64,000 nucleotides of DNA, taken from NCBI RefSeq assembly GCF_024298825.1, contig NZ_CP101153.1, positions 3,906,001 to 3,970,000 of the forward strand, given 5' to 3'. A model generated the notes under the pieces. It did no database searches. It saw nothing but the letters and a program-made list of their open reading frames with translations, and was not told the DNA's origin. Both the position numbers and the translations under genes were made by a program. How positions within the stretch are numbered: the first letter of the stretch is position 1; each line of letters starts with the position of its first letter. Positions 1-64,000 of this stretch are shown piece after piece. Source of the DNA: Haloglomus salinum. Its GTDB lineage: Archaea; Halobacteriota; Halobacteria; Halobacteriales; Haloarculaceae.

Positions 1-40
1 GCTGGCTGTCGTCCTCCGTCTCTGTTTCGTCTGTGCTCAT
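1..40 (-). CDS. Partial CDS, acidic N-terminus running off the left edge
   Basis: An ATG on the minus strand at 38-40 opens a frame that stays open to the window edge and encodes MSTDETETEDDSQ. The strongly acidic start is typical of haloarchaeal proteins. Only 13 residues are visible, so no function can be given. A 7-bp inverted repeat lies just upstream at 52-78. Confidence 0.35.
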   Translation of the reverse strand, partial: MSTDETETEDDSQ

Positions 41-51
41 GGGTGCATCCC

Positions 52-78
52 GTGGCCTCGTATGTCTTCGTAGGCCAC
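52..78. promoter_or_regulatory. Inverted repeat upstream of the left-edge gene
   Basis: GTGGCCT at 52-58 and AGGCCAC at 72-78 form a perfect 7-bp inverted repeat with a 13-base spacer. A second overlapping symmetry, CGTATG / CATACG, spans 59-82. It lies 12-42 bases upstream of the start at 40, where a haloarchaeal operator or leader hairpin could sit. The regulatory role is inference. Confidence 0.3.
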
Positions 79-136
79 ATACGCAGTGAGACGGATAGCA
101 CGGATAAATCTGTCGTGAGAAGTGTTGGCACGAAAC

Positions 137-158
137 GTATTAACCGCTAATACGATTT
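137..158. repeat. 22-bp repeat with palindromic core, copy 1
   Basis: The core GTATTAACCGCTAATAC (137-153) followed by GATTT recurs at 2403-2424 with 20 of 22 bases identical and in the same orientation. The core is a near-palindrome of two 8-bp arms around one central base. The two copies bracket the winged-helix/methyltransferase gene pair, so they may be recombination sites of a small cassette or two operators. Confidence 0.7.
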
Positions 159-176
159 ACCGAGCACAGGAGTTTG

Positions 177-473
177 CTAATCCTGGAGGAGAGCCCGTAA
201 CTCAGCCGTTACGTCTTGTATCTGATCGTGAATCGTTAGGAGCCGCTCCGCTCCGCGTTCGGTTAGCATGTAGCAATTCCGGTGGCCGTCAACGGACCGT
301 TTCGAGAGATAACCGGATTCTACCAGGGTCTCCATAGCCTGATAGGCGGTCTGATACTCCACGTCTGTCTCATACACCTCACTGTGTAGGTCCTGTATCG
401 CAGATACATCGGGCTCGTACTTCTGTGCGACGAGACACAGCATCCGAAGTCTCGTGTTTATCAGGTCGGTCAT
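177..473 (-). CDS. Small winged-helix (PadR/MarR-like) protein
   Basis: 98 residues from the ATG at 473. The pattern is a helical N-terminus, a middle segment that looks like a recognition helix (VEYQTAYQAMETLVESGYL), then a beta-wing with basic residues (SKRSVDGHRNCYMLTERG) and a C-terminal amphipathic helix suited to dimerisation. This is the general form of archaeal PadR/MarR-type winged-helix regulators, though no specific family is certain. Its ATG overlaps the stop of the methyltransferase gene by four bases (ATGA), so the two are translationally coupled. It probably regulates, or acts together with, that methyltransferase. A longer frame starting at 500 exists, but the overlap favours 473. 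Confidence 0.7.
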   Translation of the reverse strand: MTDLINTRLRMLCLVAQKYEPDVSAIQDLHSEVYETDVEYQTAYQAMETLVESGYLSKRSVDGHRNCYMLTERGAERLLTIHDQIQDVTAELRALLQD

Positions 474-2209
474 GCTGGCTTCTGGAGGAAGACCACCCAC
501 TCTCGCTCGATCGCTCCGTTGCCGTGGTCACGGTCTTGGAACAGGTCCCGCCTCGTAATCCCATCCCAGGCGAACCCGCCGAAGTGATAACCATCCTTGA
601 CCCCGATATCGTCGGGCTGCCCCGAGAACTGCCCGATGTTCTGGGCGATGTCTGCCACGAAGCGGTGGCTCTCGATTCGCCGCCCCCCGATCGTGTTCTC
701 ACCGATGACGAAGTAGAAGCAGGCGCCAGGCTTCAGATGACGGTACACCTGGGTCAACGTCTTCAGCATATCCTCGGCGAAGAACTTGTAGGTCACATAC
801 GCTCGCTGCGTGGCCTCACTGAGACTCCCCGTGTGGATTGCTTTGATGTCCTCATCCAGCTCCGGTAGCGAGGTCTCCTGATAGGCCTCTCGCGAACCCT
901 TCCAGTCGTTTCGGAGGTACTTCGGTAGCTCGTCGACGAACCCCCGGATGTTCGTCGCGTTCGATCCGATGATCGATCGTCGGAGCGTATCCGCGTCGAT
1001 GGCTGTAGTTTCCTCTAAGAGGTCCTGTATCCAGAACAACCGGAGCTTCGTGCCCCGGTAGTAGTTCATCGCGTTAATGTACGGTGGGGAGGTGATAGCC
1101 AGATCAACCTCCTCGTAGTACTCGGGAAAGTCAAAGGTTCGTGCGTCTCCCAGCCGAACATCTGTCTCGGCCTGGTGTGCCGGGTTTTCGTCCAGCGGTA
1201 CCCAGTTGTCGGAGTAGCTGTAAATCGTGGCGTTCTCACTGCCATCCACGGTCACGGACTGCTCACTTCCTCCGGGGGCGTTGGTCCGGTAGACCTCATT
1301 CCACAAGTCGACCAGCTTGGCCCGGGACTCTTCCAGTTCGACTTGGTAGACGCGAACTGGATCCGGTGGGTGCTCGCCAGTCTCGATCTTTTCCCGCATC
1401 TTCTTCGACCGGTGGGCCTTGGAGACGTCGGGGTCAGCGTTCGACACAGCGAACACCGTGTTCGCGACCATCAGCACCAGCCACCGGCCGACTCGGGCTT
1501 CAACCTCCGCCTCGCCAATCGACCTAATCATCATTTGCTCCCGAGGCTCAACTGATGCTGTGAGATCTGGCGGGTCGTCCAGAAACTCCGAGACCACCTT
1601 TCGAATCGTCGTCAGCCCCTCTATGGCGGAATCCTCGAACCAGTGGGACTTTGACGTTCTGTCCAGGAACTCCACATCGTGGTCCTCGTAGCGCTGTCTG
1701 GGCGTTGACTGGAGCGCTTCGTTGATGTATGTCTCCGTGTTCTCCAGCACTGTGTACGGAATCGGTGACATCGAGACGCTGCTAACCAGTTTTGACAGCG
1801 GATTGATCTCGACCCCGAGGTAGTCACGACCAGCGATTTTCGCTTCAAGGCCCGTAGTTCCACTCCCCGAGAACGGGTCCAGTACAAGCGGTCGGTCCCC
1901 CTCCGTCGTGGTTTTAGTAGAATATTTATTAATCAGATATCGGGGAATGTGGGGGATGAACGTGGCTGGGTGCTTGTGGATCGTGTGGGTGAGCGGAGTA
2001 TCGTTCCATGACACCGAGGGAACACGTTCGCGAAAGTTCAGTTCCGGATACGATTCCCCGTCCTCTGGCGGTTCCGGAGATGGAGGGCGCTCAGCGCCTG
2101 AGAGAGCTGGATTCGCCTCATGATTCAGCGAGATTCTTCCAGTTGCATCATCACCTACCTCAGATTTGTGAGACTGAGAGGCGTCAGAGGTAGAATCACG
2201 ACTGCCCAT
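470..2209 (-). CDS. DNA amino-methyltransferase (N4-cytosine or N6-adenine)
   Basis: 579 residues. The first about 60 residues are polar and low in complexity. A motif X-like stretch follows (IHKHPATFIPHIPRYLI, around residues 77-93). SAM-binding motif I is at about 111-121 (DPFSGSGTTGLEA) with EIN at 134-136, and the catalytic TSPPY motif is at 373-377. The order X-I-(variable region 150-340)-IV resembles the alpha arrangement of DNA amino-methyltransferases. The variable region is the likely target-recognition domain. The ATG at 2209 is chosen because a TATA box sits 26-33 bp upstream, which predicts a nearly leaderless transcript. No restriction endonuclease is visible beside it, so within this window it is an orphan methyltransferase. 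It is followed by a coupled winged-helix gene, and the pair is bracketed by 22-bp repeats. Confidence 0.88.
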   Translation of the reverse strand: MGSRDSTSDASQSHKSEVGDDATGRISLNHEANPALSGAERPPSPEPPEDGESYPELNFRERVPSVSWNDTPLTHTIHKHPATFIPHIPRYLINKYSTKTTTEGDRPLVLDPFSGSGTTGLEAKIAGRDYLGVEINPLSKLVSSVSMSPIPYTVLENTETYINEALQSTPRQRYEDHDVEFLDRTSKSHWFEDSAIEGLTTIRKVVSEFLDDPPDLTASVEPREQMMIRSIGEAEVEARVGRWLVLMVANTVFAVSNADPDVSKAHRSKKMREKIETGEHPPDPVRVYQVELEESRAKLVDLWNEVYRTNAPGGSEQSVTVDGSENATIYSYSDNWVPLDENPAHQAETDVRLGDARTFDFPEYYEEVDLAITSPPYINAMNYYRGTKLRLFWIQDLLEETTAIDADTLRRSIIGSNATNIRGFVDELPKYLRNDWKGSREAYQETSLPELDEDIKAIHTGSLSEATQRAYVTYKFFAEDMLKTLTQVYRHLKPGACFYFVIGENTIGGRRIESHRFVADIAQNIGQFSGQPDDIGVKDGYHFGGFAWDGITRRDLFQDRDHGNGAIEREWVVFLQKPA

Positions 2210-2234
2210 GTTACCGCCCTCTTTCCGGGTAGGT

Positions 2235-2242
2235 GATATAAA
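2235..2242 (-). promoter_or_regulatory. TATA box of the methyltransferase gene
   Basis: TTTATATC on the minus strand is centred about 29 bases upstream of the ATG at 2209. This is the normal spacing for a leaderless haloarchaeal mRNA, and it supports that start codon. Confidence 0.6.
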
Positions 2243-2402
2243 GGTGGCTACACCGGAATTGCATGCAGCGGGACGGGTGGGAGTCCACGTCACGAACGGA
2301 GGAACCCTTCCCATGGGCCTGCCCCACGCCTACTAATCGTACCATCTTTGTGACAACAATCGTCCGGGTGGGATGTGAGTCTTTCCCAGCCAAAGGTGGA
2401 CG

Positions 2403-2424
2403 GTATTAACGGTTAATACGATTT
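2403..2424. repeat. 22-bp repeat with palindromic core, copy 2
   Basis: The core GTATTAACGGTTAATAC at 2403-2419 is a perfect 8-bp inverted repeat around one base, followed by GATTT. It matches the copy at 137-158 in the same orientation with two mismatches. It lies about 195 bases upstream of the methyltransferase start. Confidence 0.7.
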
Positions 2425-2509
2425 CTCTAACTGGTTAGCGTTTAAGAGACGAGCCACTATCGGACGTTGCTGCCTCGGAGAAGACGAGCGAGGGCGGATC
2501 CCTCGGTCG

Positions 2510-2647
2510 CCCGCCTCGCATGTGTGCAGGTAAACGTAAAGCCGGGAGCATCATAGAAATACCGGCATATGAACATGACAGATAACCAAATTGACTAAGT
2601 GGTGGCGGAAGTACGTATTGGCACGCTCGGCCCGCCTCGCATGTGTG
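2510..2647. repeat. Pair of exact 17-bp direct repeats upstream of a small gene
   Basis: CCCGCCTCGCATGTGTG occurs at 2510-2526 and again at 2631-2647, both on the plus strand. The second copy lies 30-46 bases upstream of the ATG at 2677, where an archaeal operator could act. No TATA box is obvious there. It may be regulatory or the trace of a small duplication. Confidence 0.5.
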
Positions 2648-2676
2648 TATGTGAGGTGTGGCGGGGCGGACAGAAC

Positions 2677-2919
2677 ATGTCCGGAAGCGAACACACCGTT
2701 GGATCCGTCGACGAGGCACTCGCCAACCTCCAGGAGATGGAGCGCGGCGAGGAGCACTCGCACGATCTCCAGCTCGGCCACGTCGACAAGCAGATCGTCC
2801 ACGCCGGAACGGACCACGTCTCCCGGTCGGGGGACGGCGTGATCCGGAAGGAGATCGTCTGGACGTGTTCGAAGTGTGGGGAGACAATCAAGAGAATCGA
2901 TATTCGCAACAACGGATGA
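2677..2919 (+). CDS. Small CxxC-containing protein of unknown function
   Basis: 80 residues, acidic. The C-terminal part carries one CxxC (WTCSKCGETIKRI) that could make half a zinc site or mediate dimerisation through zinc. I chose the ATG at 2677 over the upstream ATG at 2599 because the extra residues there are basic and unlike the rest. It stands alone in an accessory region, preceded by two 17-bp direct repeats. I do not recognise the family. The acidic composition and clean stop suggest a real gene. Confidence 0.55.
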   Translation: MSGSEHTVGSVDEALANLQEMERGEEHSHDLQLGHVDKQIVHAGTDHVSRSGDGVIRKEIVWTCSKCGETIKRIDIRNNG

Positions 2920-3497
2920 CGGGGAGTACCGCATCGAACAGTAACAATCGAGCCAAGGCGGAGGTCGGACGGCCGAACCCAGATGGAATGCGCCTGAAAA
3001 TCTATGGCGCGGACATACGGGGGACGGCGTCGAAGGCGCAACGGGACAACAAGTTGGCCCCTGCGCTGACCGCGAGAGCGGGAAGGTCCATACAAACGAA
3101 CGCCTCCATGGAGGGAGAGGCCGCTCACTGCGATGCTTTCTCCTGCGCCGGTCCCTGCGGGGACTGGATGTCTACCAAGTCCGAATGTGGCAGCGAAGGG
3201 CTCTGTGCAGCGGCGAGACCTCCTCGGACCCTCGTCGTGAAGGCCAGTAAGGCCGCACTCACAACCTGGACGCCAGTTACGTCTCCCGGACACCTGAAGG
3301 CAGATTAGTTACCTGAACCCACACGCCTCTGAGAGTGGTTCTATTACCACTCTCTTGTTGAGTGGTACATGTCGATTGAGTCTCGGTTCTCGGGACTTCC
3401 GTCCACCACCTACGGATTCCTCCTCAATCGAGTGTGGCGGTAGGGGTGGTCCGGCTGCCTCCTCCCTTGAAAACCAGATATCTCGGCAGCGGCCCCG
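2920..3497. other. Gene-free stretch
   Basis: No frame with haloarchaeal acidic composition is visible on either strand. The only structure I see is the perfect hairpin at 3331-3354. It could be decayed accessory DNA between the small CxxC gene and the convergent membrane-protein gene. Confidence 0.4.
3331..3354. repeat. Perfect 9-bp stem hairpin
   Basis: GAGAGTGGT (3331-3339) and ACCACTCTC (3346-3354) form a perfect 9-bp stem with a 6-base loop TCTATT, followed by TTGTTG. It lies between convergent genes ending at 2919 and 3498, closer to the latter. It could be a bidirectional terminator or an insertion-element end. The archaeal terminator reading is weak because there is no long T run. 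Confidence 0.4.
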
Positions 3498-3914
3498 TTA
3501 ATTACCAGGGAGTGGGATACTACCGCGGTCGAAGCTGAGCCGGTCCGCACGCTGGACGGAATACCACGCTATTCCGCCGAAGAGCACCAGGAGGAACACA
3601 CCGTAGAATGATCTCGGCCCGATAATCAGATCCAATCCTGTCATTCCCGCCTGGATCGCGTACACGACCGTCATCAAATCCCACGCCCAGTCTTTCCCCA
3701 GGAACACGGAAACTGCAGTTGCCACCAAGACCAGTCCGACGAGTAGCATAAGGACGACACCGACGAGCGCCCAGATTCCCTCGGATTGGGACATGAACGG
3801 AAGCCCGAATAGCGTCACAATCACGGTAACGCCTCCCAAGAATACGAAGAAGATTCCATGAAGCAGAGCAAAGACGCCAACCAGGGTGCCGGTCCGGCCA
3901 GTATTGTCTGACAT
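3498..3914 (-). CDS. Four-helix membrane protein of unknown function
   Basis: 138 residues with four clear hydrophobic segments at about residues 10-35, 45-70, 80-100 and 105-125, and a short basic/polar C-terminus. It resembles small haloarchaeal DUF membrane proteins, but I do not assign a family. It is on the same strand as, and 84 bases downstream of, the aGPT-PPlase-like gene, so it may be co-transcribed with that operon. There is no sequence evidence that it takes part in base modification. Confidence 0.75.
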   Translation of the reverse strand: MSDNTGRTGTLVGVFALLHGIFFVFLGGVTVIVTLFGLPFMSQSEGIWALVGVVLMLLVGLVLVATAVSVFLGKDWAWDLMTVVYAIQAGMTGLDLIIGPRSFYGVFLLVLFGGIAWYSVQRADRLSFDRGSIPLPGN

Positions 3915-3998
3915 TTCATAGACCAGTCGACTCAGTTGACATATAGCTTCGCCCGAATAACCTCAAGAGAGAAATATCCGGTCTACAGTTAGTAGCAG

Positions 3999-4877
3999 TT
4001 ATAGAAATTCAGTAAGCGGCTTCTGCTCGTACTTCTTCGGATCGTAAGTCCGCCCGGCCCCGGCCTCATGCCGGATTCGGTGGTAGGTCCCGTACTCACA
4101 GAGGGCGTGTTCGACGGAACGGCAGGTGAGCGGTTTCTGCTTCTTTCCGTCCCACTGGAAGAGCTCGTACGGTGTGTTATCGTATAGGCGGTCCTGCTCC
4201 TGGACCACCCACCGGATCTGGTCTTCCGTCTCCTGGTCGTTGTTGACATCCCAGATACGGTCCGCGCCGATGGCGGCCCCTGGCCCGACGTTCACGAAGT
4301 CGTTCTCGGAGAACGGCAGATGCCGGTAGTTGAGATCCGTGACGAGTTCGTACGCGAGGAACTCGCCAACGCCGGGGATCCCAGTTAGGAGCTTCCAGGC
4401 CTGCTCCATCGAATCAGCATCGAAGACGGCATCAACCCAGAAGTCGAGTCGGGAGAGAACATCGTTCTCAACCACGTCGAGGACATTTCCCACGTGGTCG
4501 TTGTAGCCACGTTGGGGCGGATTGATACGATAGGCCGCGCCGAAGACCGTGTCGAGTTCACGGAGCCGTTGGCGGGCGGCAGCCACGTTGAAGGCTTCCG
4601 GGCCGATGTAGCCGCCCATCGCATCGAAGCTCTCGACACGGTTGAGGAAGCGGTAGACGACGATATTGAGGAAGACGCCAGCCTTGTTGTCACGGGAGAG
4701 GATCTCCTCGAGCGCGTACTGGGTCCCCCGGTCGAGCCGGCGGTAGACGTGGCAGAAGTGGAAATCCCGGAGCACCGCGTCAGCGGTCCAGGGCGGATTG
4801 TGGCCGAGCAGCTCCTTCCGGCGGAAGATCTCCTGGCGCTCGTACATCCACCAGAGGAACTCATCAAGGGAGCCCAC
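3999..4877 (-). CDS. aGPT-PPlase / 5-hmdU DNA kinase helical-domain protein (putative DNA base hypermodification)
   Basis: About 292 residues from a GTG at 4877. The sequence shows the pattern of the alpha-glutamyl/putrescinyl-thymine pyrophosphorylase / HMUDK helical family: YERQEIFRRK (12-21), PPWTADAVLRDFHFCHVYRR (28-47), LDRGTQ, a V-YRFLNR segment (74-80), a helix-hairpin-helix LTGIPGVGEFLAYELVTDL (164-182), and FSENDFVNVGPGAAIGADRI (189-208). In phages such proteins modify pyrophosphorylated 5-hydroxymethyl-uracil in DNA, replacing the pyrophosphate with amino acids or polyamines. It overlaps the stop of the TS-like gene by 14 bases, so the two form a translationally coupled operon. A GTG at 4886 is an alternative start, and a still longer frame to 5030 runs over the TS gene and is unlikely. 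Family membership is confident. Substrate and product are unknown, and no P-loop kinase gene is seen nearby. Confidence 0.85.
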   Translation of the reverse strand: MGSLDEFLWWMYERQEIFRRKELLGHNPPWTADAVLRDFHFCHVYRRLDRGTQYALEEILSRDNKAGVFLNIVVYRFLNRVESFDAMGGYIGPEAFNVAAARQRLRELDTVFGAAYRINPPQRGYNDHVGNVLDVVENDVLSRLDFWVDAVFDADSMEQAWKLLTGIPGVGEFLAYELVTDLNYRHLPFSENDFVNVGPGAAIGADRIWDVNNDQETEDQIRWVVQEQDRLYDNTPYELFQWDGKKQKPLTCRSVEHALCEYGTYHRIRHEAGAGRTYDPKKYEQKPLTEFL

Positions 4878-5565
4878 TGGCGACACCCCCAAGTTCCCGT
4901 GAGACCCGTTCAGCCCGTCCACTATCCTCGAAGACGACGTTGTTGCACCGTACCTCCAACCGGCCCACCTCGTAGTCGGTCCGGGCGGCTGTTTGGGCAA
5001 GCAGCGACGCCAACGAGAGCAAGTTCCCATACGCCTTCAGGTCCCACCACTGCGACCGGAAGACAGCGTGCAGGTCGAGGTACTCCTCGTGGGGACGGAA
5101 CTGGAGTTGCGTCAGGCAGACGATTCCTGTGGCGCGGGGCCGTGGCTTCTCAGCGGCCTTCAGGTCGGGTTCCCGGTAGACCTGGGCAACGAGTGCGTTC
5201 GTACTCGACCCATGGTAGCCGAGTTCCAGCCGCCGCTCGATACGCGACAACTGGTGCCTAGCGTCCAGTCGATCGGCATAGCGGCCCTCGTAGAGTACAT
5301 AGAATCGTCCGGCGACCCAGTCCTCACCAGTAGAGCCGCCGCTCTTCTGATCGGTCTTCCCGAGGTCCAGATCCCGGAATGTGGTCCACTCGTCACCGAA
5401 GTTGACGCGTTCCGTCCAGGCGACGGGTGATGTCGGTTCACGGACACTGCCAGCGTCTGCAGGCTCTTCGATTATCACGGTGCATCCCCCTTTCCCAGAG
5501 TTGATCAGACGCCCGAGTGCGGTGCTGTAGGCATCACCGACCGAGCGTCCGGTATGGCACGGCAT
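4864..5565 (-). CDS. Thymidylate-synthase-like protein (dUMP/dCMP hydroxymethylase-like)
   Basis: 233 residues. The N-terminus (SVGDAYSTALGRLINSGKGG) matches the first helix of TS-like proteins. The core holds the likely catalytic cysteine Cys150 in GIVCLTQLQF, the phosphate-binding RS at 170-171, and an asparagine in AYGNLLSLASLL (Asn181) at the position that contacts the pyrimidine. It is much shorter and more divergent than ThyA and sits directly upstream of the aGPT-PPlase-like gene. In phage hypermodification systems a TS-like enzyme makes 5-hydroxymethyl-dUMP, so the same role is inferred here. It could instead be a redundant thymidylate or dCMP-modifying enzyme. The ATG at 5565 is the first in frame. 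Confidence 0.82.
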   Translation of the reverse strand: MPCHTGRSVGDAYSTALGRLINSGKGGCTVIIEEPADAGSVREPTSPVAWTERVNFGDEWTTFRDLDLGKTDQKSGGSTGEDWVAGRFYVLYEGRYADRLDARHQLSRIERRLELGYHGSSTNALVAQVYREPDLKAAEKPRPRATGIVCLTQLQFRPHEEYLDLHAVFRSQWWDLKAYGNLLSLASLLAQTAARTDYEVGRLEVRCNNVVFEDSGRAERVSRELGGVASGLP

Positions 5566-5764
5566 ATGGACAACTCGGTTTGCTGACAGTTATTGGTATC
5601 GAACGTTTAACCCTGCTTTCGGAAGCTGAGGGCTGTGGAACGGGCGGAACTAAGGCATCGGACACACACAGCCAACATACGCACGCGACCGACCAATCCA
5701 GGATCCCACAAACACGGCGGGGTATGAACAGAATTATGTCCGGGAGGGCGCTTCGCTTCGATGA

Positions 5765-5839
5765 GGGGCCTTAGCTCAGCTCGGACAGAGTGCGTGGCTT
5801 CGGACCACGTTGCCGGGGGTTCAAATCCCTCAGGCCTCG
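5765..5839 (+). tRNA. tRNA-Arg (anticodon TCG)
   Basis: The acceptor stem GGGGCCT/AGGCCTC closes with one G-T pair, and T8-A9 follows. The D arm is GCTC/GAGT. The anticodon stem CGTGG/CCACG encloses the loop CTTCGGA, giving anticodon TCG (reads CGA). The T arm is GGGGG-TTCAAAT-CCCTC, and the discriminator base is G. There is no encoded CCA and no intron. It lies at the edge of an accessory region, as expected for an integration hot spot. Confidence 0.93.
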
Positions 5840-5877
5840 TGAACCCGCCGAGCGATAGCGAGGCGTGGTGACCATCG

Positions 5878-5897
5878 CTGAGGATTTGACCCCTGAG
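5878..5897 (-). repeat. Inverted imperfect copy of the tRNA-Arg T arm
   Basis: The 20 bases CTGAGGATTTGACCCCTGAG resemble the reverse complement of the tRNA-Arg T arm at about 5813-5832, with two single-base deletions. It sits 39 bases after the tRNA. A similar arrangement follows the tRNA-Lys at 54.9 kb. It may be a remnant of past integrase activity. Confidence 0.45.
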
Positions 5898-6251
5898 AGA
5901 CGAGCGGCGCGAGCGAAGTGACTGGGCCTACGGGCGCGCCGCCGCCCGGCTCGTCGCGCTGGACAAACGCCGGGCGGAGTCCTCGACGTTCCAGGCATGG
6001 CTCGACGAGTACGCCGTCGACGCGCTCCAGCGGAAAGACGAGTGGCGTGTCCAGGTTCGTATCGAGACCACTCTCGGCGACCTGAAGTCGGCCGCTCACC
6101 CCAGCATGGGGCGGGTGCTGCGCGATGGGTACTCCGCCTGGTTCGTGATGGCCACGACGCTGCCGCGTTCCATGAGATGCTCGTCGAGTGGTCGAATCGT
6201 GGGGAATCCGAGACCTCGAAAGCTGGCGTCGTCCTCGGTTCGACGGAGTGA
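5893..6251 (+). pseudogene. Frameshifted remnant of an unidentified gene next to tRNA-Arg
   Basis: A frame opening after a stop near 5890 gives a coherent, Asp/Glu-bearing helical protein segment (about 5920-6150, including WLDEYAVDALQRKDEWRV). It then loses sense near 6150. The neighbouring frame resumes with a helical segment (AAFHEMLVEWSNRGE) to a stop at 6249-6251. A single frameshift would join the two. I do not recognise the family. Its place beside a tRNA suggests a decayed element gene. Confidence 0.4.
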
Positions 6252-7045
6252 CTCGGTACTGGCAACGCTCGGCAGCGATGGCAGTCTTTAAATACAGGTA
6301 GACTTCTTACCGCCACGTGGCGCTGGTTCAGCCCTCCCGTCATAGTGCACGATGTCCGTGGACGGCTGGGTCGGCGTCTTCTGTTCCCGCAGGACTGGGA
6401 TGCCCCCTGGAGAGTGTGCCCAAACCGGCGGAAAACCACACCCCACACCGTTCAGCCCTACCCACAGCGCGCGCTGAACCTGGGCACGTATCGAGGGGCA
6501 GCGGCAGGTGATACGAGGTACGTCGAGTACCCCACCGACGGTCATATCGCGGGGGCCCCGGGAGTTCTCCGGGAGGCAGCTCCACGGAAGGCGGCCAACG
6601 TAGCTGCCAGCGCAGCTGACCACGGCGAAATCCAGGGCGACGGGAACAACGAGTACAAACTTGGCAACGCCGATGAGGACCGGTGGGACGTGACGTTCAC
6701 CAGGGAGCCGTTCGGCTGCAAGATGTGGTATCCCACGACCGGGGACGACAGCCAGGACGATGTCGCCGAGAAGATACGTAACGCCCCCACTCACTTCGAG
6801 GGATGGTCAGTACCGTCCAGTCAGCAAGAGGGAACCGCCCGAATCATTGTCCAGACACAGCGGCGAGTCGCGCCGGGCGAGCTGACAGCGAAGCGAGCTC
6901 ATCGTGCCGGTTCGGTGGCCGACCTGGCGTAACGACCCAGTGAAGAGATGCCTGTATGACCGCGTGAATCTTTTAGTAGCGACCACCGGCCTCTGCCACC
7001 GGGCTAGCACGGCGAGTGATTCTCCCCTCACTCCCCCCACTCGCC
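6252..7045. other. Gene-poor stretch without a convincing gene
   Basis: Two overlapping frames on opposite strands cover 6288-6932 (168 and 195 codons). Neither has recognisable motifs, and their composition does not favour one strand. A TATA-like TTTAAATA lies at about 6287-6294 on the plus strand, about 30 bases before a GTG at 6317, but the resulting frame does not look like a protein. The stretch is best read as decayed accessory DNA. Confidence 0.4.
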
Positions 7046-7336
7046 AGTGCCAGCCCTATTGTCCACCAGCCCGCCGACTCACCGCAGGTCACTCTCACGC
7101 TCTCGACGCCCGCCGGGGGAACTGCCCGGATCGACATCCAGAATCCCGGGTCGACTCCGGATGTGGAACGGAACTCGATTCAGCAGGGGTATGAAACACA
7201 GCTGACCCACTCGAGCGGACTGGGACTCTGGCTTATCCAGTGGCTTGTCGAGAACAGCTACGGGAGACTCAGCTTCCCGAAAACGACCGACGACGAGGCC
7301 ACGCTTCGAATCGAGTTGACCCGTCTACCCTCCTGA
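7046..7336 (+). pseudogene. C-terminal remnant of a histidine kinase ATPase domain
   Basis: The frame carries the tail of a haloarchaeal HATPase_c domain. It shows an N-box-like remnant (VHQPADSPQV), a degenerate G1 region (DIQNPGSTPD, where family members have DDGPGIP), and an intact G2 region (HSSGLGLWLIQWLVENSYG) with a terminal beta strand before a normal stop. The sensor, dimerisation and most of the ATP-binding parts are absent upstream, so it cannot be a working kinase. Confidence 0.7.
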
Positions 7337-7624
7337 TTGGTCCATCGGTTCGTGATGAGCAACACCCGGAAACGCTCGACACTCTCGATAGACCCTCCCG
7401 GACGCCAGGGTGTTGAACGAGGGGAATCGCAGGTCCATTGAGACACCGGTCGCAGCTACTGAGTGGCCTCGGCTGTCGAGACCCGGTTCCAGCTCAGCCA
7501 GCCCTCGGTCGGATTCGGTTCTCGACCCCACGTTCGTTCGCTTGACACGCTGGAGGTTCGGTGGAGGACCCGGAGATTCGTGGTCGCGGTGGGGTCTCGC
7601 GTGCCACGAAACTTCGCGGATGCG

Positions 7625-8749
7625 TTAGTTCGCCGCGCAGTTGTTGGGTCCAAGTTCGAGCGCCTCGATGTCGCCACCGGGCTGTTCTTTGCCCCAGTTG
7701 ATCTGCTTGATCTCGTTGTAGTTCGCAGGCTCCTCGGCGAGGCTCTCGACGATGGTCTCGACGAACGTCTCCTCGTCGCCGCCTTCGACGTAGCTCAGGA
7801 GTTCGTTCGTCGTCTCTGCCTGAAGCTCGCCGAGTTCCGTCGCGAGCGGTCGAACCTCTTCGTCACTGAAGTGGCCAGGGAGAACGACGGTCTCGTCTGA
7901 GAGACCGGTTAGCGTTTCGAGACTGTCGAACAGCTGGCCGGATGCCGCTCGAACGGCCTCTTCGGAACCGTCCTCGAGGTCGGGCCGACCGACGCTCCGC
8001 AGGAACAGCGTGTCTCCAGAGAGGAGCGCATCGTCGAACCGGAACGAGACGCTCCCGGGCGTGTGGCCGGGGGTGTGTAGTACATCGAGCGCTCTGTCGC
8101 CGACGGAGATGGTGTCCCCATCGACGATTTCGGTGACCTCGTCGAGTTCGCCCGCATCCTCGGGGTGGAGATAGTAGGGCACGTCGAGTTCACCGGCGAG
8201 ACGACGGGCTCCGGAGACGTGGTCGGCGTGTGCGTGCGTGTCAGCGACCCCGACGATGTCGAAACCGTGGTCATCGGCGACGTTCAGGTACTCATCGATG
8301 TACTGAGTCGGATCGACGACGATCGCCTCGTTGCCATCGTATGCGAGATAGGACACACAGCCGGTCCCGGGGCGGACGATCTGGATGATGCCGTCGGCGC
8401 TGGAGACCTCGTATTCCCGGTGGACACGTCCCCAGGCGTTCATGCCGTCGGGAATCGATTTCGCGTCGAACCCGTGCTCGCGGAGGAAGTCAGCAGCACG
8501 GGCAGACGTGACGCCCGCGACGCAGACGATGGCTATCTCTTCGTCTTCGGGAAGCTCGTCGAGACGATCTTCCAGCCCGGAATAGTCGTACTTGAGGAGC
8601 TCGTCGTAGATCGGGACGTTCGTGCTACCCGGAATCTGCCACTCCTCGTACTCCTCCTCGTTTCGGACGTCGAGGATGAATATGTCCTCGGCGTCGTCTT
8701 CAGCGATGCGGCGTGCAACTTCGGACGCCTCGATATCAGTATTGCTCAT
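7625..8749 (-). CDS. Rhodanese and metallo-beta-lactamase fusion (persulfide dioxygenase-like)
   Basis: 374 residues from the ATG at 8749. An N-terminal rhodanese domain (about residues 5-105) carries the active-loop cysteine in IVCVAGVTSARA. A metallo-beta-lactamase domain (about 115-320) follows, with the metal motif THAHADHVSG, a further histidine in HTPGHTPG, LLSGDTLF, and a late histidine in LPGHFSDEE. A C-terminal tail of about 50 residues ends with the polar segment QINWGKEQ. Related bacterial and archaeal proteins act on persulfides (ETHE1 type) or handle sulfur transfer in the cytosol. The gene is monocistronic, with a TATA box at 8777-8784 that supports this start; a TTG at 8758 is an alternative. 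Confidence 0.88.
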   Translation of the reverse strand: MSNTDIEASEVARRIAEDDAEDIFILDVRNEEEYEEWQIPGSTNVPIYDELLKYDYSGLEDRLDELPEDEEIAIVCVAGVTSARAADFLREHGFDAKSIPDGMNAWGRVHREYEVSSADGIIQIVRPGTGCVSYLAYDGNEAIVVDPTQYIDEYLNVADDHGFDIVGVADTHAHADHVSGARRLAGELDVPYYLHPEDAGELDEVTEIVDGDTISVGDRALDVLHTPGHTPGSVSFRFDDALLSGDTLFLRSVGRPDLEDGSEEAVRAASGQLFDSLETLTGLSDETVVLPGHFSDEEVRPLATELGELQAETTNELLSYVEGGDEETFVETIVESLAEEPANYNEIKQINWGKEQPGGDIEALELGPNNCAAN

Positions 8750-8776
8750 TTCAACCAATATGACACGGCCATATGT

Positions 8777-8784
8777 GTATAAAC
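8777..8784 (-). promoter_or_regulatory. TATA box of the rhodanese-MBL gene
   Basis: GTTTATAC on the minus strand is centred about 31 bases upstream of the ATG at 8749, predicting a transcript with a leader of only a few bases. Confidence 0.55.
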
Positions 8785-9019
8785 GTGTTGGGTTCGGGTG
8801 AGTGGAAGAATCTATTCGACTTGCGATAACGACGAGCTAGTGTCCTACAGTGTGGTTATCCGCCTGAAACGGAACGGTTGTGGCTGATCTGCGGGGCACC
8901 CCAATTATTTCATCACTCACTCACAACTGTACGGAGATTGGCCATCGCACATTCGACACTGTCAAAGCGACGAAACTGGAGGATGGGCGACACGCTGTAG
9001 TTCTCTTTCCCGAGAGGAA

Positions 9020-9292
9020 CGTCCCTGGGAACTTGCTCCGACGGAACCCGAGATAGTCGCAGCTCTGGGTAGTGGAACTGGCTTCTACACAGATTCCGTT
9101 GTACCTCACGTTGGTCTGGTCTCTGCAGTCGATATCCAGAGAGCCATGCACGATTACCACCGTGACAAAGGTGTTCCAGAGAATGCGGAATTCGTCACGT
9201 CTGGCGTCGATAGTCTTCCCTCTGTGTCGGGTGACCTGGACAAGGCCGCCTCGACGATGAGGTATCACGAGCCTCCGGAAATATCGGTGTGA
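9020..9292 (+). pseudogene. Remnant of a class I SAM-dependent methyltransferase
   Basis: In frame to the stop at 9290-9292 the sequence reads like a Methyltransf_11 protein. Motif I is ALGSGTGFYTDSVVPHVG, the next strand ends VSAVDIQRAMHDYHRDKGVP, then NAEFVTSGVDSLP and a degenerate STMRYHEPP. The N-terminal helix and the C-terminal half are missing, and no start codon with a promoter is evident. It is a broken copy, unrelated to the DNA methyltransferase at 470-2209. Confidence 0.6.
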
Positions 9293-9556
9293 GCGCTCTC
9301 ATTATCGGTGCCCGTTCCTGCACGACGGGAGTGAATTCAGCATAGCCGGGCTGAGAGAAGAACCGGATGTAACAGCAGTGTACATCAGTGACCGAACCCG
9401 GGTCGCGTTTCCCTCTGTGTCTCGAATATCGGCAAACATCTGCCCGCAAGAACGCGCCCGATATTGTTCATAAATAGCAATACAAAAGAGTGTACTGAGT
9501 AGCTGTGACCACCAATCACAATCGCTTTACAATCTAGAATGGAACGATAGAGCGAC

Positions 9557-10132
9557 ATGGGAGCCGGAGATGCCGCTGACAGGGAGTTCCGCAAAAAGAC
9601 GTTCTCTCCGCAGACATTAGTGGCTGGAACTGCCCGATTCGCACAAAACATCCCGCGGCTGATTCGTGCCAGGCGTGCCGACAGAGTCAGCGACCAGTTC
9701 GCCGAGAAAATCATGCTGGCGGTCACGGCGGTCAACAAGTGCCAGTACTGCACCCGATATCACACTGACCTCGCACGGGAGACAGGTGTCGACCGAGAGA
9801 CGATCACCAGCATCCTCGAGAGCGATGTCGACTCGGCTGTCGACGACGACGAGCGTCCTGCGCTGCTGTTCGCTCAGCGATACGCCGAGACGAACGAGAA
9901 TCCCGGTCGAGAAGCGGTGGCAGAGTTGCAGCGGACCTACGGAGAAGAGACGGCCGGCGACATTCAGGCGTTCATCCGGGCGATATACTTCGGCAATCTG
10001 CTGGGGAACACCTATGACGGCGTTCGGTTCGCAACCGCTCGTCGCGTGGAGGCTGCACGGGACGCTACTCAGCAGCTGTCTTCCCGCATTGGTTATGGCA
10101 TCGACGGTCTCCGAGAGCGTTGCCCGATATGA
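9557..10132 (+). CDS. AhpD-like / carboxymuconolactone decarboxylase family protein
   Basis: 191 residues. The all-helical fold carries the redox motif CQYCTRYHTD around residues 62-71 (CxxC followed by His), which is the catalytic site of AhpD-type alkylhydroperoxidases. A second helical half (IQAFIRAIYFGNLLGNTYDG) is conserved in the family. It probably reduces peroxides or acts as a thiol-disulfide protein in the cytosol. The ATG at 9557 follows an AT-rich stretch about 30 bases upstream. It stands alone among decayed genes. Confidence 0.85.
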   Translation: MGAGDAADREFRKKTFSPQTLVAGTARFAQNIPRLIRARRADRVSDQFAEKIMLAVTAVNKCQYCTRYHTDLARETGVDRETITSILESDVDSAVDDDERPALLFAQRYAETNENPGREAVAELQRTYGEETAGDIQAFIRAIYFGNLLGNTYDGVRFATARRVEAARDATQQLSSRIGYGIDGLRERCPI

Positions 10133-10657
10133 CTGCGTGTACCAGCGTCTTGAACTTCGGAGTCGAAGGGCTGTATCGTTGGTCTTTGGGTAATACTCGC
10201 AGTAACGTCTGAACTGTGGGGCGGATTCTCCTAGCTATTATCCAGATTTCCGACAAACATGGCAACTGTCCCGGGCTCTATGAATCGAGCCGCTTTCGGT
10301 AGAGAAACAGCGGTGGCGGCAATCGCCCCCGGACCGACCCGGACTGTGTATGCAGCACGGCTGCCGATACTTATCAATAGACCGTCATCAAAGTCCCGAT
10401 TACCTCGCTGATGCGCGCTTCGGTCGCTTCCTTCAGAGACGCCCGATGGCGGAGTAGTCGCTCCAGCCGCCGGCGGACATCACCGTCCGCACGTCGCGGC
10501 CCGCTTCGACGACAGCGCGCTGTCGCGCGACCTCCATCGGACCGCGGCGTGTCGCTCGGGGGCAGGACCTCTTCGGCGATTACCCGAACACAACCGGTCA
10601 GCGGATAGCAGGAGACCTCGCTTCCTCGCAGGTCGTTCCGGCGCCAGCCCGGGCCTG
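10133..10657. other. Gene-free stretch
   Basis: No frame in this stretch has coding character. A short minus-strand frame at about 10437-10541 encodes a segment vaguely like the tail of a tyrosine recombinase (GRDVRTVMSAGGWSDYS), but it is too short to name. The stretch marks the right border of the low-density accessory region. Confidence 0.35.
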
Positions 10658-10921
10658 CTACTCGAACACGCGGCTCTCCTCCTCCAGTAGCTCGATGCCG
10701 CGGGCGACCTCGCTCGCCTGGTCCGGGTCGAGGGCGATCTCGACCTCACTTCCGTCCTCGTCCTCGAAGGCCATTTTGACCCGGCGGTCGCCGTACTCCC
10801 GGACATCGATACCTTCGATGTCGTAGAGCTTCGCGGTGGCACTTCGGTTCGAGGCCCCCGCGTGCTTGATGGCGCCGTCTTTCAGTTCGAACATGAAGTC
10901 CTCGAGGTCCAGCAGCAGCAT
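10658..10921 (-). CDS. Small acidic conserved haloarchaeal protein
   Basis: 87 residues from the ATG at 10921. It has alternating strands and acidic loops (FMFELKDGAIKHAG, AKLYDIEGIDVREYGDRRVK, MAFEDEDGSEVEIALD) and a C-terminal helix. The beta-rich layout resembles a small PH-like or SH3-like fold. No catalytic motif is visible. The function is unknown. It is on the same strand as the bactofilin-like gene upstream. Confidence 0.7.
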   Translation of the reverse strand: MLLLDLEDFMFELKDGAIKHAGASNRSATAKLYDIEGIDVREYGDRRVKMAFEDEDGSEVEIALDPDQASEVARGIELLEEESRVFE

Positions 10922-11017
10922 GGGTGCGACCGCGTACCGGGGACACCTCAACGTTGGCGTTCCGGTGGCTCACCGGTCGCCCCGCCCCTGGGTCACGCAG
11001 GGGCGTCCGTCTCCCGG

Positions 11018-12067
11018 TCAGAGCGCGTCCGTGGACTGCCGGGCGCGACGGTCCCCGACCGACTCGTAGGCGACGTAGAGCCCGAGTGTGACGCTTCCCA
11101 GCCCCGCGACGACCAGGAGCAGGCGGACGAAATCGCCGACGAGCGGAACGAGCGAGAGGACGGCCATCACGAGCACACCGACGAGGAGTGCGAGGTAACG
11201 GTCCTCGCGGGTCGTATACGAGAGGACGCCTGCTCCGAGCAGATAGCGGCCGTAGATGCTCCCGACCCAGAGCAGCACGACGTACGTCACCAGTCCAGCG
11301 AGCGCGAGCGGGAGGCCGATGATGGTGAGCGCGGCCAGCGCCGCGGCGATGGGGACGCCGACGATGGCCGCCGCGCCTGCTGCCGCGACGCGCTCCGGCT
11401 GGTCGCCGACCGTCTCGACGGCGTCGTTCGCGAACGCCGGGAAGACGTACAGCAACAGGGACCCGGCGAGGAGGTCGGCGACGAGCAGGTACAGGGTGAA
11501 CAGTACGCCGCCAGCACCCGACAGCGGCGGGAGGAGCGAGAGGTCACTCACGTGGCGGGCCCCGAGCGAGACGGCGCCCCCGCGGTCGTCGAACTCGCCG
11601 ACGTACGTCAGGAAGCCGTCGATGTCGGCCGACGGGGCCAGCGTGACGGTTCCCGACACCGTCGTGGCGTCGTCGCCGACCGTTCCCGCGAGGACGGTAC
11701 TCCCGGCGACGGCGCCGAACGACCCGCCCACCCGTCCGGTTTCGGTCACCTCGACGTGGCCGGCGTACGTCACCGTGTTCCCGCCCGTGGACCCGGCGAC
11801 GACGACGGACCCACCGAACGCTCTGACCCGGCCGGTGACCGTCGCGCCCTCCTCGATGACCACCCGACCACCGAACACAGTGAGGTCGCCCTCCACGCGC
11901 CCACTGACGACCACGCGACCGGCGTACGCGGTGAATCCGGAGACCGTCTCGCCCTCCTGGACGACGACGGTGCCGCCGAGTCGTTGCTGTGACTGTGCCG
12001 CGGCGACGCCGGCGAAGGTCGGGAGAACCAGGGTGAACACCAGTACGGCGACGAGGACCTGTCGCAT
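11018..12067 (-). CDS. Membrane protein with bactofilin-like beta-solenoid domain
   Basis: 349 residues from the ATG at 12067. A signal-peptide-like N-terminus (about 1-25, ending in Ala-rich VAAAQ) is followed by about 140 residues of short repeats rich in Gly and Val with spaced Thr (for example VSGRVEGDLTVFGGRVVIEE). This is the pattern of a polymer-forming bactofilin/DUF583 beta-helix. The C-terminal part has four or five membrane segments. The repeats would lie outside the cell if the signal is cleaved, which is unlike cytoplasmic bactofilins. It may organise the envelope. Upstream sits a 48-residue single-span protein on the same strand. Confidence 0.75.
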   Translation of the reverse strand: MRQVLVAVLVFTLVLPTFAGVAAAQSQQRLGGTVVVQEGETVSGFTAYAGRVVVSGRVEGDLTVFGGRVVIEEGATVTGRVRAFGGSVVVAGSTGGNTVTYAGHVEVTETGRVGGSFGAVAGSTVLAGTVGDDATTVSGTVTLAPSADIDGFLTYVGEFDDRGGAVSLGARHVSDLSLLPPLSGAGGVLFTLYLLVADLLAGSLLLYVFPAFANDAVETVGDQPERVAAAGAAAIVGVPIAAALAALTIIGLPLALAGLVTYVVLLWVGSIYGRYLLGAGVLSYTTREDRYLALLVGVLVMAVLSLVPLVGDFVRLLLVVAGLGSVTLGLYVAYESVGDRRARQSTDAL

Positions 12068-12115
12068 ACCGGGGACGACCGGCCCTCCCACATAGCAGTT
12101 CTGACGTGGGCGCGC

Positions 12116-12262
12116 CTACACGACGAGCGTCAGGAAGTAGGCCACGCTCAACAGTACCAGCGTGAGCATGAGGATGAGTTGACCTGTCGAGAACGACCCG
12201 TCGCTGTCGGGCGATGCCGGGGTCGATGGCCCGGTTTCATCGTCGTCGTGTGGCGCAGTCAT
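12116..12262 (-). CDS. 48-residue single-span membrane microprotein
   Basis: From the ATG at 12262: a polar, acidic Ser/Pro/Asp-rich N-terminus of about 28 residues, then one C-terminal membrane helix (LILMLTLVLLSVAYFLTLVV). The layout matches other small single-span proteins in the window at 14138-14284 and 36332-36445. It lies just upstream of the bactofilin-like gene on the same strand. The function is unknown. Confidence 0.6.
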   Translation of the reverse strand: MTAPHDDDETGPSTPASPDSDGSFSTGQLILMLTLVLLSVAYFLTLVV

Positions 12263-12385
12263 CGTGTCGGATGAACTTCTGGGGGACACGGTGACGACTG
12301 GCCGTTCGGGGCTCAAAAACGGACTGGAATCGCAATCGGAAGGGCGGTCCGACGACCTGCTTGGGATGTCCGCAGGGAGTCGACC

Positions 12386-12877
12386 TCAGAGTTCCGCGAG
12401 TGCGCGATGGTAGAAGAGGCCCAGGACGAGGTGCTGGCGCATCTCCGCGGCGATGCGCTCGCGGCAGGCGTCGGCATCGTCGAGCTGGTACTCCTTGGTC
12501 CGGACCAGCTCGTGGCGCTCCAGCAACCCCTCCTCCTCGAACTCGTGGAGCTGCGGATACACCGTCCCCGGGGAGAGGTCCGCGTCGAACACCCGCCCCA
12601 GGTCCTCCATCAGCCGCTTCCCGTTCGTCTCCGTCGACCGATGGGCCACCAGCGTCAGCAGAATCTCGCCCAGGTCACCCTTCACCGTCTCCTCGCTGAA
12701 CGCGAACTCACCCGCCGGCGCGAACGACTCCAGCACCTCCGACAGAAACTCGTCCGCCAACTGCACCGAATCCGGAGTGGCTTCCTCGTCGTTCGTTCCG
12801 GTGACCTCCGCGTAGAGACGCTGCAAGTCGGAACTCGAGCCCTCTGCTTCACGAGTGCTGTCAGATCGTGACGACAT
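12386..12877 (-). CDS. PadR-like winged-helix regulator, copy 1
   Basis: 163 residues. The centre (about 70-135) is a PadR-type winged helix: GEILLTLVAHRSTETNGKRL, then LSPGTVYPQLHEFEEEGLLE with the recognition helix, and the wing RTKEYQLDDADAC. The N-terminal 65 residues are an acidic helical extension. The ATG at 12877 lies about 32 bases downstream of TTAAAAAC (12906-12913), supporting a leaderless start. The 3' 377 bp are about 98% identical to the gene at 42686-43171, so only the N-terminus differs. Its position at the border of the motility island suggests a regulatory role there, but that is inference. Confidence 0.85.
   Translation of the reverse strand: MSSRSDSTREAEGSSSDLQRLYAEVTGTNDEEATPDSVQLADEFLSEVLESFAPAGEFAFSEETVKGDLGEILLTLVAHRSTETNGKRLMEDLGRVFDADLSPGTVYPQLHEFEEEGLLERHELVRTKEYQLDDADACRERIAAEMRQHLVLGLFYHRALAEL
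12396..12772. repeat. 377-bp direct repeat, left copy
   Basis: This stretch, the 3' three quarters of the PadR-like gene, matches 42696-43072 at a constant offset of 30,300 bases with about seven mismatches by eye. Identity stops sharply at 12772. The two copies are in direct orientation and bracket most of the archaellum-chemotaxis island. Confidence 0.9.
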
Positions 12878-13233
12878 GATCGTGACTGGGGGATATCGGT
12901 ACGGGTTAAAAACCTCCGAGGGGCGTTATCCGAGCATGAAAACCCCGTTTATCAACGGTATGGATATGTTTCCGTTACAGGAGATATATTATCTCCGGAA
13001 CAGCTAGAATAATCAGATGACCGCCGTCACGCCTCCGTCGCGCGCACGTCTGACGAAGCATGTGTCGGACAGGGACGAGGCTGCGACGGGAAGGTCTACG
13101 AGGGTGAATCAGGACGAGCGTCCCTGGGTCACGAGCGGTGGAGAACGTCGGCATCGTCGTCGGTGGCGTCGTCGGGCGACCGGGAGGGCCGCGAACTGCT
13201 GTCGCCGGTGTGTCCGCGCCCCGAGGAACGGAC

Positions 13234-13665
13234 TCACTGCGAGTGTGGGAGACGGGGTGAGCAGAGGACGAACAGGTCAGTCTCGGCGTCGGACGGCGTC
13301 GAGCAGTGTGTGACCGTCCTGGCCATCCGGCGGTGGACGTCCCGGGCGGCGACGGCTTCCTGCTGGTCGACATCGCCGGCAGCCTCCACCGACCGCCAGA
13401 TGCTGCCGGGGAGATGGAACACGGTACCCGGCATCTCGCACTGGACCGGGACCCCGACCGACCGGAGTTCCTCCTCCCGACGCTGACCCTCGTGCTCGAC
13501 CTTGGCCAGCGCGACCCGCAACTCGCGCCGGGAGACCGGGTGTTCGACCGAGACCTGTTCGATGAGTTCGCCGAAGTGCCACTCCACCGTCGCCCGCAGG
13601 TCACGACTGTCGGCCACCTCACCCCCCGTCGAGGAGGACCCACCGCCCGGACGCTCGGGTGCCAT
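13234..13665 (-). CDS. Conserved protein paralogous to the one at 40918-41340
   Basis: 143 residues. The start region (LRATVEWHFGELIEQVSVEH) and the segment AARDVHRRMARTVTH are shared with the protein at 40918-41340 (VRATVDWYFGDLVDQV; VRSVHRRMARAIAR). The protein is helical, without membrane segments or known catalytic motifs. Like the PadR-like gene beside it, it has its partner at the opposite end of the motility island. The function is unknown. Confidence 0.7.
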   Translation of the reverse strand: MAPERPGGGSSSTGGEVADSRDLRATVEWHFGELIEQVSVEHPVSRRELRVALAKVEHEGQRREEELRSVGVPVQCEMPGTVFHLPGSIWRSVEAAGDVDQQEAVAARDVHRRMARTVTHCSTPSDAETDLFVLCSPRLPHSQ

Positions 13666-13764
13666 ACTCCTCGTCCGTATCCATCCTCAATAGTCCCCCG
13701 GAGGGTTACGCAACTCCGAAACCGGGTACAGAGTTATAACCCCCACCGTACCGACCGGTTCGGC

Positions 13765-14094
13765 TCAGGCCGTGTTGATGATGATGAGGTTCCAGCCGGT
13801 CACCACGACCCCCGTGACCGCGAGCGCGAGCGGGAGCGCCACGCGCCCCGGCGTCCTGACGGACCGCCACACGAGATAGAACGCAGCGAGAACGACGCAT
13901 TTCAGGCCGATGAGTCCCAGCGGTCCGAACGCGTCCAGCGCCGGTCCCGCGATAGGCCCACCCTCCGCGACGTTCGGTGTCGAGAGGCCCCAGAGGGTCG
14001 CGACGGTGTCACCGACACCGTAGAGGAGGACCGCCGCGACCCAGAGCTGGGTGTCGCGGTCGCCGAGCCGCCTGACGGCGCCGTCCGTGTTCAT
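13765..14094 (-). CDS. DUF5658-like four-helix membrane protein
   Basis: 109 residues from the ATG at 14094. Four hydrophobic segments are visible, including LWVAAVLLYGVGDTVATLWG and LIGLKCVVLAAFYLVW, with the GDTVAT segment typical of haloarchaeal DUF5658 proteins. It is an integral membrane protein of unknown function, followed upstream by a 48-residue single-span protein on the same strand. Confidence 0.75.
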   Translation of the reverse strand: MNTDGAVRRLGDRDTQLWVAAVLLYGVGDTVATLWGLSTPNVAEGGPIAGPALDAFGPLGLIGLKCVVLAAFYLVWRSVRTPGRVALPLALAVTGVVVTGWNLIIINTA

Positions 14095-14137
14095 GCGAGA
14101 CTCGTGCGCCGGAGCGGTGGTAACGGCTTCGCCCGCC

Positions 14138-14284
14138 TCACAGGACGAGCACACTAGCAGCCAGTGCTGCGATGCCTATCGAGAGTGCGAATATCACCAG
14201 GAAATCGACCGTCGGGGAGACGTATCCCTCGGGGCGGCGCTCTCCCGGTCTCCCGGCCTGCTGGAAGGATTCCTCCGTCGCCAT
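14138..14284 (-). CDS. 48-residue single-span membrane microprotein
   Basis: From the ATG at 14284: about 22 polar residues rich in Arg, Glu and Gly, then one membrane helix (DFLVIFALSIGIAALAASVLVL) reaching the C-terminus. It is the same size and layout as the protein at 12116-12262. It lies 43 bases upstream of the DUF5658-like gene and is probably co-transcribed with it. The function is unknown. Confidence 0.6.
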   Translation of the reverse strand: MATEESFQQAGRPGERRPEGYVSPTVDFLVIFALSIGIAALAASVLVL

Positions 14285-14422
14285 GACGGGGATATCGACC
14301 TTCACCCTGAAGACGCCTCGCCGCGTTTCGAGTTTCGATTCGGGCAACGCCCCCTCGCCGACCGTTTCGAGCGCTGAGTCCGTGTCACGACTTATGCCCG
14401 GTACTAGTGACGTTCCGGTAAC

Positions 14423-16111
14423 ATGCTGGGACTCGTCGAACGCATCCGCGCACGAATCGGTGGCCGTGAACGGTACCCGCTCCGCAGTGACGGTGGCCAG
14501 GAGATGGACGGAGGAGAAAGCGCGGCAGTCCTCGACCCGAGTGCGCCGGACGGTGCCGATACCGAGGAGCCGACCGCGGACTCGAGCCCCACGACCACGT
14601 CGGACCAGCCGGGCGCGGCCGATGCGGTGAACGGCGCGGCGGGAGCGACCAACGGGCCGACGACCGAAGCGGGGCCGATGGCCGCCGCCGGACACGCCCA
14701 GTTGCTCGACGCGGTCGGCGTGCCCGCGTTCGTCCTCGACGCCGACGGGACGGTGGCGGGCTGGAACGACGCCATCGTGGAGTTGACGGGCGCGACACGC
14801 GAGGAGGCCATCGGCCACGCCCACGTCTCCGAACTGTTCTATCCGGACGGCCGGCGGGCGAAGACGCTCGCCGACAAGGTGACCGAGGCCCCCCAGCGCG
14901 CCGCCAGCGAGTTCGGCGTCGGGGTCAAGGACCCGTCGGTCCCCCGCTACGGCGACACCAGCACGATGGTCGACCAGTACGGGGACGAGAAGCACATCGA
15001 CTTCCACGCGACGCCGCTGTACGACGGCGATGAGTTCGTCGGCGTGCTGGAGGTGGTCATCGACCGGACCGAGGAGGTCCGCGAGCGCGAGGCCGTCGAG
15101 GCGCTCGTCGGCGAGGTCCGGGACACCGCCCACACCATCGGCGAGGGCGACCTCGACGCTCGTGTCTCGCGCGAGGACGAGTTCGCGGCCCTCGACGACG
15201 ATCTGCTCGCGGTCGTCACCGCGGTCAACGAGATGGCCGACAACCTCGCCGACCTCGTGGCGGAGGTGACCGAACAGACCCACGAACTCGAGACGGGCGC
15301 GGAGGCCGCCACGTCCGCCGCCGAGGCCATCTCCACGACGGTCACCGAGCAGAACGAGAGCCTGGAGGAGAGCGTCCACGAGATCCGGAACTTCTCGGCC
15401 GGGATGGAGGAGGTCGCGGCCACGGCCGACCGCGTCAACGACGCCACGACGACCGCCCGGGAGGCCGCGACCGACGGCCTCGAAGCCAGCGAGGAGGCTC
15501 GCGAGGCGACGACGGAGGTCGTCGAGATCGGTGACGAGCTGGCCGAGAGCGTGGCCGCCCTCGACGAGAAGATGGACGACATCGAGGCCGTCACGGAGAT
15601 CATCGCGGACGTGGCCGAGCAGACGAACCTGCTCGCGCTCAACGCGAACATCGAGGCCGCACGCGCGGGCGAGGAAGGTGCCGGCTTCGCCGTCGTCGCG
15701 GAGGAGGTCAAGAACCTCGCCGACCAGACCCAGGCCCACACCGAGGAGATCGGCGAGAGCCTGGCCGAACTCCAGTCCCGGACGGACGCGACCGCCGCGG
15801 CCACGGAGCGCTCGCACGACCGCATCGAGGAGGCAGAAGACAGCCTGAGCGAGGTGTTCGACTCGCTGGAGGCCATCGCCGAGGAGGTCGACGAGGCGGC
15901 CGACGGCGTCGCCGAGGTCGCACGCACGACCGACGACCAGGCCGCCCGCATCGAGGAGGTGACGTCCACCCTGGAGGCGACCCTCGAGCAGTCCGAACAC
16001 GCCGGCGACCGCGCCGCCGACATCGTCAGCGTCACCGAGGAGCAGTCACAGCGCGTCGACGCGCTCGCGAACTACGTCGCAGACCTCTCGGTCGACGGAA
16101 CCACCCAGTAG
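14423..16111 (+). CDS. Soluble PAS-containing methyl-accepting chemotaxis transducer
   Basis: 562 residues with no membrane segment. An acidic linker (1-90) is followed by a PAS domain (about 92-215: [22 protein letters not shown] ... [11 protein letters not shown]). A HAMP-like stretch (about 225-285) comes next, then a long coiled-coil signalling domain. Its hairpin tip carries [20 protein letters not shown] and [17 protein letters not shown], which contact CheA and CheW. Glu/Gln-rich heptads around it are candidate CheR/CheB methylation sites. It would sense a cytosolic ligand or redox state through PAS, but the ligand is unknown. It is the first gene of the motility island, followed by a long leader region. 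Confidence 0.93.
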
Positions 16112-16581
16112 CACGAGGACCACTTCTCCGCGACGACGCGACAGGAAACCGTCGGTTCGGTTCTGCAACCTCTTCGATAGCCTCGAGTTGCTCCCGGAGA
16201 CACCTGCCCTATTCGTCACTCCGCACCGATGATTCGGTCCCCGATATTCTCGTCCCCACGCGTGGCGCGAGCCCGTACACGATGAAATCGAGACACTGGC
16301 CAGCAGCGACCGCCCCCCAGCAGGCCCTCGTGCCGACCGGGACCACCGATAGCCGGAGTGGTGCGGCTGCGAGCTGTACAACCCATCGTCTCTTCCGAGA
16401 GAGTACTTAAATCATCGTTCTACTCCGGCTTCTCATTTTTAATAGTTTCCCCCCATTCCGTTTCGAACCTCGATACTGGCTTTAGTGGAGTAGGGTGGTT
16501 CGGTGGTGGTAACGCCCGGGGCCGTCCCCCAGCGCCGACACGCGTCGGCCCGGGACTGGCTGGGCGTCGAGTCAAAGTACA
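16112..16581. promoter_or_regulatory. Long regulatory region upstream of the archaellin genes
   Basis: This 470-base stretch holds no convincing gene. Two AT-rich promoter candidates face the archaellins: CTTAAAT at 16406-16412 and TTTTTAATAG at about 16436-16444. Either would leave a 5' untranslated region of more than 110 bases before the ATG at 16582. That is unusual in haloarchaea and suggests regulation through the leader or through upstream factors. Confidence 0.5.
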
Positions 16582-17193
16582 ATGTTCGAAAACATCGAAC
16601 GCGACGAAGAGCGCGGGCAGGTGGGGATCGGTACCCTCATCGTGTTCATCGCGCTCGTCCTCGTCGCCGCAATCGCCGCCGGTGTGCTGATCAACACCGC
16701 CGGCTTCCTGCAGAATCAGGCAGAATCGACCGGCCAAGAGAGTACACAGCAGGTATCGAATAATGTCAACATCCTCAGTACGACGGGCTCAATGAGCAAT
16801 GCTGGCGGGCCAGTGAACGAGATTACGGTCGTCGTCGGTGTTGGGCCCGGGTCCGATCCGATTGACCTTGCTGATGCGAGGTTCGAGCTGCTGTACGACA
16901 GTGCGTACAGCGCGAAGGGTTCGACCTCCAGTTCGCTGTCCGGCTCGGACGGAACCCTCCTGCTACAGGACACGTCGGGAACCGCTGTCAGTGACTCAAC
17001 CCTCTCTCCCGGTGAGCGGGTGCAAGTAGTTATCGATACCACGGGTACGGGTGGTGACGCTGCCTTCTCGGGAGTTACGCTCCCAGAGGGCTCAGAGGCA
17101 GATCTGACCATTACGACCGCGGACGGTTCACAGACGCGCGAAGTCCTCAATGTCCCCGACCCGATTGATGGCTCCGACGACGTGAGGCTGTAG
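16582..17193 (+). CDS. arlB: Archaellin, first of three tandem copies
   Basis: 203 residues. The N-terminus has a class III (pilin-like) signal: a charged leader [11 protein letters not shown], a cleavage site expected after Gly before [12 protein letters not shown] for the prepilin peptidase, and the hydrophobic helix that packs in the filament core. The rest is a Ser/Thr/Asp-rich beta domain exposed on the archaellum surface. The C-terminus ([13 protein letters not shown]) resembles that of the second copy. It is followed after 4 bases by the next archaellin. Confidence 0.96.
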
Positions 17194-17197
17194 AACA

Positions 17198-17764
17198 ATG
17201 TTCGAAAACATCCACAACGACGAGGAGCGCGGGCAGGTGGGAATCGGTACCCTCATCGTGTTCATCGCGCTCGTTCTGGTCGCAGCCATCGCTGCCGGTG
17301 TGCTGATCAACACCGCCGGCTTCCTGCAGAACCAGGCAGAATCGACCGGCCAAGAGAGTACAAATCAGGTCACGAACGGGGTGAACGTCATCGGTTCAAC
17401 CGGCATCTACGACGGTTCATCCGGGACGGTCGACAACGTCACGATTACCGTGTCCCTGTCGCCGGGTGCAGACCCCGTCGACCTGACAGACGCACAGGTA
17501 GAGTTCCTGGGTTCGAGTGCGAGTATCAAGGAACTCGAAGCTGCGGACATCACTGCCGTCAAGGGATCGGGGACGACGCTCTCCGACTCCAGTGATCGGA
17601 TGGAAATCTTCCTCGATCTCACCGGCAGTACCGACCTCCCCGCAGAGCAGATGAGTCCGGGTGATGAGGCCGAGGTGGTCATCACGACCGAGGATGGCTC
17701 CCAGACGACGGAGGTCCTCAATGTTCCCGACCCGGTCGGAGACAAGACTGCGGTGATGCTGTAG
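17198..17764 (+). CDS. arlB: Archaellin, second tandem copy
   Basis: 188 residues, the shortest of the three. The first about 55 residues are almost the same as in the neighbours, with the class III signal and core helix. The surface domain differs and carries a possible N-glycosylation sequon (NVT in [10 protein letters not shown]). The tail ([15 protein letters not shown]) matches the first copy. It begins four bases after the preceding stop. Confidence 0.95.
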
Positions 17765-17768
17765 AACA

Positions 17769-18422
17769 ATGTTCGAAAACATCCACAACGACGAGGAGCG
17801 CGGGCAGGTGGGAATCGGTACCCTCATCGTGTTCATCGCGCTCGTCCTCGTCGCCGCAATCGCCGCCGGTGTGCTGATCAACACCGCCGGCTTCCTGCAG
17901 AATCAGGCAGAATCGACCGGCCAAGAGAGTACAAACCAGGTTACCCAGTCGTTGAACGTCCAGAGTAGCCTGGGTACTATCAACGACTCGTCGGCTACCG
18001 GTATCAGTACCATCGAGCTGACGGTGTCCAAGTCACCCGGCGCTGGACCGATTAACGTCAACGAGTCCACGATTCAGTATGTGAGTCCCAACGGCGCCAA
18101 CACGCTGGTCGCGACGACCTCGTCGAATCTAGTTGCCCCGGACGGGACTAGCGACGCGACGGAGATAAACTACGGTGAAGCGTACTTCGTCGCGGGACAG
18201 GACGTGCTCGAGAACTCCGAGACGACTACCATCACTATCCACCTGCGACCTGAGGAGAACAGCGCGAACTTCCCCGATGGATACGATACCGGAATGAACA
18301 CGCTACTCCCCGGTGATGACGCAACCATCGAGATTACTACGCCATCTGGTGGCACGACGACCGAGGTCGTGGATGTCCCGCAGCCGCTGACGGGATCCGC
18401 CAGCGACCAGGTCCGGCTGTAA
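17769..18422 (+). CDS. arlB: Archaellin, third tandem copy
   Basis: 217 residues, the longest copy. The signal peptide and core helix are shared with the other two. The outer domain is distinct and holds several sequons (NDS, NES). The C-terminus ([13 protein letters not shown]) keeps the family ending. It is the last archaellin before the accessory genes. In related haloarchaea the paralogues build different filament parts or versions; which role each has here cannot be read from sequence. Confidence 0.95.
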
Positions 18423-18483
18423 CCTCCCCTCTCCCGCATCGCTCTCCGAACGAACTCTCTCAAAGCTCCCGCGAACAAACACA

Positions 18484-18930
18484 ATGGGCTTCAGTGTCTC
18501 CGGCGCGACGGCGATCGTCTTCCTAGGCGCCGTCATCGCCTTCGGCAGCGCCTACCCGGCTGTCGTCGATAGTACGGAGGCCATCTCGCAGGCCCAGGGC
18601 CAGCAGTCCGACCGGATGCTCGAACAGCAGAACAGCGAGCTCACGGTCGAGACGGCCACCTACTACGCGGGCAACGACACGTTGACGGCCAACGTGTCCA
18701 ACAGCGGCACGACCGCCCTGGCGGTAGGTGAGGTTGACGTGCTCGTCAACGGCACCTACCGCGACGGGGCGACAGTCGACGTCGTTGGGAACAGCGGCTC
18801 CGAGGTGTGGCTCCCCGGCGAGGTCCTCCGGGTAGAGGTGTCCGCGACGCCGAACACGGCCGGGGACGAACTCCGGCTCAAGCTCGTGACGGGGCCGGGC
18901 GTCGCCGACGCGACGGAGGTGCCCACCTAG
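18484..18930 (+). CDS. arlF: Archaellum stator protein ArlF (FlaF)
   Basis: 148 residues. One N-terminal membrane helix (ATAIVFLGAVIAFGSAY) is followed by a short coil and a beta-sandwich with repeated strands (LTVETATYYAGNDTLTANVS, VDVLVNGTYRDG). This is the layout of ArlF, which with ArlG binds the S-layer and anchors the archaellum motor outside the membrane. It lies 61 bases after the last archaellin, and its stop directly abuts the arlG start. Confidence 0.92.
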   Translation: MGFSVSGATAIVFLGAVIAFGSAYPAVVDSTEAISQAQGQQSDRMLEQQNSELTVETATYYAGNDTLTANVSNSGTTALAVGEVDVLVNGTYRDGATVDVVGNSGSEVWLPGEVLRVEVSATPNTAGDELRLKLVTGPGVADATEVPT

Positions 18931-19392
18931 ATGGCCAGCGCCTCCGTCTCCTCGCTCATCATCTTCATCGCCAGCCTGGTGGTCGCGGCCTCCGTCGCGG
19001 GCACGCTCGTCACGCAGGTCGGGGATATCACCCACTCCGTGACCGACAGCAGCGAAGATGTCGAGAAGAACATCAACACGGACATCGCCATCATCAGCGA
19101 CGCCGGGCGGCCGGATTCGATCTACGACGGGAGCGCACCCATCACGGTGCTCGTGAAGAACACCGGCTCGGGGACGCTCGCGACCGACCCCGGGCAGTTG
19201 GACGTGCTGGTCAACGGCAGTTACGTCGCCGAGGGCGACCTCACAGTGACGAAAGCCGGCGGAGGCGGTGGCTCCTGGGGGCCCGGCGAGGTGGTGAAGG
19301 TGGCAATCGACTACGGCGGCCTCGAAACCGGCGACCACCGGGTGACAGTTATTGTCAATGGGAACGAAGAGGTCCTGCGGTTCAGACACTGA
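18931..19392 (+). CDS. arlG: Archaellum stator protein ArlG (FlaG)
   Basis: 153 residues. An N-terminal membrane helix (SSLIIFIASLVVAASVAGTL) is followed by a coil and a beta-sandwich (APITVLVKNTGSGTL, LDVLVNGSYVAEGDLTV). It pairs with ArlF to form the pseudoperiplasmic stator. The ATG follows the arlF stop with no gap, which points to coupled translation and equal dosage. Confidence 0.92.
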   Translation: MASASVSSLIIFIASLVVAASVAGTLVTQVGDITHSVTDSSEDVEKNINTDIAIISDAGRPDSIYDGSAPITVLVKNTGSGTLATDPGQLDVLVNGSYVAEGDLTVTKAGGGGGSWGPGEVVKVAIDYGGLETGDHRVTVIVNGNEEVLRFRH

Positions 19393-19398
19393 TTCCAG

Positions 19399-20106
19399 AT
19401 GACCGACGATACCTCGCCGTCCGACCGAGACAGCCCCGACGAAGAGCCTGCCGACGGGGACGAGCCCCTGTTCCCGGCCGAAGAGTCGTCGGAGAGCCCA
19501 GCCGAGGACGGGCCGCCGGAGGGGCGCCCCGAGAAGGGACGGGTCCTCTCGCCCAACGACCTCGACATCACCGACGACGAGGCCGTCGAGGAGATAGACG
19601 ACGGGCGATTCGTCGTCTCCGCGGGCGGCGGCCCGCCGAACGTACCGGACGACCCGCCCGACCCCGCCGACGGCGGGAGCGGTGCGGACGAGGTCGGTGG
19701 GGCCGGCATCGCCGGGAGCAGCCAGCAGGGTGGTCACGGCGCCCCGGGCGCCGGCGGGCCGGCGAGCCCCGAGGCCGCCCGGAACCTGCTGGGCGAGGAA
19801 CTCGGGCGGACCCGGGCACGCTACGGTATCGACGTGGTCGGGCGGTTCGACGGGGAGTCCGCCCGGCATCGGACCGTCTCCAACGACGTGGTGGCGACGT
19901 TCGAGAACCTGGTGCTCTGGTACGCGCGCCACGTCTCCGACGACACGCCGGCCGAGGAGGTCATCGAGATCCTCCTCCGTGAGGCGAGCGTGGTTCCGGA
20001 CCCGGGGACGCCGAACCTGAAGGAGCTCCTGGACAAGCACGACCTGACCCCGCACGACTCCATCGCGGAGCTGGTCGCGGCCATCACGGCCGAATCCGGC
20101 GACTGA
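19399..20106 (+). CDS. Acidic archaellum-cluster protein (DUF7500-like)
   Basis: 235 residues. The first about 140 are disordered and rich in Pro, Glu, Asp and Gly. The C-terminal 95 residues form a compact helical domain (NDVVATFENLVLWYARHVSD, EEVIEILLREASVV, NLKELLDKHDLTPHDS). Proteins like this are found in haloarchaeal archaellum clusters, and I believe the family is DUF7500, without being able to check. The gene starts six bases after arlG. The function is unknown; a cytosolic motor accessory role is inferred from position only. Confidence 0.75.
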   Translation: MTDDTSPSDRDSPDEEPADGDEPLFPAEESSESPAEDGPPEGRPEKGRVLSPNDLDITDDEAVEEIDDGRFVVSAGGGPPNVPDDPPDPADGGSGADEVGGAGIAGSSQQGGHGAPGAGGPASPEAARNLLGEELGRTRARYGIDVVGRFDGESARHRTVSNDVVATFENLVLWYARHVSDDTPAEEVIEILLREASVVPDPGTPNLKELLDKHDLTPHDSIAELVAAITAESGD

Positions 20107-20286
20107 CTCGGCCGTTCGGCGGGCCGTCGCTCCCACGACGTTCGCAGCCACGGCACGAGCAGCGACGAGCGGGTCGTCGGCCCGCCCAGCGGAGGGCGAC
20201 CACCGATAGCCACTAAAAGTCTGTTCCGCGTTTCGGTCGCCGAGGGCTGCCGGACGTTGACGTAGGTATCCCCGTTGGAGTGGAGT

Positions 20287-20646
20287 ATGGAGCTGGACGT
20301 ACTGATCGTCGACGACTCGGACTTCATGCGGGACCTCCTCCGGGAGATCCTCGAGGAGGACCACGACGTCGTCGGCGAGGCGGAGAACGGCGTCGAGGCG
20401 GTGGAACTGTACCAGGAATCGAAGCCGGACCTCGTGATGATGGACATCACGATGCCCATCCGGAACGGCATCGAGGCGACCGACGAGATCACGTCGGGCG
20501 ACCCCGCCGCGAACGTCATCATGTGCACGAGCGTCGGGCAGGAGGAGAAGATGAAGAGCGCCATCAAGGCGGGAGCCAGCGGCTACATCAAGAAACCGTT
20601 CCAGAAGCCCAGCGTGCTCCAGGAGATACAGAAGGTCACGGGCTGA
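20287..20646 (+). CDS. cheY: Chemotaxis response regulator CheY
   Basis: 119 residues from the ATG at 20287. It is a single receiver domain with the acidic pair at residues 9-10 (VLIVDD), the phospho-accepting Asp53 in VMMDITMP, the Thr/Ser switch in MCTSVG, and the lysine in IKKPF. It carries the signal from CheA to the archaellum motor through CheF and ArlCE. Its stop TGA shares one base with the cheC start, so cheY, cheC and cheD are tightly coupled. Confidence 0.96.
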   Translation: MELDVLIVDDSDFMRDLLREILEEDHDVVGEAENGVEAVELYQESKPDLVMMDITMPIRNGIEATDEITSGDPAANVIMCTSVGQEEKMKSAIKAGASGYIKKPFQKPSVLQEIQKVTG

Positions 20647-21833
20647 TGCAGATCGACATCGACGCCCTGGAGACGTACAACGACCTCGCCCGTGACGGCG
20701 CGGAGTCGGCGGCCGCGTCGCTCTCGCAGCTGACGGGCATCCAGACCCGGGTCGACGTGACCAACGTCTCGCTGGCGTCCGCGGCGGACCTGCGCTACGA
20801 GTTCGTCGGCCGGGAGTTCGCCGGCGTCCGTATCGCGCTGGGCGGCGCGTTCTCGGGCGAGACGGTGCTGGCGTTCGACGACCGGGCCCGGGAGGCCATC
20901 ACCGACGTGCTGGCGCCCGACGGGACGATGGAGCGCAGCGCCGTCGAGGAGGTGGGCAACATCATGATGAGCGGCTTCATCGACGGCTGGGCCGACCACC
21001 TCGACACGGGTATCGACATGAGCCCGCCGACGTACGTCGAGGGGTCCGGCGAGGAGATGCTCCCGACGAACGTCGCCAGCGGTGAGCAGCTGATGATGTT
21101 CCGGAGCCGGGTGCAGGCGGTCGATGAGGCCGTGGACTTCCGCATCTGCCTGATGCCCGAGCGGGCGACGATGGCCGAGGCGATGGAACCACCGTCGGAC
21201 AGCGGCATCGACTTCGAGAAGCTGGAGGTGTTCAACGAGATGACCGCTGCCGGGAGCGCCAACGCGGCCGGCAACATCAGCACGATGACCGGCATCGACG
21301 CCGACCTCGAGGTCAACCGGATGAGCTTCGTCCCCATCGAGGACGTCCCGGCACAGGTCGGCGACGAACGTTACGTCGGAACGGTCCTCCAGTACGAGGG
21401 CTCCATCGGCGGCTACCTGGTCATCCTGTTCGACCAGCCCTCCGCCCGGGCCGTAGTGGACGCGATGATGCCCGGCGGGAGCGAGGACGGCTGGGGCGAG
21501 ATGGAGCAGAGCGCGCTGGAGGAGCTCTGCAACATCATGACCAGCGGCTTCATCGACGGCTGGGCGAACGTGCTCGAATCAGAGATACAGCACTCCCCGC
21601 CGCAGTTCGTCGCTGACATGGGGTCGTCCATCCTGAGCCCCGTCGTCGGCCGGATGGCCGAGAGCCAGGAGCACGCGTTCCTGCTGGACTCGACCATCGA
21701 GACCGCCGACGACCGGGCGTTCCGGTGTGAACTGTTCGCCCTGCCGAACGAGCGGGAACTGACCGCCGCGCTGGACGCACTGCTGGTCGAGCGGGCGGAC
21801 CAGCTGGAGGCCGACCCGAGCGAGGTGTTCTGA
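20646..21833 (+). CDS. cheC: Double-domain CheC phosphatase
   Basis: 395 residues with two CheC-type halves (about 1-195 and 196-395). Each half keeps a full phosphatase signature: SAVEEVGN ... SPP near residues 98-127 and SALEELCN ... SPP near 287-315, with the conserved Ser, Glu and Asn about 21 residues before the proline. It would dephosphorylate CheY-P and may bind CheD. A tandem fusion of this kind contrasts with single-domain CheC proteins, although FliY-like proteins also carry repeated CheC units. Confidence 0.93.
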   Translation: MQIDIDALETYNDLARDGAESAAASLSQLTGIQTRVDVTNVSLASAADLRYEFVGREFAGVRIALGGAFSGETVLAFDDRAREAITDVLAPDGTMERSAVEEVGNIMMSGFIDGWADHLDTGIDMSPPTYVEGSGEEMLPTNVASGEQLMMFRSRVQAVDEAVDFRICLMPERATMAEAMEPPSDSGIDFEKLEVFNEMTAAGSANAAGNISTMTGIDADLEVNRMSFVPIEDVPAQVGDERYVGTVLQYEGSIGGYLVILFDQPSARAVVDAMMPGGSEDGWGEMEQSALEELCNIMTSGFIDGWANVLESEIQHSPPQFVADMGSSILSPVVGRMAESQEHAFLLDSTIETADDRAFRCELFALPNERELTAALDALLVERADQLEADPSEVF

Positions 21834-22342
21834 TGGCGGTGCCGGTGAGTGACGACGCTCCCGGCGACGCCGACGTCTCGGTCTCGGTCGCCGATAGCGG
21901 GGTCTCCGCCGGCGGCTGCCTCCGAACCAGTGGCCTCGGCTCCTGTCTCGGCGTGGCGCTCTACGACCCGGAGGCCGGTATCGGCGCGTTGCTCCACCCC
22001 ATGCTCCCGTTCCGGGAGGACGAGACGCGGCGCCGGGAGCGGTACGTCGACTCGGGCATCGCGGAGGTACTCGGCCAGCTCGAGGCCACCGGCGCGGACC
22101 GGGACCGTATCGTCGCCCGCGTCGTCGGCGGCGCCGCGGTCGTCGAGTTCGGCTGGAACGAGGACGACGGCGGGTCCATCGGCCAGCGCAACGTCGCGGC
22201 CGCAGAGGAGGTCCTCGACGAGGCCGGCATCGACATCGTCGGCCGGGAGGTCGGTGGCGAACACGGGCGGTCGATGCGGTTCGATACGGTCAGCGGTGAG
22301 GTGACCGTCGAACGCACCGACGGCGAACGGACCGTCCTGTAG
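21833..22342 (+). CDS. cheD: Chemoreceptor glutamine deamidase CheD
   Basis: 169 residues. The active-site cysteine sits in SGLGSCLGVALYD and the catalytic histidine in ALLHPMLP, at the usual spacing. The core strands VARVVGGAAV and GQRNVAAAEEVL are also family features. CheD deamidates receptor glutamines and interacts with CheC. The ATG overlaps the cheC stop by one base. It is the last gene before a 249-base gap preceding arlCE. Confidence 0.94.
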   Translation: MAVPVSDDAPGDADVSVSVADSGVSAGGCLRTSGLGSCLGVALYDPEAGIGALLHPMLPFREDETRRRERYVDSGIAEVLGQLEATGADRDRIVARVVGGAAVVEFGWNEDDGGSIGQRNVAAAEEVLDEAGIDIVGREVGGEHGRSMRFDTVSGEVTVERTDGERTVL

Positions 22343-22591
22343 TTCGGCCTGGTGAAATCTCACCCCGAATCGGGTAACTTCAACCTGTCCCTCGTTCCGT
22401 GCCTCGAACTGGTCCTGAAGTAATAGGTGGATGCCGGACAAGTGGAATCAACTCATGCCTCTCACCAGTGAACCCTCAGGACGGGCCCCCCACCCACACG
22501 GCCGGGGTCCGACGGCGACCGGCCGGCCGGCGTCCCCGACCGTGACGAGACCGGGAACCGACGACGTGACCGTTCCCGGAGGTGGACACTG

Positions 22592-24214
22592 ATGGGGTTG
22601 TTCGGTGGAGGCGACGAGGAGGAGGACACCGCGGACGAGGAACCCGAGGAGGCGTCCGACCCGCTCCTCGACGACGGCGGCGACGACCTGCTCGAGGGGG
22701 GCGAGGACATGGCCTTCGGCGACATGGATGACGACGACGGCGGCGGTGGCGGTGGTGGAGCCGGCAACGCTGAACTCGAGAACCGGATGGACGAGCTGGA
22801 GAACGAGGTCGGCTCGCTCTCCTCGACGGTGAACACGGTCAAGAGCGAGAACGAGCAGATAAGCGAGTCCGTCGACGACATCGAGGAGAACATCCGGAAG
22901 CTGCTGGAGGTGTACGAGATGGTCACTCGCGGGGTCAATCCGTTCGTCAACGAGGACGATCTGGGCAACGCCTTCGACGGCGGCGGTGGCGCCGCCGGCG
23001 GTGGGGCCAGCCTCTTCGGCGGCGACGACGGTGGCGAGGACGAGGAGGCGCTGGACGACGATGTCGCTGGCGCCGACGCGGAGGATTTCTTCGACGAGGA
23101 TCTCGGCGAGGACGAGTTCGACGATGGAATGGGGGAGTTCGACGACGGGGACGACGAGTTCGGTGGCGGTGGGGACGACTTCGACGATGACGCGGACGCC
23201 CTCGACGGCGGTATGGACGACTTCGACGACAGCGGCGATGCCGACGGTGACGAGGGGAAGTCCTTCGAGGAGTTGAAGGCCGAGTACGACGCCGGCGACG
23301 CGGAGTGGCAGGGAGAGGAGGCCGACGCCGGAGAGCCGCTGGACGCCCCGGACGCGGAACCGGCCGCGATGGACGGTGACGGGATGGAGGGGGCTCTCGA
23401 CGAGGACATGGGTAGGGGCGGCCCGGAGGCCGACGAGGCGTTCGACACCGAGGGGCTGGACGAGGTCGTGGCCGACGATGCGGGGGCCACGACCACAGAC
23501 ACGGCAGCGAGCGACCACTCGGACGGCCGTCGCCCCCACCTCGACGCGCTCCCGGACGGCTACGCCAGCGACGTGGTCGTGATGGAGTGGCTCGAGTTCC
23601 TCGTCGACCAGGGGGGTGTCGACGGTGCGGCCCGGACCATCGCCTACTACGAGTCCATCGGCTGGCTCGGCGAGGCGGCCGCCGAGGACCTGCAGACGTA
23701 CCTCGGCGGCTTCGGCGAGGCCGCTGCCGAGGACCTGCCGGACCCGGAGCCCGTCGAGGCCCGCTCGCCACTCAGTGTGCAGTGCCACCGGACGAGCCTG
23801 CGCTACGTCAGTCGGCTCTCCAGCGCCTCCATGGGCATGGACGTGATGGACCGGCTCGAGGAGGGCAATGCCGCCCACGCCCCGGCGCCGGACGCGAGGT
23901 CGTCCCGCCCCGACTGGCTGGCGGGCAACGGTCACGACTCGGCTGCACCCGCCGCACCCGCAGCGGAGGCGGCCGGCGGGCCGGCGACCGACGGCGGGAC
24001 CGACCCCGGCGACGGGCGGGCACCGACCTGGCAGCAGCCGCCGGAGTCGAGGGCCGTCGGGAGCGAGGGGGGACACGACCCGGCCCCGGAGGAACGGCTG
24101 ACCCGGGCTCGTGGGGCCGACGACGGGCCGCCGCCGGGTGGCCGCCGCGGTGTCGAGCGGACCGGGGCCGAGGCACCGACCCCCGAATCGACCGACGACC
24201 CCACCGACCAGTAA
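22592..24214 (+). CDS. arlCE: Fused ArlC-ArlE motor switch protein
   Basis: 540 residues. The N-terminal ArlC part (about 58-130) is a coiled coil followed by LLEVYEMVTRGVNPFVN. A central Asp/Gly-rich region (about 130-310) is extremely acidic and repetitive (DDFDD-type units). The ArlE/D domain (about 308-420) carries the sequences HLDALPDGYASDVVVMEWLE and TIAYYESIGWL. A low-complexity tail of about 120 residues follows. The protein sits at the cytoplasmic base of the archaellum and receives CheY-P through CheF. No separate arlD is seen. The tail is not part of the usual domain and may be disordered. Confidence 0.92.
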   Translation: MGLFGGGDEEEDTADEEPEEASDPLLDDGGDDLLEGGEDMAFGDMDDDDGGGGGGGAGNAELENRMDELENEVGSLSSTVNTVKSENEQISESVDDIEENIRKLLEVYEMVTRGVNPFVNEDDLGNAFDGGGGAAGGGASLFGGDDGGEDEEALDDDVAGADAEDFFDEDLGEDEFDDGMGEFDDGDDEFGGGGDDFDDDADALDGGMDDFDDSGDADGDEGKSFEELKAEYDAGDAEWQGEEADAGEPLDAPDAEPAAMDGDGMEGALDEDMGRGGPEADEAFDTEGLDEVVADDAGATTTDTAASDHSDGRRPHLDALPDGYASDVVVMEWLEFLVDQGGVDGAARTIAYYESIGWLGEAAAEDLQTYLGGFGEAAAEDLPDPEPVEARSPLSVQCHRTSLRYVSRLSSASMGMDVMDRLEEGNAAHAPAPDARSSRPDWLAGNGHDSAAPAAPAAEAAGGPATDGGTDPGDGRAPTWQQPPESRAVGSEGGHDPAPEERLTRARGADDGPPPGGRRGVERTGAEAPTPESTDDPTDQ

Positions 24215-24215
24215 G

Positions 24216-24986
24216 ATGCCAGGCACCAACGCCGAACGGAACCTGCTCTCGCTCGGGCTGAGTGACCACGACCGGCTGAACAAGGAGCTGGGCGGCGGTA
24301 TCCCCAGGGGGAGCATCGTCCTCGTCGAGGGCGACTACGGTGCCGGCAAGAGCGCGCTCTCACAGCGGCTCGCCTACGGGTTCTGTGAGACGGGGACGAG
24401 CGTCACCTACCTCTCGACGGAGCTGACCATCGGCGGGTTCATCGACCAGATGCACTCGCTGGAGTACGGCGTGGTCGACCACCTCCTGAACGAGGAGCTC
24501 CTGTTCCTCCACGCCGACATCGACACGGGGGGCGTGCTATCGGGCGATGGCGAGGCCGAGAACGAGCGGATGGACCTGCTGTCGAGCCTGATGGACGCCG
24601 AGACGATGTGGGAACCCGAGGTCGTCATCATCGACACCTTCGACGCCATCCTCCGGAACGACCCGACGTTCGAGGCACTCATCCGGCAGAACGAGGAGCG
24701 CCAGGCCGCCCTCGAGATCATCTCCTTCTTCCGCAACATCATCTCCGGCGGGAAGGTCATCGTGCTGACTGTCGACCCGTCCACGGTCGACCAGGAGGCC
24801 ATCGGTCCCTTCCGGGCCATCGCGGACGTGTTCTTCGAGCTGGAGATGATAGAGGTCGGCAACGACGTGCGCCGGCAGATCGCGGTCAAGCGGTTCGCCG
24901 GCATGGGGGAACAGGTCGGTGACTCGGTCGGGTACAGTGTCCGGTCGGGCACCGGAATCGTCATCGAGAACCGTTCCATCGCATGA
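24216..24986 (+). CDS. arlH: Archaellum motor ATPase regulator ArlH (FlaH)
   Basis: 256 residues from the ATG at 24216, one base after the arlCE stop. It is a KaiC/RecA-like fold with Walker A GDYGAGKSA (about 36-44) and Walker B VVIIDTFDA. ArlH binds ATP without strong turnover, forms a ring under ArlJ and controls ArlI in assembly and rotation. Its stop overlaps the arlI start by four bases. A KaiC-like relative lies at the far end of the island at 41482-42186. Confidence 0.95.
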   Translation: MPGTNAERNLLSLGLSDHDRLNKELGGGIPRGSIVLVEGDYGAGKSALSQRLAYGFCETGTSVTYLSTELTIGGFIDQMHSLEYGVVDHLLNEELLFLHADIDTGGVLSGDGEAENERMDLLSSLMDAETMWEPEVVIIDTFDAILRNDPTFEALIRQNEERQAALEIISFFRNIISGGKVIVLTVDPSTVDQEAIGPFRAIADVFFELEMIEVGNDVRRQIAVKRFAGMGEQVGDSVGYSVRSGTGIVIENRSIA

Positions 24987-26659
24987 CGGAACTGGGAACC
25001 GCTCGGCCCACGGACGAGCTGCGCGAGGAGGCCGCCCGCCGGCCACACCTGCGCGAGCATCTCAAGAAGTTCAAACAGATCACCGGCGAGTTCCCACTCC
25101 TCATCGACGAGCCGTCCGGCGAGTACGAGACGCACCGGCCCAACGTGCTCTACTCGGTCGGCGGCCCCATCTACTGTCACATCTACGGCGACCTCGGCCG
25201 GGACACGAAGTACTACGCCATCGAGCCAACGCTCTCAGGCGCGGAGCGAGAGGTGTACGCCGACATCAAGGACGAACTGCTGCGCCGGAGCGTCAGCAAG
25301 CCGGCGCCGGAGAACGAGTCCGAGTACGGCGACCGCATCGAGGAACTGCTCTCCGAGACCACGCAGGTCGAGGAGGACGGTGGCCCGGACAGCCTCCTCG
25401 AACAGATCAAGTTCCGCTTCGACCCCTCCGTCCAGGAGGTGTCTCGCAGCACCTACGAGAACATCCGGTATCGGCTCAACCGCGACATCGTCGGCCTCGG
25501 CCCACTCGAACCGGTGATGCGCGACCCGGCCAACGAGGACATCCACGTCATCGGGCCGGAGGGGTGCTACGTCGACCACGGCACCTACGGGATGCTGGAG
25601 ACGACCGTCGAGTGGGAGTCCGACGCCGCGTTCGACACCTGGCTCCGGAACATGGGCGAGCGCATCGGCGACCCGCTGAGCGACTCGGACCCCATCGTCG
25701 ACTCCACGCTCCCCGACGGCTCGCGCCTGAACGTCATCTACTCCGACGACGTGTCGCTGAAGGGCCCCTCGCTCACCATCCGCCAGGGCGAGGAGGTGCC
25801 GCTCTCGGTCAACCAGATCACGAAGTGGGGAACCCTCTCCCCGGAGCTCGCGGCCTACCTGTGGCTCTGTCTCGAGAACGAACAGACCGTGTTCGTCGTC
25901 GGGGAGACCGCGTCGGGGAAGACGACGACACTCAACTCCATCATGGCGTTCATCCCCCGCGACGACAAGATCTACACCGCGGAGGACACCGCCGAGGTCC
26001 TGCCACCCCACGACACCTGGCAGCAGCTGCTCACCCGCGAGGGCGAGGGCGAGGGGAGCCAGGACGTGGACATGTTCGACCTCGTCGCGGCCGCGCTACG
26101 GTCGCGCCCGGACTACATCGTCGTCGGGGAGGTCCGTGGCGCCGAGGGGCAGATGGCGTTCCAGGCCGCCCAGACGGGCCACCCCGTGATGCTGACCTTC
26201 CACGCGTCGGACATCGTCTCGATGATCCAGCGGTTCACCGGCGAGCCCATCAACGTCCCCGAGACGTTCATCGACAACGCCGACGTGGCCCTGTTCCAGA
26301 ACCGCGTCAAGCAGGGCGACGACGTGCTCCGGCGCGTGACCTCGGTCCAGGAGATCGAGGGCTACTCGAAGGAGATGGACGGTGTCGTCACCCGGCAGGC
26401 GTTCTACTGGGACCCCGTCGACGACGAGATCGTCTTCCAGGGGATGAACAACTCCTACGTTCTCGAGGAGCAGATCGCGACCCTGCTGGGGTACGCGGAC
26501 ACCCGGAAGATATACGACGACCTCCAGTTCCGGGCCCGCGTCATCGAGCGGATGATCCAGGAGGGGATTCTGGAGTACCACGATGTCATCGAGACCATCG
26601 CCGACTTCCAGCGTGACGGCGTCGAGGGACTTCCCTTCGACATCCACAGACAGAACTAG
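24983..26659 (+). CDS. arlI: Archaellum assembly and rotation ATPase ArlI (FlaI)
   Basis: 558 residues, a secretion ATPase of the GspE/VirB11 group. An N-terminal domain with a basic helical start precedes the ATPase core, which has Walker A GETASGKTT (about residue 310), the Asp box EDTAE, Walker B YIVVGEVRG and the His box GHPVMLTFHA. It powers both export of archaellins and turning of the filament. Start and stop junctions with arlH and arlJ are tight, so the motor genes form one operon. Confidence 0.96.
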   Translation: MTELGTARPTDELREEAARRPHLREHLKKFKQITGEFPLLIDEPSGEYETHRPNVLYSVGGPIYCHIYGDLGRDTKYYAIEPTLSGAEREVYADIKDELLRRSVSKPAPENESEYGDRIEELLSETTQVEEDGGPDSLLEQIKFRFDPSVQEVSRSTYENIRYRLNRDIVGLGPLEPVMRDPANEDIHVIGPEGCYVDHGTYGMLETTVEWESDAAFDTWLRNMGERIGDPLSDSDPIVDSTLPDGSRLNVIYSDDVSLKGPSLTIRQGEEVPLSVNQITKWGTLSPELAAYLWLCLENEQTVFVVGETASGKTTTLNSIMAFIPRDDKIYTAEDTAEVLPPHDTWQQLLTREGEGEGSQDVDMFDLVAAALRSRPDYIVVGEVRGAEGQMAFQAAQTGHPVMLTFHASDIVSMIQRFTGEPINVPETFIDNADVALFQNRVKQGDDVLRRVTSVQEIEGYSKEMDGVVTRQAFYWDPVDDEIVFQGMNNSYVLEEQIATLLGYADTRKIYDDLQFRARVIERMIQEGILEYHDVIETIADFQRDGVEGLPFDIHRQN

Positions 26660-26661
26660 CC

Positions 26662-28386
26662 ATGAGTGTCGGACAGCGCAGCGCACAGGCCGCAGACCTC
26701 CTCGGGAGTATCATCACGGCCTACGAGGAGATGGAGATGCCGGCCCGGCGCTACGTGCTGGCCGTCCTGCTCCCGACGTCGTTCCTGTTTCTCGTCACCA
26801 TCGTCGCCGCGATCGCGGTGGAGACGCTGTTGCTGGTCCGGCTCCTCCTGCCGCTGTTCGGGCTCCTCATCCTCGGCGCAGGCGTCGCCTACCCGCGGGT
26901 GGCGCTGGACCGGCGCCGCATCGAGATGGAGAACCGGTTCCACCTGATGGTCACGCACATGACCGTCCTGTCGACGACGAACATCGACCGGATGGAGGTG
27001 TTCCGCAAGCTGGGACAGGAGGAGGAGTACGGCGAACTCGCGAAGGAGATCCGCCGCATCGTCCAGCTGGTCGACACCTGGAACCAGAGCCTCGACGACG
27101 CCTGCCGCCGCCGGGCGAAGTCGGTCCCCAGCGAGTCGCTGACGGACCTGTTCGACCGACTGGCCTACACGCTGGGCGCGGGCCAGGCGCTCGATGATTT
27201 CCTCCTCAGCGAGCAGAGCGTGATGATAGAGAACTACTCGACCATCTACGAGTCCTCGCTGGACAACCTCGACGTGATGAAGGACCTCTACCTGTCGATG
27301 ATCCTCTCGATGACGTTCGCGCTGGTCTTCGCCGTGGTTCTCCCCATCCTGACGGGGACGGACCCGACGCTGACGGTGGCGGCGGTCATCAGCATGTTCG
27401 GCTTCGTCCAGCTGGGGTTCTTCCTCGTCATCCGCGCCGTCGTCCCGTACGACCCGGTCTGGTACGTCGCAGAGGACATCGACACGGACGCCGAGCGCAA
27501 GCTGTTGCTGGTGACGGCCGCCAGCGGCCTCCTGTTCGTGCTGCTGGCGGCCGTCTTCGCGGGCGCGCTGGTCGGTGTGGGCGTCTTCCGGATGCTCGTC
27601 CCCGGCTGGCTCCCGACGCCGCTGTACGTCGCCATCCCGACGCTGCCGTTCCTGGGAATCGCGCTCGCGTTCCGGGCCGAGGAGAAGCGCATCCGGAACC
27701 GCGACGAGGAGTTCCCGTCGTTCATCCGGGCGCTGGGTGCGACCGAGAGCGCGAAGCAGGCGACCACCTCGAAGGTGCTCTCGACGCTCCGCGACAAGGA
27801 CTTCGGCTCGCTCACCGGGACCATCGACGACCTCTACCGGCGGCTCAACATGCGCATCGACACGAGCAAGGCCTGGCGCTTCTTCACCGCCGAGAACGGC
27901 TCCTACCTCATCCAGAAGTTCAGCGAGATGTACCTCATCGGCCGGGAGATGGGGGGTGACCCCAAACAGCTCGGCGAGCTCATCAGCCGGAACATGAACG
28001 AGATCAACCAGCTCCGCGAGCAGCGCAGCCAGGCCACGACGACGCTCATCGGCCTGCTGTACGGCATCACGGCGGCCGCATCGTTCGCGTTCTTCACCGG
28101 GCTGGAGATCGTCGGCATCCTCGCCGGGTTCGACATCGGAACGGCCTCGGCCGGTGGGATGGACTTCGGCAAACTGCTCCACACGGACGTCTACAACCTG
28201 CCGCTGCTGCAGGCGCTGTTGCTCTGTGTCATCATCTTCAACGCGGTCGTCTCCGCGCTGACCATCCGGACCGCCGACGGCGGCCATCCCGGCAACGGCT
28301 ACCTCCACTTCGTCCTGCTGACGTGGGTCGGCTGTGGGACCGCCGTCGCGACCCAGCGGCTCATCAGCATGCTCCTCAGTATCTGA
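26662..28386 (+). CDS. arlJ: Archaellum membrane platform ArlJ (FlaJ)
   Basis: 574 residues. There are about nine membrane segments in two blocks, with cytoplasmic helical domains between them of the T2SSF/GspF type (LMVTHMTVLSTTNIDRMEVF; FPSFIRALGATESAKQATTS). It is the membrane platform on which ArlI acts. It begins two bases after arlI and is followed two bases later by cheF1. Confidence 0.95.
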   Translation: MSVGQRSAQAADLLGSIITAYEEMEMPARRYVLAVLLPTSFLFLVTIVAAIAVETLLLVRLLLPLFGLLILGAGVAYPRVALDRRRIEMENRFHLMVTHMTVLSTTNIDRMEVFRKLGQEEEYGELAKEIRRIVQLVDTWNQSLDDACRRRAKSVPSESLTDLFDRLAYTLGAGQALDDFLLSEQSVMIENYSTIYESSLDNLDVMKDLYLSMILSMTFALVFAVVLPILTGTDPTLTVAAVISMFGFVQLGFFLVIRAVVPYDPVWYVAEDIDTDAERKLLLVTAASGLLFVLLAAVFAGALVGVGVFRMLVPGWLPTPLYVAIPTLPFLGIALAFRAEEKRIRNRDEEFPSFIRALGATESAKQATTSKVLSTLRDKDFGSLTGTIDDLYRRLNMRIDTSKAWRFFTAENGSYLIQKFSEMYLIGREMGGDPKQLGELISRNMNEINQLREQRSQATTTLIGLLYGITAAASFAFFTGLEIVGILAGFDIGTASAGGMDFGKLLHTDVYNLPLLQALLLCVIIFNAVVSALTIRTADGGHPGNGYLHFVLLTWVGCGTAVATQRLISMLLSI

Positions 28387-28388
28387 CC

Positions 28389-29267
28389 ATGGCAGAAGAG
28401 AAACCAGTCGCCGACTTCACGGGTCGGTTCGCACTCGAGACGGGGAACGGAGGGCGGCCGGAGCCGACGCGAGGCCGGGTCGTCATGAGCCGCCAGCGGC
28501 TCGTGTTCGTCACGGCCGACCGGCGGACGACGGTCCCGCTCACGAGCGTGGTCGACCTGGTGGTCGGGCAGGTGCCCAGCGACATGCGGGCCCTGTTCGA
28601 CGACTCGCTCACCATCGCCTACCGGGACGGCTCCGCGACCCGGACTGCCGTCGTCGAGGGCGACGGCGACACTATCGACCGATTCACCACCGTCCTGTTC
28701 CGGGCGCTGGTGACCGGCCGCGACGTACTCGTGAAACATCCGGCTCGCATCGGCGGCCGGGTCACCGACGCGACCGCCAGCCCAGCGAAGATGACGGTCT
28801 CCGACGACGGCGTCCGCTTTCGCACGCCCGACGGCGGCTTCTGCATCGACCCCGGGCAGGTCATCGACTTCACCCGCACCGAGCGGTCGCCGGACGGCAC
28901 CGAGCGCCCCACGCTCCTCGTCCAGCACACCGACGACGGGGAGGCGGTCACGTCGCTCGCGGCACCCGCCTCGTCGCGGCTGGTCAACCTCCTCGGGCGC
29001 TACCTGCGCGTGGAGTACGACACCCTCCGCTCGAACATCGCCGACATGGAGCTGACCGACCCCGAGAAACAGGTGCTGGTCGGCATCTACGCGACCGGCG
29101 GCCAGATCGACTTCACCAGCCTGCTCGACGGCGACGCCGCCCGGGTCACGCGCGTCCTCAACAGTCTCGAAGAGCAGGGCCTCGTCGACGACGGCCCGGA
29201 CGCCGTCAGCCTCACCCCGGAGGGCCGCGTCGTCGTCACCGAACGCATCGAGGACGTCAACGTCTGA
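28389..29267 (+). CDS. cheF: CheF chemotaxis-archaellum adaptor, copy 1
   Basis: 292 residues. A beta-rich N-terminal part contains VVMSRQRLVFVTADRRTTVP, a pattern typical of DUF439/CheF. A C-terminal winged-helix-like segment (LTDPEKQVLVGIYATGGQID ... LVDDGPDAVSLTPEGRVV) follows. CheF proteins bind CheY-P, CheC/CheD and ArlCE and are specific to archaea. This copy closes the plus-strand motor operon, and a second copy lies at 29789-30655 on the other strand. Confidence 0.92.
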   Translation: MAEEKPVADFTGRFALETGNGGRPEPTRGRVVMSRQRLVFVTADRRTTVPLTSVVDLVVGQVPSDMRALFDDSLTIAYRDGSATRTAVVEGDGDTIDRFTTVLFRALVTGRDVLVKHPARIGGRVTDATASPAKMTVSDDGVRFRTPDGGFCIDPGQVIDFTRTERSPDGTERPTLLVQHTDDGEAVTSLAAPASSRLVNLLGRYLRVEYDTLRSNIADMELTDPEKQVLVGIYATGGQIDFTSLLDGDAARVTRVLNSLEEQGLVDDGPDAVSLTPEGRVVVTERIEDVNV

Positions 29268-29535
29268 TTACGGCCTTGGGGGAGCAGCTATCCGACCATT
29301 CGACCGGAGCCGACGTACGCCGCATCCGACGCCCGGGCTAGATGTGACGCACACCGCATCTGTTCCTGGTCGGGCTCGACACACCACAACGACCGGCCGC
29401 CGGCCACTGCCCACACCGCCCGGCGCCATCCCCGGAGATGTGGTACAACATAGCGTGCCCGATAGTAACATAACACAATATTCCCAAGTTACTGCTCGAA
29501 AATTATTTATCCACGGAGGAGAACATCCAGATACC

Positions 29536-29649
29536 ATGATGAAATGCGACACCTGCGGCAAAACGCCGGAGTCCGACGGGCGGAGCGTCTTCGAGACAGC
29601 GGACGGCGAGCACGTCTGTACGGAGTGCCGCGTTCCGGTCGTTGCCTGA
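29536..29649 (+). CDS. 37-residue zinc-ribbon microprotein
   Basis: 37 residues with two CxxC knuckles (CDTCGK and CTECRV) about 25 residues apart, enough to bind one zinc ion. An AT-rich TATA-like stretch (AAATTATTTATCC) ends about 28 bases upstream, which supports a leaderless start at 29536; an ATG at 29539 is also possible. Small zinc-finger microproteins are common in haloarchaea, and some affect motility or biofilm. The gene lies between the converging cheF1 and cheF2 transcripts. Confidence 0.7.
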   Translation: MMKCDTCGKTPESDGRSVFETADGEHVCTECRVPVVA

Positions 29650-29788
29650 GTTCTGCGACAAATTTCTATATTCTCTCCAGACTTCACCTCTTATCGTCGA
29701 TATATCAGGATAATACTGCCGCTCCAGAGTTTCTATGCTTCGTAGGAGACAGTACCTGCCTCGTACACAGAGACCGATATCCGCCGCG

Positions 29789-30655
29789 CTACTGGTCGTT
29801 CATCGACTCGCTGGCGATGTTGCGCCCGCGGGGGCGCAACGCGACCTCACGGCGGATACGGACCTCCTCCAGCACGTCGAGTTCGATGAGTCGGTCGAAT
29901 ATCTCCTCGACGTCGTCCGGCGGGAGTTCGACGAACTCCGGGATGTCGAACGAGGACACCCCCGAGTACAGCGCCATCAGGACCTCCCGCTCCGAGGGGT
30001 CGAGGTCGAGGTCCGTCTCGTTCCGGGCCGCGCCCTTCCCGAGGACGGAGGCGATGATGGAGCAGTGGCGCGGGTTGCCCGAGAGGTACGTCTCGACGCT
30101 GGTGCCGTCGTCGGTGTGTGAGGCCTCGACGACGGGGCGCTCGCTCCCCCGGACGGTCCGCTGGTCACGCTCGACGGCGCTCGTGTCGTCGATCTCGATC
30201 TCGACCAGTTTGCCGGATTCGGTGGCCAGGTTGATGCGCTCCTCCTCGAGTTTCACGCGGGCCTTCTGCCAGTCCACGTCACGGACGACCCCACCCTCCA
30301 CGGCGGGGTGGCGGATGAGGACGACCTCGCCGTCGACCATCGCGCCGTACAGCGTCCGCTCGAAGGCGGCGGCGTCCTCGGGCGAGACGAGGAACACGTC
30401 GTCGCCCTGTCGGACGCTGACGTAGTTCGACACCTGTGCGATGGTCTGGTTGATGTCGAACCGTCCCTGTGCGGCCTCGATGCCCGAGAGAGGTACCGTC
30501 CGCTTGCCCTCGTTGCCCGCGAGGACGAGCCGGCGCGTCGAGAGGACGATGCGGCCGCGCTGCCAGCCCACGTCGCCCAGCTTCCGGCCGTCCTCGATGA
30601 CCTGGGCGAAGCGGCCGGTCGTGTCGGCCAGTTTCCGCTCGGGTGTCTTGCTCAC
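29789..30655 (-). CDS. cheF: CheF chemotaxis-archaellum adaptor, copy 2
   Basis: 288 residues from a GTG at 30655. It shares the CheF layout with copy 1: ADTTGRFA near the start, RGRIVLSTRRLVLAGNEGKR, then a C-terminal helical/winged segment (LDPSEREVLMALYSGVSSFD). The divergence between the copies is large, so they are old paralogues. The GTG overlaps the stop of the HEAT-repeat gene upstream by four bases. It is the last gene of the cheB-cheA-cheR operon. Confidence 0.9.
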   Translation of the reverse strand: MSKTPERKLADTTGRFAQVIEDGRKLGDVGWQRGRIVLSTRRLVLAGNEGKRTVPLSGIEAAQGRFDINQTIAQVSNYVSVRQGDDVFLVSPEDAAAFERTLYGAMVDGEVVLIRHPAVEGGVVRDVDWQKARVKLEEERINLATESGKLVEIEIDDTSAVERDQRTVRGSERPVVEASHTDDGTSVETYLSGNPRHCSIIASVLGKGAARNETDLDLDPSEREVLMALYSGVSSFDIPEFVELPPDDVEEIFDRLIELDVLEEVRIRREVALRPRGRNIASESMNDQ

Positions 30656-31974
30656 GGCAGGTCACCTCCCGGGGCGCCGCCGAGTTTCGAGAGCGCCGAG
30701 AAGGCGCGCTTGCGGAGGCGTTCCTCCTCGGTCTCGTCCACGAACCGGCCCAGCCGCTCCCGGGCACGCTCGTCACCGACCTTGCCGAGGACGAACAGCG
30801 CCTGCGCCCGGGCGTCCATCGAGGCCCCGGGGTCGTCTAGCAGCGCGAGCAGTCGCCGCTCCAGGCCGGCGCCGTCGAGGCTGGTGAGGCTGGACGCCGC
30901 GAACTGTGCGGTCCGGTCGTCCCGGTCGTCGAGGGCTTCGATGAGCGCCGCCTGGGCCTCTCCGCCGCCGGTGCCGCTGGCGACGCGGCCGAGGAGCCAC
31001 GCGGCGTTGCGGCGCTGTGGCGACCCCGACGCCTCCGTCAGGATGGCCGCCAGCGGCCCCACGGCGGACCCGTGGTCGACGTCCTCCAGCCGGTCGACGG
31101 CCAGCTCTCGGGCCTCGTGGCTCTCGGCCGCGGGCGCGTTCGACAGCACCTCCACGAGCGCGAAGACGGCCGTCCGGCGGACCCCCTCGCTCGGGTCGTG
31201 GAGCGCGTCGACGAGCGGGTCGACCGGCTCGACGCTCCCGAAGTCACCCAGCGCGTCGACCGCCGTCCGGCGGATGGACTCGGACTCGTCGGCCACCAGG
31301 GGCTCGAGCGCCCGGCGCGCGGGCGGTGTCCCGATGGCGCCGAGGGCCGACGCGACCGCGCGCCGGACCGGTGCCGAGTCGTCGTCGGCCCGGTCGGCCA
31401 GCGCCTCGACGGCACGGGGGTCGCCGACCCGGCCACAGGCGCGTGCCGTACGGGCCCGGACCCGCTGGTCGGGGTCGTCCAGCCGGTCCACCAGGACCGG
31501 CGTGACCCGCTCGTCGCCGACCTGCCCCAGCCCGACAGCGGCGGCCATCCGTAGCTCCGGCCGGTCGGCATCGAGTAGCTCCGCGAACGCCTCGGCCCTG
31601 ACCCAGTCGGCCCCGCCGCCGAGGTCGCGGTCGGTGAGCGCCTCGACCAGCCGCTCGATGGCGGCGGGGCCGTGTCTGTCGAGCGCGTCGACCGCGGCTC
31701 CGCGGACGCCGGGGGCGTCGTCGTCCGTCGCCGCGGTCACCAGCGCCTCGACGACGCCGTCCGCGTCGGTCACGCCGGTGTCGCTATCGCCCACGTCCGG
31801 CTCCTCGGCCCCCAGCGGGTCGTCGGCGTCGCCAGGGTCGGGGGCACGTGAGGGGTCCTCGATATCGCCGAGGATGGCCGCCGCTCGCCGCCGGACCTCC
31901 ACCTGCGAGCCGTGGCGGAGGTACTCGACGAGCGTGTCGGCGTCGGCCTCCCGTTCGAGCTGGTACAGTGACAT
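30652..31974 (-). CDS. HEAT-repeat protein embedded in the chemotaxis operon
   Basis: 440 residues built of about 12 HEAT/PBS-lyase-type helical repeats of about 31 residues (for example RRTAVFALVEVLS, VRRAVASALGAIG, RRTAVDALGDFGS). It is an all-helical scaffold with no catalytic motif. The ATG at 31974 is two bases from the cheR stop, and its own stop overlaps the cheF2 start. HEAT proteins beside che genes occur in haloarchaea. A scaffold joining CheR, CheF or receptors is plausible but inferred from position. A longer frame upstream only overlaps cheR and is ignored. Confidence 0.9.
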   Translation of the reverse strand: MSLYQLEREADADTLVEYLRHGSQVEVRRRAAAILGDIEDPSRAPDPGDADDPLGAEEPDVGDSDTGVTDADGVVEALVTAATDDDAPGVRGAAVDALDRHGPAAIERLVEALTDRDLGGGADWVRAEAFAELLDADRPELRMAAAVGLGQVGDERVTPVLVDRLDDPDQRVRARTARACGRVGDPRAVEALADRADDDSAPVRRAVASALGAIGTPPARRALEPLVADESESIRRTAVDALGDFGSVEPVDPLVDALHDPSEGVRRTAVFALVEVLSNAPAAESHEARELAVDRLEDVDHGSAVGPLAAILTEASGSPQRRNAAWLLGRVASGTGGGEAQAALIEALDDRDDRTAQFAASSLTSLDGAGLERRLLALLDDPGASMDARAQALFVLGKVGDERARERLGRFVDETEEERLRKRAFSALSKLGGAPGGDLP

Positions 31975-31976
31975 GG

Positions 31977-32819
31977 TCAGCAGTGGTGGTAGACGTGGGC
32001 GCCCCGCTCGACCGCATCGAACGACGTGCGGAACTCGCGGGGGAGCGTCTCGGACTTGCCGATGGTGAGGTAGCCGTCGGGGACGACGGCCGCGGCGAGC
32101 CCGTCGAAGATGTCGCGCGTGTGGTCGCCGTCGATGTAGATGAGCAGGTTCCGGCAGAGGACGAGCTCGAACTCGCCCAGTGGGTCCTCCCGGAGGAGGT
32201 CGTGGCGGCGGAACTCGACCATCTCCCGGACCGGCCGGCGGACGGCGAACGAGTCGCCATCGCGGTCGACGTGGGCGTCGAGGTCCGACAGCGGTGCGAG
32301 TTCCTCGGCGATATCCGTGGTCCGGGTGGTCTCGTACTCCCCGCGGCGGGCCGCCGCCAGCGCCTCGCCGTCGATGTCGGTGCCGACGATGTCCAGTCGA
32401 TTCGCGTCGATGGCGGGGTCGTCGCGCGCGAGCATCGCCAGCGAGTAGGGCTCGCGCCCGTCCGCGCAGGGCGCGCTCCAGCACCGGACCGTCCGGTTGT
32501 TCGCCGTCAGCTCCGCGAGGACGTCCCGGAGGACCGTCCACACGTCCGGGTTGCGGAAGAACCGGGTGACGTTGATGTTGAGCGCGTCGAGCAGCGCCGT
32601 CTGCTCGGCCTCGTCGGCCTCGAGGAGGCCGCGGTACTCGCGGTAGGTCTCGGCCTCGGTCCGGCGGATGCGCGCGGTCACCCGCCGGTCGAGGTAGGCG
32701 TCGTTGTACGGGCCGGGGTCGAACGCCATCTCGCCGGTCACGAACGAGAGGACGGTGTCGAGGCTGCCGCTCGTCGCCCCCGACTCGTCGGCGTCGCCGC
32801 GGGCCCCCCGGCCGCTCAT
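31977..32819 (-). CDS. cheR: Chemoreceptor methyltransferase CheR
   Basis: 280 residues. The N-terminal helical domain (about 20-90) includes LLDALNINVTRFFRNPDVWT, the conserved substrate-binding stretch. The SAM-binding domain follows with WSAPCADGREPYSLAM, IVGTDID and FELVLCRNLLIY. It adds methyl groups to receptor glutamates. The usual GCSTGEE of motif I reads PCADGRE here, a modest variation. The start overlaps the cheA stop by four bases. Confidence 0.94.
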   Translation of the reverse strand: MSGRGARGDADESGATSGSLDTVLSFVTGEMAFDPGPYNDAYLDRRVTARIRRTEAETYREYRGLLEADEAEQTALLDALNINVTRFFRNPDVWTVLRDVLAELTANNRTVRCWSAPCADGREPYSLAMLARDDPAIDANRLDIVGTDIDGEALAAARRGEYETTRTTDIAEELAPLSDLDAHVDRDGDSFAVRRPVREMVEFRRHDLLREDPLGEFELVLCRNLLIYIDGDHTRDIFDGLAAAVVPDGYLTIGKSETLPREFRTSFDAVERGAHVYHHC

Positions 32820-35086
32820 AGCTCCCTCACGTTCAGGATGGGGATGATGTTGCCGTCACCGAGGATGGCCGTACCGGAGAGCTCCGAGATGCCGCTCAAC
32901 GCGCCGTCGAGCGGTTTCACGACCACCTCCTCCTGGTCCTGTACCCGGTCACACCGGAGCGCCACCTCACGCTCGGAGGGGCGGATACGGACGAGCATCC
33001 CGCCGCTCCGGTCCATCGCGCTCTGCCCGGCAGTGATACCGTCGAGGCCGTCCCGGCCGGGGCCGTCGGTGGCCGGAGCGGCCCCGGAGCCGGCCGCCGA
33101 CCCGCCGTCCGCGGCGAGTGCGCTGCGGCCGTTCCCGGTGTCGAGGGCCTCCGAGAGCCGGACGACGGGGACCACGTCGTCGCCGTGTCTGACCACGTCG
33201 TCGCCGTGGAGCTGCTCGATGTCGTCGTCGCGGGTTATCTCGTCGATGTTCTTGATGGGGATGCCGTAGCTCTGCTCGCCGACGGCGACGAACAGGACAT
33301 CGACGATGGCGACCGAGACTGGGAGCTGCAGCCGGAAGGTCGTCCCCTCGCCGGGTGTGGACTCGACGTTCACGGAGCCGTCAAGCTGCTCGACCGTCCG
33401 GTGGACCACGTCCATCCCGACCCCGCGGCCGCTGAGGTCGGTCACCTCCTCGTTGGTCGAGAGTCCCGGGTGGAACACGAGGTCATGGGCCTCGTCGTCC
33501 GGCATCGCGGCCGCCTCTTCCTCGGTCAGGACACCCTCGCTCACGGCCTTCCGCCGGAGCCGGTCGGCGTCCAGCCCGGCGCCGTCGTCCTCGACGACGA
33601 TGGTGACGTGGTCGCGCTCGCGCTTCGCGCGGAGTTCGACCTGTCCCTCGGGCGGCTTGCCGGCGGCCTCCCGCTCCTCGGGCGGCTCGATACCGTGGTC
33701 GACGGCGTTGCGCAGGATGTGGATGAGTGGGTCGCCGATCTCCGCGAGGATGGACCGGTCCAGCTCGATATCCTTCCCGTGCATCTCGAAGTCGACCTCC
33801 TTCCCCGAGTCGCGGGCGGTGTCCCGGACCACGCGGGGGAGCTTGCTCACCACGCGCCGCAGCGGGATGAGCCGCATGTCCATCACCGTGTTCTGGAGCC
33901 GGCTCGTCACCTTGTCGAGGTCGCTCATGCTGTTCTTCGCGCTCTCGAACTCCTCGGCCTCGACGGCCCGCCGGATGTTGATGCGGTTGGTGACCAGCTG
34001 CTCGACGAGCCCGTGGAGTTCGTCCAGCCGGTCCACGTCGACCCGGACGGAGGCGATCTCGTCGGCCGACGGCCCGGCATCCCGGCCGGCGGCCGCGTCC
34101 CCGCTCGGGGCCTTGCCGGAGTCGGTACCGGCGTCGGGGGCGGACCCCGCGCCGTCGGTCGTCGCCAGCGACTCGTCCGCCGCTGCTGCGGCGACATCGA
34201 GGGCTTCGGACTCGCCGGCTGGCGCGCCGGCGCTCGCATCGCCTTCCGCGCCGGGGACCTCGTCTTCCGACCCGGACTCGCCCGCCGCCTCGCGGACCGT
34301 GGTGACCTCGAAGGAGTCGACCGCGCCGACCGTCTCCAGCCCGGCCGCCAGGGCCGCGGGTTCGTCGTCCGGGAGGAACACATCGAACGCCCCGTCGTAC
34401 TCGCCACCCTCGATGGCCTCGCGGGGCGGCGCGAGTTCGAACCCCTCGAACCCCTCCGCGAGCGCCTCCAGCACGAACATCGCCTCGACGCCCGGCATCT
34501 CGCCGGTGTCGACCGTCACCCGAGCGTGGACCACGCGGTCGGCGCCGGGAAACGCCGGCACCGCGTCGGCATGGGCGAACTCGGCAGCCTCGTGGCCGGG
34601 GCTGGAGGCGCCATCTACGGGGGCGCCGTCGGCCGCGGCGTCGTCCGTCATCTCGACAGCGGCGCCGCTCTCGTCCCCTGTGGCCGTCTCGCTGTCGCCC
34701 TCGGCATCGGCGTGGTCCATCGTCCGGCGGAGGCTCTCGACGGTGTCGCTCACGTCGACGTCCTCGTCCTCGCCGGCCTCGATGGCCTCGACGGCCGCCT
34801 CGATGCGGTCGACGGCGTCGAAGGTCACGTCCATCACCTCGCTGGAGACGGTCATCTCGCCGGCGCGGATCTCGTCGAGGAGGTCCTCCAGCGCGTGGGC
34901 GAGGCTACTGGCGTCGGTGAACCCCATCGCCGCGAAGTTCCCCTTCAGCGTGTGGGCCGTCCGGAAGACCGAGTCCATGGCCTCCGCGTCGGTCGGGTCG
35001 TCCTCGAGCGCCAGCAGCGCGTTGTTCAGGTCGGTGATATGCTCTCTCGCCTCGGAGACGAAGGTGGTTCTGTGGTCGTCGTTCAT
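32816..35086 (-). CDS. cheA: Chemotaxis histidine kinase CheA
   Basis: 756 residues. The P1 domain has the phosphorylated His45 in FRTAHTLKGN. A linker and CheY-binding region rich in Ala, Asp and Gly (about 120-340) follows. The P3 dimerisation helices come next (about 345-405: ELHGLVEQLVTNRINIRRAV), then the P4 ATPase with HILRNAVDHGIE, DDGAGLD and GRGVGMD. The P5 CheW-like domain is C-terminal. It phosphorylates CheY and CheB when activated by receptors through CheW. The start overlaps the cheB stop by four bases. Confidence 0.96.
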   Translation of the reverse strand: MNDDHRTTFVSEAREHITDLNNALLALEDDPTDAEAMDSVFRTAHTLKGNFAAMGFTDASSLAHALEDLLDEIRAGEMTVSSEVMDVTFDAVDRIEAAVEAIEAGEDEDVDVSDTVESLRRTMDHADAEGDSETATGDESGAAVEMTDDAAADGAPVDGASSPGHEAAEFAHADAVPAFPGADRVVHARVTVDTGEMPGVEAMFVLEALAEGFEGFELAPPREAIEGGEYDGAFDVFLPDDEPAALAAGLETVGAVDSFEVTTVREAAGESGSEDEVPGAEGDASAGAPAGESEALDVAAAAADESLATTDGAGSAPDAGTDSGKAPSGDAAAGRDAGPSADEIASVRVDVDRLDELHGLVEQLVTNRINIRRAVEAEEFESAKNSMSDLDKVTSRLQNTVMDMRLIPLRRVVSKLPRVVRDTARDSGKEVDFEMHGKDIELDRSILAEIGDPLIHILRNAVDHGIEPPEEREAAGKPPEGQVELRAKRERDHVTIVVEDDGAGLDADRLRRKAVSEGVLTEEEAAAMPDDEAHDLVFHPGLSTNEEVTDLSGRGVGMDVVHRTVEQLDGSVNVESTPGEGTTFRLQLPVSVAIVDVLFVAVGEQSYGIPIKNIDEITRDDDIEQLHGDDVVRHGDDVVPVVRLSEALDTGNGRSALAADGGSAAGSGAAPATDGPGRDGLDGITAGQSAMDRSGGMLVRIRPSEREVALRCDRVQDQEEVVVKPLDGALSGISELSGTAILGDGNIIPILNVREL

Positions 35087-36189
35087 GATCGGAGAAGGGT
35101 GTTGCAGACGGCGTCGGCGACCGCCCCGGCCGGGTGGACCGCGTCGACGACGCCGGTCTCGATGGCGCGCTTTGGCATCCCGAACACCGCCGAGGTCGCC
35201 TCGTCCTGTGCCACGACGGTCCCGCCGGCGGCCGCCACCGCCTCGGCGCCGGCCGCACCGTCACTGCCCATGCCGGTGAGGATAGCCGCAGTCAACGGCC
35301 CGTCGACGGTCGACGCGGCGGATTCGAGCGTCCGGTCGACCGCCGGCCGGACGCCGTGGAGGGGTTCGTCCTGGGTGAGTTTGACCCGGAGCCGGCCGCC
35401 GCCGAACCCCGAGACGACGAGGTGGTGGTCGCCCTTCGCGACCAGCCCCTCGCCACCGCCGATGCGGGCGCCGTCGGTCGCCTCGCGGATGTCGTAGTCG
35501 GAGGCGTCGTCCAGTCGCTCGGCGAACCGGCCCGTGAACGCGTCGGGCATGTGCTGTACCACGAGGACCCGGAGGTCGGCATCGAGCGGGAGTCCCGCCA
35601 CGAGTTCCTCGACCACCGGCGGGCCGCCGGTGGAGGCGCCGACGACGAGCGTCGCGTCCGCCACGTACTCGCTCGCCGCGCCGTCGGCACCGTGCCCTCC
35701 GGTCTCGACGCCACTGTCCTCCGCGGCCCGGGACTCGGGCGCGCCGGCCGCGGTCGGGTCGACCGTCGCGACCGACCGAACGGTCTCGACCAGTTGCTCC
35801 CCGTGGTCGTGCATCGCCATCGACACCTCGCCGCCGGGTTTGGTGAAGAAGTCGACGGCGCCCCGGTCCAGTGCCTCGAAGGTGGACTCCTCCTCGGAGC
35901 CGGCGTGTGCCGAGAGCACCAGCACCGGCGTCGGGCGCTCGGCCATCACCCGCTCGACGGCCTCGACGCCCCCCACGTCGGGCATCCGCAGGTCCATCGT
36001 CACCACGTCCGGACCGTGTTCGACGACGGCCTCGACCGCGGCCGCGCCGTCTTCGGCCGTCGCCACCACCTCGACGCCGCCTGTCTCGAGGATGTCGCTG
36101 ATGACGGTCCGCATGAACTGGGAATCGTCGACGACGACCGCCCGGAGCTGCCCGTCGGTCGCGTGCCGCGCTCCCGTAGCGTGCGTCAT
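35083..36189 (-). CDS. cheB: Chemoreceptor methylesterase CheB
   Basis: 368 residues. The receiver domain has phospho-accepting Asp66 in VVTMDLRMP. A linker follows, then the methylesterase domain with the catalytic serine in VVGASTGGPP, the histidine in VVQHMPDAFT and the aspartate in LTGMGSDGA. It removes methyl groups from receptors when phosphorylated by CheA. It is the first gene of the minus-strand operon. A perfect hairpin lies three bases before its ATG, and a TATA box sits at 36256-36264. Confidence 0.95.
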   Translation of the reverse strand: MTHATGARHATDGQLRAVVVDDSQFMRTVISDILETGGVEVVATAEDGAAAVEAVVEHGPDVVTMDLRMPDVGGVEAVERVMAERPTPVLVLSAHAGSEEESTFEALDRGAVDFFTKPGGEVSMAMHDHGEQLVETVRSVATVDPTAAGAPESRAAEDSGVETGGHGADGAASEYVADATLVVGASTGGPPVVEELVAGLPLDADLRVLVVQHMPDAFTGRFAERLDDASDYDIREATDGARIGGGEGLVAKGDHHLVVSGFGGGRLRVKLTQDEPLHGVRPAVDRTLESAASTVDGPLTAAILTGMGSDGAAGAEAVAAAGGTVVAQDEATSAVFGMPKRAIETGVVDAVHPAGAVADAVCNTLLRS

Positions 36190-36192
36190 ATG

Positions 36193-36211
36193 CCCCGCGG
36201 AAGCCGCGGGG
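36193..36211 (-). promoter_or_regulatory. Perfect GC hairpin abutting the cheB start codon
   Basis: In the mRNA sense CCCCGCGG-CTT-CCGCGGGG ends three bases before the ATG at 36189. This 8-bp all-GC stem with a 3-base loop would lie at or next to the ribosome entry site in a leader of about 43 bases. It is a candidate translational control element for the whole cheB-cheA-cheR operon. Confidence 0.55.
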
Positions 36212-36255
36212 GTTCGACTGGCGACGCTGTCATAGGCGGGCGGTGGTTGCAGGCG

Positions 36256-36264
36256 CTATTTAAC
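36256..36264 (-). promoter_or_regulatory. TATA box of the cheB operon
   Basis: GTTAAATAG on the minus strand is the only AT-rich element upstream of cheB. It predicts transcription starting near 36232, with a leader of about 43 bases that contains the hairpin at 36193-36211. Confidence 0.5.
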
Positions 36265-36331
36265 TCTCGTCCGGACTCACGTCTCGACACCGACGGGAGC
36301 CTCTTGTCGCTGGCACCGCTGGCAGGTGGTG

Positions 36332-36445
36332 ATGGCAGGACCTCTCGACGACAGGGCGGTGGGGCACGGGCTGATGACCGGGCTGCTGCTCGGGGCGACG
36401 GTGCTCCTCGGCGGAATCCTCGCACTGACCGTTCTCGCCGCCTGA
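36332..36445 (+). CDS. 37-residue single-span membrane microprotein
   Basis: From the ATG at 36332: about 13 polar residues (AGPLDDRAVGHG), then one membrane helix (GLLLGATVLLGGILALTVLA) that ends the protein. The layout matches the other single-span microproteins in the window. It lies between the divergent cheB promoter and the next plus-strand gene. The function is unknown. Confidence 0.5.
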   Translation: MAGPLDDRAVGHGLMTGLLLGATVLLGGILALTVLAA

Positions 36446-36507
36446 AACGACACTCCTTTCGACGGTCTTGTCAGAACTGCATTACTACCTCACGGACAGG
36501 TCGGGGT

Positions 36508-37056
36508 ATGGTCCGACGTGTGGCCGCTGTCGGAGCCCGTATCCCGTGGGGGGGTGCGGCCGACGACCAGCACTCGGCGGAGGCATCGACCGACGACCCG
36601 ACCTCGGACGCCGACCGGCCGCCGACCGAGGCCGAGGATACGACCGACGACCCCCCGCTCGAAACCGTCTCCGAGCGGCGGACGCTGGCCGACGTGGTCG
36701 ATGTCGCCGCGCTCACGCGGTGGCTCCCGACGGCCTGGACCGCCCGGACGGCGGTGACGAAGTTCGGCGAGGCCCCCGTGACGGAGGTGCTGGAGCTGTC
36801 CGGCCGGGGGCATCGAGTCGTCGTCGACCCCCAGCGACCGGTGGCTCCCGAGGGCCCGGCGACCTGCTACGCGCGCCCTGCGGGCACCGCACGGCGTCGC
36901 GAGGTCGCGACGACCGACAGCCTGCACGAGGCCCTCGCCATCGCGCTCGACCGGATACCGACGCTCGACGAGCACGTCGACCCAGTCTTGCCGGCCGAGC
37001 GTCGGGCCACGGGACTCTCCGAGGCACTGGATACGTCGGCGGGTGAGTCGCGGTAG
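36508..37056 (+). CDS. Conserved hypothetical protein in the motility island
   Basis: 182 residues. An acidic, Thr/Asp-rich N-terminal half (about 15-55) is followed by a mixed alpha-beta domain (TAVTKFGEAPVTEVLELSGR, GHRVVVDPQRPVAPEGPATC). It is soluble and has no motif I recognise. A minor point is the basic start (VRRVAAVGARIPWGG), which is unusual for a haloarchaeal cytosolic protein. The function is unknown. Confidence 0.6.
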   Translation: MVRRVAAVGARIPWGGAADDQHSAEASTDDPTSDADRPPTEAEDTTDDPPLETVSERRTLADVVDVAALTRWLPTAWTARTAVTKFGEAPVTEVLELSGRGHRVVVDPQRPVAPEGPATCYARPAGTARRREVATTDSLHEALAIALDRIPTLDEHVDPVLPAERRATGLSEALDTSAGESR

Positions 37057-37098
37057 CCACGCCGTCGTGCTCCGACGTCTGCCAGTACCGGGGCGGCG

Positions 37099-37785
37099 TC
37101 AGTCGACAGTGTCCGCATCGGAGTCGGCCCGGCTCGGCTCGCGGTCGGTCCCGGCATCCGTGGCGCCCGCCGCGCCGGTTCCGACTGGCTCGTCGAGCGC
37201 GTCCTCGATGCGCCGGAGTGCACGCCGTCCACCGCCGCCGGCGGCCCGACATCGCACGGGGGACGCACCCGCGACCTCGACGACGAGTACGTTCCCGCCG
37301 GTCGCGAGCCGGTAGCCAAGGGCGCCGAGCGCCCCGACGACCGCGAGGGCACCGAACAGTACCGCGGCGTCACCGAGCAACTGGAGGCCGCCGGTCAGCA
37401 CCGTGACGAACCCGAAGGCGCCGGCTGCCGGGGAGTCCTGCGGGATATCGACCGACGCCGCCGGGACGAGTGCGCCGAACAGGAGGCCGACGAGGATTCC
37501 GACGACGCCGTACGCCGCGATTCGGGGCGCGTACCGGACGACCGGACCGTCGCCCGAGCGTCGGATAGCGACGCCGGTCACGTTCGGACGCGGGACGGTC
37601 ACGAGCCGTGGCTCGCGGTCGGTCCGGTAGACGAGGACCTGCCGTCGAGTGACGGCGAGCCAGCCGCCCGAGAGCGAGGCTCGGGTCGTGATGGGCTCGC
37701 CCGGCGGAACGCAGTCGGTCGGCTCCGGGACCGGTGGCTCGACCGACACCCGTCGCACCGTCCGTGGGTCGGGGTCCGCGTCCAT
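37099..37785 (-). CDS. Membrane protein with PH-like N-terminal part
   Basis: 228 residues from the ATG at 37785. A beta-rich soluble part (about 30-90: TTRASLSGGWLAVTRRQVLV, YRTDREPRLVTVPRPNV) resembles a PH or DUF304-like domain. Two or three membrane helices follow (IAAYGVVGILVGLLFGALV; AVLFGALAVVGALGALGY), then a soluble tail. No function is assigned. It is divergent from the following plus-strand gene, with about 125 bases between the starts. Confidence 0.65.
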   Translation of the reverse strand: MDADPDPRTVRRVSVEPPVPEPTDCVPPGEPITTRASLSGGWLAVTRRQVLVYRTDREPRLVTVPRPNVTGVAIRRSGDGPVVRYAPRIAAYGVVGILVGLLFGALVPAASVDIPQDSPAAGAFGFVTVLTGGLQLLGDAAVLFGALAVVGALGALGYRLATGGNVLVVEVAGASPVRCRAAGGGGRRALRRIEDALDEPVGTGAAGATDAGTDREPSRADSDADTVD

Positions 37786-37910
37786 CGGGTCGTTCGGGGA
37801 TGGACGCGGCGCTCCTAAAGCGCCGCGGACGGTTTCGAGCGCCGAACCGGGGCTTTCGAGCCTCGATTTCCCCGTGACGGGTTTTACGTGGGGGCACGGA
37901 TGCTTCCCGC

Positions 37911-38975
37911 ATGGCAGTCCACGGGGGTGCCGAGACGACGCTCGCCGACTTCGACCTGGAGGGCTCATGCGAGGGCCACGAGCCGGTCCTGCACGCCCGT
38001 GACCGACTCGTCCGCTGTGGTCGCTGCGGCCGCACCGTGCCCGTCACGGTCGTGGCCGAGCACACGCTCCACGACGCGCTGGCCGAGCTCTCCGAGGCAC
38101 CCTGCCGGAACGACCGCATCCCGGCAGCAGCCGGCGGCGAACACACCCTCCGCCTCGGTCCGGAGTCGGACCGCGGGACGCGACGGGTGGTCTGTGAGAC
38201 CTGTGGCCGGTCGGCCCCGCTCCGCGGTGACGGGTCGCGCGCACTGCAGTCGCTCGCGGAGATCCCGTGTGTCGAGGGGTGGAGCTACCGGGAGCTGCTG
38301 GATGCGGTCGTCAGCCCGACGCCAGCGACCCCGCCGCTCTCGGCGCTGGGAATCAGCTCCTGGCGCGGCGTCGAGCCGTCCGGCCAGGGCGACGAGACGG
38401 TACGGCTCCTGCGCCACGGCGGCTTCCAGTACACGCTGTACGTCGCACGTACTGACGACGTACCGGAGGACGGGACGAACCCGGACACCGACCGGTGCCC
38501 GAGCTACGAGGTGACGCTCCGGAGCGGGCCGAGCACCACCCACGAGGCGGTCGAGACGGTCCCGCTTCCGGAGGCGGACCCGTCGGACCCGACCATCCAG
38601 GTGTGTGCCGAGCGGCTGGTGACGTTCCTCGTCGCCACCGACGAACTCGGTGCCGGCGAGTTCTGCTCGCTGGTCGACCACCACGCGAGCGCGGACGACG
38701 CCCACCGGGAATCCTGGCTGGACGAGGCGTACACGGCCGCTCGCGAGACCTTCGCCGAACGGGTGGGTGGGAGCCCGGAAGCGTTCGCGGAGACGTTCGC
38801 CGACGGCGGCGACACCCGCGAGGTTCTCCGGCGCGTCGTCGAGGGGGACGATTTCGACGATGTCGACGAGGCCGCCTTCGCCGACGCACAGGTCGGCGAG
38901 CGCCCGCACTTCCCGAGCCTGTTCGAGTACGTGACCGACCAGTACGGCTGGCGCCCCCCGGTCGCGAACCGCTGA
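37911..38975 (+). CDS. Conserved hypothetical protein with two zinc-ribbon-like CxxC pairs
   Basis: 354 residues, acidic. The N-terminal about 110 residues contain two knuckle motifs (VRCGRCGRTV and VCETCGRSAP) that could make two zinc ribbons or one shared site. A longer alpha-beta and helical region follows (CAERLVTFLVATDELGAGEF; DEAYTAARETFAERVGG). I do not recognise the family. Placement between the che operon and the HemAT gene suggests a motility link, but nothing in the sequence proves it. Confidence 0.7.
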   Translation: MAVHGGAETTLADFDLEGSCEGHEPVLHARDRLVRCGRCGRTVPVTVVAEHTLHDALAELSEAPCRNDRIPAAAGGEHTLRLGPESDRGTRRVVCETCGRSAPLRGDGSRALQSLAEIPCVEGWSYRELLDAVVSPTPATPPLSALGISSWRGVEPSGQGDETVRLLRHGGFQYTLYVARTDDVPEDGTNPDTDRCPSYEVTLRSGPSTTHEAVETVPLPEADPSDPTIQVCAERLVTFLVATDELGAGEFCSLVDHHASADDAHRESWLDEAYTAARETFAERVGGSPEAFAETFADGGDTREVLRRVVEGDDFDDVDEAAFADAQVGERPHFPSLFEYVTDQYGWRPPVANR

Positions 38976-39098
38976 GAGAGCCGACGGGGAGTCGGTGGCC
39001 TCCTCTGGAGCCTGCGAGCGAGGAGATTCTCGGCACCGCTGGTATCGAGCCTCGATTCGGAGACTCCCCCTAATAATACCCAGCGAATAGCCGGGTGT

Positions 39099-40682
39099 AT
39101 GACGGACGACAGCATCAAGATCGACGACGAAACGCGGCGGGGCGTCAGCGGTTCGTCCCTGTCTGCCAGTATCGGCATCGACGAGCGGGAGATCGACTGG
39201 CGGAAGTCGTTCACCGGGTTCGACCGGGCGGACGCCGAGCAGCTCGAGTCCATGTCGGACACGTTCGACCGTATCGCCGAGGACCTCGTCGAGGACTTCT
39301 ACGACCACCTCACGGGCTACGAGGAGGCCCGTGACATCATCGGCAGTTCGACGAAGAGCGTCGAGATGCTCAAGCAGTCCCAGCGCCAGTACCTGAAGGA
39401 CCTCGGGAGTGGCCAGTACGGGCAGTCGTACTTCGACCGGCGAGCCCGCATCGGGAAGATCCACGACATGCTCGACCTGGGGCCCAAGGTGTACATGGGC
39501 GCCTACCACATCTACTACGAGGGAATCATCCGTGCCATCGCGGAGGACGTCAAGGATGGGATGGTCCTGACCGACGGCGGGGCGGCTGCCGAGTCCGGCG
39601 GGGCGAGCGACAAGGGGACGGAAGCGCTCGAGGTACCGGGCGAACCCGCAGCCGAAGCCATCGACGAGGTCGTCGAGCGGACGATGTCCGCCCTGAAGCT
39701 GCTGAACCTCGACCAGCAGGTCGCGATGGACACGTACATCCACTCGTACAGCGAGCAGGTCGAGGAGCAGCTCGCGAGACAGCAGCAGCTGAGCGAGGAC
39801 GTCAGTCAGGAGGTCGAGCAGCCGGTCGACCGGCTCTGGGACCTCTCCTCGGATGTCACGGAGACGGTCGGAGAGATAAACGACCTCACCGACCAGCAGG
39901 TCGACCGGATGCGCAACGTCTCCAACGAGGTCGGGCAGCTGAGCGCGACGGTCGAGGAGATCGCCTCCACGGCCGAGGGCGTCGCCGACACCAGCGAGGA
40001 GGCCGAGGAACTCGCCGAGGAGGGCCGCGAGTCAGCGACCGATGCCATCGACGTGCTCGAGGACGTCGACGAGGCCGCCGAGAACGTCACGGAGGACGTC
40101 GAACAGCTCCAGTCGAACGTCGACGAGATCGACGAGGTGGTGGAGGTCATCGACGAGATCGCCGACCAGACGAACCTGCTCGCACTGAACGCCTCCATCG
40201 AGGCCGCGCGCGCCGGCGAGGCCGGCGAGGGCTTCGCGGTCGTCGCCGACGAGGTGAAACAGCTCGCACAGGACGCCCAGGAGCAGGCCGGGCGCATCGA
40301 GGAGATGGTCGCCGAGATCCAGGAGGAGACCGCCGAAACCGTCGACAGTCTCGAGGAGACCAACGAGGTCATCGGCGAGGGACTCGGCCAGGCACAGGCC
40401 GCGATGAACAGTCTCGAGGATATCGCCGAGGCCGCCGAGGAGACCGCCACCGGCATCCAGGAGGTCTCCGACGCAACCGACGACCAGGCCGCCAGCACCG
40501 AGGAGATCGCCAGCATGGTCGAGCAGGCCACCGACGAGTCCGTCACCGTCGCCGACGAGGTCGAGACCATCGCCGAGATGAACCAGCAACAGCAGGCCAA
40601 CGTAGAGGAGATCCGCGACTCCGTCGACCGACTCACCGACAACATCGGCGACAACGACGACGTGGACATCAACCGCGGCTGA
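39099..40682 (+). CDS. hemAT: HemAT-type heme-based aerotaxis transducer
   Basis: 527 residues, soluble. The N-terminal globin-coupled sensor (about 25-215) has the heme-ligating His122 in [12 protein letters not shown] and the YFDRR and GAYHIYYEG helices of protoglobin-type sensors. A long coiled-coil signalling domain follows, with the conserved tip [20 protein letters not shown] and [16 protein letters not shown]. It senses oxygen through heme and signals to CheA. A stand-alone gene, it is the second transducer of the island. Confidence 0.94.
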
Positions 40683-40917
40683 TCACGAGTCCGACCGTCG
40701 TCCCGCGATTCCGTGTTCCTGTCATCGGAGTGTTGTTCGGCCGGTTCGAGTTCCGTTGTCACTGTTCCTGTCGGACCTGCAAGCGGCTGCCTGTCGAGTT
40801 CAGCACGGCACCGCCGTCTCTGACTGCTCCCGGACAACGTCTCCACTCGGAGCTCCGGGTGTCGGTGCGAAACTGGAAAACGAGTTCACAGGACAAGGGA
40901 CCGCGGTGAGGGGAGCG

Positions 40918-41340
40918 TCAGTGGAGGTCGGCTGGTTCCGCGGCGAAGACGACGGCGTCGGTGGAGTCGTCCTCGGGGAGCCGAGCAATCGCGCGTGCCA
41001 TCCGTCGGTGGACGGACCGGACCGCCTCCGCCTCCTCGGTGGACAGGTCACACGCCCGTGTCAACACCCGTAGCGTGCCGACAGGAAGCGCCAGCACCTC
41101 CCCCGGTGCGCCGGCGGTCGAGACCTCCTCCCCGCGCTCGGCAAGCTGGTCACGCCGCGTGCTCGCCTCCCGCTCGACGCTCGCCAGGGCAGCGACCAGC
41201 TGCTCGCAGGAGACGGCACAGTCGGCCGCCACCTGGTCGACCAGGTCGCCGAAGTACCAGTCCACGGTCGCCCGCACGTCGGTGTCCGCTCTCGTGGCGA
41301 CCTCGTCGTCTCGCCGAACTGGCCCCTTGTCGGGCTCCAT
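40918..41340 (-). CDS. Conserved protein paralogous to the one at 13234-13665
   Basis: 140 residues, acidic and helical. The N-terminal stretch VRATVDWYFGDLVDQVAADC and the C-terminal RSVHRRMARAIARL align with the protein at 13234-13665, with moderate identity overall. The gene faces away from the KaiC-like ATPase gene, with about 140 bases between starts. Possible scaffold or regulatory function at the island edges; nothing more can be said. Confidence 0.72.
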   Translation of the reverse strand: MEPDKGPVRRDDEVATRADTDVRATVDWYFGDLVDQVAADCAVSCEQLVAALASVEREASTRRDQLAERGEEVSTAGAPGEVLALPVGTLRVLTRACDLSTEEAEAVRSVHRRMARAIARLPEDDSTDAVVFAAEPADLH

Positions 41341-41481
41341 ACACCCTCGTACACCGACGAACCTTTACTATCTTCTGGCCATAGCGTCGAAACCTCTCGA
41401 AATCGCATTCGAGGACGGAGGCTGTCTCCAGAACGTGTCAATCCTCCCGTTTCGCGTTCCGATGTGGAGCAAACGACGATA

Positions 41482-42186
41482 ATGGGGGGTCCCATAGCGG
41501 GCTGCATGCGTGTTCCGAGTGGCGTCCCGGGGTTCGACCAGCTCGTGGACGGGGGCTTGCCGGCCAACAGGCTGCACGTCGTCAGCGGCCCCCCAGGAAG
41601 CGGCAAGACGACGTTCTGCTCGCAGTTCGTCACCCAGGGCGTCGAGAACGGGCAGGACTGCCTGTACGTGACGATGCACGAGACGAAAGCGGAGCTCCGG
41701 CAGGACATGGCGAACTTCACGTTCGGCTTCTCGGGCGCCATCGAGTCCGGAGCCATCGAGTTCCTGAACCTGATGACCAACGAGGGCAAGCGGACGCTCT
41801 CGAAGTTCGGTTCCGAGTCCGGACTGACGAACCGGCTCGTCGGCGCCATCCAGGAGAACGATATCGACCGCGTCATCATCGACTCGACGATGCTGCTCGA
41901 ACACTTCGCGGGCGAGACCGGGACCACGAACTTCCTGTCGGCGCTGAAACGCACGGACGCGACCGTCCTGCTCATCTCCGAGATGACGGACCCGGCCTCG
42001 TACGCGAACGAGCACTACCTCGCCCACGGGGTCATCTTCTTCCACAACTTCCTCGACGGGAGCGGGATGACTCGTGGTATCCAGGTCCTGAAGATGCGCG
42101 GGACGGCCATCGACACGGACATCAGGCGCCTGACGTTCTCGGAGCGGGGGCTGCGGGTGAACCCCGACCGAACGGTCGAGACCTGA
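41482..42186 (+). CDS. Single-domain KaiC/RadA-like ATPase
   Basis: About 234 residues. Walker A GPPGSGKTTF (about 33-42), the KaiC-type start PSGVPGFDQLVDGGLP, LYVTMHETKAEL, and Walker B RVIIDSTM are all present. The domain resembles ArlH and the haloarchaeal HTR-linked KaiC proteins. It overlaps the next gene by one base. The ATG at 41482 is favoured; a GTG at 41464 and an ATG at 41506 are alternatives. It probably acts as an ATP-dependent signalling or assembly switch in the cytosol. Confidence 0.9.
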   Translation: MGGPIAGCMRVPSGVPGFDQLVDGGLPANRLHVVSGPPGSGKTTFCSQFVTQGVENGQDCLYVTMHETKAELRQDMANFTFGFSGAIESGAIEFLNLMTNEGKRTLSKFGSESGLTNRLVGAIQENDIDRVIIDSTMLLEHFAGETGTTNFLSALKRTDATVLLISEMTDPASYANEHYLAHGVIFFHNFLDGSGMTRGIQVLKMRGTAIDTDIRRLTFSERGLRVNPDRTVET

Positions 42187-42578
42187 TGAGCCGCTACGAG
42201 CGGACCTACGGGACCGATTGGGAGCGCCTGACCGCCGACGAGGCCGTCGAGCGGGCGTACGCGGTCGGCGTCGCAGAGCGCCTCGGCGAGCGCAACCGTG
42301 CCGAACTCCGGCAGCTCTACGAGAGCGTCGAGACCACCTACGACCGGAGCATGGTCGAACTCGCCTACGAACAGGGACGGACCGAGGCGAAGGCTGCCGC
42401 GGCCGACGCCGGCACACCCGGTGCCCTCTGGTCGACGCTCGTCACCGAGGGGTCGGTCGAGCTACCCGACGGCGGCGACCCGAGCGGCCTTCCGCCGGCA
42501 CTCTCACAGGTCGAGATGCTCGACTTCTCCTCGCCCGACTCCACCGGTTCGCTCGACCTCCCGGAGTTCCTGGACTGA
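42186..42578 (+). CDS. Partner protein of the KaiC-like ATPase, unknown function
   Basis: 130 residues, acidic. The first 70 residues are helical (TADEAVERAYAVGVAERLGE, RSMVELAYEQGRTEAKAAA), and the rest is a Pro/Ser/Asp-rich tail ending LDLPEFLD. The start codon overlaps the ATPase stop by one base, which is a strong sign of joint function. I do not recognise the family. Confidence 0.72.
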   Translation: MSRYERTYGTDWERLTADEAVERAYAVGVAERLGERNRAELRQLYESVETTYDRSMVELAYEQGRTEAKAAAADAGTPGALWSTLVTEGSVELPDGGDPSGLPPALSQVEMLDFSSPDSTGSLDLPEFLD

Positions 42579-42685
42579 CCGTCCACCGTTCTCGGGCGGC
42601 ACCGCCCGACCGCCGTCCGTTCTTCCGGCGGCTCCTCGACGTCGGCGGCGAGACGACAGAACTCGCGGGCAGTTCTCGTGTGACG

Positions 42686-43171
42686 TTACAGGTCGGCGAG
42701 TGCGCGGTGGTAGAAGAGACCCAGGACGAGATGCTGGCGCATCTCCGCGGCGATGCGCTCGCGGCAGGCGTCGGCATCGTCGAGCTGGTACTCCTTGGTC
42801 CGGACCAGCTCGTGGCGCTCCAGCAGCCCCTCCTCCTCGAACTCGTGGAGCTGTGGATACACCGTCCCCGGCGAGAGGTCCGCGTCGAACACCCGCCCCA
42901 GGTCCTCCATCAGCCGCTTCCCGTTCGTCTCCGTCGACCGGTGGGCCACCAGCGTCAGCAGAATCTCGCCCAGGTCACCCTTCACCGTCTCCTCGCTGAA
43001 CGCGAACTCACCCGCCGGCGCGAACGACTCCAGCACCTCCGACAGAAACTCGTCCGCCAACTGCACCGAATCAGGGCTGCCGGACGCTCCACCGGAGACC
43101 TCCGCGCGCAGTCGTTCGAGTGCCTCGGGCGCTTCCGTGCTCATCACATCATCACCTTCTCTGGTCCCCAT
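42686..43171 (-). CDS. PadR-like winged-helix regulator, copy 2
   Basis: 161 residues. From DSVQLADEFLSEVL to the C-terminus it is almost the same as the protein encoded at 12386-12877. Only the first about 35 residues differ (PEALERLRAEVSGG against DLQRLYAEVTGT). The winged helix with LSPGTVYPQLHEFEEEGLLE is intact. The start at 43171 lies about 30 bases after TTCTTATG on the minus strand (43197-43205), supporting a leaderless mRNA; the ATG at 43144 is an alternative. It sits between the KaiC-like operon and cheW. Confidence 0.85.
   Translation of the reverse strand: MGTREGDDVMSTEAPEALERLRAEVSGGASGSPDSVQLADEFLSEVLESFAPAGEFAFSEETVKGDLGEILLTLVAHRSTETNGKRLMEDLGRVFDADLSPGTVYPQLHEFEEEGLLERHELVRTKEYQLDDADACRERIAAEMRQHLVLGLFYHRALADL
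42696..43072. repeat. 377-bp direct repeat, right copy
   Basis: Matches 12396-12772 at a constant offset of 30,300 bases with about seven mismatches. Homology ends abruptly at 43072, where the N-terminal coding regions of the two regulators diverge. Same orientation as the left copy. Confidence 0.9.
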
Positions 43172-43353
43172 TGTACCTACCCATTAGACCGGATTCACAT
43201 AAGAACCGAAGCGGGTTTTCTGGTCGTGAAAACGCCAGTTTACACTGGTTGCCTACCACCGAGTTTGCGTACCGCTGGTCAGGAATGTACTCGAACAGCA
43301 ACCAGAGTTTTGCGTATTCCCGCAGAATATTACCAATTGCAAATACTCTCTCC

Positions 43354-43809
43354 TCAGTCCGCCGCCCGGGCAGCGGTCGAGCCCGCAGCGTCCATCTCGC
43401 GGGGGTCGACCCAGATGACGAAGCCGTCGTCGCGCTTGACGATGCTGCGGACGTGGTCGCGCTCGACCGGCGGGTCGTCGACCGACTCCGGCGCGACGCG
43501 GGCGACCTCGCGGACGCTGTCGACGGCCCACCCGATGGACCGCTCGTCGTCGAACACCGCCGAGTCGAAGATGATGATGCGGTCCCCGACGGCGCCGTCG
43601 ATGTCGAGTCGGACCTTCGGGTCGATGATGGCCGTGGTCTCCCCGCGCAGGTCCATCACGCCCTTGACGTGCTGTGGTGCGTTGGGAATCGGCGTCAGAT
43701 CCCCCATATCCACGATCTCGGTCACGTAGTCGATACTCACGCAGTAGGCTTCCCCGTCCAGGCGGAACTCCAGCACCTGCCGGGCCGTCTCCTCGTTGGT
43801 CCCTGTCAT
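43354..43809 (-). CDS. cheW: Chemotaxis coupling protein CheW
   Basis: 151 residues from the ATG at 43809; a GTG at 43818 is possible. It is a single CheW domain with VLEFRLDGEAYCVSIDYVTE, LTPIPNAPQHVKGVMDLRGE and the C-terminal strand DGFVIWVDPREM. It links transducers to CheA. It is monocistronic and separated from the main che operon by seven kilobases, outside the PadR-like direct repeats. Confidence 0.94.
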   Translation of the reverse strand: MTGTNEETARQVLEFRLDGEAYCVSIDYVTEIVDMGDLTPIPNAPQHVKGVMDLRGETTAIIDPKVRLDIDGAVGDRIIIFDSAVFDDERSIGWAVDSVREVARVAPESVDDPPVERDHVRSIVKRDDGFVIWVDPREMDAAGSTAARAAD

Positions 43810-43952
43810 TGTCGCCACCGGCTCTTACCGGGCCATCGGGCCATCCACACAAGAAGCGTCGCCACGACTCAGCTTCCGAAACGCGGCCCTGGCCCCGATT
43901 CACGTGTCGAAATCGACCGGACCGCTATGAGTGGCGCCCCCGTTCGGGGCCC

Positions 43953-44948
43953 ATGGAGAACCGTTCGCCAGCGGGTGACCCGGCAGCGGAGGAGGCCGCT
44001 TCCGGGGGGGAGGCCGACGCCGCGAGCCGGCGGCGCTCGCCCCTGGCGCTCGTCCGGCGGGCCGCGGCCGCGCTGGTCCTGGCCCCCGGCCGGAGTGCGG
44101 CGGTCGTGCTGACGGTCGTGCCCTACCTCTGGTTGGGCTGGTACGTCACGGGGACGGTACTCGGGCTCGTCGCGGACCCCATCATCGGCGGGGACTGGCT
44201 GACCCTGGGGTTCACCTGTTACGCGCTTGTGTTCCCGCTCGCGCTGGCCCACCGGACGCTGGCCGTCGGCCTGACCGAACTCACACAGGAGTATCTCGTC
44301 GACATCGTCGCGCTGGTCTGGTTGACGACGTTCTACGTGGTGTGGATGCTGGCACGGGAGCCGGTCGACCCGGGCACCTCGACCCGGGAGCTGTACGGCC
44401 CGGTCGCAGCGGGCGACCCGATGGGCGTGCAGTGGGCGGCCATCGCGGGGGCCATCGCGGTCCTCGTGGTGGGGCTGAGCGCCGAGCGTGACGAGGACCA
44501 CGCGCTGTTCCGGAGCCCCTTCCGGACAGCCCTCGTGACCGTCCCGGGGCTCGTGACCCTGGTGGTCCTGCTGTCGTCGCCAGGGCCCGACTCGCTCGTC
44601 TGGCCGGTCGTCGCGGGAGCCTTCGGCGGGACGCTGCTGGCGGGTGTCCGGCATCTACCGACCGTCGCGAGCGGGCTCGCCAGGGCCGCGTTCGTCTGTC
44701 TCGCGGCGCTCGTCTGGGCTGTCGGGGGACTCCTCTGGGTCGCCGTCTACCGGCGGCCCCCGCCGACGAGAGAACTCCTGCTCGCCCACGTCGAGTTCGA
44801 CCTCCCCGACGGCGCCACCGAACCGATAGCCGGGTCCGAACCGGCGGGCGACCCCGGAACGGACGGGTCGAACGGCCAGACGGCTGCGGACAGCGACCAC
44901 GTGGCCGCTGACGGCGGCCGCGACGACGTGCTCGACAGCCGCCGATGA
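43953..44948 (+). CDS. Polytopic membrane protein near the motility island
   Basis: 331 residues. A polar N-terminal part (1-45) is followed by about seven membrane segments (for example AAVVLTVVPYLWLGWYVTG and AFVCLAALVWAVGGLLWVAV) and an acidic C-terminal tail of about 50 residues. I do not recognise the family. Its stop overlaps the start of the small cluster protein at 44945 by four bases, so the two are coupled. Confidence 0.75.
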   Translation: MENRSPAGDPAAEEAASGGEADAASRRRSPLALVRRAAAALVLAPGRSAAVVLTVVPYLWLGWYVTGTVLGLVADPIIGGDWLTLGFTCYALVFPLALAHRTLAVGLTELTQEYLVDIVALVWLTTFYVVWMLAREPVDPGTSTRELYGPVAAGDPMGVQWAAIAGAIAVLVVGLSAERDEDHALFRSPFRTALVTVPGLVTLVVLLSSPGPDSLVWPVVAGAFGGTLLAGVRHLPTVASGLARAAFVCLAALVWAVGGLLWVAVYRRPPPTRELLLAHVEFDLPDGATEPIAGSEPAGDPGTDGSNGQTAADSDHVAADGGRDDVLDSRR

Positions 44949-45172
44949 GCTTCGATATCCACGACCACCGGCACCGGCTCAAGCAACTCCGCGACGGCGG
45001 GGAGACGAAACTGTTCGAGAACCGTGACGGGATGGCGTGTCCGGCATGTGGTGAGCCGTTCTCGCGGCTGTTCTCGACCCGGCAGACGACGACACGGTTC
45101 CCCGCCCCCGGGGACGCACGGTTCTGTCTGGTCGCGCCGGACGACGAGTTCGTCCATCTCTTCAGCCACTGA
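44945..45172 (+). CDS. Small CxxC archaellum-cluster protein (DUF7385-like)
   Basis: 75 residues. HRLKQLRDGGETKLFENRDG is followed by the motif MACPACGEPFSRLFST and a C-terminal strand ending VHLFSH. Proteins with this pattern are annotated in haloarchaea as flagella cluster proteins; I recall the name DUF7385 but cannot check it. The single CxxC with nearby His may bind zinc. It is translationally coupled to the membrane protein upstream. Confidence 0.75.
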   Translation: MSFDIHDHRHRLKQLRDGGETKLFENRDGMACPACGEPFSRLFSTRQTTTRFPAPGDARFCLVAPDDEFVHLFSH

Positions 45173-45289
45173 CCACCCGAGCATCGCCACACTGGCCGCC
45201 GAAGCTATCCACTGTGTGTCGGTTCCGATGTGGGGGTAGTCAGAACACTTTAGCGTTCATAGCGCCTCCTCGAACGCACTAACAACACG

Positions 45290-48061
45290 ATGGTACCCCC
45301 CAACGACGAGACGGTCAATTCGGGGGACCAGGCAGCCGACGACGATGCAGGGGAGGGGCGGGTGGCGGACCTTCGGCGGAGCCACGAGGCGTTGCAGGAG
45401 CTGTACCTGGTCACAGCGGAACCCGGGCTGGACGAGACGGAACGAATCAAGCGGATGCTCGACATCGGCCGTCGCCGGCTGGATGTCTCTAACGCGTACC
45501 TCTCGATCATCGACCCGGAGACGGACGACTACGACGTGGAACTCGCCGTGGGCCCCGGGGTCATCGAGTCCGGCCAGTCGTTCCGCTTCTCGACGACGTA
45601 CTGCCGCGAGACGGTCGAATCCGACGAACCCCAACTGATTCCCGATCTCGATAACTCCATCTGGGACGGCACGCCTACCCACGAGACACACGGACTCTCC
45701 TGCTACGTCGGGGGGCGCGTGACGGTCGATGGTGTGCTGTACGGCACGGTCTGTTTCAGTGGTGACGAGCCCCGCGAGTCGTTCACGGAGGACGAGCGGA
45801 CGCTGGTGAAGCTGCTGGTGGAGTGGATCGGCGACCGCCTGGAGGAGCGCCATCTCCGGGAGACGGTCGAACAGCAGCGCCGGGCGATCGAGGCCGCCGA
45901 CAGTGCCATCGCCATCACCGACGCCGATGTCGACGGGAAGCGGCCACTGACGTACGTGAACCGCGGGTTCGAGAAGCTGACGGGCTACGACCGGGACGCC
46001 GTACTCGGCCGGGATTGTCGATTCCTGCAGGGCCCCGAGACGGACCCCGAGCGAACCGCCGAACTGGCTCGGACACTGGACGCGGGTGACCACGTCCAGA
46101 TGGTCCTCCGGAACTACCGGGCCGACGGGACGCCGTTCTGGAACGAGCTCGAGGTGACACCCGTCCACGAGGACGGGGAGGTGGTCCGCTACATCGGTAC
46201 CCAGCGCGACGTGACCGAGCGTGTCGAACGGCAGGAGACCGTGACGGCACTGCTGGAGCGGACCCGCTCGCTGCTGGCCGCCGGAACCCGCGACGAGGTC
46301 GCCACGGCCGCGGCACGGGCGGTCGAGGAGGTCCTGGGATACGACTGCCTCATCCGGCTCTACGACGAGGAGACCGAGCAGCTCGTCCCCGTCGCCGGGA
46401 CCGGAACCGAGCCGACGGCGGTCGAACCCGTCGCCGTCGGGCAGAGTCTCTCCGGGCAGGCGTACGAGCGGGGAACGACGCTCGGCTTCGACCGCGAGCT
46501 GTTCGAACCGGGCGGCTACGGCCATCAGGCCGACGCGACCGACGGGCTGGTCATCCCACTGGGCGAGCACGGGACGCTGGGACTGGAGACCGAGGGGGCC
46601 CGGACGGGTAACTTCGAGCGACGGATCGCCGAGATCCTGTCGGAGAGCGTCCAGGCAGCACTCGAGCAGGCGTCCCAGCGCGACCGGCTCCGGCTCTACG
46701 AGACCGTCATCGAGCAGGGGAGCGAGATGGCGGCGGTCGTCGGCGGGGACCTGCGGGTGGAACTCGTGAGCGACTCGCTGGCGCGGTACCTCGGCGTCGA
46801 CCCCGACGACATCGTCGGGCGGGAGATCGATGAGCTGCTGCCGGCGGCCGACCTCGCGGAGATGGTCGCAACGACCGAGAACGCCGCTCCGAGCGAACCG
46901 GGGCGGTTCGAGACGACTGTCACCGTCGACGGGGAGTCCCGGCCCGTCGAGCTGGAGGTGTCGCTGGGGGAGGACGGCGACCCGCCGTTCGTCGCGGTGG
47001 TACGGGATATCTCGGAACTGGCCGAGACCCGGGGGGCGCTGTCCCGGGAGCGCGACCGCTTCACCTCCCTGTTCACCCACATCCCGGACCCCGTCAACGA
47101 GGTCCGGTTCGAGGACGGCGAGCCGATAATCTGCCGGTGTAACGAGCCGTTCGCCGACGCGTTCGGCGGCGGCCGCCCCCCCGAGGCCCTGGTCGGGCTC
47201 CCGGCCAACGACCTGGTGCTCGATGACGAGGACGAGACGGGGCGGCGCATCGACGAGCAGGTCCGCGAGGGCCGACCCGTCACCGAGGAGATCCGTCGTC
47301 GGACCGCCGATGGTCCCCGGGAGTTCCTCTTCCGTGCGGTCCCCTACGAGACGCCCGAGGGGTTGCGGGCGTTCGCGACGTACACCGACGTGACCGAACA
47401 ACAGCGCCGGCAGCGCCGTATCGAGGTCCTCAACCGTGTCCTCCGGCACAACGTCCGCAATCAGATCAGCATCGCGAACGGCAACGCCAACCTCCTCGAC
47501 GAACGGGTCGACGACCCCGACCTGGCGCCCATCATCGACGGGCTCGTCTCCTCCACGGAGAACGTCCTCTCGATGAGCGAGAAGGCCCGCGAGGCCGCGC
47601 GGGCGCTCGCCCACGACCGGACGACCGGCACCTCACCGGACACCGTCGTGGGGAACGTCGTCGAGGAGTTCCGGTCGGACTGGCCCGACGAGACCATCAC
47701 GCTCGACACGACCTCCGAGCCGGCACCGGTCGCCGGTCCGGACCGGCTGCAACCCGTGGTATCGAACCTCGTCGAGAACGCCCTCGAACACAACGCGCCG
47801 GGCGTGCGGGTCCGGGTCGGCCTCGACGTGGTCGGGGACCGGCTGGAACTCCGTATCGCCGACGACGGCCCCGGTATCCCCGAGCTGGAGCGGTCGCTCA
47901 TCGCCGGGGACCAGGAGATAACCCAGCTCCACCACGGGAACGGCATCGGGCTGTGGGCGGTCCGGTGGATACTCGACGCGATGGGCGGCGAGGTCCGCTT
48001 CGAGGACGAGGACGGCTGGCACGCGGTGGTCATCTCGGTGCCGCTCGCGGACGACGCGTGA
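45290..48061 (+). CDS. LOV-domain multi-sensor histidine kinase
   Basis: 923 residues, soluble. Order: GAF (about 30-185), LOV-type PAS (about 195-315), GAF (about 318-465), PAS (about 470-585), PAS (about 590-708), HisKA with His720 in VLRHNVRNQ, and a HATPase with LVENALEHN, DDGPGIPE and GNGIGLW. The LOV domain keeps the flavin-adduct cysteine Cys243 in GRDCRFLQGPETDP, plus YRADGTPFWNEL and the glutamine in YIGTQRDVT. It can therefore be expected to bind FMN and respond to blue light. No response regulator gene is adjacent. It lies directly beyond the motility cluster. Confidence 0.92.
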   Translation: MVPPNDETVNSGDQAADDDAGEGRVADLRRSHEALQELYLVTAEPGLDETERIKRMLDIGRRRLDVSNAYLSIIDPETDDYDVELAVGPGVIESGQSFRFSTTYCRETVESDEPQLIPDLDNSIWDGTPTHETHGLSCYVGGRVTVDGVLYGTVCFSGDEPRESFTEDERTLVKLLVEWIGDRLEERHLRETVEQQRRAIEAADSAIAITDADVDGKRPLTYVNRGFEKLTGYDRDAVLGRDCRFLQGPETDPERTAELARTLDAGDHVQMVLRNYRADGTPFWNELEVTPVHEDGEVVRYIGTQRDVTERVERQETVTALLERTRSLLAAGTRDEVATAAARAVEEVLGYDCLIRLYDEETEQLVPVAGTGTEPTAVEPVAVGQSLSGQAYERGTTLGFDRELFEPGGYGHQADATDGLVIPLGEHGTLGLETEGARTGNFERRIAEILSESVQAALEQASQRDRLRLYETVIEQGSEMAAVVGGDLRVELVSDSLARYLGVDPDDIVGREIDELLPAADLAEMVATTENAAPSEPGRFETTVTVDGESRPVELEVSLGEDGDPPFVAVVRDISELAETRGALSRERDRFTSLFTHIPDPVNEVRFEDGEPIICRCNEPFADAFGGGRPPEALVGLPANDLVLDDEDETGRRIDEQVREGRPVTEEIRRRTADGPREFLFRAVPYETPEGLRAFATYTDVTEQQRRQRRIEVLNRVLRHNVRNQISIANGNANLLDERVDDPDLAPIIDGLVSSTENVLSMSEKAREAARALAHDRTTGTSPDTVVGNVVEEFRSDWPDETITLDTTSEPAPVAGPDRLQPVVSNLVENALEHNAPGVRVRVGLDVVGDRLELRIADDGPGIPELERSLIAGDQEITQLHHGNGIGLWAVRWILDAMGGEVRFEDEDGWHAVVISVPLADDA

Positions 48062-48090
48062 GAGCGGGAGCACGCCACGCGAGCGGGTCC

Positions 48091-49092
48091 TCAGTCGTCG
48101 GCAGCGGTGTCGGATTCGCCCTCGCCCGGCGTGTCCCCCGTCCGACGAGGGGCCGGCAGGTCGTAGCCCACGCCGGTCTGTGCCTCGGAGACGGACCAGA
48201 GCCGGTAGGCGGTGCCCACCTCGTAGGACCGCTTCGAGGAGCGCTGTCGGTCGGGGGCGCCGCGCATGTTCGCGAGGCCGCCCGGGCCGTAGTACTCGCC
48301 GCCGGACGCGTCGGGCATCGTCGCGGCGTACAGAAGAGGGAGCACGCCCTGCTCGGCCGGCTGGGCCAGCACCGCGTTGGCGAGTTTCATCCCGACCGTG
48401 CGGAGCGTCGAGCCCATCATCTCGGGGCCGCGGCGCTGGAGGTCCGTCGCGGCGTAGCCCGGGTGCGCGGCCAGGCTCTCGACGGGCGCGTCGGCGGCCT
48501 GGAGCCGCCGGTCGAGCTCGTACGCGAACAGCAGGTTGGCGAGTTTCGACTGCGCGTAGGCATCCCACCTGTCGTAGGAGCGCTCGCCGTGGAGGTCGTC
48601 GAAGTCGATGCGGCCGCGCTCGTGGATGCCACTGGACATCGTGACCACGCGGGCGGGGGCCTCCTCGGCGCCCGACTCCCGGAGCGGATCGAGCAGGTGG
48701 CCCGTGAGCGCGAAGTGGCCGAGGTGGTTGACGCCGAACTGTGTCTCGAACCCGTCGGTCGTCTCGCGCCGCGGAATCGCCATCACGCCGGCGTTGTTGC
48801 AGAGGACGTGCAGGTCGTCGAACGCATCGGTGAACGCGTCGGCGAACGTCCGAACCGAGTCCAGGTCCGCGAGGTCCAGTTCCAGCACCGTCAGCGAGCC
48901 GTCCGGGTCCTCGGCCTCGATGTCGGCCTTCGCGTCGCGGGCCTTCGCCTCGGACCGGCAGGCCAGCACCACGTCGGCGCCCCTCGCGGCGAACGTGCGG
49001 GCTGCTTCCTTCCCGAGGCCCGTGTTCGCGCCCGTCACGACGACGGTCCGCCCCGTCTGGTCCGGCATCTCCGCGGTCGTCCACTGACTCAT
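48091..49092 (-). CDS. Short-chain dehydrogenase/reductase (retinol dehydrogenase-like)
   Basis: 333 residues from the ATG at 49092. The Rossmann motif is TGANTGLGKEAA (about 18-29), followed by LCNNAGVMA. The catalytic serine is in VVTMSSGIH and the pair is YAQSKLAN. It is an NAD(P)-dependent oxidoreductase with an unknown substrate. It converges with the LOV kinase gene. A short polar C-terminal tail extends past the fold. Confidence 0.9.
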   Translation of the reverse strand: MSQWTTAEMPDQTGRTVVVTGANTGLGKEAARTFAARGADVVLACRSEAKARDAKADIEAEDPDGSLTVLELDLADLDSVRTFADAFTDAFDDLHVLCNNAGVMAIPRRETTDGFETQFGVNHLGHFALTGHLLDPLRESGAEEAPARVVTMSSGIHERGRIDFDDLHGERSYDRWDAYAQSKLANLLFAYELDRRLQAADAPVESLAAHPGYAATDLQRRGPEMMGSTLRTVGMKLANAVLAQPAEQGVLPLLYAATMPDASGGEYYGPGGLANMRGAPDRQRSSKRSYEVGTAYRLWSVSEAQTGVGYDLPAPRRTGDTPGEGESDTAADD

Positions 49093-49159
49093 ATCGGAGG
49101 GAACGCCCGGACGCGTTATCAACTTCCCCCGCGAGTGCGGACCGCCACGAACCCACCGG

Positions 49160-49561
49160 TCACGGCGGGCTGACGGCGTCGCGGAGAATCCGCGCGTGGT
49201 CGAATCCCATCGCGGGCGGGTCGTCGGGGTCGAAGGTGTCCACCCGCCGGGCCTCCTCGCGAGCAGCCGGTTCGCCCTCGCCGGCCGGCACACAGAGGTA
49301 GGCCGCGGAGACGTTCCCGCGGCCGTCCCGCCCGGGCGCGTCGTAGAGCCCGACGAGCGAGACGGGCCGCACGTCCAGCCCCACCTCCTCGCGTGCCTCA
49401 CGGGCACAGGCCGCCCGGGCGCGCTCGCCCCGCTCGACCATCCCGCCGGGAAACACCCAGTCGCCCTCGTGCGGTGGGTGGTCGCGTTCGAGGAGGACGA
49501 CGCCGCCGTCCGTGAGTATCACCGCGTCCGTCGCCAGCGCACGCAGGTCGCTCGGGTCCAT
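49160..49561 (-). CDS. NUDIX hydrolase
   Basis: 133 residues from the ATG at 49561. The Nudix box is complete: GGMVERGERARAACAREA followed by REEVGLD. It hydrolyses a nucleoside diphosphate linked to another moiety; the substrate cannot be predicted. The gene lies 67 bases upstream of the SDR gene on the same strand and is divergent from the alpha/beta hydrolase gene across an AT-rich spacer. Confidence 0.92.
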   Translation of the reverse strand: MDPSDLRALATDAVILTDGGVVLLERDHPPHEGDWVFPGGMVERGERARAACAREAREEVGLDVRPVSLVGLYDAPGRDGRGNVSAAYLCVPAGEGEPAAREEARRVDTFDPDDPPAMGFDHARILRDAVSPP

Positions 49562-49747
49562 ATCAGGTTGGTCCCGCGCGAACCACCTGAATCCGGCCAC
49601 CGTCGATGAAAACCACACATTTAGAATTTATAAGCAGTATAGATATTCAAGTTAACGAATAAATCAATTAGATTGGAGACAGCACGATAATCTTGCGCCA
49701 CCCACTCGACTCCAACGGTCAAGTGCCCCCGGGCCGAGTCACCGGTC
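49562..49747. promoter_or_regulatory. AT-rich divergent promoter region
   Basis: The spacer between the NUDIX gene and the alpha/beta hydrolase gene is strikingly AT-rich from about 49618 to 49675, in contrast to its surroundings. A minus-strand TATA-like TTATAAAT at about 49628-49635 could serve the NUDIX gene, and CGATAATCTT at about 49687-49696 the hydrolase gene. Confidence 0.45.
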
Positions 49748-50611
49748 GTGACGATTCGTGACGAGCGGGTCGAGGCGGCGGGAGTGGGCATCCACTACCT
49801 CCGGGTAGACCCGGCCGAGCACGACGGCGGCCCACCCGTCGTCCTGTTGCACGGGGGTATCGTGGACTCGGCGCGACTCTCGTGGGGCGGTATCATCGAG
49901 CCGCTGGCGGCCGAACTCGGCCGGCCAGTACTCGCGCCCGACCTGGCGGGCTACGGCGACAGCGACCGGCCCGTGGCGGCCTACTCGACGGCCTACCACG
50001 TCGAGGTCGTCCGGGGCTTCCTCGACGCGCTGGGCCTCTCGCGGGTCGACCTGTGTGGGCTGTCGCTGGGGGGCGGCGTGGCGCTGGGCCTGGCGCTGGC
50101 CGACGACCGTGTCGAGCGGCTGGTCGCCATCGACAGCTTCGGACTGGGGACCGAGCTATCGAGCGGCCGGCTGACGTGGGCGCTCGCCCAGGTCCCTCTG
50201 TGCAACCGGCTGTCGCTCGCCGTGCTCGCGCGGTCGCGCCGACTGGCGCGGGCGAGCCTCGGGAACATCGTCGTCGACCCGGGCGCCCTCCCGGACGAGG
50301 TCGCCGAGACGCTGTTCGACCTCCTCCAGCGGGAGGACCCGGGGCACCCGTTCCGGCAGTGGCGGTCGGCCGAGGTGACCAGACAGGGGTACGCGACCTC
50401 GTACGTCCCACTCCTGCCGGAGCTCCAGCAGCCCGCGCTGTTCCTGCACGGCGCCGCGGACGAGGTGTTCCCGCCGGCGTGGTCCGAGCAAGCGGCCGAC
50501 CTCGCCCCCGACGGCGAGTGCGTGGTGCTGGACGCCTGTGCACACTGGCCGCCGCGCGAACGACCCGACGCCGTCATCGAACACGTAGCGCGGTTCCTCG
50601 GCGAAGCGTGA
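49748..50611 (+). CDS. Alpha/beta-fold hydrolase
   Basis: 287 residues from a GTG at 49748. The oxyanion region is VVLLHGG, the nucleophile elbow GLSLGGG with its serine, an acid residue falls in the segment GAADEVFPP, and the likely catalytic histidine is in DACAHWPPRERP. It is a generic hydrolase of the epoxide hydrolase/haloperoxidase-like group with an unknown substrate, probably cytosolic. Confidence 0.88.
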   Translation: MTIRDERVEAAGVGIHYLRVDPAEHDGGPPVVLLHGGIVDSARLSWGGIIEPLAAELGRPVLAPDLAGYGDSDRPVAAYSTAYHVEVVRGFLDALGLSRVDLCGLSLGGGVALGLALADDRVERLVAIDSFGLGTELSSGRLTWALAQVPLCNRLSLAVLARSRRLARASLGNIVVDPGALPDEVAETLFDLLQREDPGHPFRQWRSAEVTRQGYATSYVPLLPELQQPALFLHGAADEVFPPAWSEQAADLAPDGECVVLDACAHWPPRERPDAVIEHVARFLGEA

Positions 50612-50695
50612 GCTGTCGCGGCAGGGAATCAGGCATCCGCGTCCGGCACATCTTCCCCGACCGAGCGCGATCGCCGGCGGATGTCGCCCGCCCCC

Positions 50696-51190
50696 ATGAA
50701 TGAAGGACGCGCTGACGAAAGTGCGGATATGGCCCTCCACCTCCGTGACGTGCTCCTCGGGAACACGACCACTCGACGGCGCCGATACGCGTCCGTCGCG
50801 CTGCCGCCGGTCCTGTTCGTACTGACGTTCGCGGCGTATGCTCTCGACGTGTTCCAGGTCTCGGGCGGGGTCGTGTTCCTCGCCGCCCACGCCGCGCTCG
50901 TCGGTATCGTCGGCGCCGCCTGGGTCGGCTACCGGCGCGCCGGCCTGGTCGTGGCCTGGGTGACCACGTACGCCGCGTTGCTCGGGCAGAGCGCCGACCA
51001 CTACCTCCTCAGTCAGTCGCCGAGCCACTCGTTGGCAGACCGGGCGGCGGCGTTCCTCCAGCCGGATGGACTCGTGTTCCTGGGCGTCGAGGCGCTCGTC
51101 CTCGGTACGCTGGCATACCTCCTCGGTGCGCTCTGTGAGCGGGGTATGTCGCGCATCGCGGCGGGCGCGACGTCCCCGGACGGAAGCTGA
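50696..51190 (+). CDS. Small membrane protein of unknown function
   Basis: 164 residues from the ATG at 50696, with later in-frame starts possible (50729). Four hydrophobic segments are visible (VALPPVLFVLTFAAYALDVF, VVFLAAHAALVGIVGAAW, AGLVVAWVTTYAALL, GVEALVLGTLAYLLGALC). It has no known motif. It ends close to the convergent thioredoxin gene. Confidence 0.65.
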   Translation: MNEGRADESADMALHLRDVLLGNTTTRRRRYASVALPPVLFVLTFAAYALDVFQVSGGVVFLAAHAALVGIVGAAWVGYRRAGLVVAWVTTYAALLGQSADHYLLSQSPSHSLADRAAAFLQPDGLVFLGVEALVLGTLAYLLGALCERGMSRIAAGATSPDGS

Positions 51191-51221
51191 CGGGCGCGGT
51201 CCGCACACTCCGCGAGAGTCC

Positions 51222-51650
51222 CTACGCCGCCCGGATGGCGCTCACGTACGTGTTCTTGTCCTTGACGCCGACCCACTCCTGTGCGGGTTCGCCGTCGCGG
51301 AACAGGTACACCGTCGGAACACCCCGGACGCCGTAGCGCTGCGCGAGTCGCTGGTTCGCGTCGATGTCTATCTTGATGACCGTGGCGTCCTCCTCGGCGG
51401 CGATCTCCTCGATGGTCGGTGCGAGCATCTTGCAGGGGCCACACCAGTCGGCGTAGAAGTCCGCGAGCACCACGTCGTGCTCGGTGAGGACGGACTCGAG
51501 GTGGTCGGCGCCGTCGATGTGGATGGGGTCCGTTGCCCCGCCGTCGGTGACCGTTCCCTCGTCGCCGCCCGTCTGCGAGAGCAGTTCCTCCCGTTTCTGT
51601 TCGCGGATGGCCTCCAGTTCCTCGTCGTTCCCGTCGTTCGGTTCGCTCAT
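51222..51650 (-). CDS. trxA: Thioredoxin
   Basis: 142 residues. A thioredoxin domain carries the active site FYADWCGPCKMLAP (cysteines about residues 70 and 73) and the cis-proline in RGVPTVYLF. An acidic N-terminal extension of about 45 residues precedes the fold, which is common in haloarchaea. It reduces protein disulfides in the cytosol. Confidence 0.94.
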   Translation of the reverse strand: MSEPNDGNDEELEAIREQKREELLSQTGGDEGTVTDGGATDPIHIDGADHLESVLTEHDVVLADFYADWCGPCKMLAPTIEEIAAEEDATVIKIDIDANQRLAQRYGVRGVPTVYLFRDGEPAQEWVGVKDKNTYVSAIRAA

Positions 51651-51802
51651 AGGCTGGCTATGGGACTCGAGAGATTAAGAGCCTCGGGGTCGTGCCCGGG
51701 GCTCGCATCGGCGCAGCCACGTCCCCAGCCGGGTCACGGCGAAGGGTGTCAACCACTGCCGGAGCGCCATCGTTTTTCCGGGCGCGCCGCAACGCCGCGG
51801 CG

Positions 51803-52750
51803 ATGAGCGACGACTCGTCAGGCCAGGAGTCGGTCCGCGACGCCATCGAGCAGTCCCAGCACGGCGCCCCGGCGGCCGGGGCGGTCCTCCGCGACCAGTT
51901 CGAGACTCACGAGGTGTTCCAGCGGATCGTGGCCGCGGCGGACGAGGAGGCGACGACAGGGCTTCGCGAGCTCTACTTCAGCGGGCTCGCCGCCGGCTTC
52001 TCCATCACCATCACCTTCCTGCTGTACGCCTCGCTCGCCGCCGCGACCGACCGGACCCCGCTGCTGGAGGCCGCGCTCTACCCGCTGGGGTTCGTCTTCA
52101 TCATCATCGGCGGCTACCAGCTCTACACGGAGAACACGCTCCCACCCGTGGTGCTGGTGCTGGAGCGGCTGATGAGCCTCCCCCGGCTGCTCCTCATCTG
52201 GGGGGTCGTCCTGCTGGGCAACTTCACCGGGGGCGGGCTGGGGGCGCTCGTGCTGGCGCGGACGGACGTGCTGTCACCCGAGGTCGGCCGTGCGGCCGCA
52301 TCCCTCGCCGGGAAGGGGTTCGAGACATCGTTCTCGAGCCTGTTCTTCAAGGCCGCCTTCGCGGGCCTCATCGTCGCGGGCGTCGTCTGGTTGGTGTACG
52401 CCGTCACCGATAGCCTGGCCCGAATCGTCATCGTCTACCTCTCCTTCCTCGCCATCCCGACGGCGGACCTGTTCCACGTGGTCGTCTCGTTCACCGAGGT
52501 CGTGTATCTGGTCCTCGCCGCCGACGCGAGCCTGCTGGCCGGACTCGGCGGGTTCGTCCTGCCCGTGCTGCTGGGCAATACCGTCGGCGGCGTGGTGCTG
52601 GTGACGGTCGTGAACTACTTCCAGACTACCGACGAGCGACTCGACATCGCGCGCCGGGACGGCGCCGAGCGACGGCTCACGCCCAGGGAGTGGATCCTCG
52701 GGAGTGACGGTCGGTCGTACGTCCCCGAGCATCCGGACCGGGAGGACTGA
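51803..52750 (+). CDS. Formate/nitrite transporter (FNT) family protein
   Basis: 315 residues from the ATG at 51803. After a soluble start of about 55 residues (ELYFSGLAAGFSITITFLLY marks the first helix) there are six membrane helices with the FNT signature LGNFTGGGLGALV and later LLGNTVGGVVLVTVVNYFQ. FNT proteins conduct formate, nitrite or other small anions. The substrate here is not evident. Confidence 0.9.
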   Translation: MSDDSSGQESVRDAIEQSQHGAPAAGAVLRDQFETHEVFQRIVAAADEEATTGLRELYFSGLAAGFSITITFLLYASLAAATDRTPLLEAALYPLGFVFIIIGGYQLYTENTLPPVVLVLERLMSLPRLLLIWGVVLLGNFTGGGLGALVLARTDVLSPEVGRAAASLAGKGFETSFSSLFFKAAFAGLIVAGVVWLVYAVTDSLARIVIVYLSFLAIPTADLFHVVVSFTEVVYLVLAADASLLAGLGGFVLPVLLGNTVGGVVLVTVVNYFQTTDERLDIARRDGAERRLTPREWILGSDGRSYVPEHPDRED

Positions 52751-52845
52751 CCGGTGTGCTCGGCGGGGGAGACCGTCGGACCCCGGACTGACGGGCGTCT
52801 GACGCGCGGGGAAGCTTGATAATCGGGGACTGCAACGGCCCGTCC

Positions 52846-53151
52846 ATGACCGAGGAACCCCAGGAGATAACGACGCTGGTCGGTCGCGAGGTCTACTCGA
52901 ACAACGGTGTCTTCGTCGGGCAGGTCGAGGACCTGCGCCTCGACGTCGACAGCCGGTCCGTGACGGGGCTGGCGCTCACCCAGCTCAACCGGGAGCTGTT
53001 CAACGAGGAGGTCAACGGGAGCCGCGGTGTCATCCTGCCGTACCGCTGGGTTCGGTCGGTCGGTGATGTCATCCTCGTGAACAGCATCGTCGAGCGGATG
53101 CACGGCACGAACGAGGAGGAGGAGCCGCTGGCCGTGGCCGGGTCGGCCTGA
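52846..53151 (+). CDS. PRC-barrel domain protein
   Basis: 101 residues, a single PRC-barrel (TLVGREVYSNNGVFVGQVED, LRLDVDSRSVTGLALT, VGDVILVNSIVERM). Such small archaeal proteins are linked in other archaea to cell division (CdpA/CdpB) and RNA metabolism; I cannot tell which applies here. The predicted start at 52846 follows an AT-rich stretch (GATAATCG) about 28 bases upstream. Confidence 0.88.
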   Translation: MTEEPQEITTLVGREVYSNNGVFVGQVEDLRLDVDSRSVTGLALTQLNRELFNEEVNGSRGVILPYRWVRSVGDVILVNSIVERMHGTNEEEEPLAVAGSA

Positions 53152-53178
53152 TTCCGTCACCGGCGCGGAGCGCGTCGT

Positions 53179-54648
53179 TCAGGTTCCGTTCGAGGACTCG
53201 CCGCCGCTTCCCCCCTCGACCTCCACATCGACGCCCATCGCCTCGAACAGCTTCGTCTTCACCGCCTGCTCGGTCAGGTTCAACAGCGTCTCCCGGTTCC
53301 CACTGCTCCCCTCCAGCCCCGTGAAGATGCCCAGCGGAATCTCCGCCGTGGCGTCCGTCGAGTGCCCGCGCGCCTCGCCGATACCCCCGAAGGCGTCCTC
53401 CAGCACGCTGCCGATGTTCATCCGGATGTCCTTCGAGCGTGCCGCGAGGTGGATAGTGTCGTCCGTGACGGCGAAGACGGCCGTCGTCGTGATGCCCTCC
53501 AGGTTGAGGAGCTGCTGGGCGGCCTGCGAGACGGCGGTCTTGTCGCGGATGAAGCCTGCGTTCGAGACGAGGTGCGAGCCCTGCACGTCGCGGTTCCGGA
53601 TGGCCTCGGCCAGCACGTCGAGCGTCTCCGGCGACAGCGAGGGCGACTCCACCTGTTCGAGCGTATCGTGGTTGGCGAACGGGTAGAGGTACGCCGCCGC
53701 GGTGAGGTCCGCGGGCGTCGTGTCGCGCTTGAAGTCCAGCGTCTCCTCCCGGATGCCGTACAGCAGTGCCGTGGCCACCTCCTCGCTCAGGTTGAGGTCG
53801 AACTCCTGGATGTACTTCGTCAGGATGGTCGAGGTCGAGGAGACGTTGGGCCGGATGTCGGCGAACTCGGCCTCGTACTCCAGCTCCGGCTCGAAGTGGT
53901 CGATGAGGATGTCCGGCTGGCGCTCCAGTTCGTACTCCGTGACACGGGCGTAGTCGACCAGCGCGAGCGTGTCGTACGACGCGAGCTCGTCGTCGGCCAG
54001 CGGCGCGAGGTCGATACCCAGGAGGTTGACGAACGCGCGGTTCTCCTGGTGACCGATCTCGCCCTCGTAGCGGATCTCGGCCTCGACACCGAGCGACTCG
54101 GCGATGGCCTTCAGCGCGACGGCGCTGGCGATGGAGTCGGGGTCCGGCGAGCGGTGTGCCAGGATGACGAGGCGTTCGCCCTCGCTCAGCACCTCCGCGA
54201 GCCGTTCGGCCCGATGCTCGAGTTCGCCGGTCTCCAGCGCCCGGAGTGCCGAATCGGCGATGACCTCGGAGGGGTTGATGACCACGTCGACGCCGAGTTC
54301 CGTGAGTTCGTCGGCCGTGACGGGGTCGGACGCCCGGACGACGATGAACTGGTCGTCACCCCGGGCCCGGATGTTCTCGACAGCGGCCTTGTTCGCCGAC
54401 ACGTCCGAGGACATGATGAGGATGACATCGCGGTCGCCGATGGCGTCGGCCACCTCCGGCTCCGCGATGTCGGCGGTGCGTGCGTCGAGGTCCTGGTCGC
54501 GCAGCGCCTCGACGCGCCCTTCGTCGTTGTCGAGGATGAGGACGTCCTTCCCTTCGGACTCCAGTTCCTCGGCCACGGCGTGGCCCACGCTCCCGCACCC
54601 GAGGATAGCGTAGGTCGACATCGAGGCCATCGAGACGGCGCTGCTCAT
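53179..54648 (-). CDS. TrkA-N and DHH-DHHA1 phosphoesterase fusion
   Basis: 489 residues. An N-terminal Rossmann/TrkA-N domain (about 12-130) has the NAD-binding GCGSVGHAVA and LILDNDEGR. A DHH domain (about 160-310) follows, with VILAHRSPDPDSIASA, the usual DHH replaced by DHFEP, and LLYGIREETLDF. A DHHA1 tail (about 360-455) ends with AARSKDIRMNIG and GGIGEARGHS. Comparable haloarchaeal proteins are thought to hydrolyse cyclic dinucleotides or oligoribonucleotides. Activity is inferred. The start at 54648 could instead be 54627 or 54618. Confidence 0.88.
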   Translation of the reverse strand: MSSAVSMASMSTYAILGCGSVGHAVAEELESEGKDVLILDNDEGRVEALRDQDLDARTADIAEPEVADAIGDRDVILIMSSDVSANKAAVENIRARGDDQFIVVRASDPVTADELTELGVDVVINPSEVIADSALRALETGELEHRAERLAEVLSEGERLVILAHRSPDPDSIASAVALKAIAESLGVEAEIRYEGEIGHQENRAFVNLLGIDLAPLADDELASYDTLALVDYARVTEYELERQPDILIDHFEPELEYEAEFADIRPNVSSTSTILTKYIQEFDLNLSEEVATALLYGIREETLDFKRDTTPADLTAAAYLYPFANHDTLEQVESPSLSPETLDVLAEAIRNRDVQGSHLVSNAGFIRDKTAVSQAAQQLLNLEGITTTAVFAVTDDTIHLAARSKDIRMNIGSVLEDAFGGIGEARGHSTDATAEIPLGIFTGLEGSSGNRETLLNLTEQAVKTKLFEAMGVDVEVEGGSGGESSNGT

Positions 54649-54834
54649 ACTGGCAGGGACTGCGGCGGCAGACTACAAAAACCCCGGCTTCCCGTTCCAG
54701 ACGGAATGTGTGACGGTGTCACGGACGAGACCGGCCGACACCACCGGGCTGGGCGGCCGTTGTCGGCGGGCCGTGACGCGGGAGGGATGGGGAAACGCAA
54801 CCCTTTAGCGTCACACCTCGCTACCCGTCTGTGA

Positions 54835-54908
54835 GGGCTGATAGCTCAGCCAGGCAGAGCGTCTGGCTCTTAACCAGACGGTCGAGGGTTCAAATCCCTC
54901 TCAGCCCG
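54835..54908 (+). tRNA. tRNA-Lys (anticodon CTT)
   Basis: Acceptor stem GGGCTGA/TCAGCCC, T8-A9, D arm GCTC/GAGC, anticodon stem TCTGG/CCAGA around the loop CTCTTAA (anticodon CTT), T arm GAGGG-TTCAAAT-CCCTC, and discriminator G. No CCA is encoded. It is followed by an inverted and a direct partial copy of its own T arm and 3' end. Confidence 0.94.
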
Positions 54909-55035
54909 TGATTCTGCGACGAACGAACGTGAGGAGCGAATCTCGACGTGAGAGGTATTTGAACCCCGCAAGTCGCGCGCAGCGAACACAGTGAGCGAGC
55001 ACGTCTTGCTCCGGTTCACAATCCCTCTCAGCCCG
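54887..55035 (+). repeat. Direct duplication of the tRNA-Lys 3' end
   Basis: GGTTCAAATCCCTCTCAGCC, the end of the tRNA at 54887-54907, recurs at 55013-55034 with one inserted base. Between them an inverted partial copy (GAGAGGTATTTGAACCCC) lies at about 54950-54967. The 105-base stretch enclosed has no gene. The pattern looks like an attachment-site duplication left by integrase activity. Confidence 0.65.
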
Positions 55036-55111
55036 CTCGATTTTCCGACAGAGAGGAGCCAACTCGACCAGCCTGTCGCCCGGCGGTTTCCATAGCCCCC
55101 GAGGTGGTCCC

Positions 55112-55378
55112 ATGACGGCTGACTCCCCCCACGTCGTGCGCGAGTACGACGAACGCGACCACGGCGCCCTGGTCGGGAACTACGAGTGTCCTGGGAACCC
55201 CTGCGTGCATCTGTGCACCCTGCGGGCTGTGGATATCGGGCGCGAATCTGCACATCGAACGAGCCGGGTCATGTGCAGAATCTGGGTTGCCGGAGAACGG
55301 GACGCGCGACCCCACGCGGTCACGCCGAACCCGTCTTCCACGGGGTTACTCCGACTCAATCAGTATTCGGTGATGTAG
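55112..55378 (+). pseudogene. Possible decayed N-terminus of an acetyltransferase-like protein
   Basis: 88 codons from the ATG at 55112. The beginning (SPHVVREYDERDHGALVGNY) resembles the start of GNAT acetyltransferases. From about residue 40 the sequence becomes basic and loses coding character, and no acetyl-CoA binding motif follows. It may be a truncated remnant inserted beside the tRNA-Lys. The evidence is weak. Confidence 0.25.
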
Positions 55379-55485
55379 TAGTACATCGCGAACGCCAGGA
55401 GACCCACCATGACCGCCAGCAGGACACGGCCCGCAAAGCTCCCGAGCATCTGGAAGAGCTGGTCACCGGCAGATTGCAGTATCAT
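55360..55485 (-). CDS. 41-residue single-span membrane microprotein
   Basis: From the ATG at 55485: a short amphipathic start (LQSAGDQLFQMLGSFAG), then one membrane helix (RVLLAVMVGLLAFAMYYYI) at the C-terminus. A TATA-like GGTATTTT at 55510-55517 on the minus strand gives the normal 29-base spacing for a leaderless mRNA. The function is unknown. Confidence 0.6.
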   Translation of the reverse strand: MILQSAGDQLFQMLGSFAGRVLLAVMVGLLAFAMYYYITEY

Positions 55486-55635
55486 ACCCCCAGAACGCTG
55501 TTGGTGAACAAAATACCTGTCCCGGATGTAAGTCCGACTCTCCATCAAAACCCGGACACAATCAAGGACCGGCGAAGTTCTTGAGATATTCACCATCACA
55601 CCAGCAAGCGTGAACTGGGCGGAATCCACCGATAG

Positions 55636-56070
55636 TCAGTTCGCGCTCGCCACCTCCTCCCTGAGCGTGCCGACCACGTCGAAGCCCGTCCCGGCGACCG
55701 CACCGCCCACGACCCCGACAGCGACGATACAACTCGCAAACAGCACGGCCAGGCCGACCTCCTGCCAGGGGGCGAGCAGCCCCGGCGCGGCGGTGTTGAT
55801 GCCGACGTGGATGCCGTTCCGGTGGTAGCCGATGGGGTCGAACGCGCCCGCGCTGGCGAGGTAGACCACTGCGGTCCACGGGAGCGCGCCGACCAGACCG
55901 GCCACCGCGCCGGCGAGGCCGCCGTCGAGGGGGCGCTCGCAGCCGTGGCCGGCGGTCCAGCCCCCGAGTACGGCGCCGAGGCCGGTGGGGAGGGTCACCA
56001 GGACGACGATACTACCGAGCAGCGTCTTGCCGGCTCGCGTGGCGAGCCGGGGGAGGGTCTCTCGGGACAT
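55636..56070 (-). CDS. Small membrane protein (DUF5518-like)
   Basis: 144 residues from the ATG at 56070. About four hydrophobic segments are visible (GSIVVLVTLPTGLGAVLGGW, LAGAVAGLVGALPWTAVVYL, VGLAVLFASCIVAVGVVGGA) with Gly-rich turns and GGWTAGHGC, a pattern of haloarchaeal DUF5518-type proteins. The function is unknown. Confidence 0.65.
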   Translation of the reverse strand: MSRETLPRLATRAGKTLLGSIVVLVTLPTGLGAVLGGWTAGHGCERPLDGGLAGAVAGLVGALPWTAVVYLASAGAFDPIGYHRNGIHVGINTAAPGLLAPWQEVGLAVLFASCIVAVGVVGGAVAGTGFDVVGTLREEVASAN

Positions 56071-56191
56071 TCCATCCGGGACCACAGGAGCCAGGGTAGA
56101 GGGCCTGTTCCCTGGCTTCAGCCGCTGAAGCCAGGCACAACTCCGACACCGACCGAACAGTTATGCGGATGCGTGGAGTCGCTTCACGACC

Positions 56192-56533
56192 GTGTCGGGG
56201 GCGCCGGACGCCGCGGAGGTCGCGGATCTGCTCGCAGACGACTGCGCGCGACGGATCCTCGTCGAGACGAAGGGGGAGGCCCGCTCGGCCGCAGAGTTGA
56301 GCGACCGGACGGGCGTCTCGGAGCCGACGGTGTATCGACGGCTCGAACGGCTCCGGGAACACGACCTCGTCAGCGAGGAGCTCAGGCCGGTCCCCAACGG
56401 CAAGAACTACCGCGTCTACCGGGCCGAACCCGACGGTATCGAGTTCGACCTCGAACCGGATGGGTTCACGGTCGCGGTCGCGCACAGCGAGCGGATGGCC
56501 GACCGGTTCACGCGGTTCGTGGAGGAGATGTGA
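56192..56533 (+). CDS. ArsR-type winged-helix regulator
   Basis: 113 residues from a GTG at 56192, which lies about 30 bases after the TATA-like CAGTTATGC. The helix-turn-helix is clear: CARRILVETKGEARSAAELS, VSEPTVYRRLERLREHDLV, and a wing with KNYRVYR. It regulates its own operon or the membrane protein that follows two bases after its stop. Confidence 0.85.
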   Translation: MSGAPDAAEVADLLADDCARRILVETKGEARSAAELSDRTGVSEPTVYRRLERLREHDLVSEELRPVPNGKNYRVYRAEPDGIEFDLEPDGFTVAVAHSERMADRFTRFVEEM

Positions 56534-56535
56534 CG

Positions 56536-56853
56536 ATGTACGCACTACCACTCCAGTCGTTCGACCTCGAGACGCTCGCCCTCGCCCGGCAGGCCAGCGA
56601 GGCACTCTCGGTGCTGCTCGGGCTGGCCATCGCCTACATCGCCTATCGTGGATACCGCCGGAACGGGAGCCGACCGATGCTGTTCGTCGCCGTCGGATTC
56701 ACCCTCGTCCTCGGCGTCCCGGCGCTGCTCACCGTGGCGCTGTATCTGCTACTGTCGGTGCCGCTCCCGTTCGTCAACGCCCTCGCGCAGGGCTGCGAGC
56801 TGCTGGGCCTGGGTGCCATCCTCTACGGGCTCTGGACGCCGGGTGCGTCCTGA
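56536..56853 (+). CDS. Three-helix membrane protein paired with an ArsR regulator (DUF7521-like)
   Basis: 105 residues. Three membrane helices (ALSVLLGLAIAYIAYRGY, MLFVAVGFTLVLGVPALLTV, AQGCELLGLGAILYGLW) are visible. It begins two bases after the regulator stop; a GTG at 56530 would overlap it. Haloarchaea often pair an ArsR-type HTH gene with a small protein like this (I recall the name DUF7521). The role may be sensing or signalling at the membrane. Confidence 0.8.
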   Translation: MYALPLQSFDLETLALARQASEALSVLLGLAIAYIAYRGYRRNGSRPMLFVAVGFTLVLGVPALLTVALYLLLSVPLPFVNALAQGCELLGLGAILYGLWTPGAS

Positions 56854-56892
56854 GATACCACCGCTCGGTCGCCTCCCGGGCCTCAGGGATGG

Positions 56893-57081
56893 TCAATCGC
56901 TCGCCCGTAGCTCGACGACCCGCCCTCGCGACTCGGGCTCTGCAGTCCGTGTCGGCAGCGTTGCGGTCACGACCTCGTGCTCCGCGTGGGCCTCGAAGAA
57001 GCTCGCACGGCCGGCGACATCGTCGGCGATCTGCTCGGCGGGACAGGTCCGGCATACACAGTGGAACAGTTCATCGGACAT
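56893..57081 (-). CDS. Small cysteine-rich protein of unknown function
   Basis: 62 residues from the ATG at 57081. LFHCVCRTCPAEQIADD at the start holds three cysteines in a short stretch, and a histidine pair (HAEH) follows, a possible zinc site. The C-terminal half is a strand-rich segment (HEVVTATLPTRTAEPE). A TATA-like GTAAATACC lies at 57112-57120. Confidence 0.6.
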   Translation of the reverse strand: MSDELFHCVCRTCPAEQIADDVAGRASFFEAHAEHEVVTATLPTRTAEPESRGRVVELRASD

Positions 57082-57331
57082 GGCTCCACCATCGGGGGAA
57101 GCGGGCATGAAGGTATTTACCAATGCTGCACTGCTGAATTTACGTTCAGCCGGAGCGGATAGAGCACTCTCCGCCGTTCGAGGCCATCAGTGGTCGGTTC
57201 TCGCCCCACAGGCCGGATGCCGGCGGCCGGACTCGACCCGCGAGAGAGGCGGCATCCTCCGGTGGTTTATGCCTCGGCGGTCCGGATAGCGAGCGACTCG
57301 CGGCAGAAGGGGTTCTCGTTCGAGGCGGGCG

Positions 57332-58819
57332 CTACTCGTTCTGCGGCGAGTAGTTCGGCGCCTCGTCGGTGATCATCACGTCGTGAGGGTGGCCCTCGGT
57401 CTGTCCGGCCGCGGAGACGCGGACGAACTCCGAGCGCTCCTTGAACTCGGGGATGGTCTCGGCACCGACGTAGCCCATGCCGGACTGCATCCCGCCGACG
57501 AGCTGGTGGAGCTCGTCCGCGAGCGGGCCCTTGTACGGGGTCGCGGCCTCGACACCCTCGGGGACGTACTCCTCGTCCTCCTCGTCGTCCTTGAGGTAGC
57601 GGTCGCCACCGCCGGACTGCATCGCGCCGACGGACCCCATCCCGCGGTACTGCTTGTAGCGCTTGCCGTTCATCGTGATGACCCGACCCGGCGCCTCGTC
57701 GGTGCCCGCGAAGTACGAGCCCAGCATGACGGCGTCGGCGCCCGCGGCGATGGCCTTGATGGCGTCGCCGGAGTAGCGGATGCCACCGTCGGCGATGACC
57801 GGCACGCCCGCGGGGGCGGCCACGTCGGCGACCTCCGCGACGGCCGTAATCTGGGGCATCCCGGCACCTGTCACGACACGGGTCGTACAGATGGAGCCGG
57901 GGCCGATGCCGACCTTGACGCCGTCGGCGAAGTCGACGACGGCCTCGGCGGCCTCGCGGGTGCCGATGTTCCCGACGACCACGTCCGCCTCGACCTCGTT
58001 CTTGATGGAGCGGGCGCTGTCGATGACGTTCGCGTTGTGCGCGTGGGCACAGTCGATGAACAGCACGTCGGCGCCGGCGTCGTCGGCCGCGGTCGCCCGG
58101 TCCTCCTCGAACGGACCGACGGCGACACCGACACGGAGGCCGCCCTGCTCGTCGTGGACGGCGTTGTCGTACTCCCGGCGGGCGAGGATGCCCTGCATCG
58201 TGACCAGGCCCGTGAGGCGGTCGTCCTCGTCGACGACGGGGACGCGCTCGATCTTGTGCTCGTACATGAGCTCGAGCCCCTCGCGGGCGCTGACACCCTC
58301 CTGAGCGGTGACGACCTCGTCGGTCATCGCCTCGCGGACGGCATCGGTCTCGCCGACCTCGAGGAACGGCCGGATGTCGGTCGCGGAGATGATGCCCAGG
58401 ACGCGGTCGTCCTCGTCGACGACCGGCGCGCCGGAGACGCCCTCGCGACTCATCATCGCGTCGACCTCGCTGACGGTCTGGTCCGGCTCCGCGGTCACGA
58501 CATCACGGATGACCAGTTCGTCGGCACGCTTGACGCGCTCGACGTGCTCGACCGTCTCCTCGATGTCCATGTTGCGGTGGAGGACGCCGATGCCGCCCTG
58601 CCGGGCCATCTCGATGGCGAGGTCGGCCTCGGTGACGGTGTCCATCGCGGCCGAGAGAACGGGGATGTTGAGGTCGACGGACTTCGAGACGCTCGTCCGG
58701 GTGTCGGCCTCGTCGGGCTCGACACGGCTCTCCTTCGGGCGCAGGAGGACGTCGTCGAAGGTCAGCGCCTCCGGTACACGAAGCTTCTCCGAGAACGGCT
58801 GTGGAGCGTCGTTCGCCAT
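57332..58819 (-). CDS. guaB: IMP dehydrogenase
   Basis: 495 residues from the ATG at 58819. The start [20 protein letters not shown] is typical of the family. Two CBS domains lie at about 100-220. The barrel carries VDCAHAH-like [18 protein letters not shown], and the catalytic loop [11 protein letters not shown] with its cysteine, then [10 protein letters not shown] in the flap. It converts IMP to XMP, the committed step to GMP. It has its own AT-rich promoter about 30 bases upstream. Confidence 0.97.
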
Positions 58820-58933
58820 GTCAACGGTGCGGTGTGGCCGCCCAAAAACGTTGTGCGACCCGTCGAGCCACGGGAGAGGTGGGCACACCACGGGCCCCCA
58901 CACGGGGGCGGCAGCCGACACCGTTCCGGTCGC

Positions 58934-59839
58934 TCAGCGCGAGACCTCGATGCCGTCCCCCTCGACCGCCACCGAACACTCGCCACGCTCCTCGAGGTGG
59001 CGGGCGTACTCGTAGACGACCATCGTGAGGAAGCCGACGGCGGCGCCCTCCGCCCCCAGCACATCGCTGGCGAACTCGCGGGCGAAGAAGCCGCCGCGGT
59101 CGTCGAGCCAGTTCAGCAGTCGGGACTCCGTCCGCTCGGCGTTCTCCAGGCAGTCGTCGATACGCTCGCGGGGATTCTCCATCGGCGGCCCGTGCATCGG
59201 GACCAGCCGGTCCGCCTCCAGCGCCCGCAGCCGCCGGAGCGAGCGCTTGTACTCCCCGATATCGCAGTACAGCGGCGCGTACATGAAGTGACCGTTCTCG
59301 GAGACGATGTCGCCGGGGAGGCAGGTGCCCGAGGGCTCGTGCCAGAACGAGGCGTGCTGGCCGGAGTGGCCCGGCGTCGAGAGTACGTCCAGTTCGTACT
59401 CGCCCAGCCGGACCGTGTCGCCGTCGGCGAGGACGCGTTCGAACTCGATGCGCTCCTCGTGGTACTCCCGGTCGACCGGGAAGTAGCTGTCCCACATCGA
59501 GTCCGTCGCGCCCAGACCGGCACAGAGGCGAGTCATGTCCGCGCGTGCCTCCAGGAGGTACTCACGGTAGTCGTGGACGATGAACGGAACGCCCTCGATG
59601 GCGACGTGGGGGAGGGCAGCCAGTTCGTCGAGGGCCTGCGAGCCGCCGACGTGGTCGATGTGGGGGTGTGTGAGGACGACGCGCTCGACGCCGCCCAGCC
59701 GGTCGGGGTCGGCGAGCGCCTCGGCGAGGGCGTCGGCCGACCGGACGTGGCCGGTGTCGACGAGCGTGTCGCCGACGCGGAGGACGTTCACGCTCGGGCC
59801 CCAGGTGGGTTGCGGGAACTCGAACCGCTGGATATCCAT
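58934..59839 (-). CDS. Metallo-beta-lactamase-fold hydrolase
   Basis: 301 residues. The metal motif is THPHIDHVGG (about 57-66), with further ligands in STPGHSGQH, LPGDIVS and the late PMHGPP. A C-terminal helical part (about 225-290) resembles the tail of RNase BN/glyoxalase-like bacterial lactamase-fold proteins. The substrate is unknown. It precedes the IMP dehydrogenase gene on the same strand. Confidence 0.88.
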   Translation of the reverse strand: MDIQRFEFPQPTWGPSVNVLRVGDTLVDTGHVRSADALAEALADPDRLGGVERVVLTHPHIDHVGGSQALDELAALPHVAIEGVPFIVHDYREYLLEARADMTRLCAGLGATDSMWDSYFPVDREYHEERIEFERVLADGDTVRLGEYELDVLSTPGHSGQHASFWHEPSGTCLPGDIVSENGHFMYAPLYCDIGEYKRSLRRLRALEADRLVPMHGPPMENPRERIDDCLENAERTESRLLNWLDDRGGFFAREFASDVLGAEGAAVGFLTMVVYEYARHLEERGECSVAVEGDGIEVSR

Positions 59840-59911
59840 GGCGTCTCCAGTCCCGGGAGGGACTAATCGCTTGCCGTGACCGGGGCGTGGAGCGAGCCGT
59901 GGCGACAGCGC

Positions 59912-60922
59912 TCAGTCCGTGCCGAGCTGCGTCATGTTCTCCAGCCACCCGCGCCCGGCGACAGAGCCGTCCTTCGTCTGTTCGAACGGCGAGCGGTTCA
60001 GCACCGCGCGGTGGCCCGTCTCCTCGTCGGTCCAGTCGACGGGCGTCGTCGCGCCCGGGTCGACGGCGAGGTCGGCGCTCCCGCCGTCCCAGTGGAGCGT
60101 GAGGTCGATAGCTGGCGCCGCGCCGTCGTCCATCCACGCCTCTCCGGTCTCGGCGCCGAATGCCGGGTCCGCCGAGAGGTCGGCGTCCGTGATGGCGTGG
60201 ACCTCGTCCCCGTCGAACCAGAAGCCGTTGGTGATGACCGGGTCCATCTCGCTGGGGCCGTAGCCCGCGCCCCACGCCGAGAGGTGATTGTACGCCGTCC
60301 CGTCGTCGAACGAGCCCGAGATCCAGAGCCACTCGCCGTCGGTCCAGTCGCGCCGGCCCCACGAGTGGTCGCGCTCGCCCGGCCCCTCGAGCGCGACCGT
60401 CCGCGGGTCGTCCCCGTCCGTGCCGATGCGGGCCTCCCCCTCGACGTCGGTCGCGACCTCGTAGCGGTCCTCGTCCTCGCCACCGGGCCAGTCGGCGCCG
60501 CCCGAGTAGCGGAACGGCTCGTGCCGGGCGCGGGTGACGAGTTCGACCTCGACCTCGACGGGGTCGCCCTCACCCGCGACGACCTCGCCCGCCCCCTCGC
60601 AGCGGGCGGCAGTCCCGGCGAAGGAGACGCGCCAGTCCCGGCCCACCTCCAGAGGCACCATCTCGAACGAGAGGTCCGGGGCGTCCACCGTCAGCCCGTG
60701 GACGTGGTCGAGGTCGACCGCGTCGTCGCGGAGGCGGTAGACGGTGGCGTCCGGGCCTGTCCCCTCCAGCAGATAGGCGAACACGTTGGCGGCGTCGCGG
60801 TTGGGATAGAAGCCGATGCGGGCGTGTGCGGCCACATCGTCACCGACGACGTCGAGGTAGTGGCTCTCGGACCAGAACTCGCCGCCGCCGGGCGCGTGGA
60901 AGAACTCGTGTCGTGCGTCCAT
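59912..60922 (-). CDS. Beta-rich AttH/CrtC-like (DUF7064-like) protein
   Basis: 336 residues from the ATG at 60922. It is dominated by beta strands and has GPGERDHSWGRRDWTDGEWL and ISGSFDDGTAYNHLSA, sequences typical of lipocalin-like CrtC/AttH relatives (DUF7064/DUF7065). No signal peptide is present. The gene is divergent from a phosphotransferase gene across about 60 bases. In other organisms such pairs are linked to lipid or acyl-CoA metabolism; that link is only inferred here. Confidence 0.75.
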   Translation of the reverse strand: MDARHEFFHAPGGGEFWSESHYLDVVGDDVAAHARIGFYPNRDAANVFAYLLEGTGPDATVYRLRDDAVDLDHVHGLTVDAPDLSFEMVPLEVGRDWRVSFAGTAARCEGAGEVVAGEGDPVEVEVELVTRARHEPFRYSGGADWPGGEDEDRYEVATDVEGEARIGTDGDDPRTVALEGPGERDHSWGRRDWTDGEWLWISGSFDDGTAYNHLSAWGAGYGPSEMDPVITNGFWFDGDEVHAITDADLSADPAFGAETGEAWMDDGAAPAIDLTLHWDGGSADLAVDPGATTPVDWTDEETGHRAVLNRSPFEQTKDGSVAGRGWLENMTQLGTD

Positions 60923-60981
60923 GTGCCGTCTGGCGGTGGACACGGGATAACGTTTACCACGGCGGCACCCCGCGGGAAGTC

Positions 60982-62121
60982 ATGGACATCGAGGCACACG
61001 CGGAGCGGGTCGGGGACGGGACGGCGCTCGCGGCGGAGCTGGAGTCGGCGTTCGGGCCGGCCGAGTCGGTGGTCGTCCGCGAACTCCCCGGCGGGAACGC
61101 CAACGACACGCTGCTCGTCGAATGGGACGACGCGGAGTACGTCGTCCGCGTCCCGCCCACTTCGACGCCGGCGCCGGAGATGCTCGCCGACGTGGGCCGG
61201 GAGTACGCCGCGCTCGGCGCGGTAGCGGACACCGAGGTACCGGCTCCTCGGCTCCTGCACCGCTGCCGCGACGCATCGGTCGTCGGCGACGAGTTCTTCG
61301 TGATGGAACTGCTCGACGGCGAGGTCATCGAGGACCGCGTCCCGGAGCGGTTCGATTCGCCGGCCGCACGGGAGCGCATCGTCGACGAGACGACCGACGC
61401 GCTCGCGGCGCTCCACGACGTGCCCGTACCGGACGAGTTCGACGCGGACCCCGACACGCCGGAGGCGTACCTGGAGCGGGAACTGCGGACCTTCCGCGAC
61501 CAGCTGGCGTGGGCCGAGGAGCGTACGACGGAGGAACGGCGAGTGGATGGCCTCCACGACCTCGCGGACCGGCTCGAGGACCGGCTTCCCGAGCGCCCCG
61601 CGGACGCGACGGCGTTCGTCCACGGCGACTACAAGCCTGACAACCTCATGTTCGCTCCCGGCGACGCGGCCGACCTCGTCGGCGTCCTGGACTGGGAGAT
61701 GGCCGCCCGGGGCGACCCACTGGCCGACGTGGGCTGGTTACTCTCGTACTGGGAGCAGGAGTCCGACCCCTCCATCATGACCGACGAGGTGCGTGAACGC
61801 TATGGCGACCACAACTACTTCGAGATGCTCCGCGTGTTCGTCGAGGACTACTCGGGCTTCACCAGCCATCCGGACTCGCCCGGGCGAGGCCACATCGTCG
61901 ACCGCTACGAGGAACGGGCGGGCCGTGAGTACCGCCACGACGAGTTCTACCGCGCGCTCGGGACGCTGAAGCTGGGTGTCATCACAGAGGGGTTCTTCCG
62001 GGCCCACCTGGACGACTCGCCGAACGCGAAGCCGACGTATCCCGTGATGCGGATGGTCCCGTTCGTGCTGGCCGAGCAGGGGCGACAGATTCTGGACGGC
62101 GAGGTTCCGCTCCGGGAGTGA
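60982..62121 (+). CDS. APH/ACAD10-like phosphotransferase
   Basis: 379 residues from the ATG at 60982. It is an aminoglycoside-phosphotransferase-like kinase with a nucleotide loop (VRELPGGNANDTLLVEW), the catalytic FVHGDYKPDNLMF, and the metal-binding LDWEMAARGDPLADVGWL. The sequence best resembles ACAD10/11-type kinases that phosphorylate hydroxyacyl-CoA substrates. A role in fatty acid catabolism together with the divergent gene is possible but inferred. Confidence 0.88.
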   Translation: MDIEAHAERVGDGTALAAELESAFGPAESVVVRELPGGNANDTLLVEWDDAEYVVRVPPTSTPAPEMLADVGREYAALGAVADTEVPAPRLLHRCRDASVVGDEFFVMELLDGEVIEDRVPERFDSPAARERIVDETTDALAALHDVPVPDEFDADPDTPEAYLERELRTFRDQLAWAEERTTEERRVDGLHDLADRLEDRLPERPADATAFVHGDYKPDNLMFAPGDAADLVGVLDWEMAARGDPLADVGWLLSYWEQESDPSIMTDEVRERYGDHNYFEMLRVFVEDYSGFTSHPDSPGRGHIVDRYEERAGREYRHDEFYRALGTLKLGVITEGFFRAHLDDSPNAKPTYPVMRMVPFVLAEQGRQILDGEVPLRE

Positions 62122-62127
62122 AACCGT

Positions 62128-62514
62128 CTACTCCTCTTCGAGAATCGACCCGACGGCGGTGGCGACCTCGTCGAAATCACGGAGCGTGAGGCCGTCGGTG
62201 GTCAGGAACACGCCCTCGTCGGCGGTCGTGATCCGACACAGGAACCCGTTCTCGAAGACCCGGATGGTGTATTCGTAATCTCCCAGTTCGGAGCCGCGGT
62301 ACGCGGTGTTGGCCTGGAAGCCGAGGCTCTCGTGCTCGACGAACCCGGACAGGTCCGCGTCGGAGTCGAGGTCCGAGCGGAGGTACAGCTGCCTGAACTC
62401 GTCGGGCGTGAAGTACGTGACCGACCGGACCTGGTCACCCACGGTCGTCCGACAGGCGCTCACCAGTTCCGATGCCCGTGTTCCGTCTATCAGGTCACCC
62501 TCGTGTAACGACAT
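62128..62514 (-). CDS. Conserved haloarchaeal protein (DUF7522-like)
   Basis: 128 residues, acidic. Alpha-beta pattern with LVSACRTTVGDQVRSVTYFT near the start, FRQLYLRSDLDSDADL in the middle and YEYTIRVFENGFLCRIT later. There is no catalytic motif. I believe the family is DUF7522, named from memory. It converges on the phosphotransferase gene. Confidence 0.75.
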   Translation of the reverse strand: MSLHEGDLIDGTRASELVSACRTTVGDQVRSVTYFTPDEFRQLYLRSDLDSDADLSGFVEHESLGFQANTAYRGSELGDYEYTIRVFENGFLCRITTADEGVFLTTDGLTLRDFDEVATAVGSILEEE

Positions 62515-62674
62515 CCTGCATCACCTACCTTGTCTATTGTTCTCACTGGACATATTTCTGTCTGCAATCCAGGGCGGGAAGCGACCGCTGTCGAGCCGGT
62601 TCTCGGACGCTGCGGGCTACAGACAGACGACAACCCCCCTACGCTTTTCCGGGCCACGGACGACGGTCCCACCG

Positions 62675-62944
62675 ATGTCAGGCTGGTCCCCACCGTCGAT
62701 ACCCCGACCGTGGCTCGTGGCCGCACTCGGTCTCTACGCGCTCGTGGTGGCGTACAGCGTGCTCATCGCCGGGCAGTTGCTGCTCGGTGTCGTCCCCGGA
62801 CTGTTCCTCGTCGGCCTCTACCTCCTGTGGCGGCTCCTCGTCGCTGTCGAGGCCATCGCGGAGGCACAGCAGCGGCTGGCGGACCACCGGACCGAGAGGG
62901 GTGAGCAACTGGAAGCACCTGATGAGGCCGAGCGCAGACAGTGA
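62675..62944 (+). CDS. Small two-helix membrane protein
   Basis: 89 residues from the ATG at 62675. Two membrane helices (PWLVAALGLYALVVAYSVLI and LLLGVVPGLFLVGLYLLW) precede a charged helical tail (AEAQQRLADHRTERGEQLEA). The function is unknown. It converges with the isopentenyl phosphate kinase gene. Confidence 0.7.
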   Translation: MSGWSPPSIPRPWLVAALGLYALVVAYSVLIAGQLLLGVVPGLFLVGLYLLWRLLVAVEAIAEAQQRLADHRTERGEQLEAPDEAERRQ

Positions 62945-62952
62945 CCGCGGGC

Positions 62953-63744
62953 CTACTCCTCCCCGTACCTGAAGTACGAGGACGCGACGAGCGTTCCGGG
63001 AGACTCCCCCGCGAGGAAGGCGTCCAGCCCGTCGAGGTCGAAGACAGAGGCCGGGGCACCGAGATCGAGCAGCGTCCGGACCTTCGCGGCCATCCCGCCC
63101 GTCACGTCCGTCGCGTCGCTCCCGCCGAGCGCGTCCGCGACATCGTCGAACGCCTCGATGCGCTCGATGACTGCGCCGTCCGAATCCAGGACCCCCGGCA
63201 CGTCCGAGCAGAGACCGACACGGTCGGCGTCGAGACCGTCCGCGAGTTCGGTCACGAGTTCGTCGCCCGAGACGACGGTGACGCCCTGGCCGGCTGTCGC
63301 GACTACGTCACCGTGGAGGACCGGCACGAACCCCTCCGCGAGGAGGGCGGCCACGGCGTCGGCCGGCTGCTGGAACTCGCCGCCGACCCGGTAGCCGGTC
63401 GAGAGCGGCGCCACCTGCACCGCGGGGACCCTGGCGTCGGCCAGCGCACCGACGACCGCGCGGTTGAGGTCGCGCATCGCACCGTGGATGTCACGGACGG
63501 CACCGTCGTCGTGGGTACCGGCGCTGGTGGTGACGCCGTAACGCTCGGCGTTCGGGTGGCCGAACGAGCCGCCACCGTGGACGACGACGAGCTCGGCCGG
63601 CTCGGGCGTGGTCTCGTCACCCCGGTCGCGCCCGTGGACCGCGCCGACCGCGTCCGCGGCCCGTTCGAGCCGTTCCGTATCGACCTGCTCGACGGCCTCC
63701 TTGTCGGTGACGACGCTCCCGCCGAGTTTGAGAACGGCGGTCAC
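62953..63744 (-). CDS. Isopentenyl phosphate kinase
   Basis: 263 residues from a GTG at 63744. It is an amino-acid-kinase fold with VLKLGGSVVTDK at the start, LVVVHGGGSFGHPNAERYGV with the catalytic histidine, and a C-terminal DVTGGMAAKVRTLLDL. It phosphorylates isopentenyl phosphate to IPP in the archaeal mevalonate pathway that makes lipid side chains. The GTG overlaps the stop of the mevalonate kinase gene by four bases, so the two pathway enzymes are coupled. Confidence 0.95.
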   Translation of the reverse strand: MTAVLKLGGSVVTDKEAVEQVDTERLERAADAVGAVHGRDRGDETTPEPAELVVVHGGGSFGHPNAERYGVTTSAGTHDDGAVRDIHGAMRDLNRAVVGALADARVPAVQVAPLSTGYRVGGEFQQPADAVAALLAEGFVPVLHGDVVATAGQGVTVVSGDELVTELADGLDADRVGLCSDVPGVLDSDGAVIERIEAFDDVADALGGSDATDVTGGMAAKVRTLLDLGAPASVFDLDGLDAFLAGESPGTLVASSYFRYGEE

Positions 63745-64000
63745 GACTCCCTCCGGACGCCGTCGGTGTCGAGTTCGGCCCGGAACGCCTCCTCGCAGCC
63801 GGGCGTGTAGTCGAGCGCGGTCTTCGCGCCCTCGCTGTCGTCGAGCACGACGATGCAGCCACCGCCGCCGGCGCCGGTGAGCTTCGCGCCGTAGGCGCCC
63901 GCCTCGCGGGCGGCCCACACCATCGAGTCCAGCGAGCGCGCGGAGACGCCCAGCGCCGACAGGAGGCCGTGGTTGAAGTTCATCAACTGCCCGAGTTCGT
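63741..64000 (-). CDS. mvk: Mevalonate kinase, C-terminal part (runs off the right edge)
   Basis: The visible 86 or so codons hold the C-terminal GHMP-kinase region (LMNFNHGLLSALGVSARSLD) and the glycine-rich AYGAKLTGAGGGGCIVVL that closes the substrate site. The N-terminal ATP-binding domain lies outside the window. It makes mevalonate phosphate and precedes isopentenyl phosphate kinase in one operon. Confidence 0.93.
   Translation of the reverse strand, partial: ELGQLMNFNHGLLSALGVSARSLDSMVWAAREAGAYGAKLTGAGGGGCIVVLDDSEGAKTALDYTPGCEEAFRAELDTDGVRRES

Follow-up and report, generated by a model that had tools for sequence, protein, structure and literature searches.

A thymidylate synthase-like and HMUDK_hel gene pair in a tRNA-Arg integrative element of Haloglomus salinum, a probable minimal form of a nucleotide-modifying conflict module

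Two overlapping genes on the minus strand of the Haloglomus salinum genome encode a protein like thymidylate synthase (TS) and a protein of the HMUDK_hel family. They lie within a stretch of 64,000 nucleotides, which was analysed as a whole and is called the window here. In phages, enzymes of these two kinds take part in thymine hypermodification, and an earlier note, made from the sequence alone, read the pair in this way, leaving it between a cellular base-modification system and the cargo of an integrated virus. HMUDK_hel and TS-like genes have been known from cellular conflict clusters for years, and most of these clusters consist of six to ten genes. The question is what only two of them do in a haloarchaeon, and what brought them there.

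The two proteins of the pair

The HMUDK_hel gene (3999..4877, minus strand) starts with GTG and encodes a protein of 292 aa (P0001), which is a stand-alone helical domain. It was placed inside the family by PF18723 (E 3.3e-57, 194 bits against a cut-off of 25) over positions 4-278 of the 281 in the profile, and it also matched PHROG 2396 (E 3e-48). All 11 columns that are invariant in an alignment of 61 rows are kept, namely Ala115, Gly171, Phe173, Asp181, Tyr184, Gly198-Pro-Gly, Gly204 and Cys260-Glu261. The upstream gene of the pair (4864..5565, minus strand) starts with ATG and encodes the TS-like protein of 233 aa (P0002). Both frames are intact and share an overlap of 14 bases, and the coupling that had been proposed is correct in coordinates and in frame. 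PADLOC had no model for either protein.

The TS-like protein was harder to assign. As a single sequence it found no match in Pfam and weak TS matches elsewhere (TIGR03283, E 8e-5; phage TS family, E 0.11). A profile made from 40 of its relatives reached solved TS structures with E 3e-4 and with the catalytic regions aligned, and the haloarchaeal orthologue at locus L186 scored above the PF00303 cut-off (26.6 against 24.3 bits). Together with the fold of the model, these results make it firmly a divergent member of the TS superfamily. So the full family pattern claimed before is complete for HMUDK_hel, while the TS protein is without several TS hallmarks.

The two window proteins were modelled with AlphaFold from alignments with their relatives. 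The HMUDK_hel model had pLDDT 91 and was helical throughout. Its best solved match was PUGT (8z2n), the 5-phosphomethyl-dU glycinyltransferase of phage PaMx11, with VIA Z 11.8 over 216 residues and rmsd 3.6; the next were 8-oxoguanine DNA glycosylases with Z about 10 (MjOgg, Z 10.4). Helical folds inflate Z, and the best E of Foldseek against PDB was 0.08, so the likeness to PUGT is a lead at the level of fold and not of sequence. The top match in BFVD was the 5-hmdU DNA kinase of Bacillus phage SP10 (TMq 0.85), a protein of 637 aa of which only the helical part aligns with the window protein. The P-loop motif GxxxxGK[ST] was sought in P0001 and is absent, and there is no gene for a P-loop DNA kinase nearby, as had been noticed from the sequence. 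Because of this and of the fold nearest to PUGT and the glycosylases, the Pfam label "kinase, helical domain" is misleading for this protein. In the model it looks like a transferase and not a kinase, with a predicted HhH-GPD glycosylase or PUGT-like fold, and might be a transferase or a base-binding part. A search of PDB sequences with the HMUDK_hel profile gave only aquaporin matches, which were discarded as chance.

The TS-like model had pLDDT 72 overall and above 90 across most of residues 150-210. Its closest solved folds were the CMP hydroxymethylase MilA (Z 17.1) and the dCMP hydroxylase AfhB (9iqu and 9iqc, Z 16.9 and 16.4), and thymidylate synthases came below them with VIA Z 14-15. 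AfhB is also of similar length, whereas the identity to MilA and AfhB is 14-17 %, the partner gene is another one, and the window protein has Asn at the position that binds the pyrimidine. Cytosine-type enzymes of the TS fold have Asp there.

The catalytic residues recognised before are all present (Cys150, Arg170-Ser171 and Asn181). Among 43 aligned TS-like relatives, Cys150 and Asn181 are invariant (43/43), as is Tyr96, and Arg99 is nearly so. The surroundings of these residues are different. The position of E. coli Arg166 holds Arg in only 24 of the 43 relatives (Arg170 in the window protein), that of Asp169 has mostly aromatic residues (Trp173), and that of Gly173 has Lys or Arg in all 43 (Lys177). 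His207 and Tyr209 of E. coli, which contact the 3'-OH of the sugar, correspond to Val211 and Glu213, ungapped at +30 and +32 from Asn181, and His is not among the common residues of the His207 column in the family. The pair of Arg residues that binds phosphate across the dimer was not seen in three haloarchaeal TS-like proteins, which have Ser-Thr-Asn or Cys-Thr-Asn in an alignment that is gapped there. The protein can thus plausibly catalyse a reaction on a uracil-like ring, but its recognition of sugar, phosphate and cofactor has changed.

It is mainly for these altered residues that we do not call the protein a thymidylate synthase or a phage dUMP hydroxymethylase. In the tree, the canonical and phage-type TS rows formed one clade with support 100 and the window protein fell outside it. 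By sequence it belongs to a cell-encoded TS-like group distinct from the phage-type TS genes, and a reading as the phage enzyme that acts on dUMP is not supported.

The integrative element and the integration site

The pair is cargo of a 32.7-kb integrative element in tRNA-Arg. A 101-bp repeat at 5717..5817 (attR) is identical in 100 of 101 positions to a left copy beyond the window (genome coordinates C1 3878998-3879098), the two copies are 32.7 kb apart, and a tyrosine integrase gene lies just inside the left one, attL. The integration site is the tRNA-Arg(TCG) gene at 5765..5839 (plus strand), the tRNA seen beside the pair before; its copy at the element's right end is intact, and attR includes the 5' part of it. 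The whole element covers about C1 3879099-3911816, of which the right-hand part is about 1-5816 of the window, or 1-5716 without attR. The pair is found just within attR, some 150 bases from the right end. The genome of a congener (G712) is collinear up to the tRNA-Arg and is without the element segment.

The element also contains genes for a serine recombinase, a GHKL-type ATPase and an N6/N4 DNA methyltransferase (PF01555; 470..2314, minus strand), and a long operon whose membrane and secreted proteins have no match in Pfam. The methyltransferase gene is in the same cargo zone as the pair and shows no sign of acting with it. On the other side of the tRNA-Arg, window positions 5840-10660 encode a rhodanese/beta-lactamase-fold protein and others; this right flank is absent from the congener, which has 1.6 kb instead, and is a second variable stretch at the integration site.

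Of the virus cargo that had been suggested, the part on an integrated element stood, with attR, the repeats and the integrase, but the virus itself found no support. Ten proteins of the element were searched and gave the integrase only and no structural PHROG, in libraries where haloviruses are poorly represented, so the evidence supports no more than the name "integrative element". A profile of the haloarchaeal TS-like proteins had no match in viral contigs, and a halovirus source is therefore unsupported. Elsewhere in the H. salinum genome no second PF18723 protein was found, and a MazG_C candidate (E 3e-4) was under the cut-off and was discarded.

Relatives in bacteria and haloarchaea

A scan of genome contigs with the single protein revealed no relative, and an alignment-based scan revealed more than 540. 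The best 80 of these, with plasmid records added, gave 92 cellular HMUDK_hel loci, and neighbour clusters built from antisense reading frames were excluded. A TS-like gene of the same group is present at 47 of the 92 loci in 12 named phyla, a number that is not a census since the loci were picked by similarity to the window protein, and it overlaps the HMUDK_hel gene in 13. The chance expectation for this is near zero, because no more than 3 of the 146 genomes of the family gave a match to the haloarchaeal TS profile. As the pair also recurs in two other haloarchaea, the pairing is not chance.

The usual order in bacteria is acyl carrier protein (ACP), HTH, ImmA/IrrE protease, TS-like, HMUDK_hel, and MazG with MazG_C, with AcpS near. 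A second form has HTH, ImmA, a papain-like (C1) peptidase, TS-like, a dCTP-deaminase-like gene and HMUDK_hel. Other loci combine HMUDK_hel with a ThsB-type TIR gene and Nmad2, and at one locus (L060:8803-10920, plus strand) HMUDK_hel, MazG and MazG_C are fused in one protein of 705 aa. The clusters with a TS-like gene are on chromosomes and plasmids of many bacterial phyla, and the TS/HMUDK_hel pair is their core; the two adjacent genes are what the window has in common with the first form. For this reason the cellular side of the earlier alternative fits better than the virus cargo. A scan of 14 kb around the pair found none of the HTH, ImmA/IrrE, carrier or MazG_C genes. A gene for MazG_C or dTMP kinase often adjoins the relatives and the window has neither, so the earlier remark is still fair that the chemistry has to be another one or else be completed by a gene at a distance.

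HMUDK_hel is rare in haloarchaea (9 of the 392 genomes of the order). The pair is also present on a plasmid of Natrinema thermotolerans (L003) and in genome G690 (L186), and in both a small TFIIB-repeat protein, which is missing in the window, is encoded between the two genes (L003:9381-9935 and L186:8106-8687, both plus strand). It is possibly a regulator in place of the bacterial HTH/ImmA switch. The HMUDK_hel proteins of the three haloarchaea form one clade with support 99, and so do their TS-like proteins together with a lone relative of genome G705 (support 99). Since the haloarchaeal copies of each gene group in one clade, the two genes appear to have moved together. The lone copy (L201:9064-9786, minus strand) is without HMUDK_hel and adjoins a 1016-aa AAA_5 protein of McrB-like size, whose downstream partner is of McrC-like size.

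Other haloarchaea show fuller and poorer forms. A Haloarcula marina plasmid (L006) carries a more complete cluster of bacterial type with a dTMP kinase, a plasmid of H. turkmenica has a TS fragment only, and in G693, another member of the family, HMUDK_hel is a pseudogene with an internal TGA (C1 557182-557655; loci L182 and L187). In the H. marina cluster the ImmA/IrrE protease is in fusion with an inhibitor of the chagasin type (PF09394; L006:4830-5813, minus strand), a type directed at papain-like peptidases, and the adjoining gene encodes a papain-like (C1) peptidase (L006:4207-4830, minus strand), which suggests that the peptidase is restrained by the neighbouring fusion. A separate haloarchaeal cassette consists of HMUDK_hel, a zinc ribbon, a 191-aa protein, SLATT (DUF4231) and a ThsB-type TIR; it was found at L005, L015, L017, L018, L033 and L191 and is conserved over several families.

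Proposed function and alternative readings

With a probability of about 0.55, we regard the pair as the minimal version, in haloarchaea, of a nucleotide-modifying conflict module that is encoded by cells and moves horizontally, carried here as cargo of the element. Conflict with viruses or other elements is indicated by the position at the end of a mobile element, by the patchy distribution, and by the neighbours of the relatives, which include protease-controlled HTH switches, TIR, SLATT, Nmad2 and MazG. In the proposed mechanism, the TS-like enzyme would hold a uracil moiety by Asn181, form the usual covalent adduct between Cys and C6, and then add a substituent at C5. The HMUDK_hel protein, as a glycosylase-fold transferase like phage PUGT, would bind the modified pyrimidine and join or exchange a group on the C5 arm. 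The product would be an unusual thymidine, either a free nucleotide that is a poison or a signal, or a base in invading DNA, and might counter viruses or rival elements. All of the chemistry, the sequence of the steps, the substrate and the role against viruses are inferred. A more specific and rather doubtful form of this proposal is an archaeal immune module of two proteins. Its TS-fold enzyme would work independently of folate and, together with the glycosylase-fold transferase, would make a new modified thymidine (free nucleotide or base) against viruses.

Conflict systems with HMUDK_hel, MazG_C, Nmad2, TIR and SLATT were predicted by Burroughs et al. (2015, Nucleic Acids Res. 43:10633), as that work is cited in PMC13092281. 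The window shares HMUDK_hel with these nucleotide-centric systems, and about half of the loci found have the TS-like gene of the same group. It differs from them in having two genes only, without adjoining HTH, ImmA, ACP, AcpS, MazG_C, TIR or Nmad2, and its two proteins are on haloarchaeal branches of their own. Independent support, and the first experimental link of such domains to defence, is from the validated DefensePredictor systems (PMC13092281). In E. coli, protection from phage was obtained there with a TS domain and with a 5-hmdU kinase domain, while for aGPT-Pplase and MazG domains a defensive role was predicted. These E. coli systems share the names of their domains with the pair, and two DNA probes for their homologues had no match in E. 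coli genomes.

Modification of thymine in the DNA of the host or of the element itself, as self-protection against restriction in the manner of phages with hypermodified thymidine, is an unlikely reading. The phage systems (the SP10 5-hmdU DNA kinase, PUGT of PaMx11 and the dUMP hydroxymethylase of phage TS type) have an HMUDK_hel domain and a TS-superfamily partner in common with the pair, phage HMUDK_hel relatives adjoin TS-type genes, the nearest fold is that of PUGT, which acts on DNA, and the element carries a DNA methyltransferase. However, the TS gene is from another clade with altered surroundings of the active site, a P-loop kinase domain is missing from the pair and a polymerase gene from its vicinity, no phage replication or structural genes were matched around it, and the cellular relatives neighbour enzymes of the nucleotide pool and conflict effectors rather than replication genes. 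What remains of the hypermodification proposed earlier is thus the two families, their coupling and the catalytic residues; the missing P-loop, the transferase-like fold and a TS that is not of phage type speak against its phage-style chemistry.

Less likely again is that the TS-like protein works without folate like the flavin-dependent AfhB, giving an oxidised or altered pyrimidine as second messenger or poison. AfhB and MilA tie as top structural matches (Z 16.4-17.1), and the residues of ThyA that face folate, Asp169 and Gly173, are replaced throughout the family. But enzymes of AfhB type use dCMP while all 43 members of this family have the uracil-type Asn.

The bacterial clusters contain regulators, ACP, MazG_C and effector genes that the window lacks, so the pair may be a remnant or may work differently. 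That it is decayed or incidental cargo, as a nonfunctional rest of a larger module or for the upkeep of the element instead of defence, seems improbable. The missing companions, the lack of the TFIIB-like gene of its two sister loci, the pseudogene of G693 and the fragment of H. turkmenica would agree with decay, but in the window both frames are intact and overlap, and neither the 11 invariant columns of HMUDK_hel nor the two catalytic residues of the TS-like protein have been lost. As maker of dTMP for the cell the pair was rejected, since the genome has ThyX and is without ThyA (no PF00303 match), and it is therefore accessory and not housekeeping.

Systems of this kind had been predicted, and in part validated, in other work. 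The new points are the minimal archaeal form of two genes, its location in a tRNA-Arg element, the sister form containing TFIIB, and the change of the TS active site across the family. With the haloarchaeal form the set is reduced to the minimum in which both conserved enzymes are still present. A TS active site rebuilt throughout a family around the invariant Cys and Asn predicts a substrate or cofactor unlike those of ordinary thymidylate synthases. If the pair is active, the question of what these enzymes make becomes a test with two proteins, and archaea would use thymidine modification within immunity.
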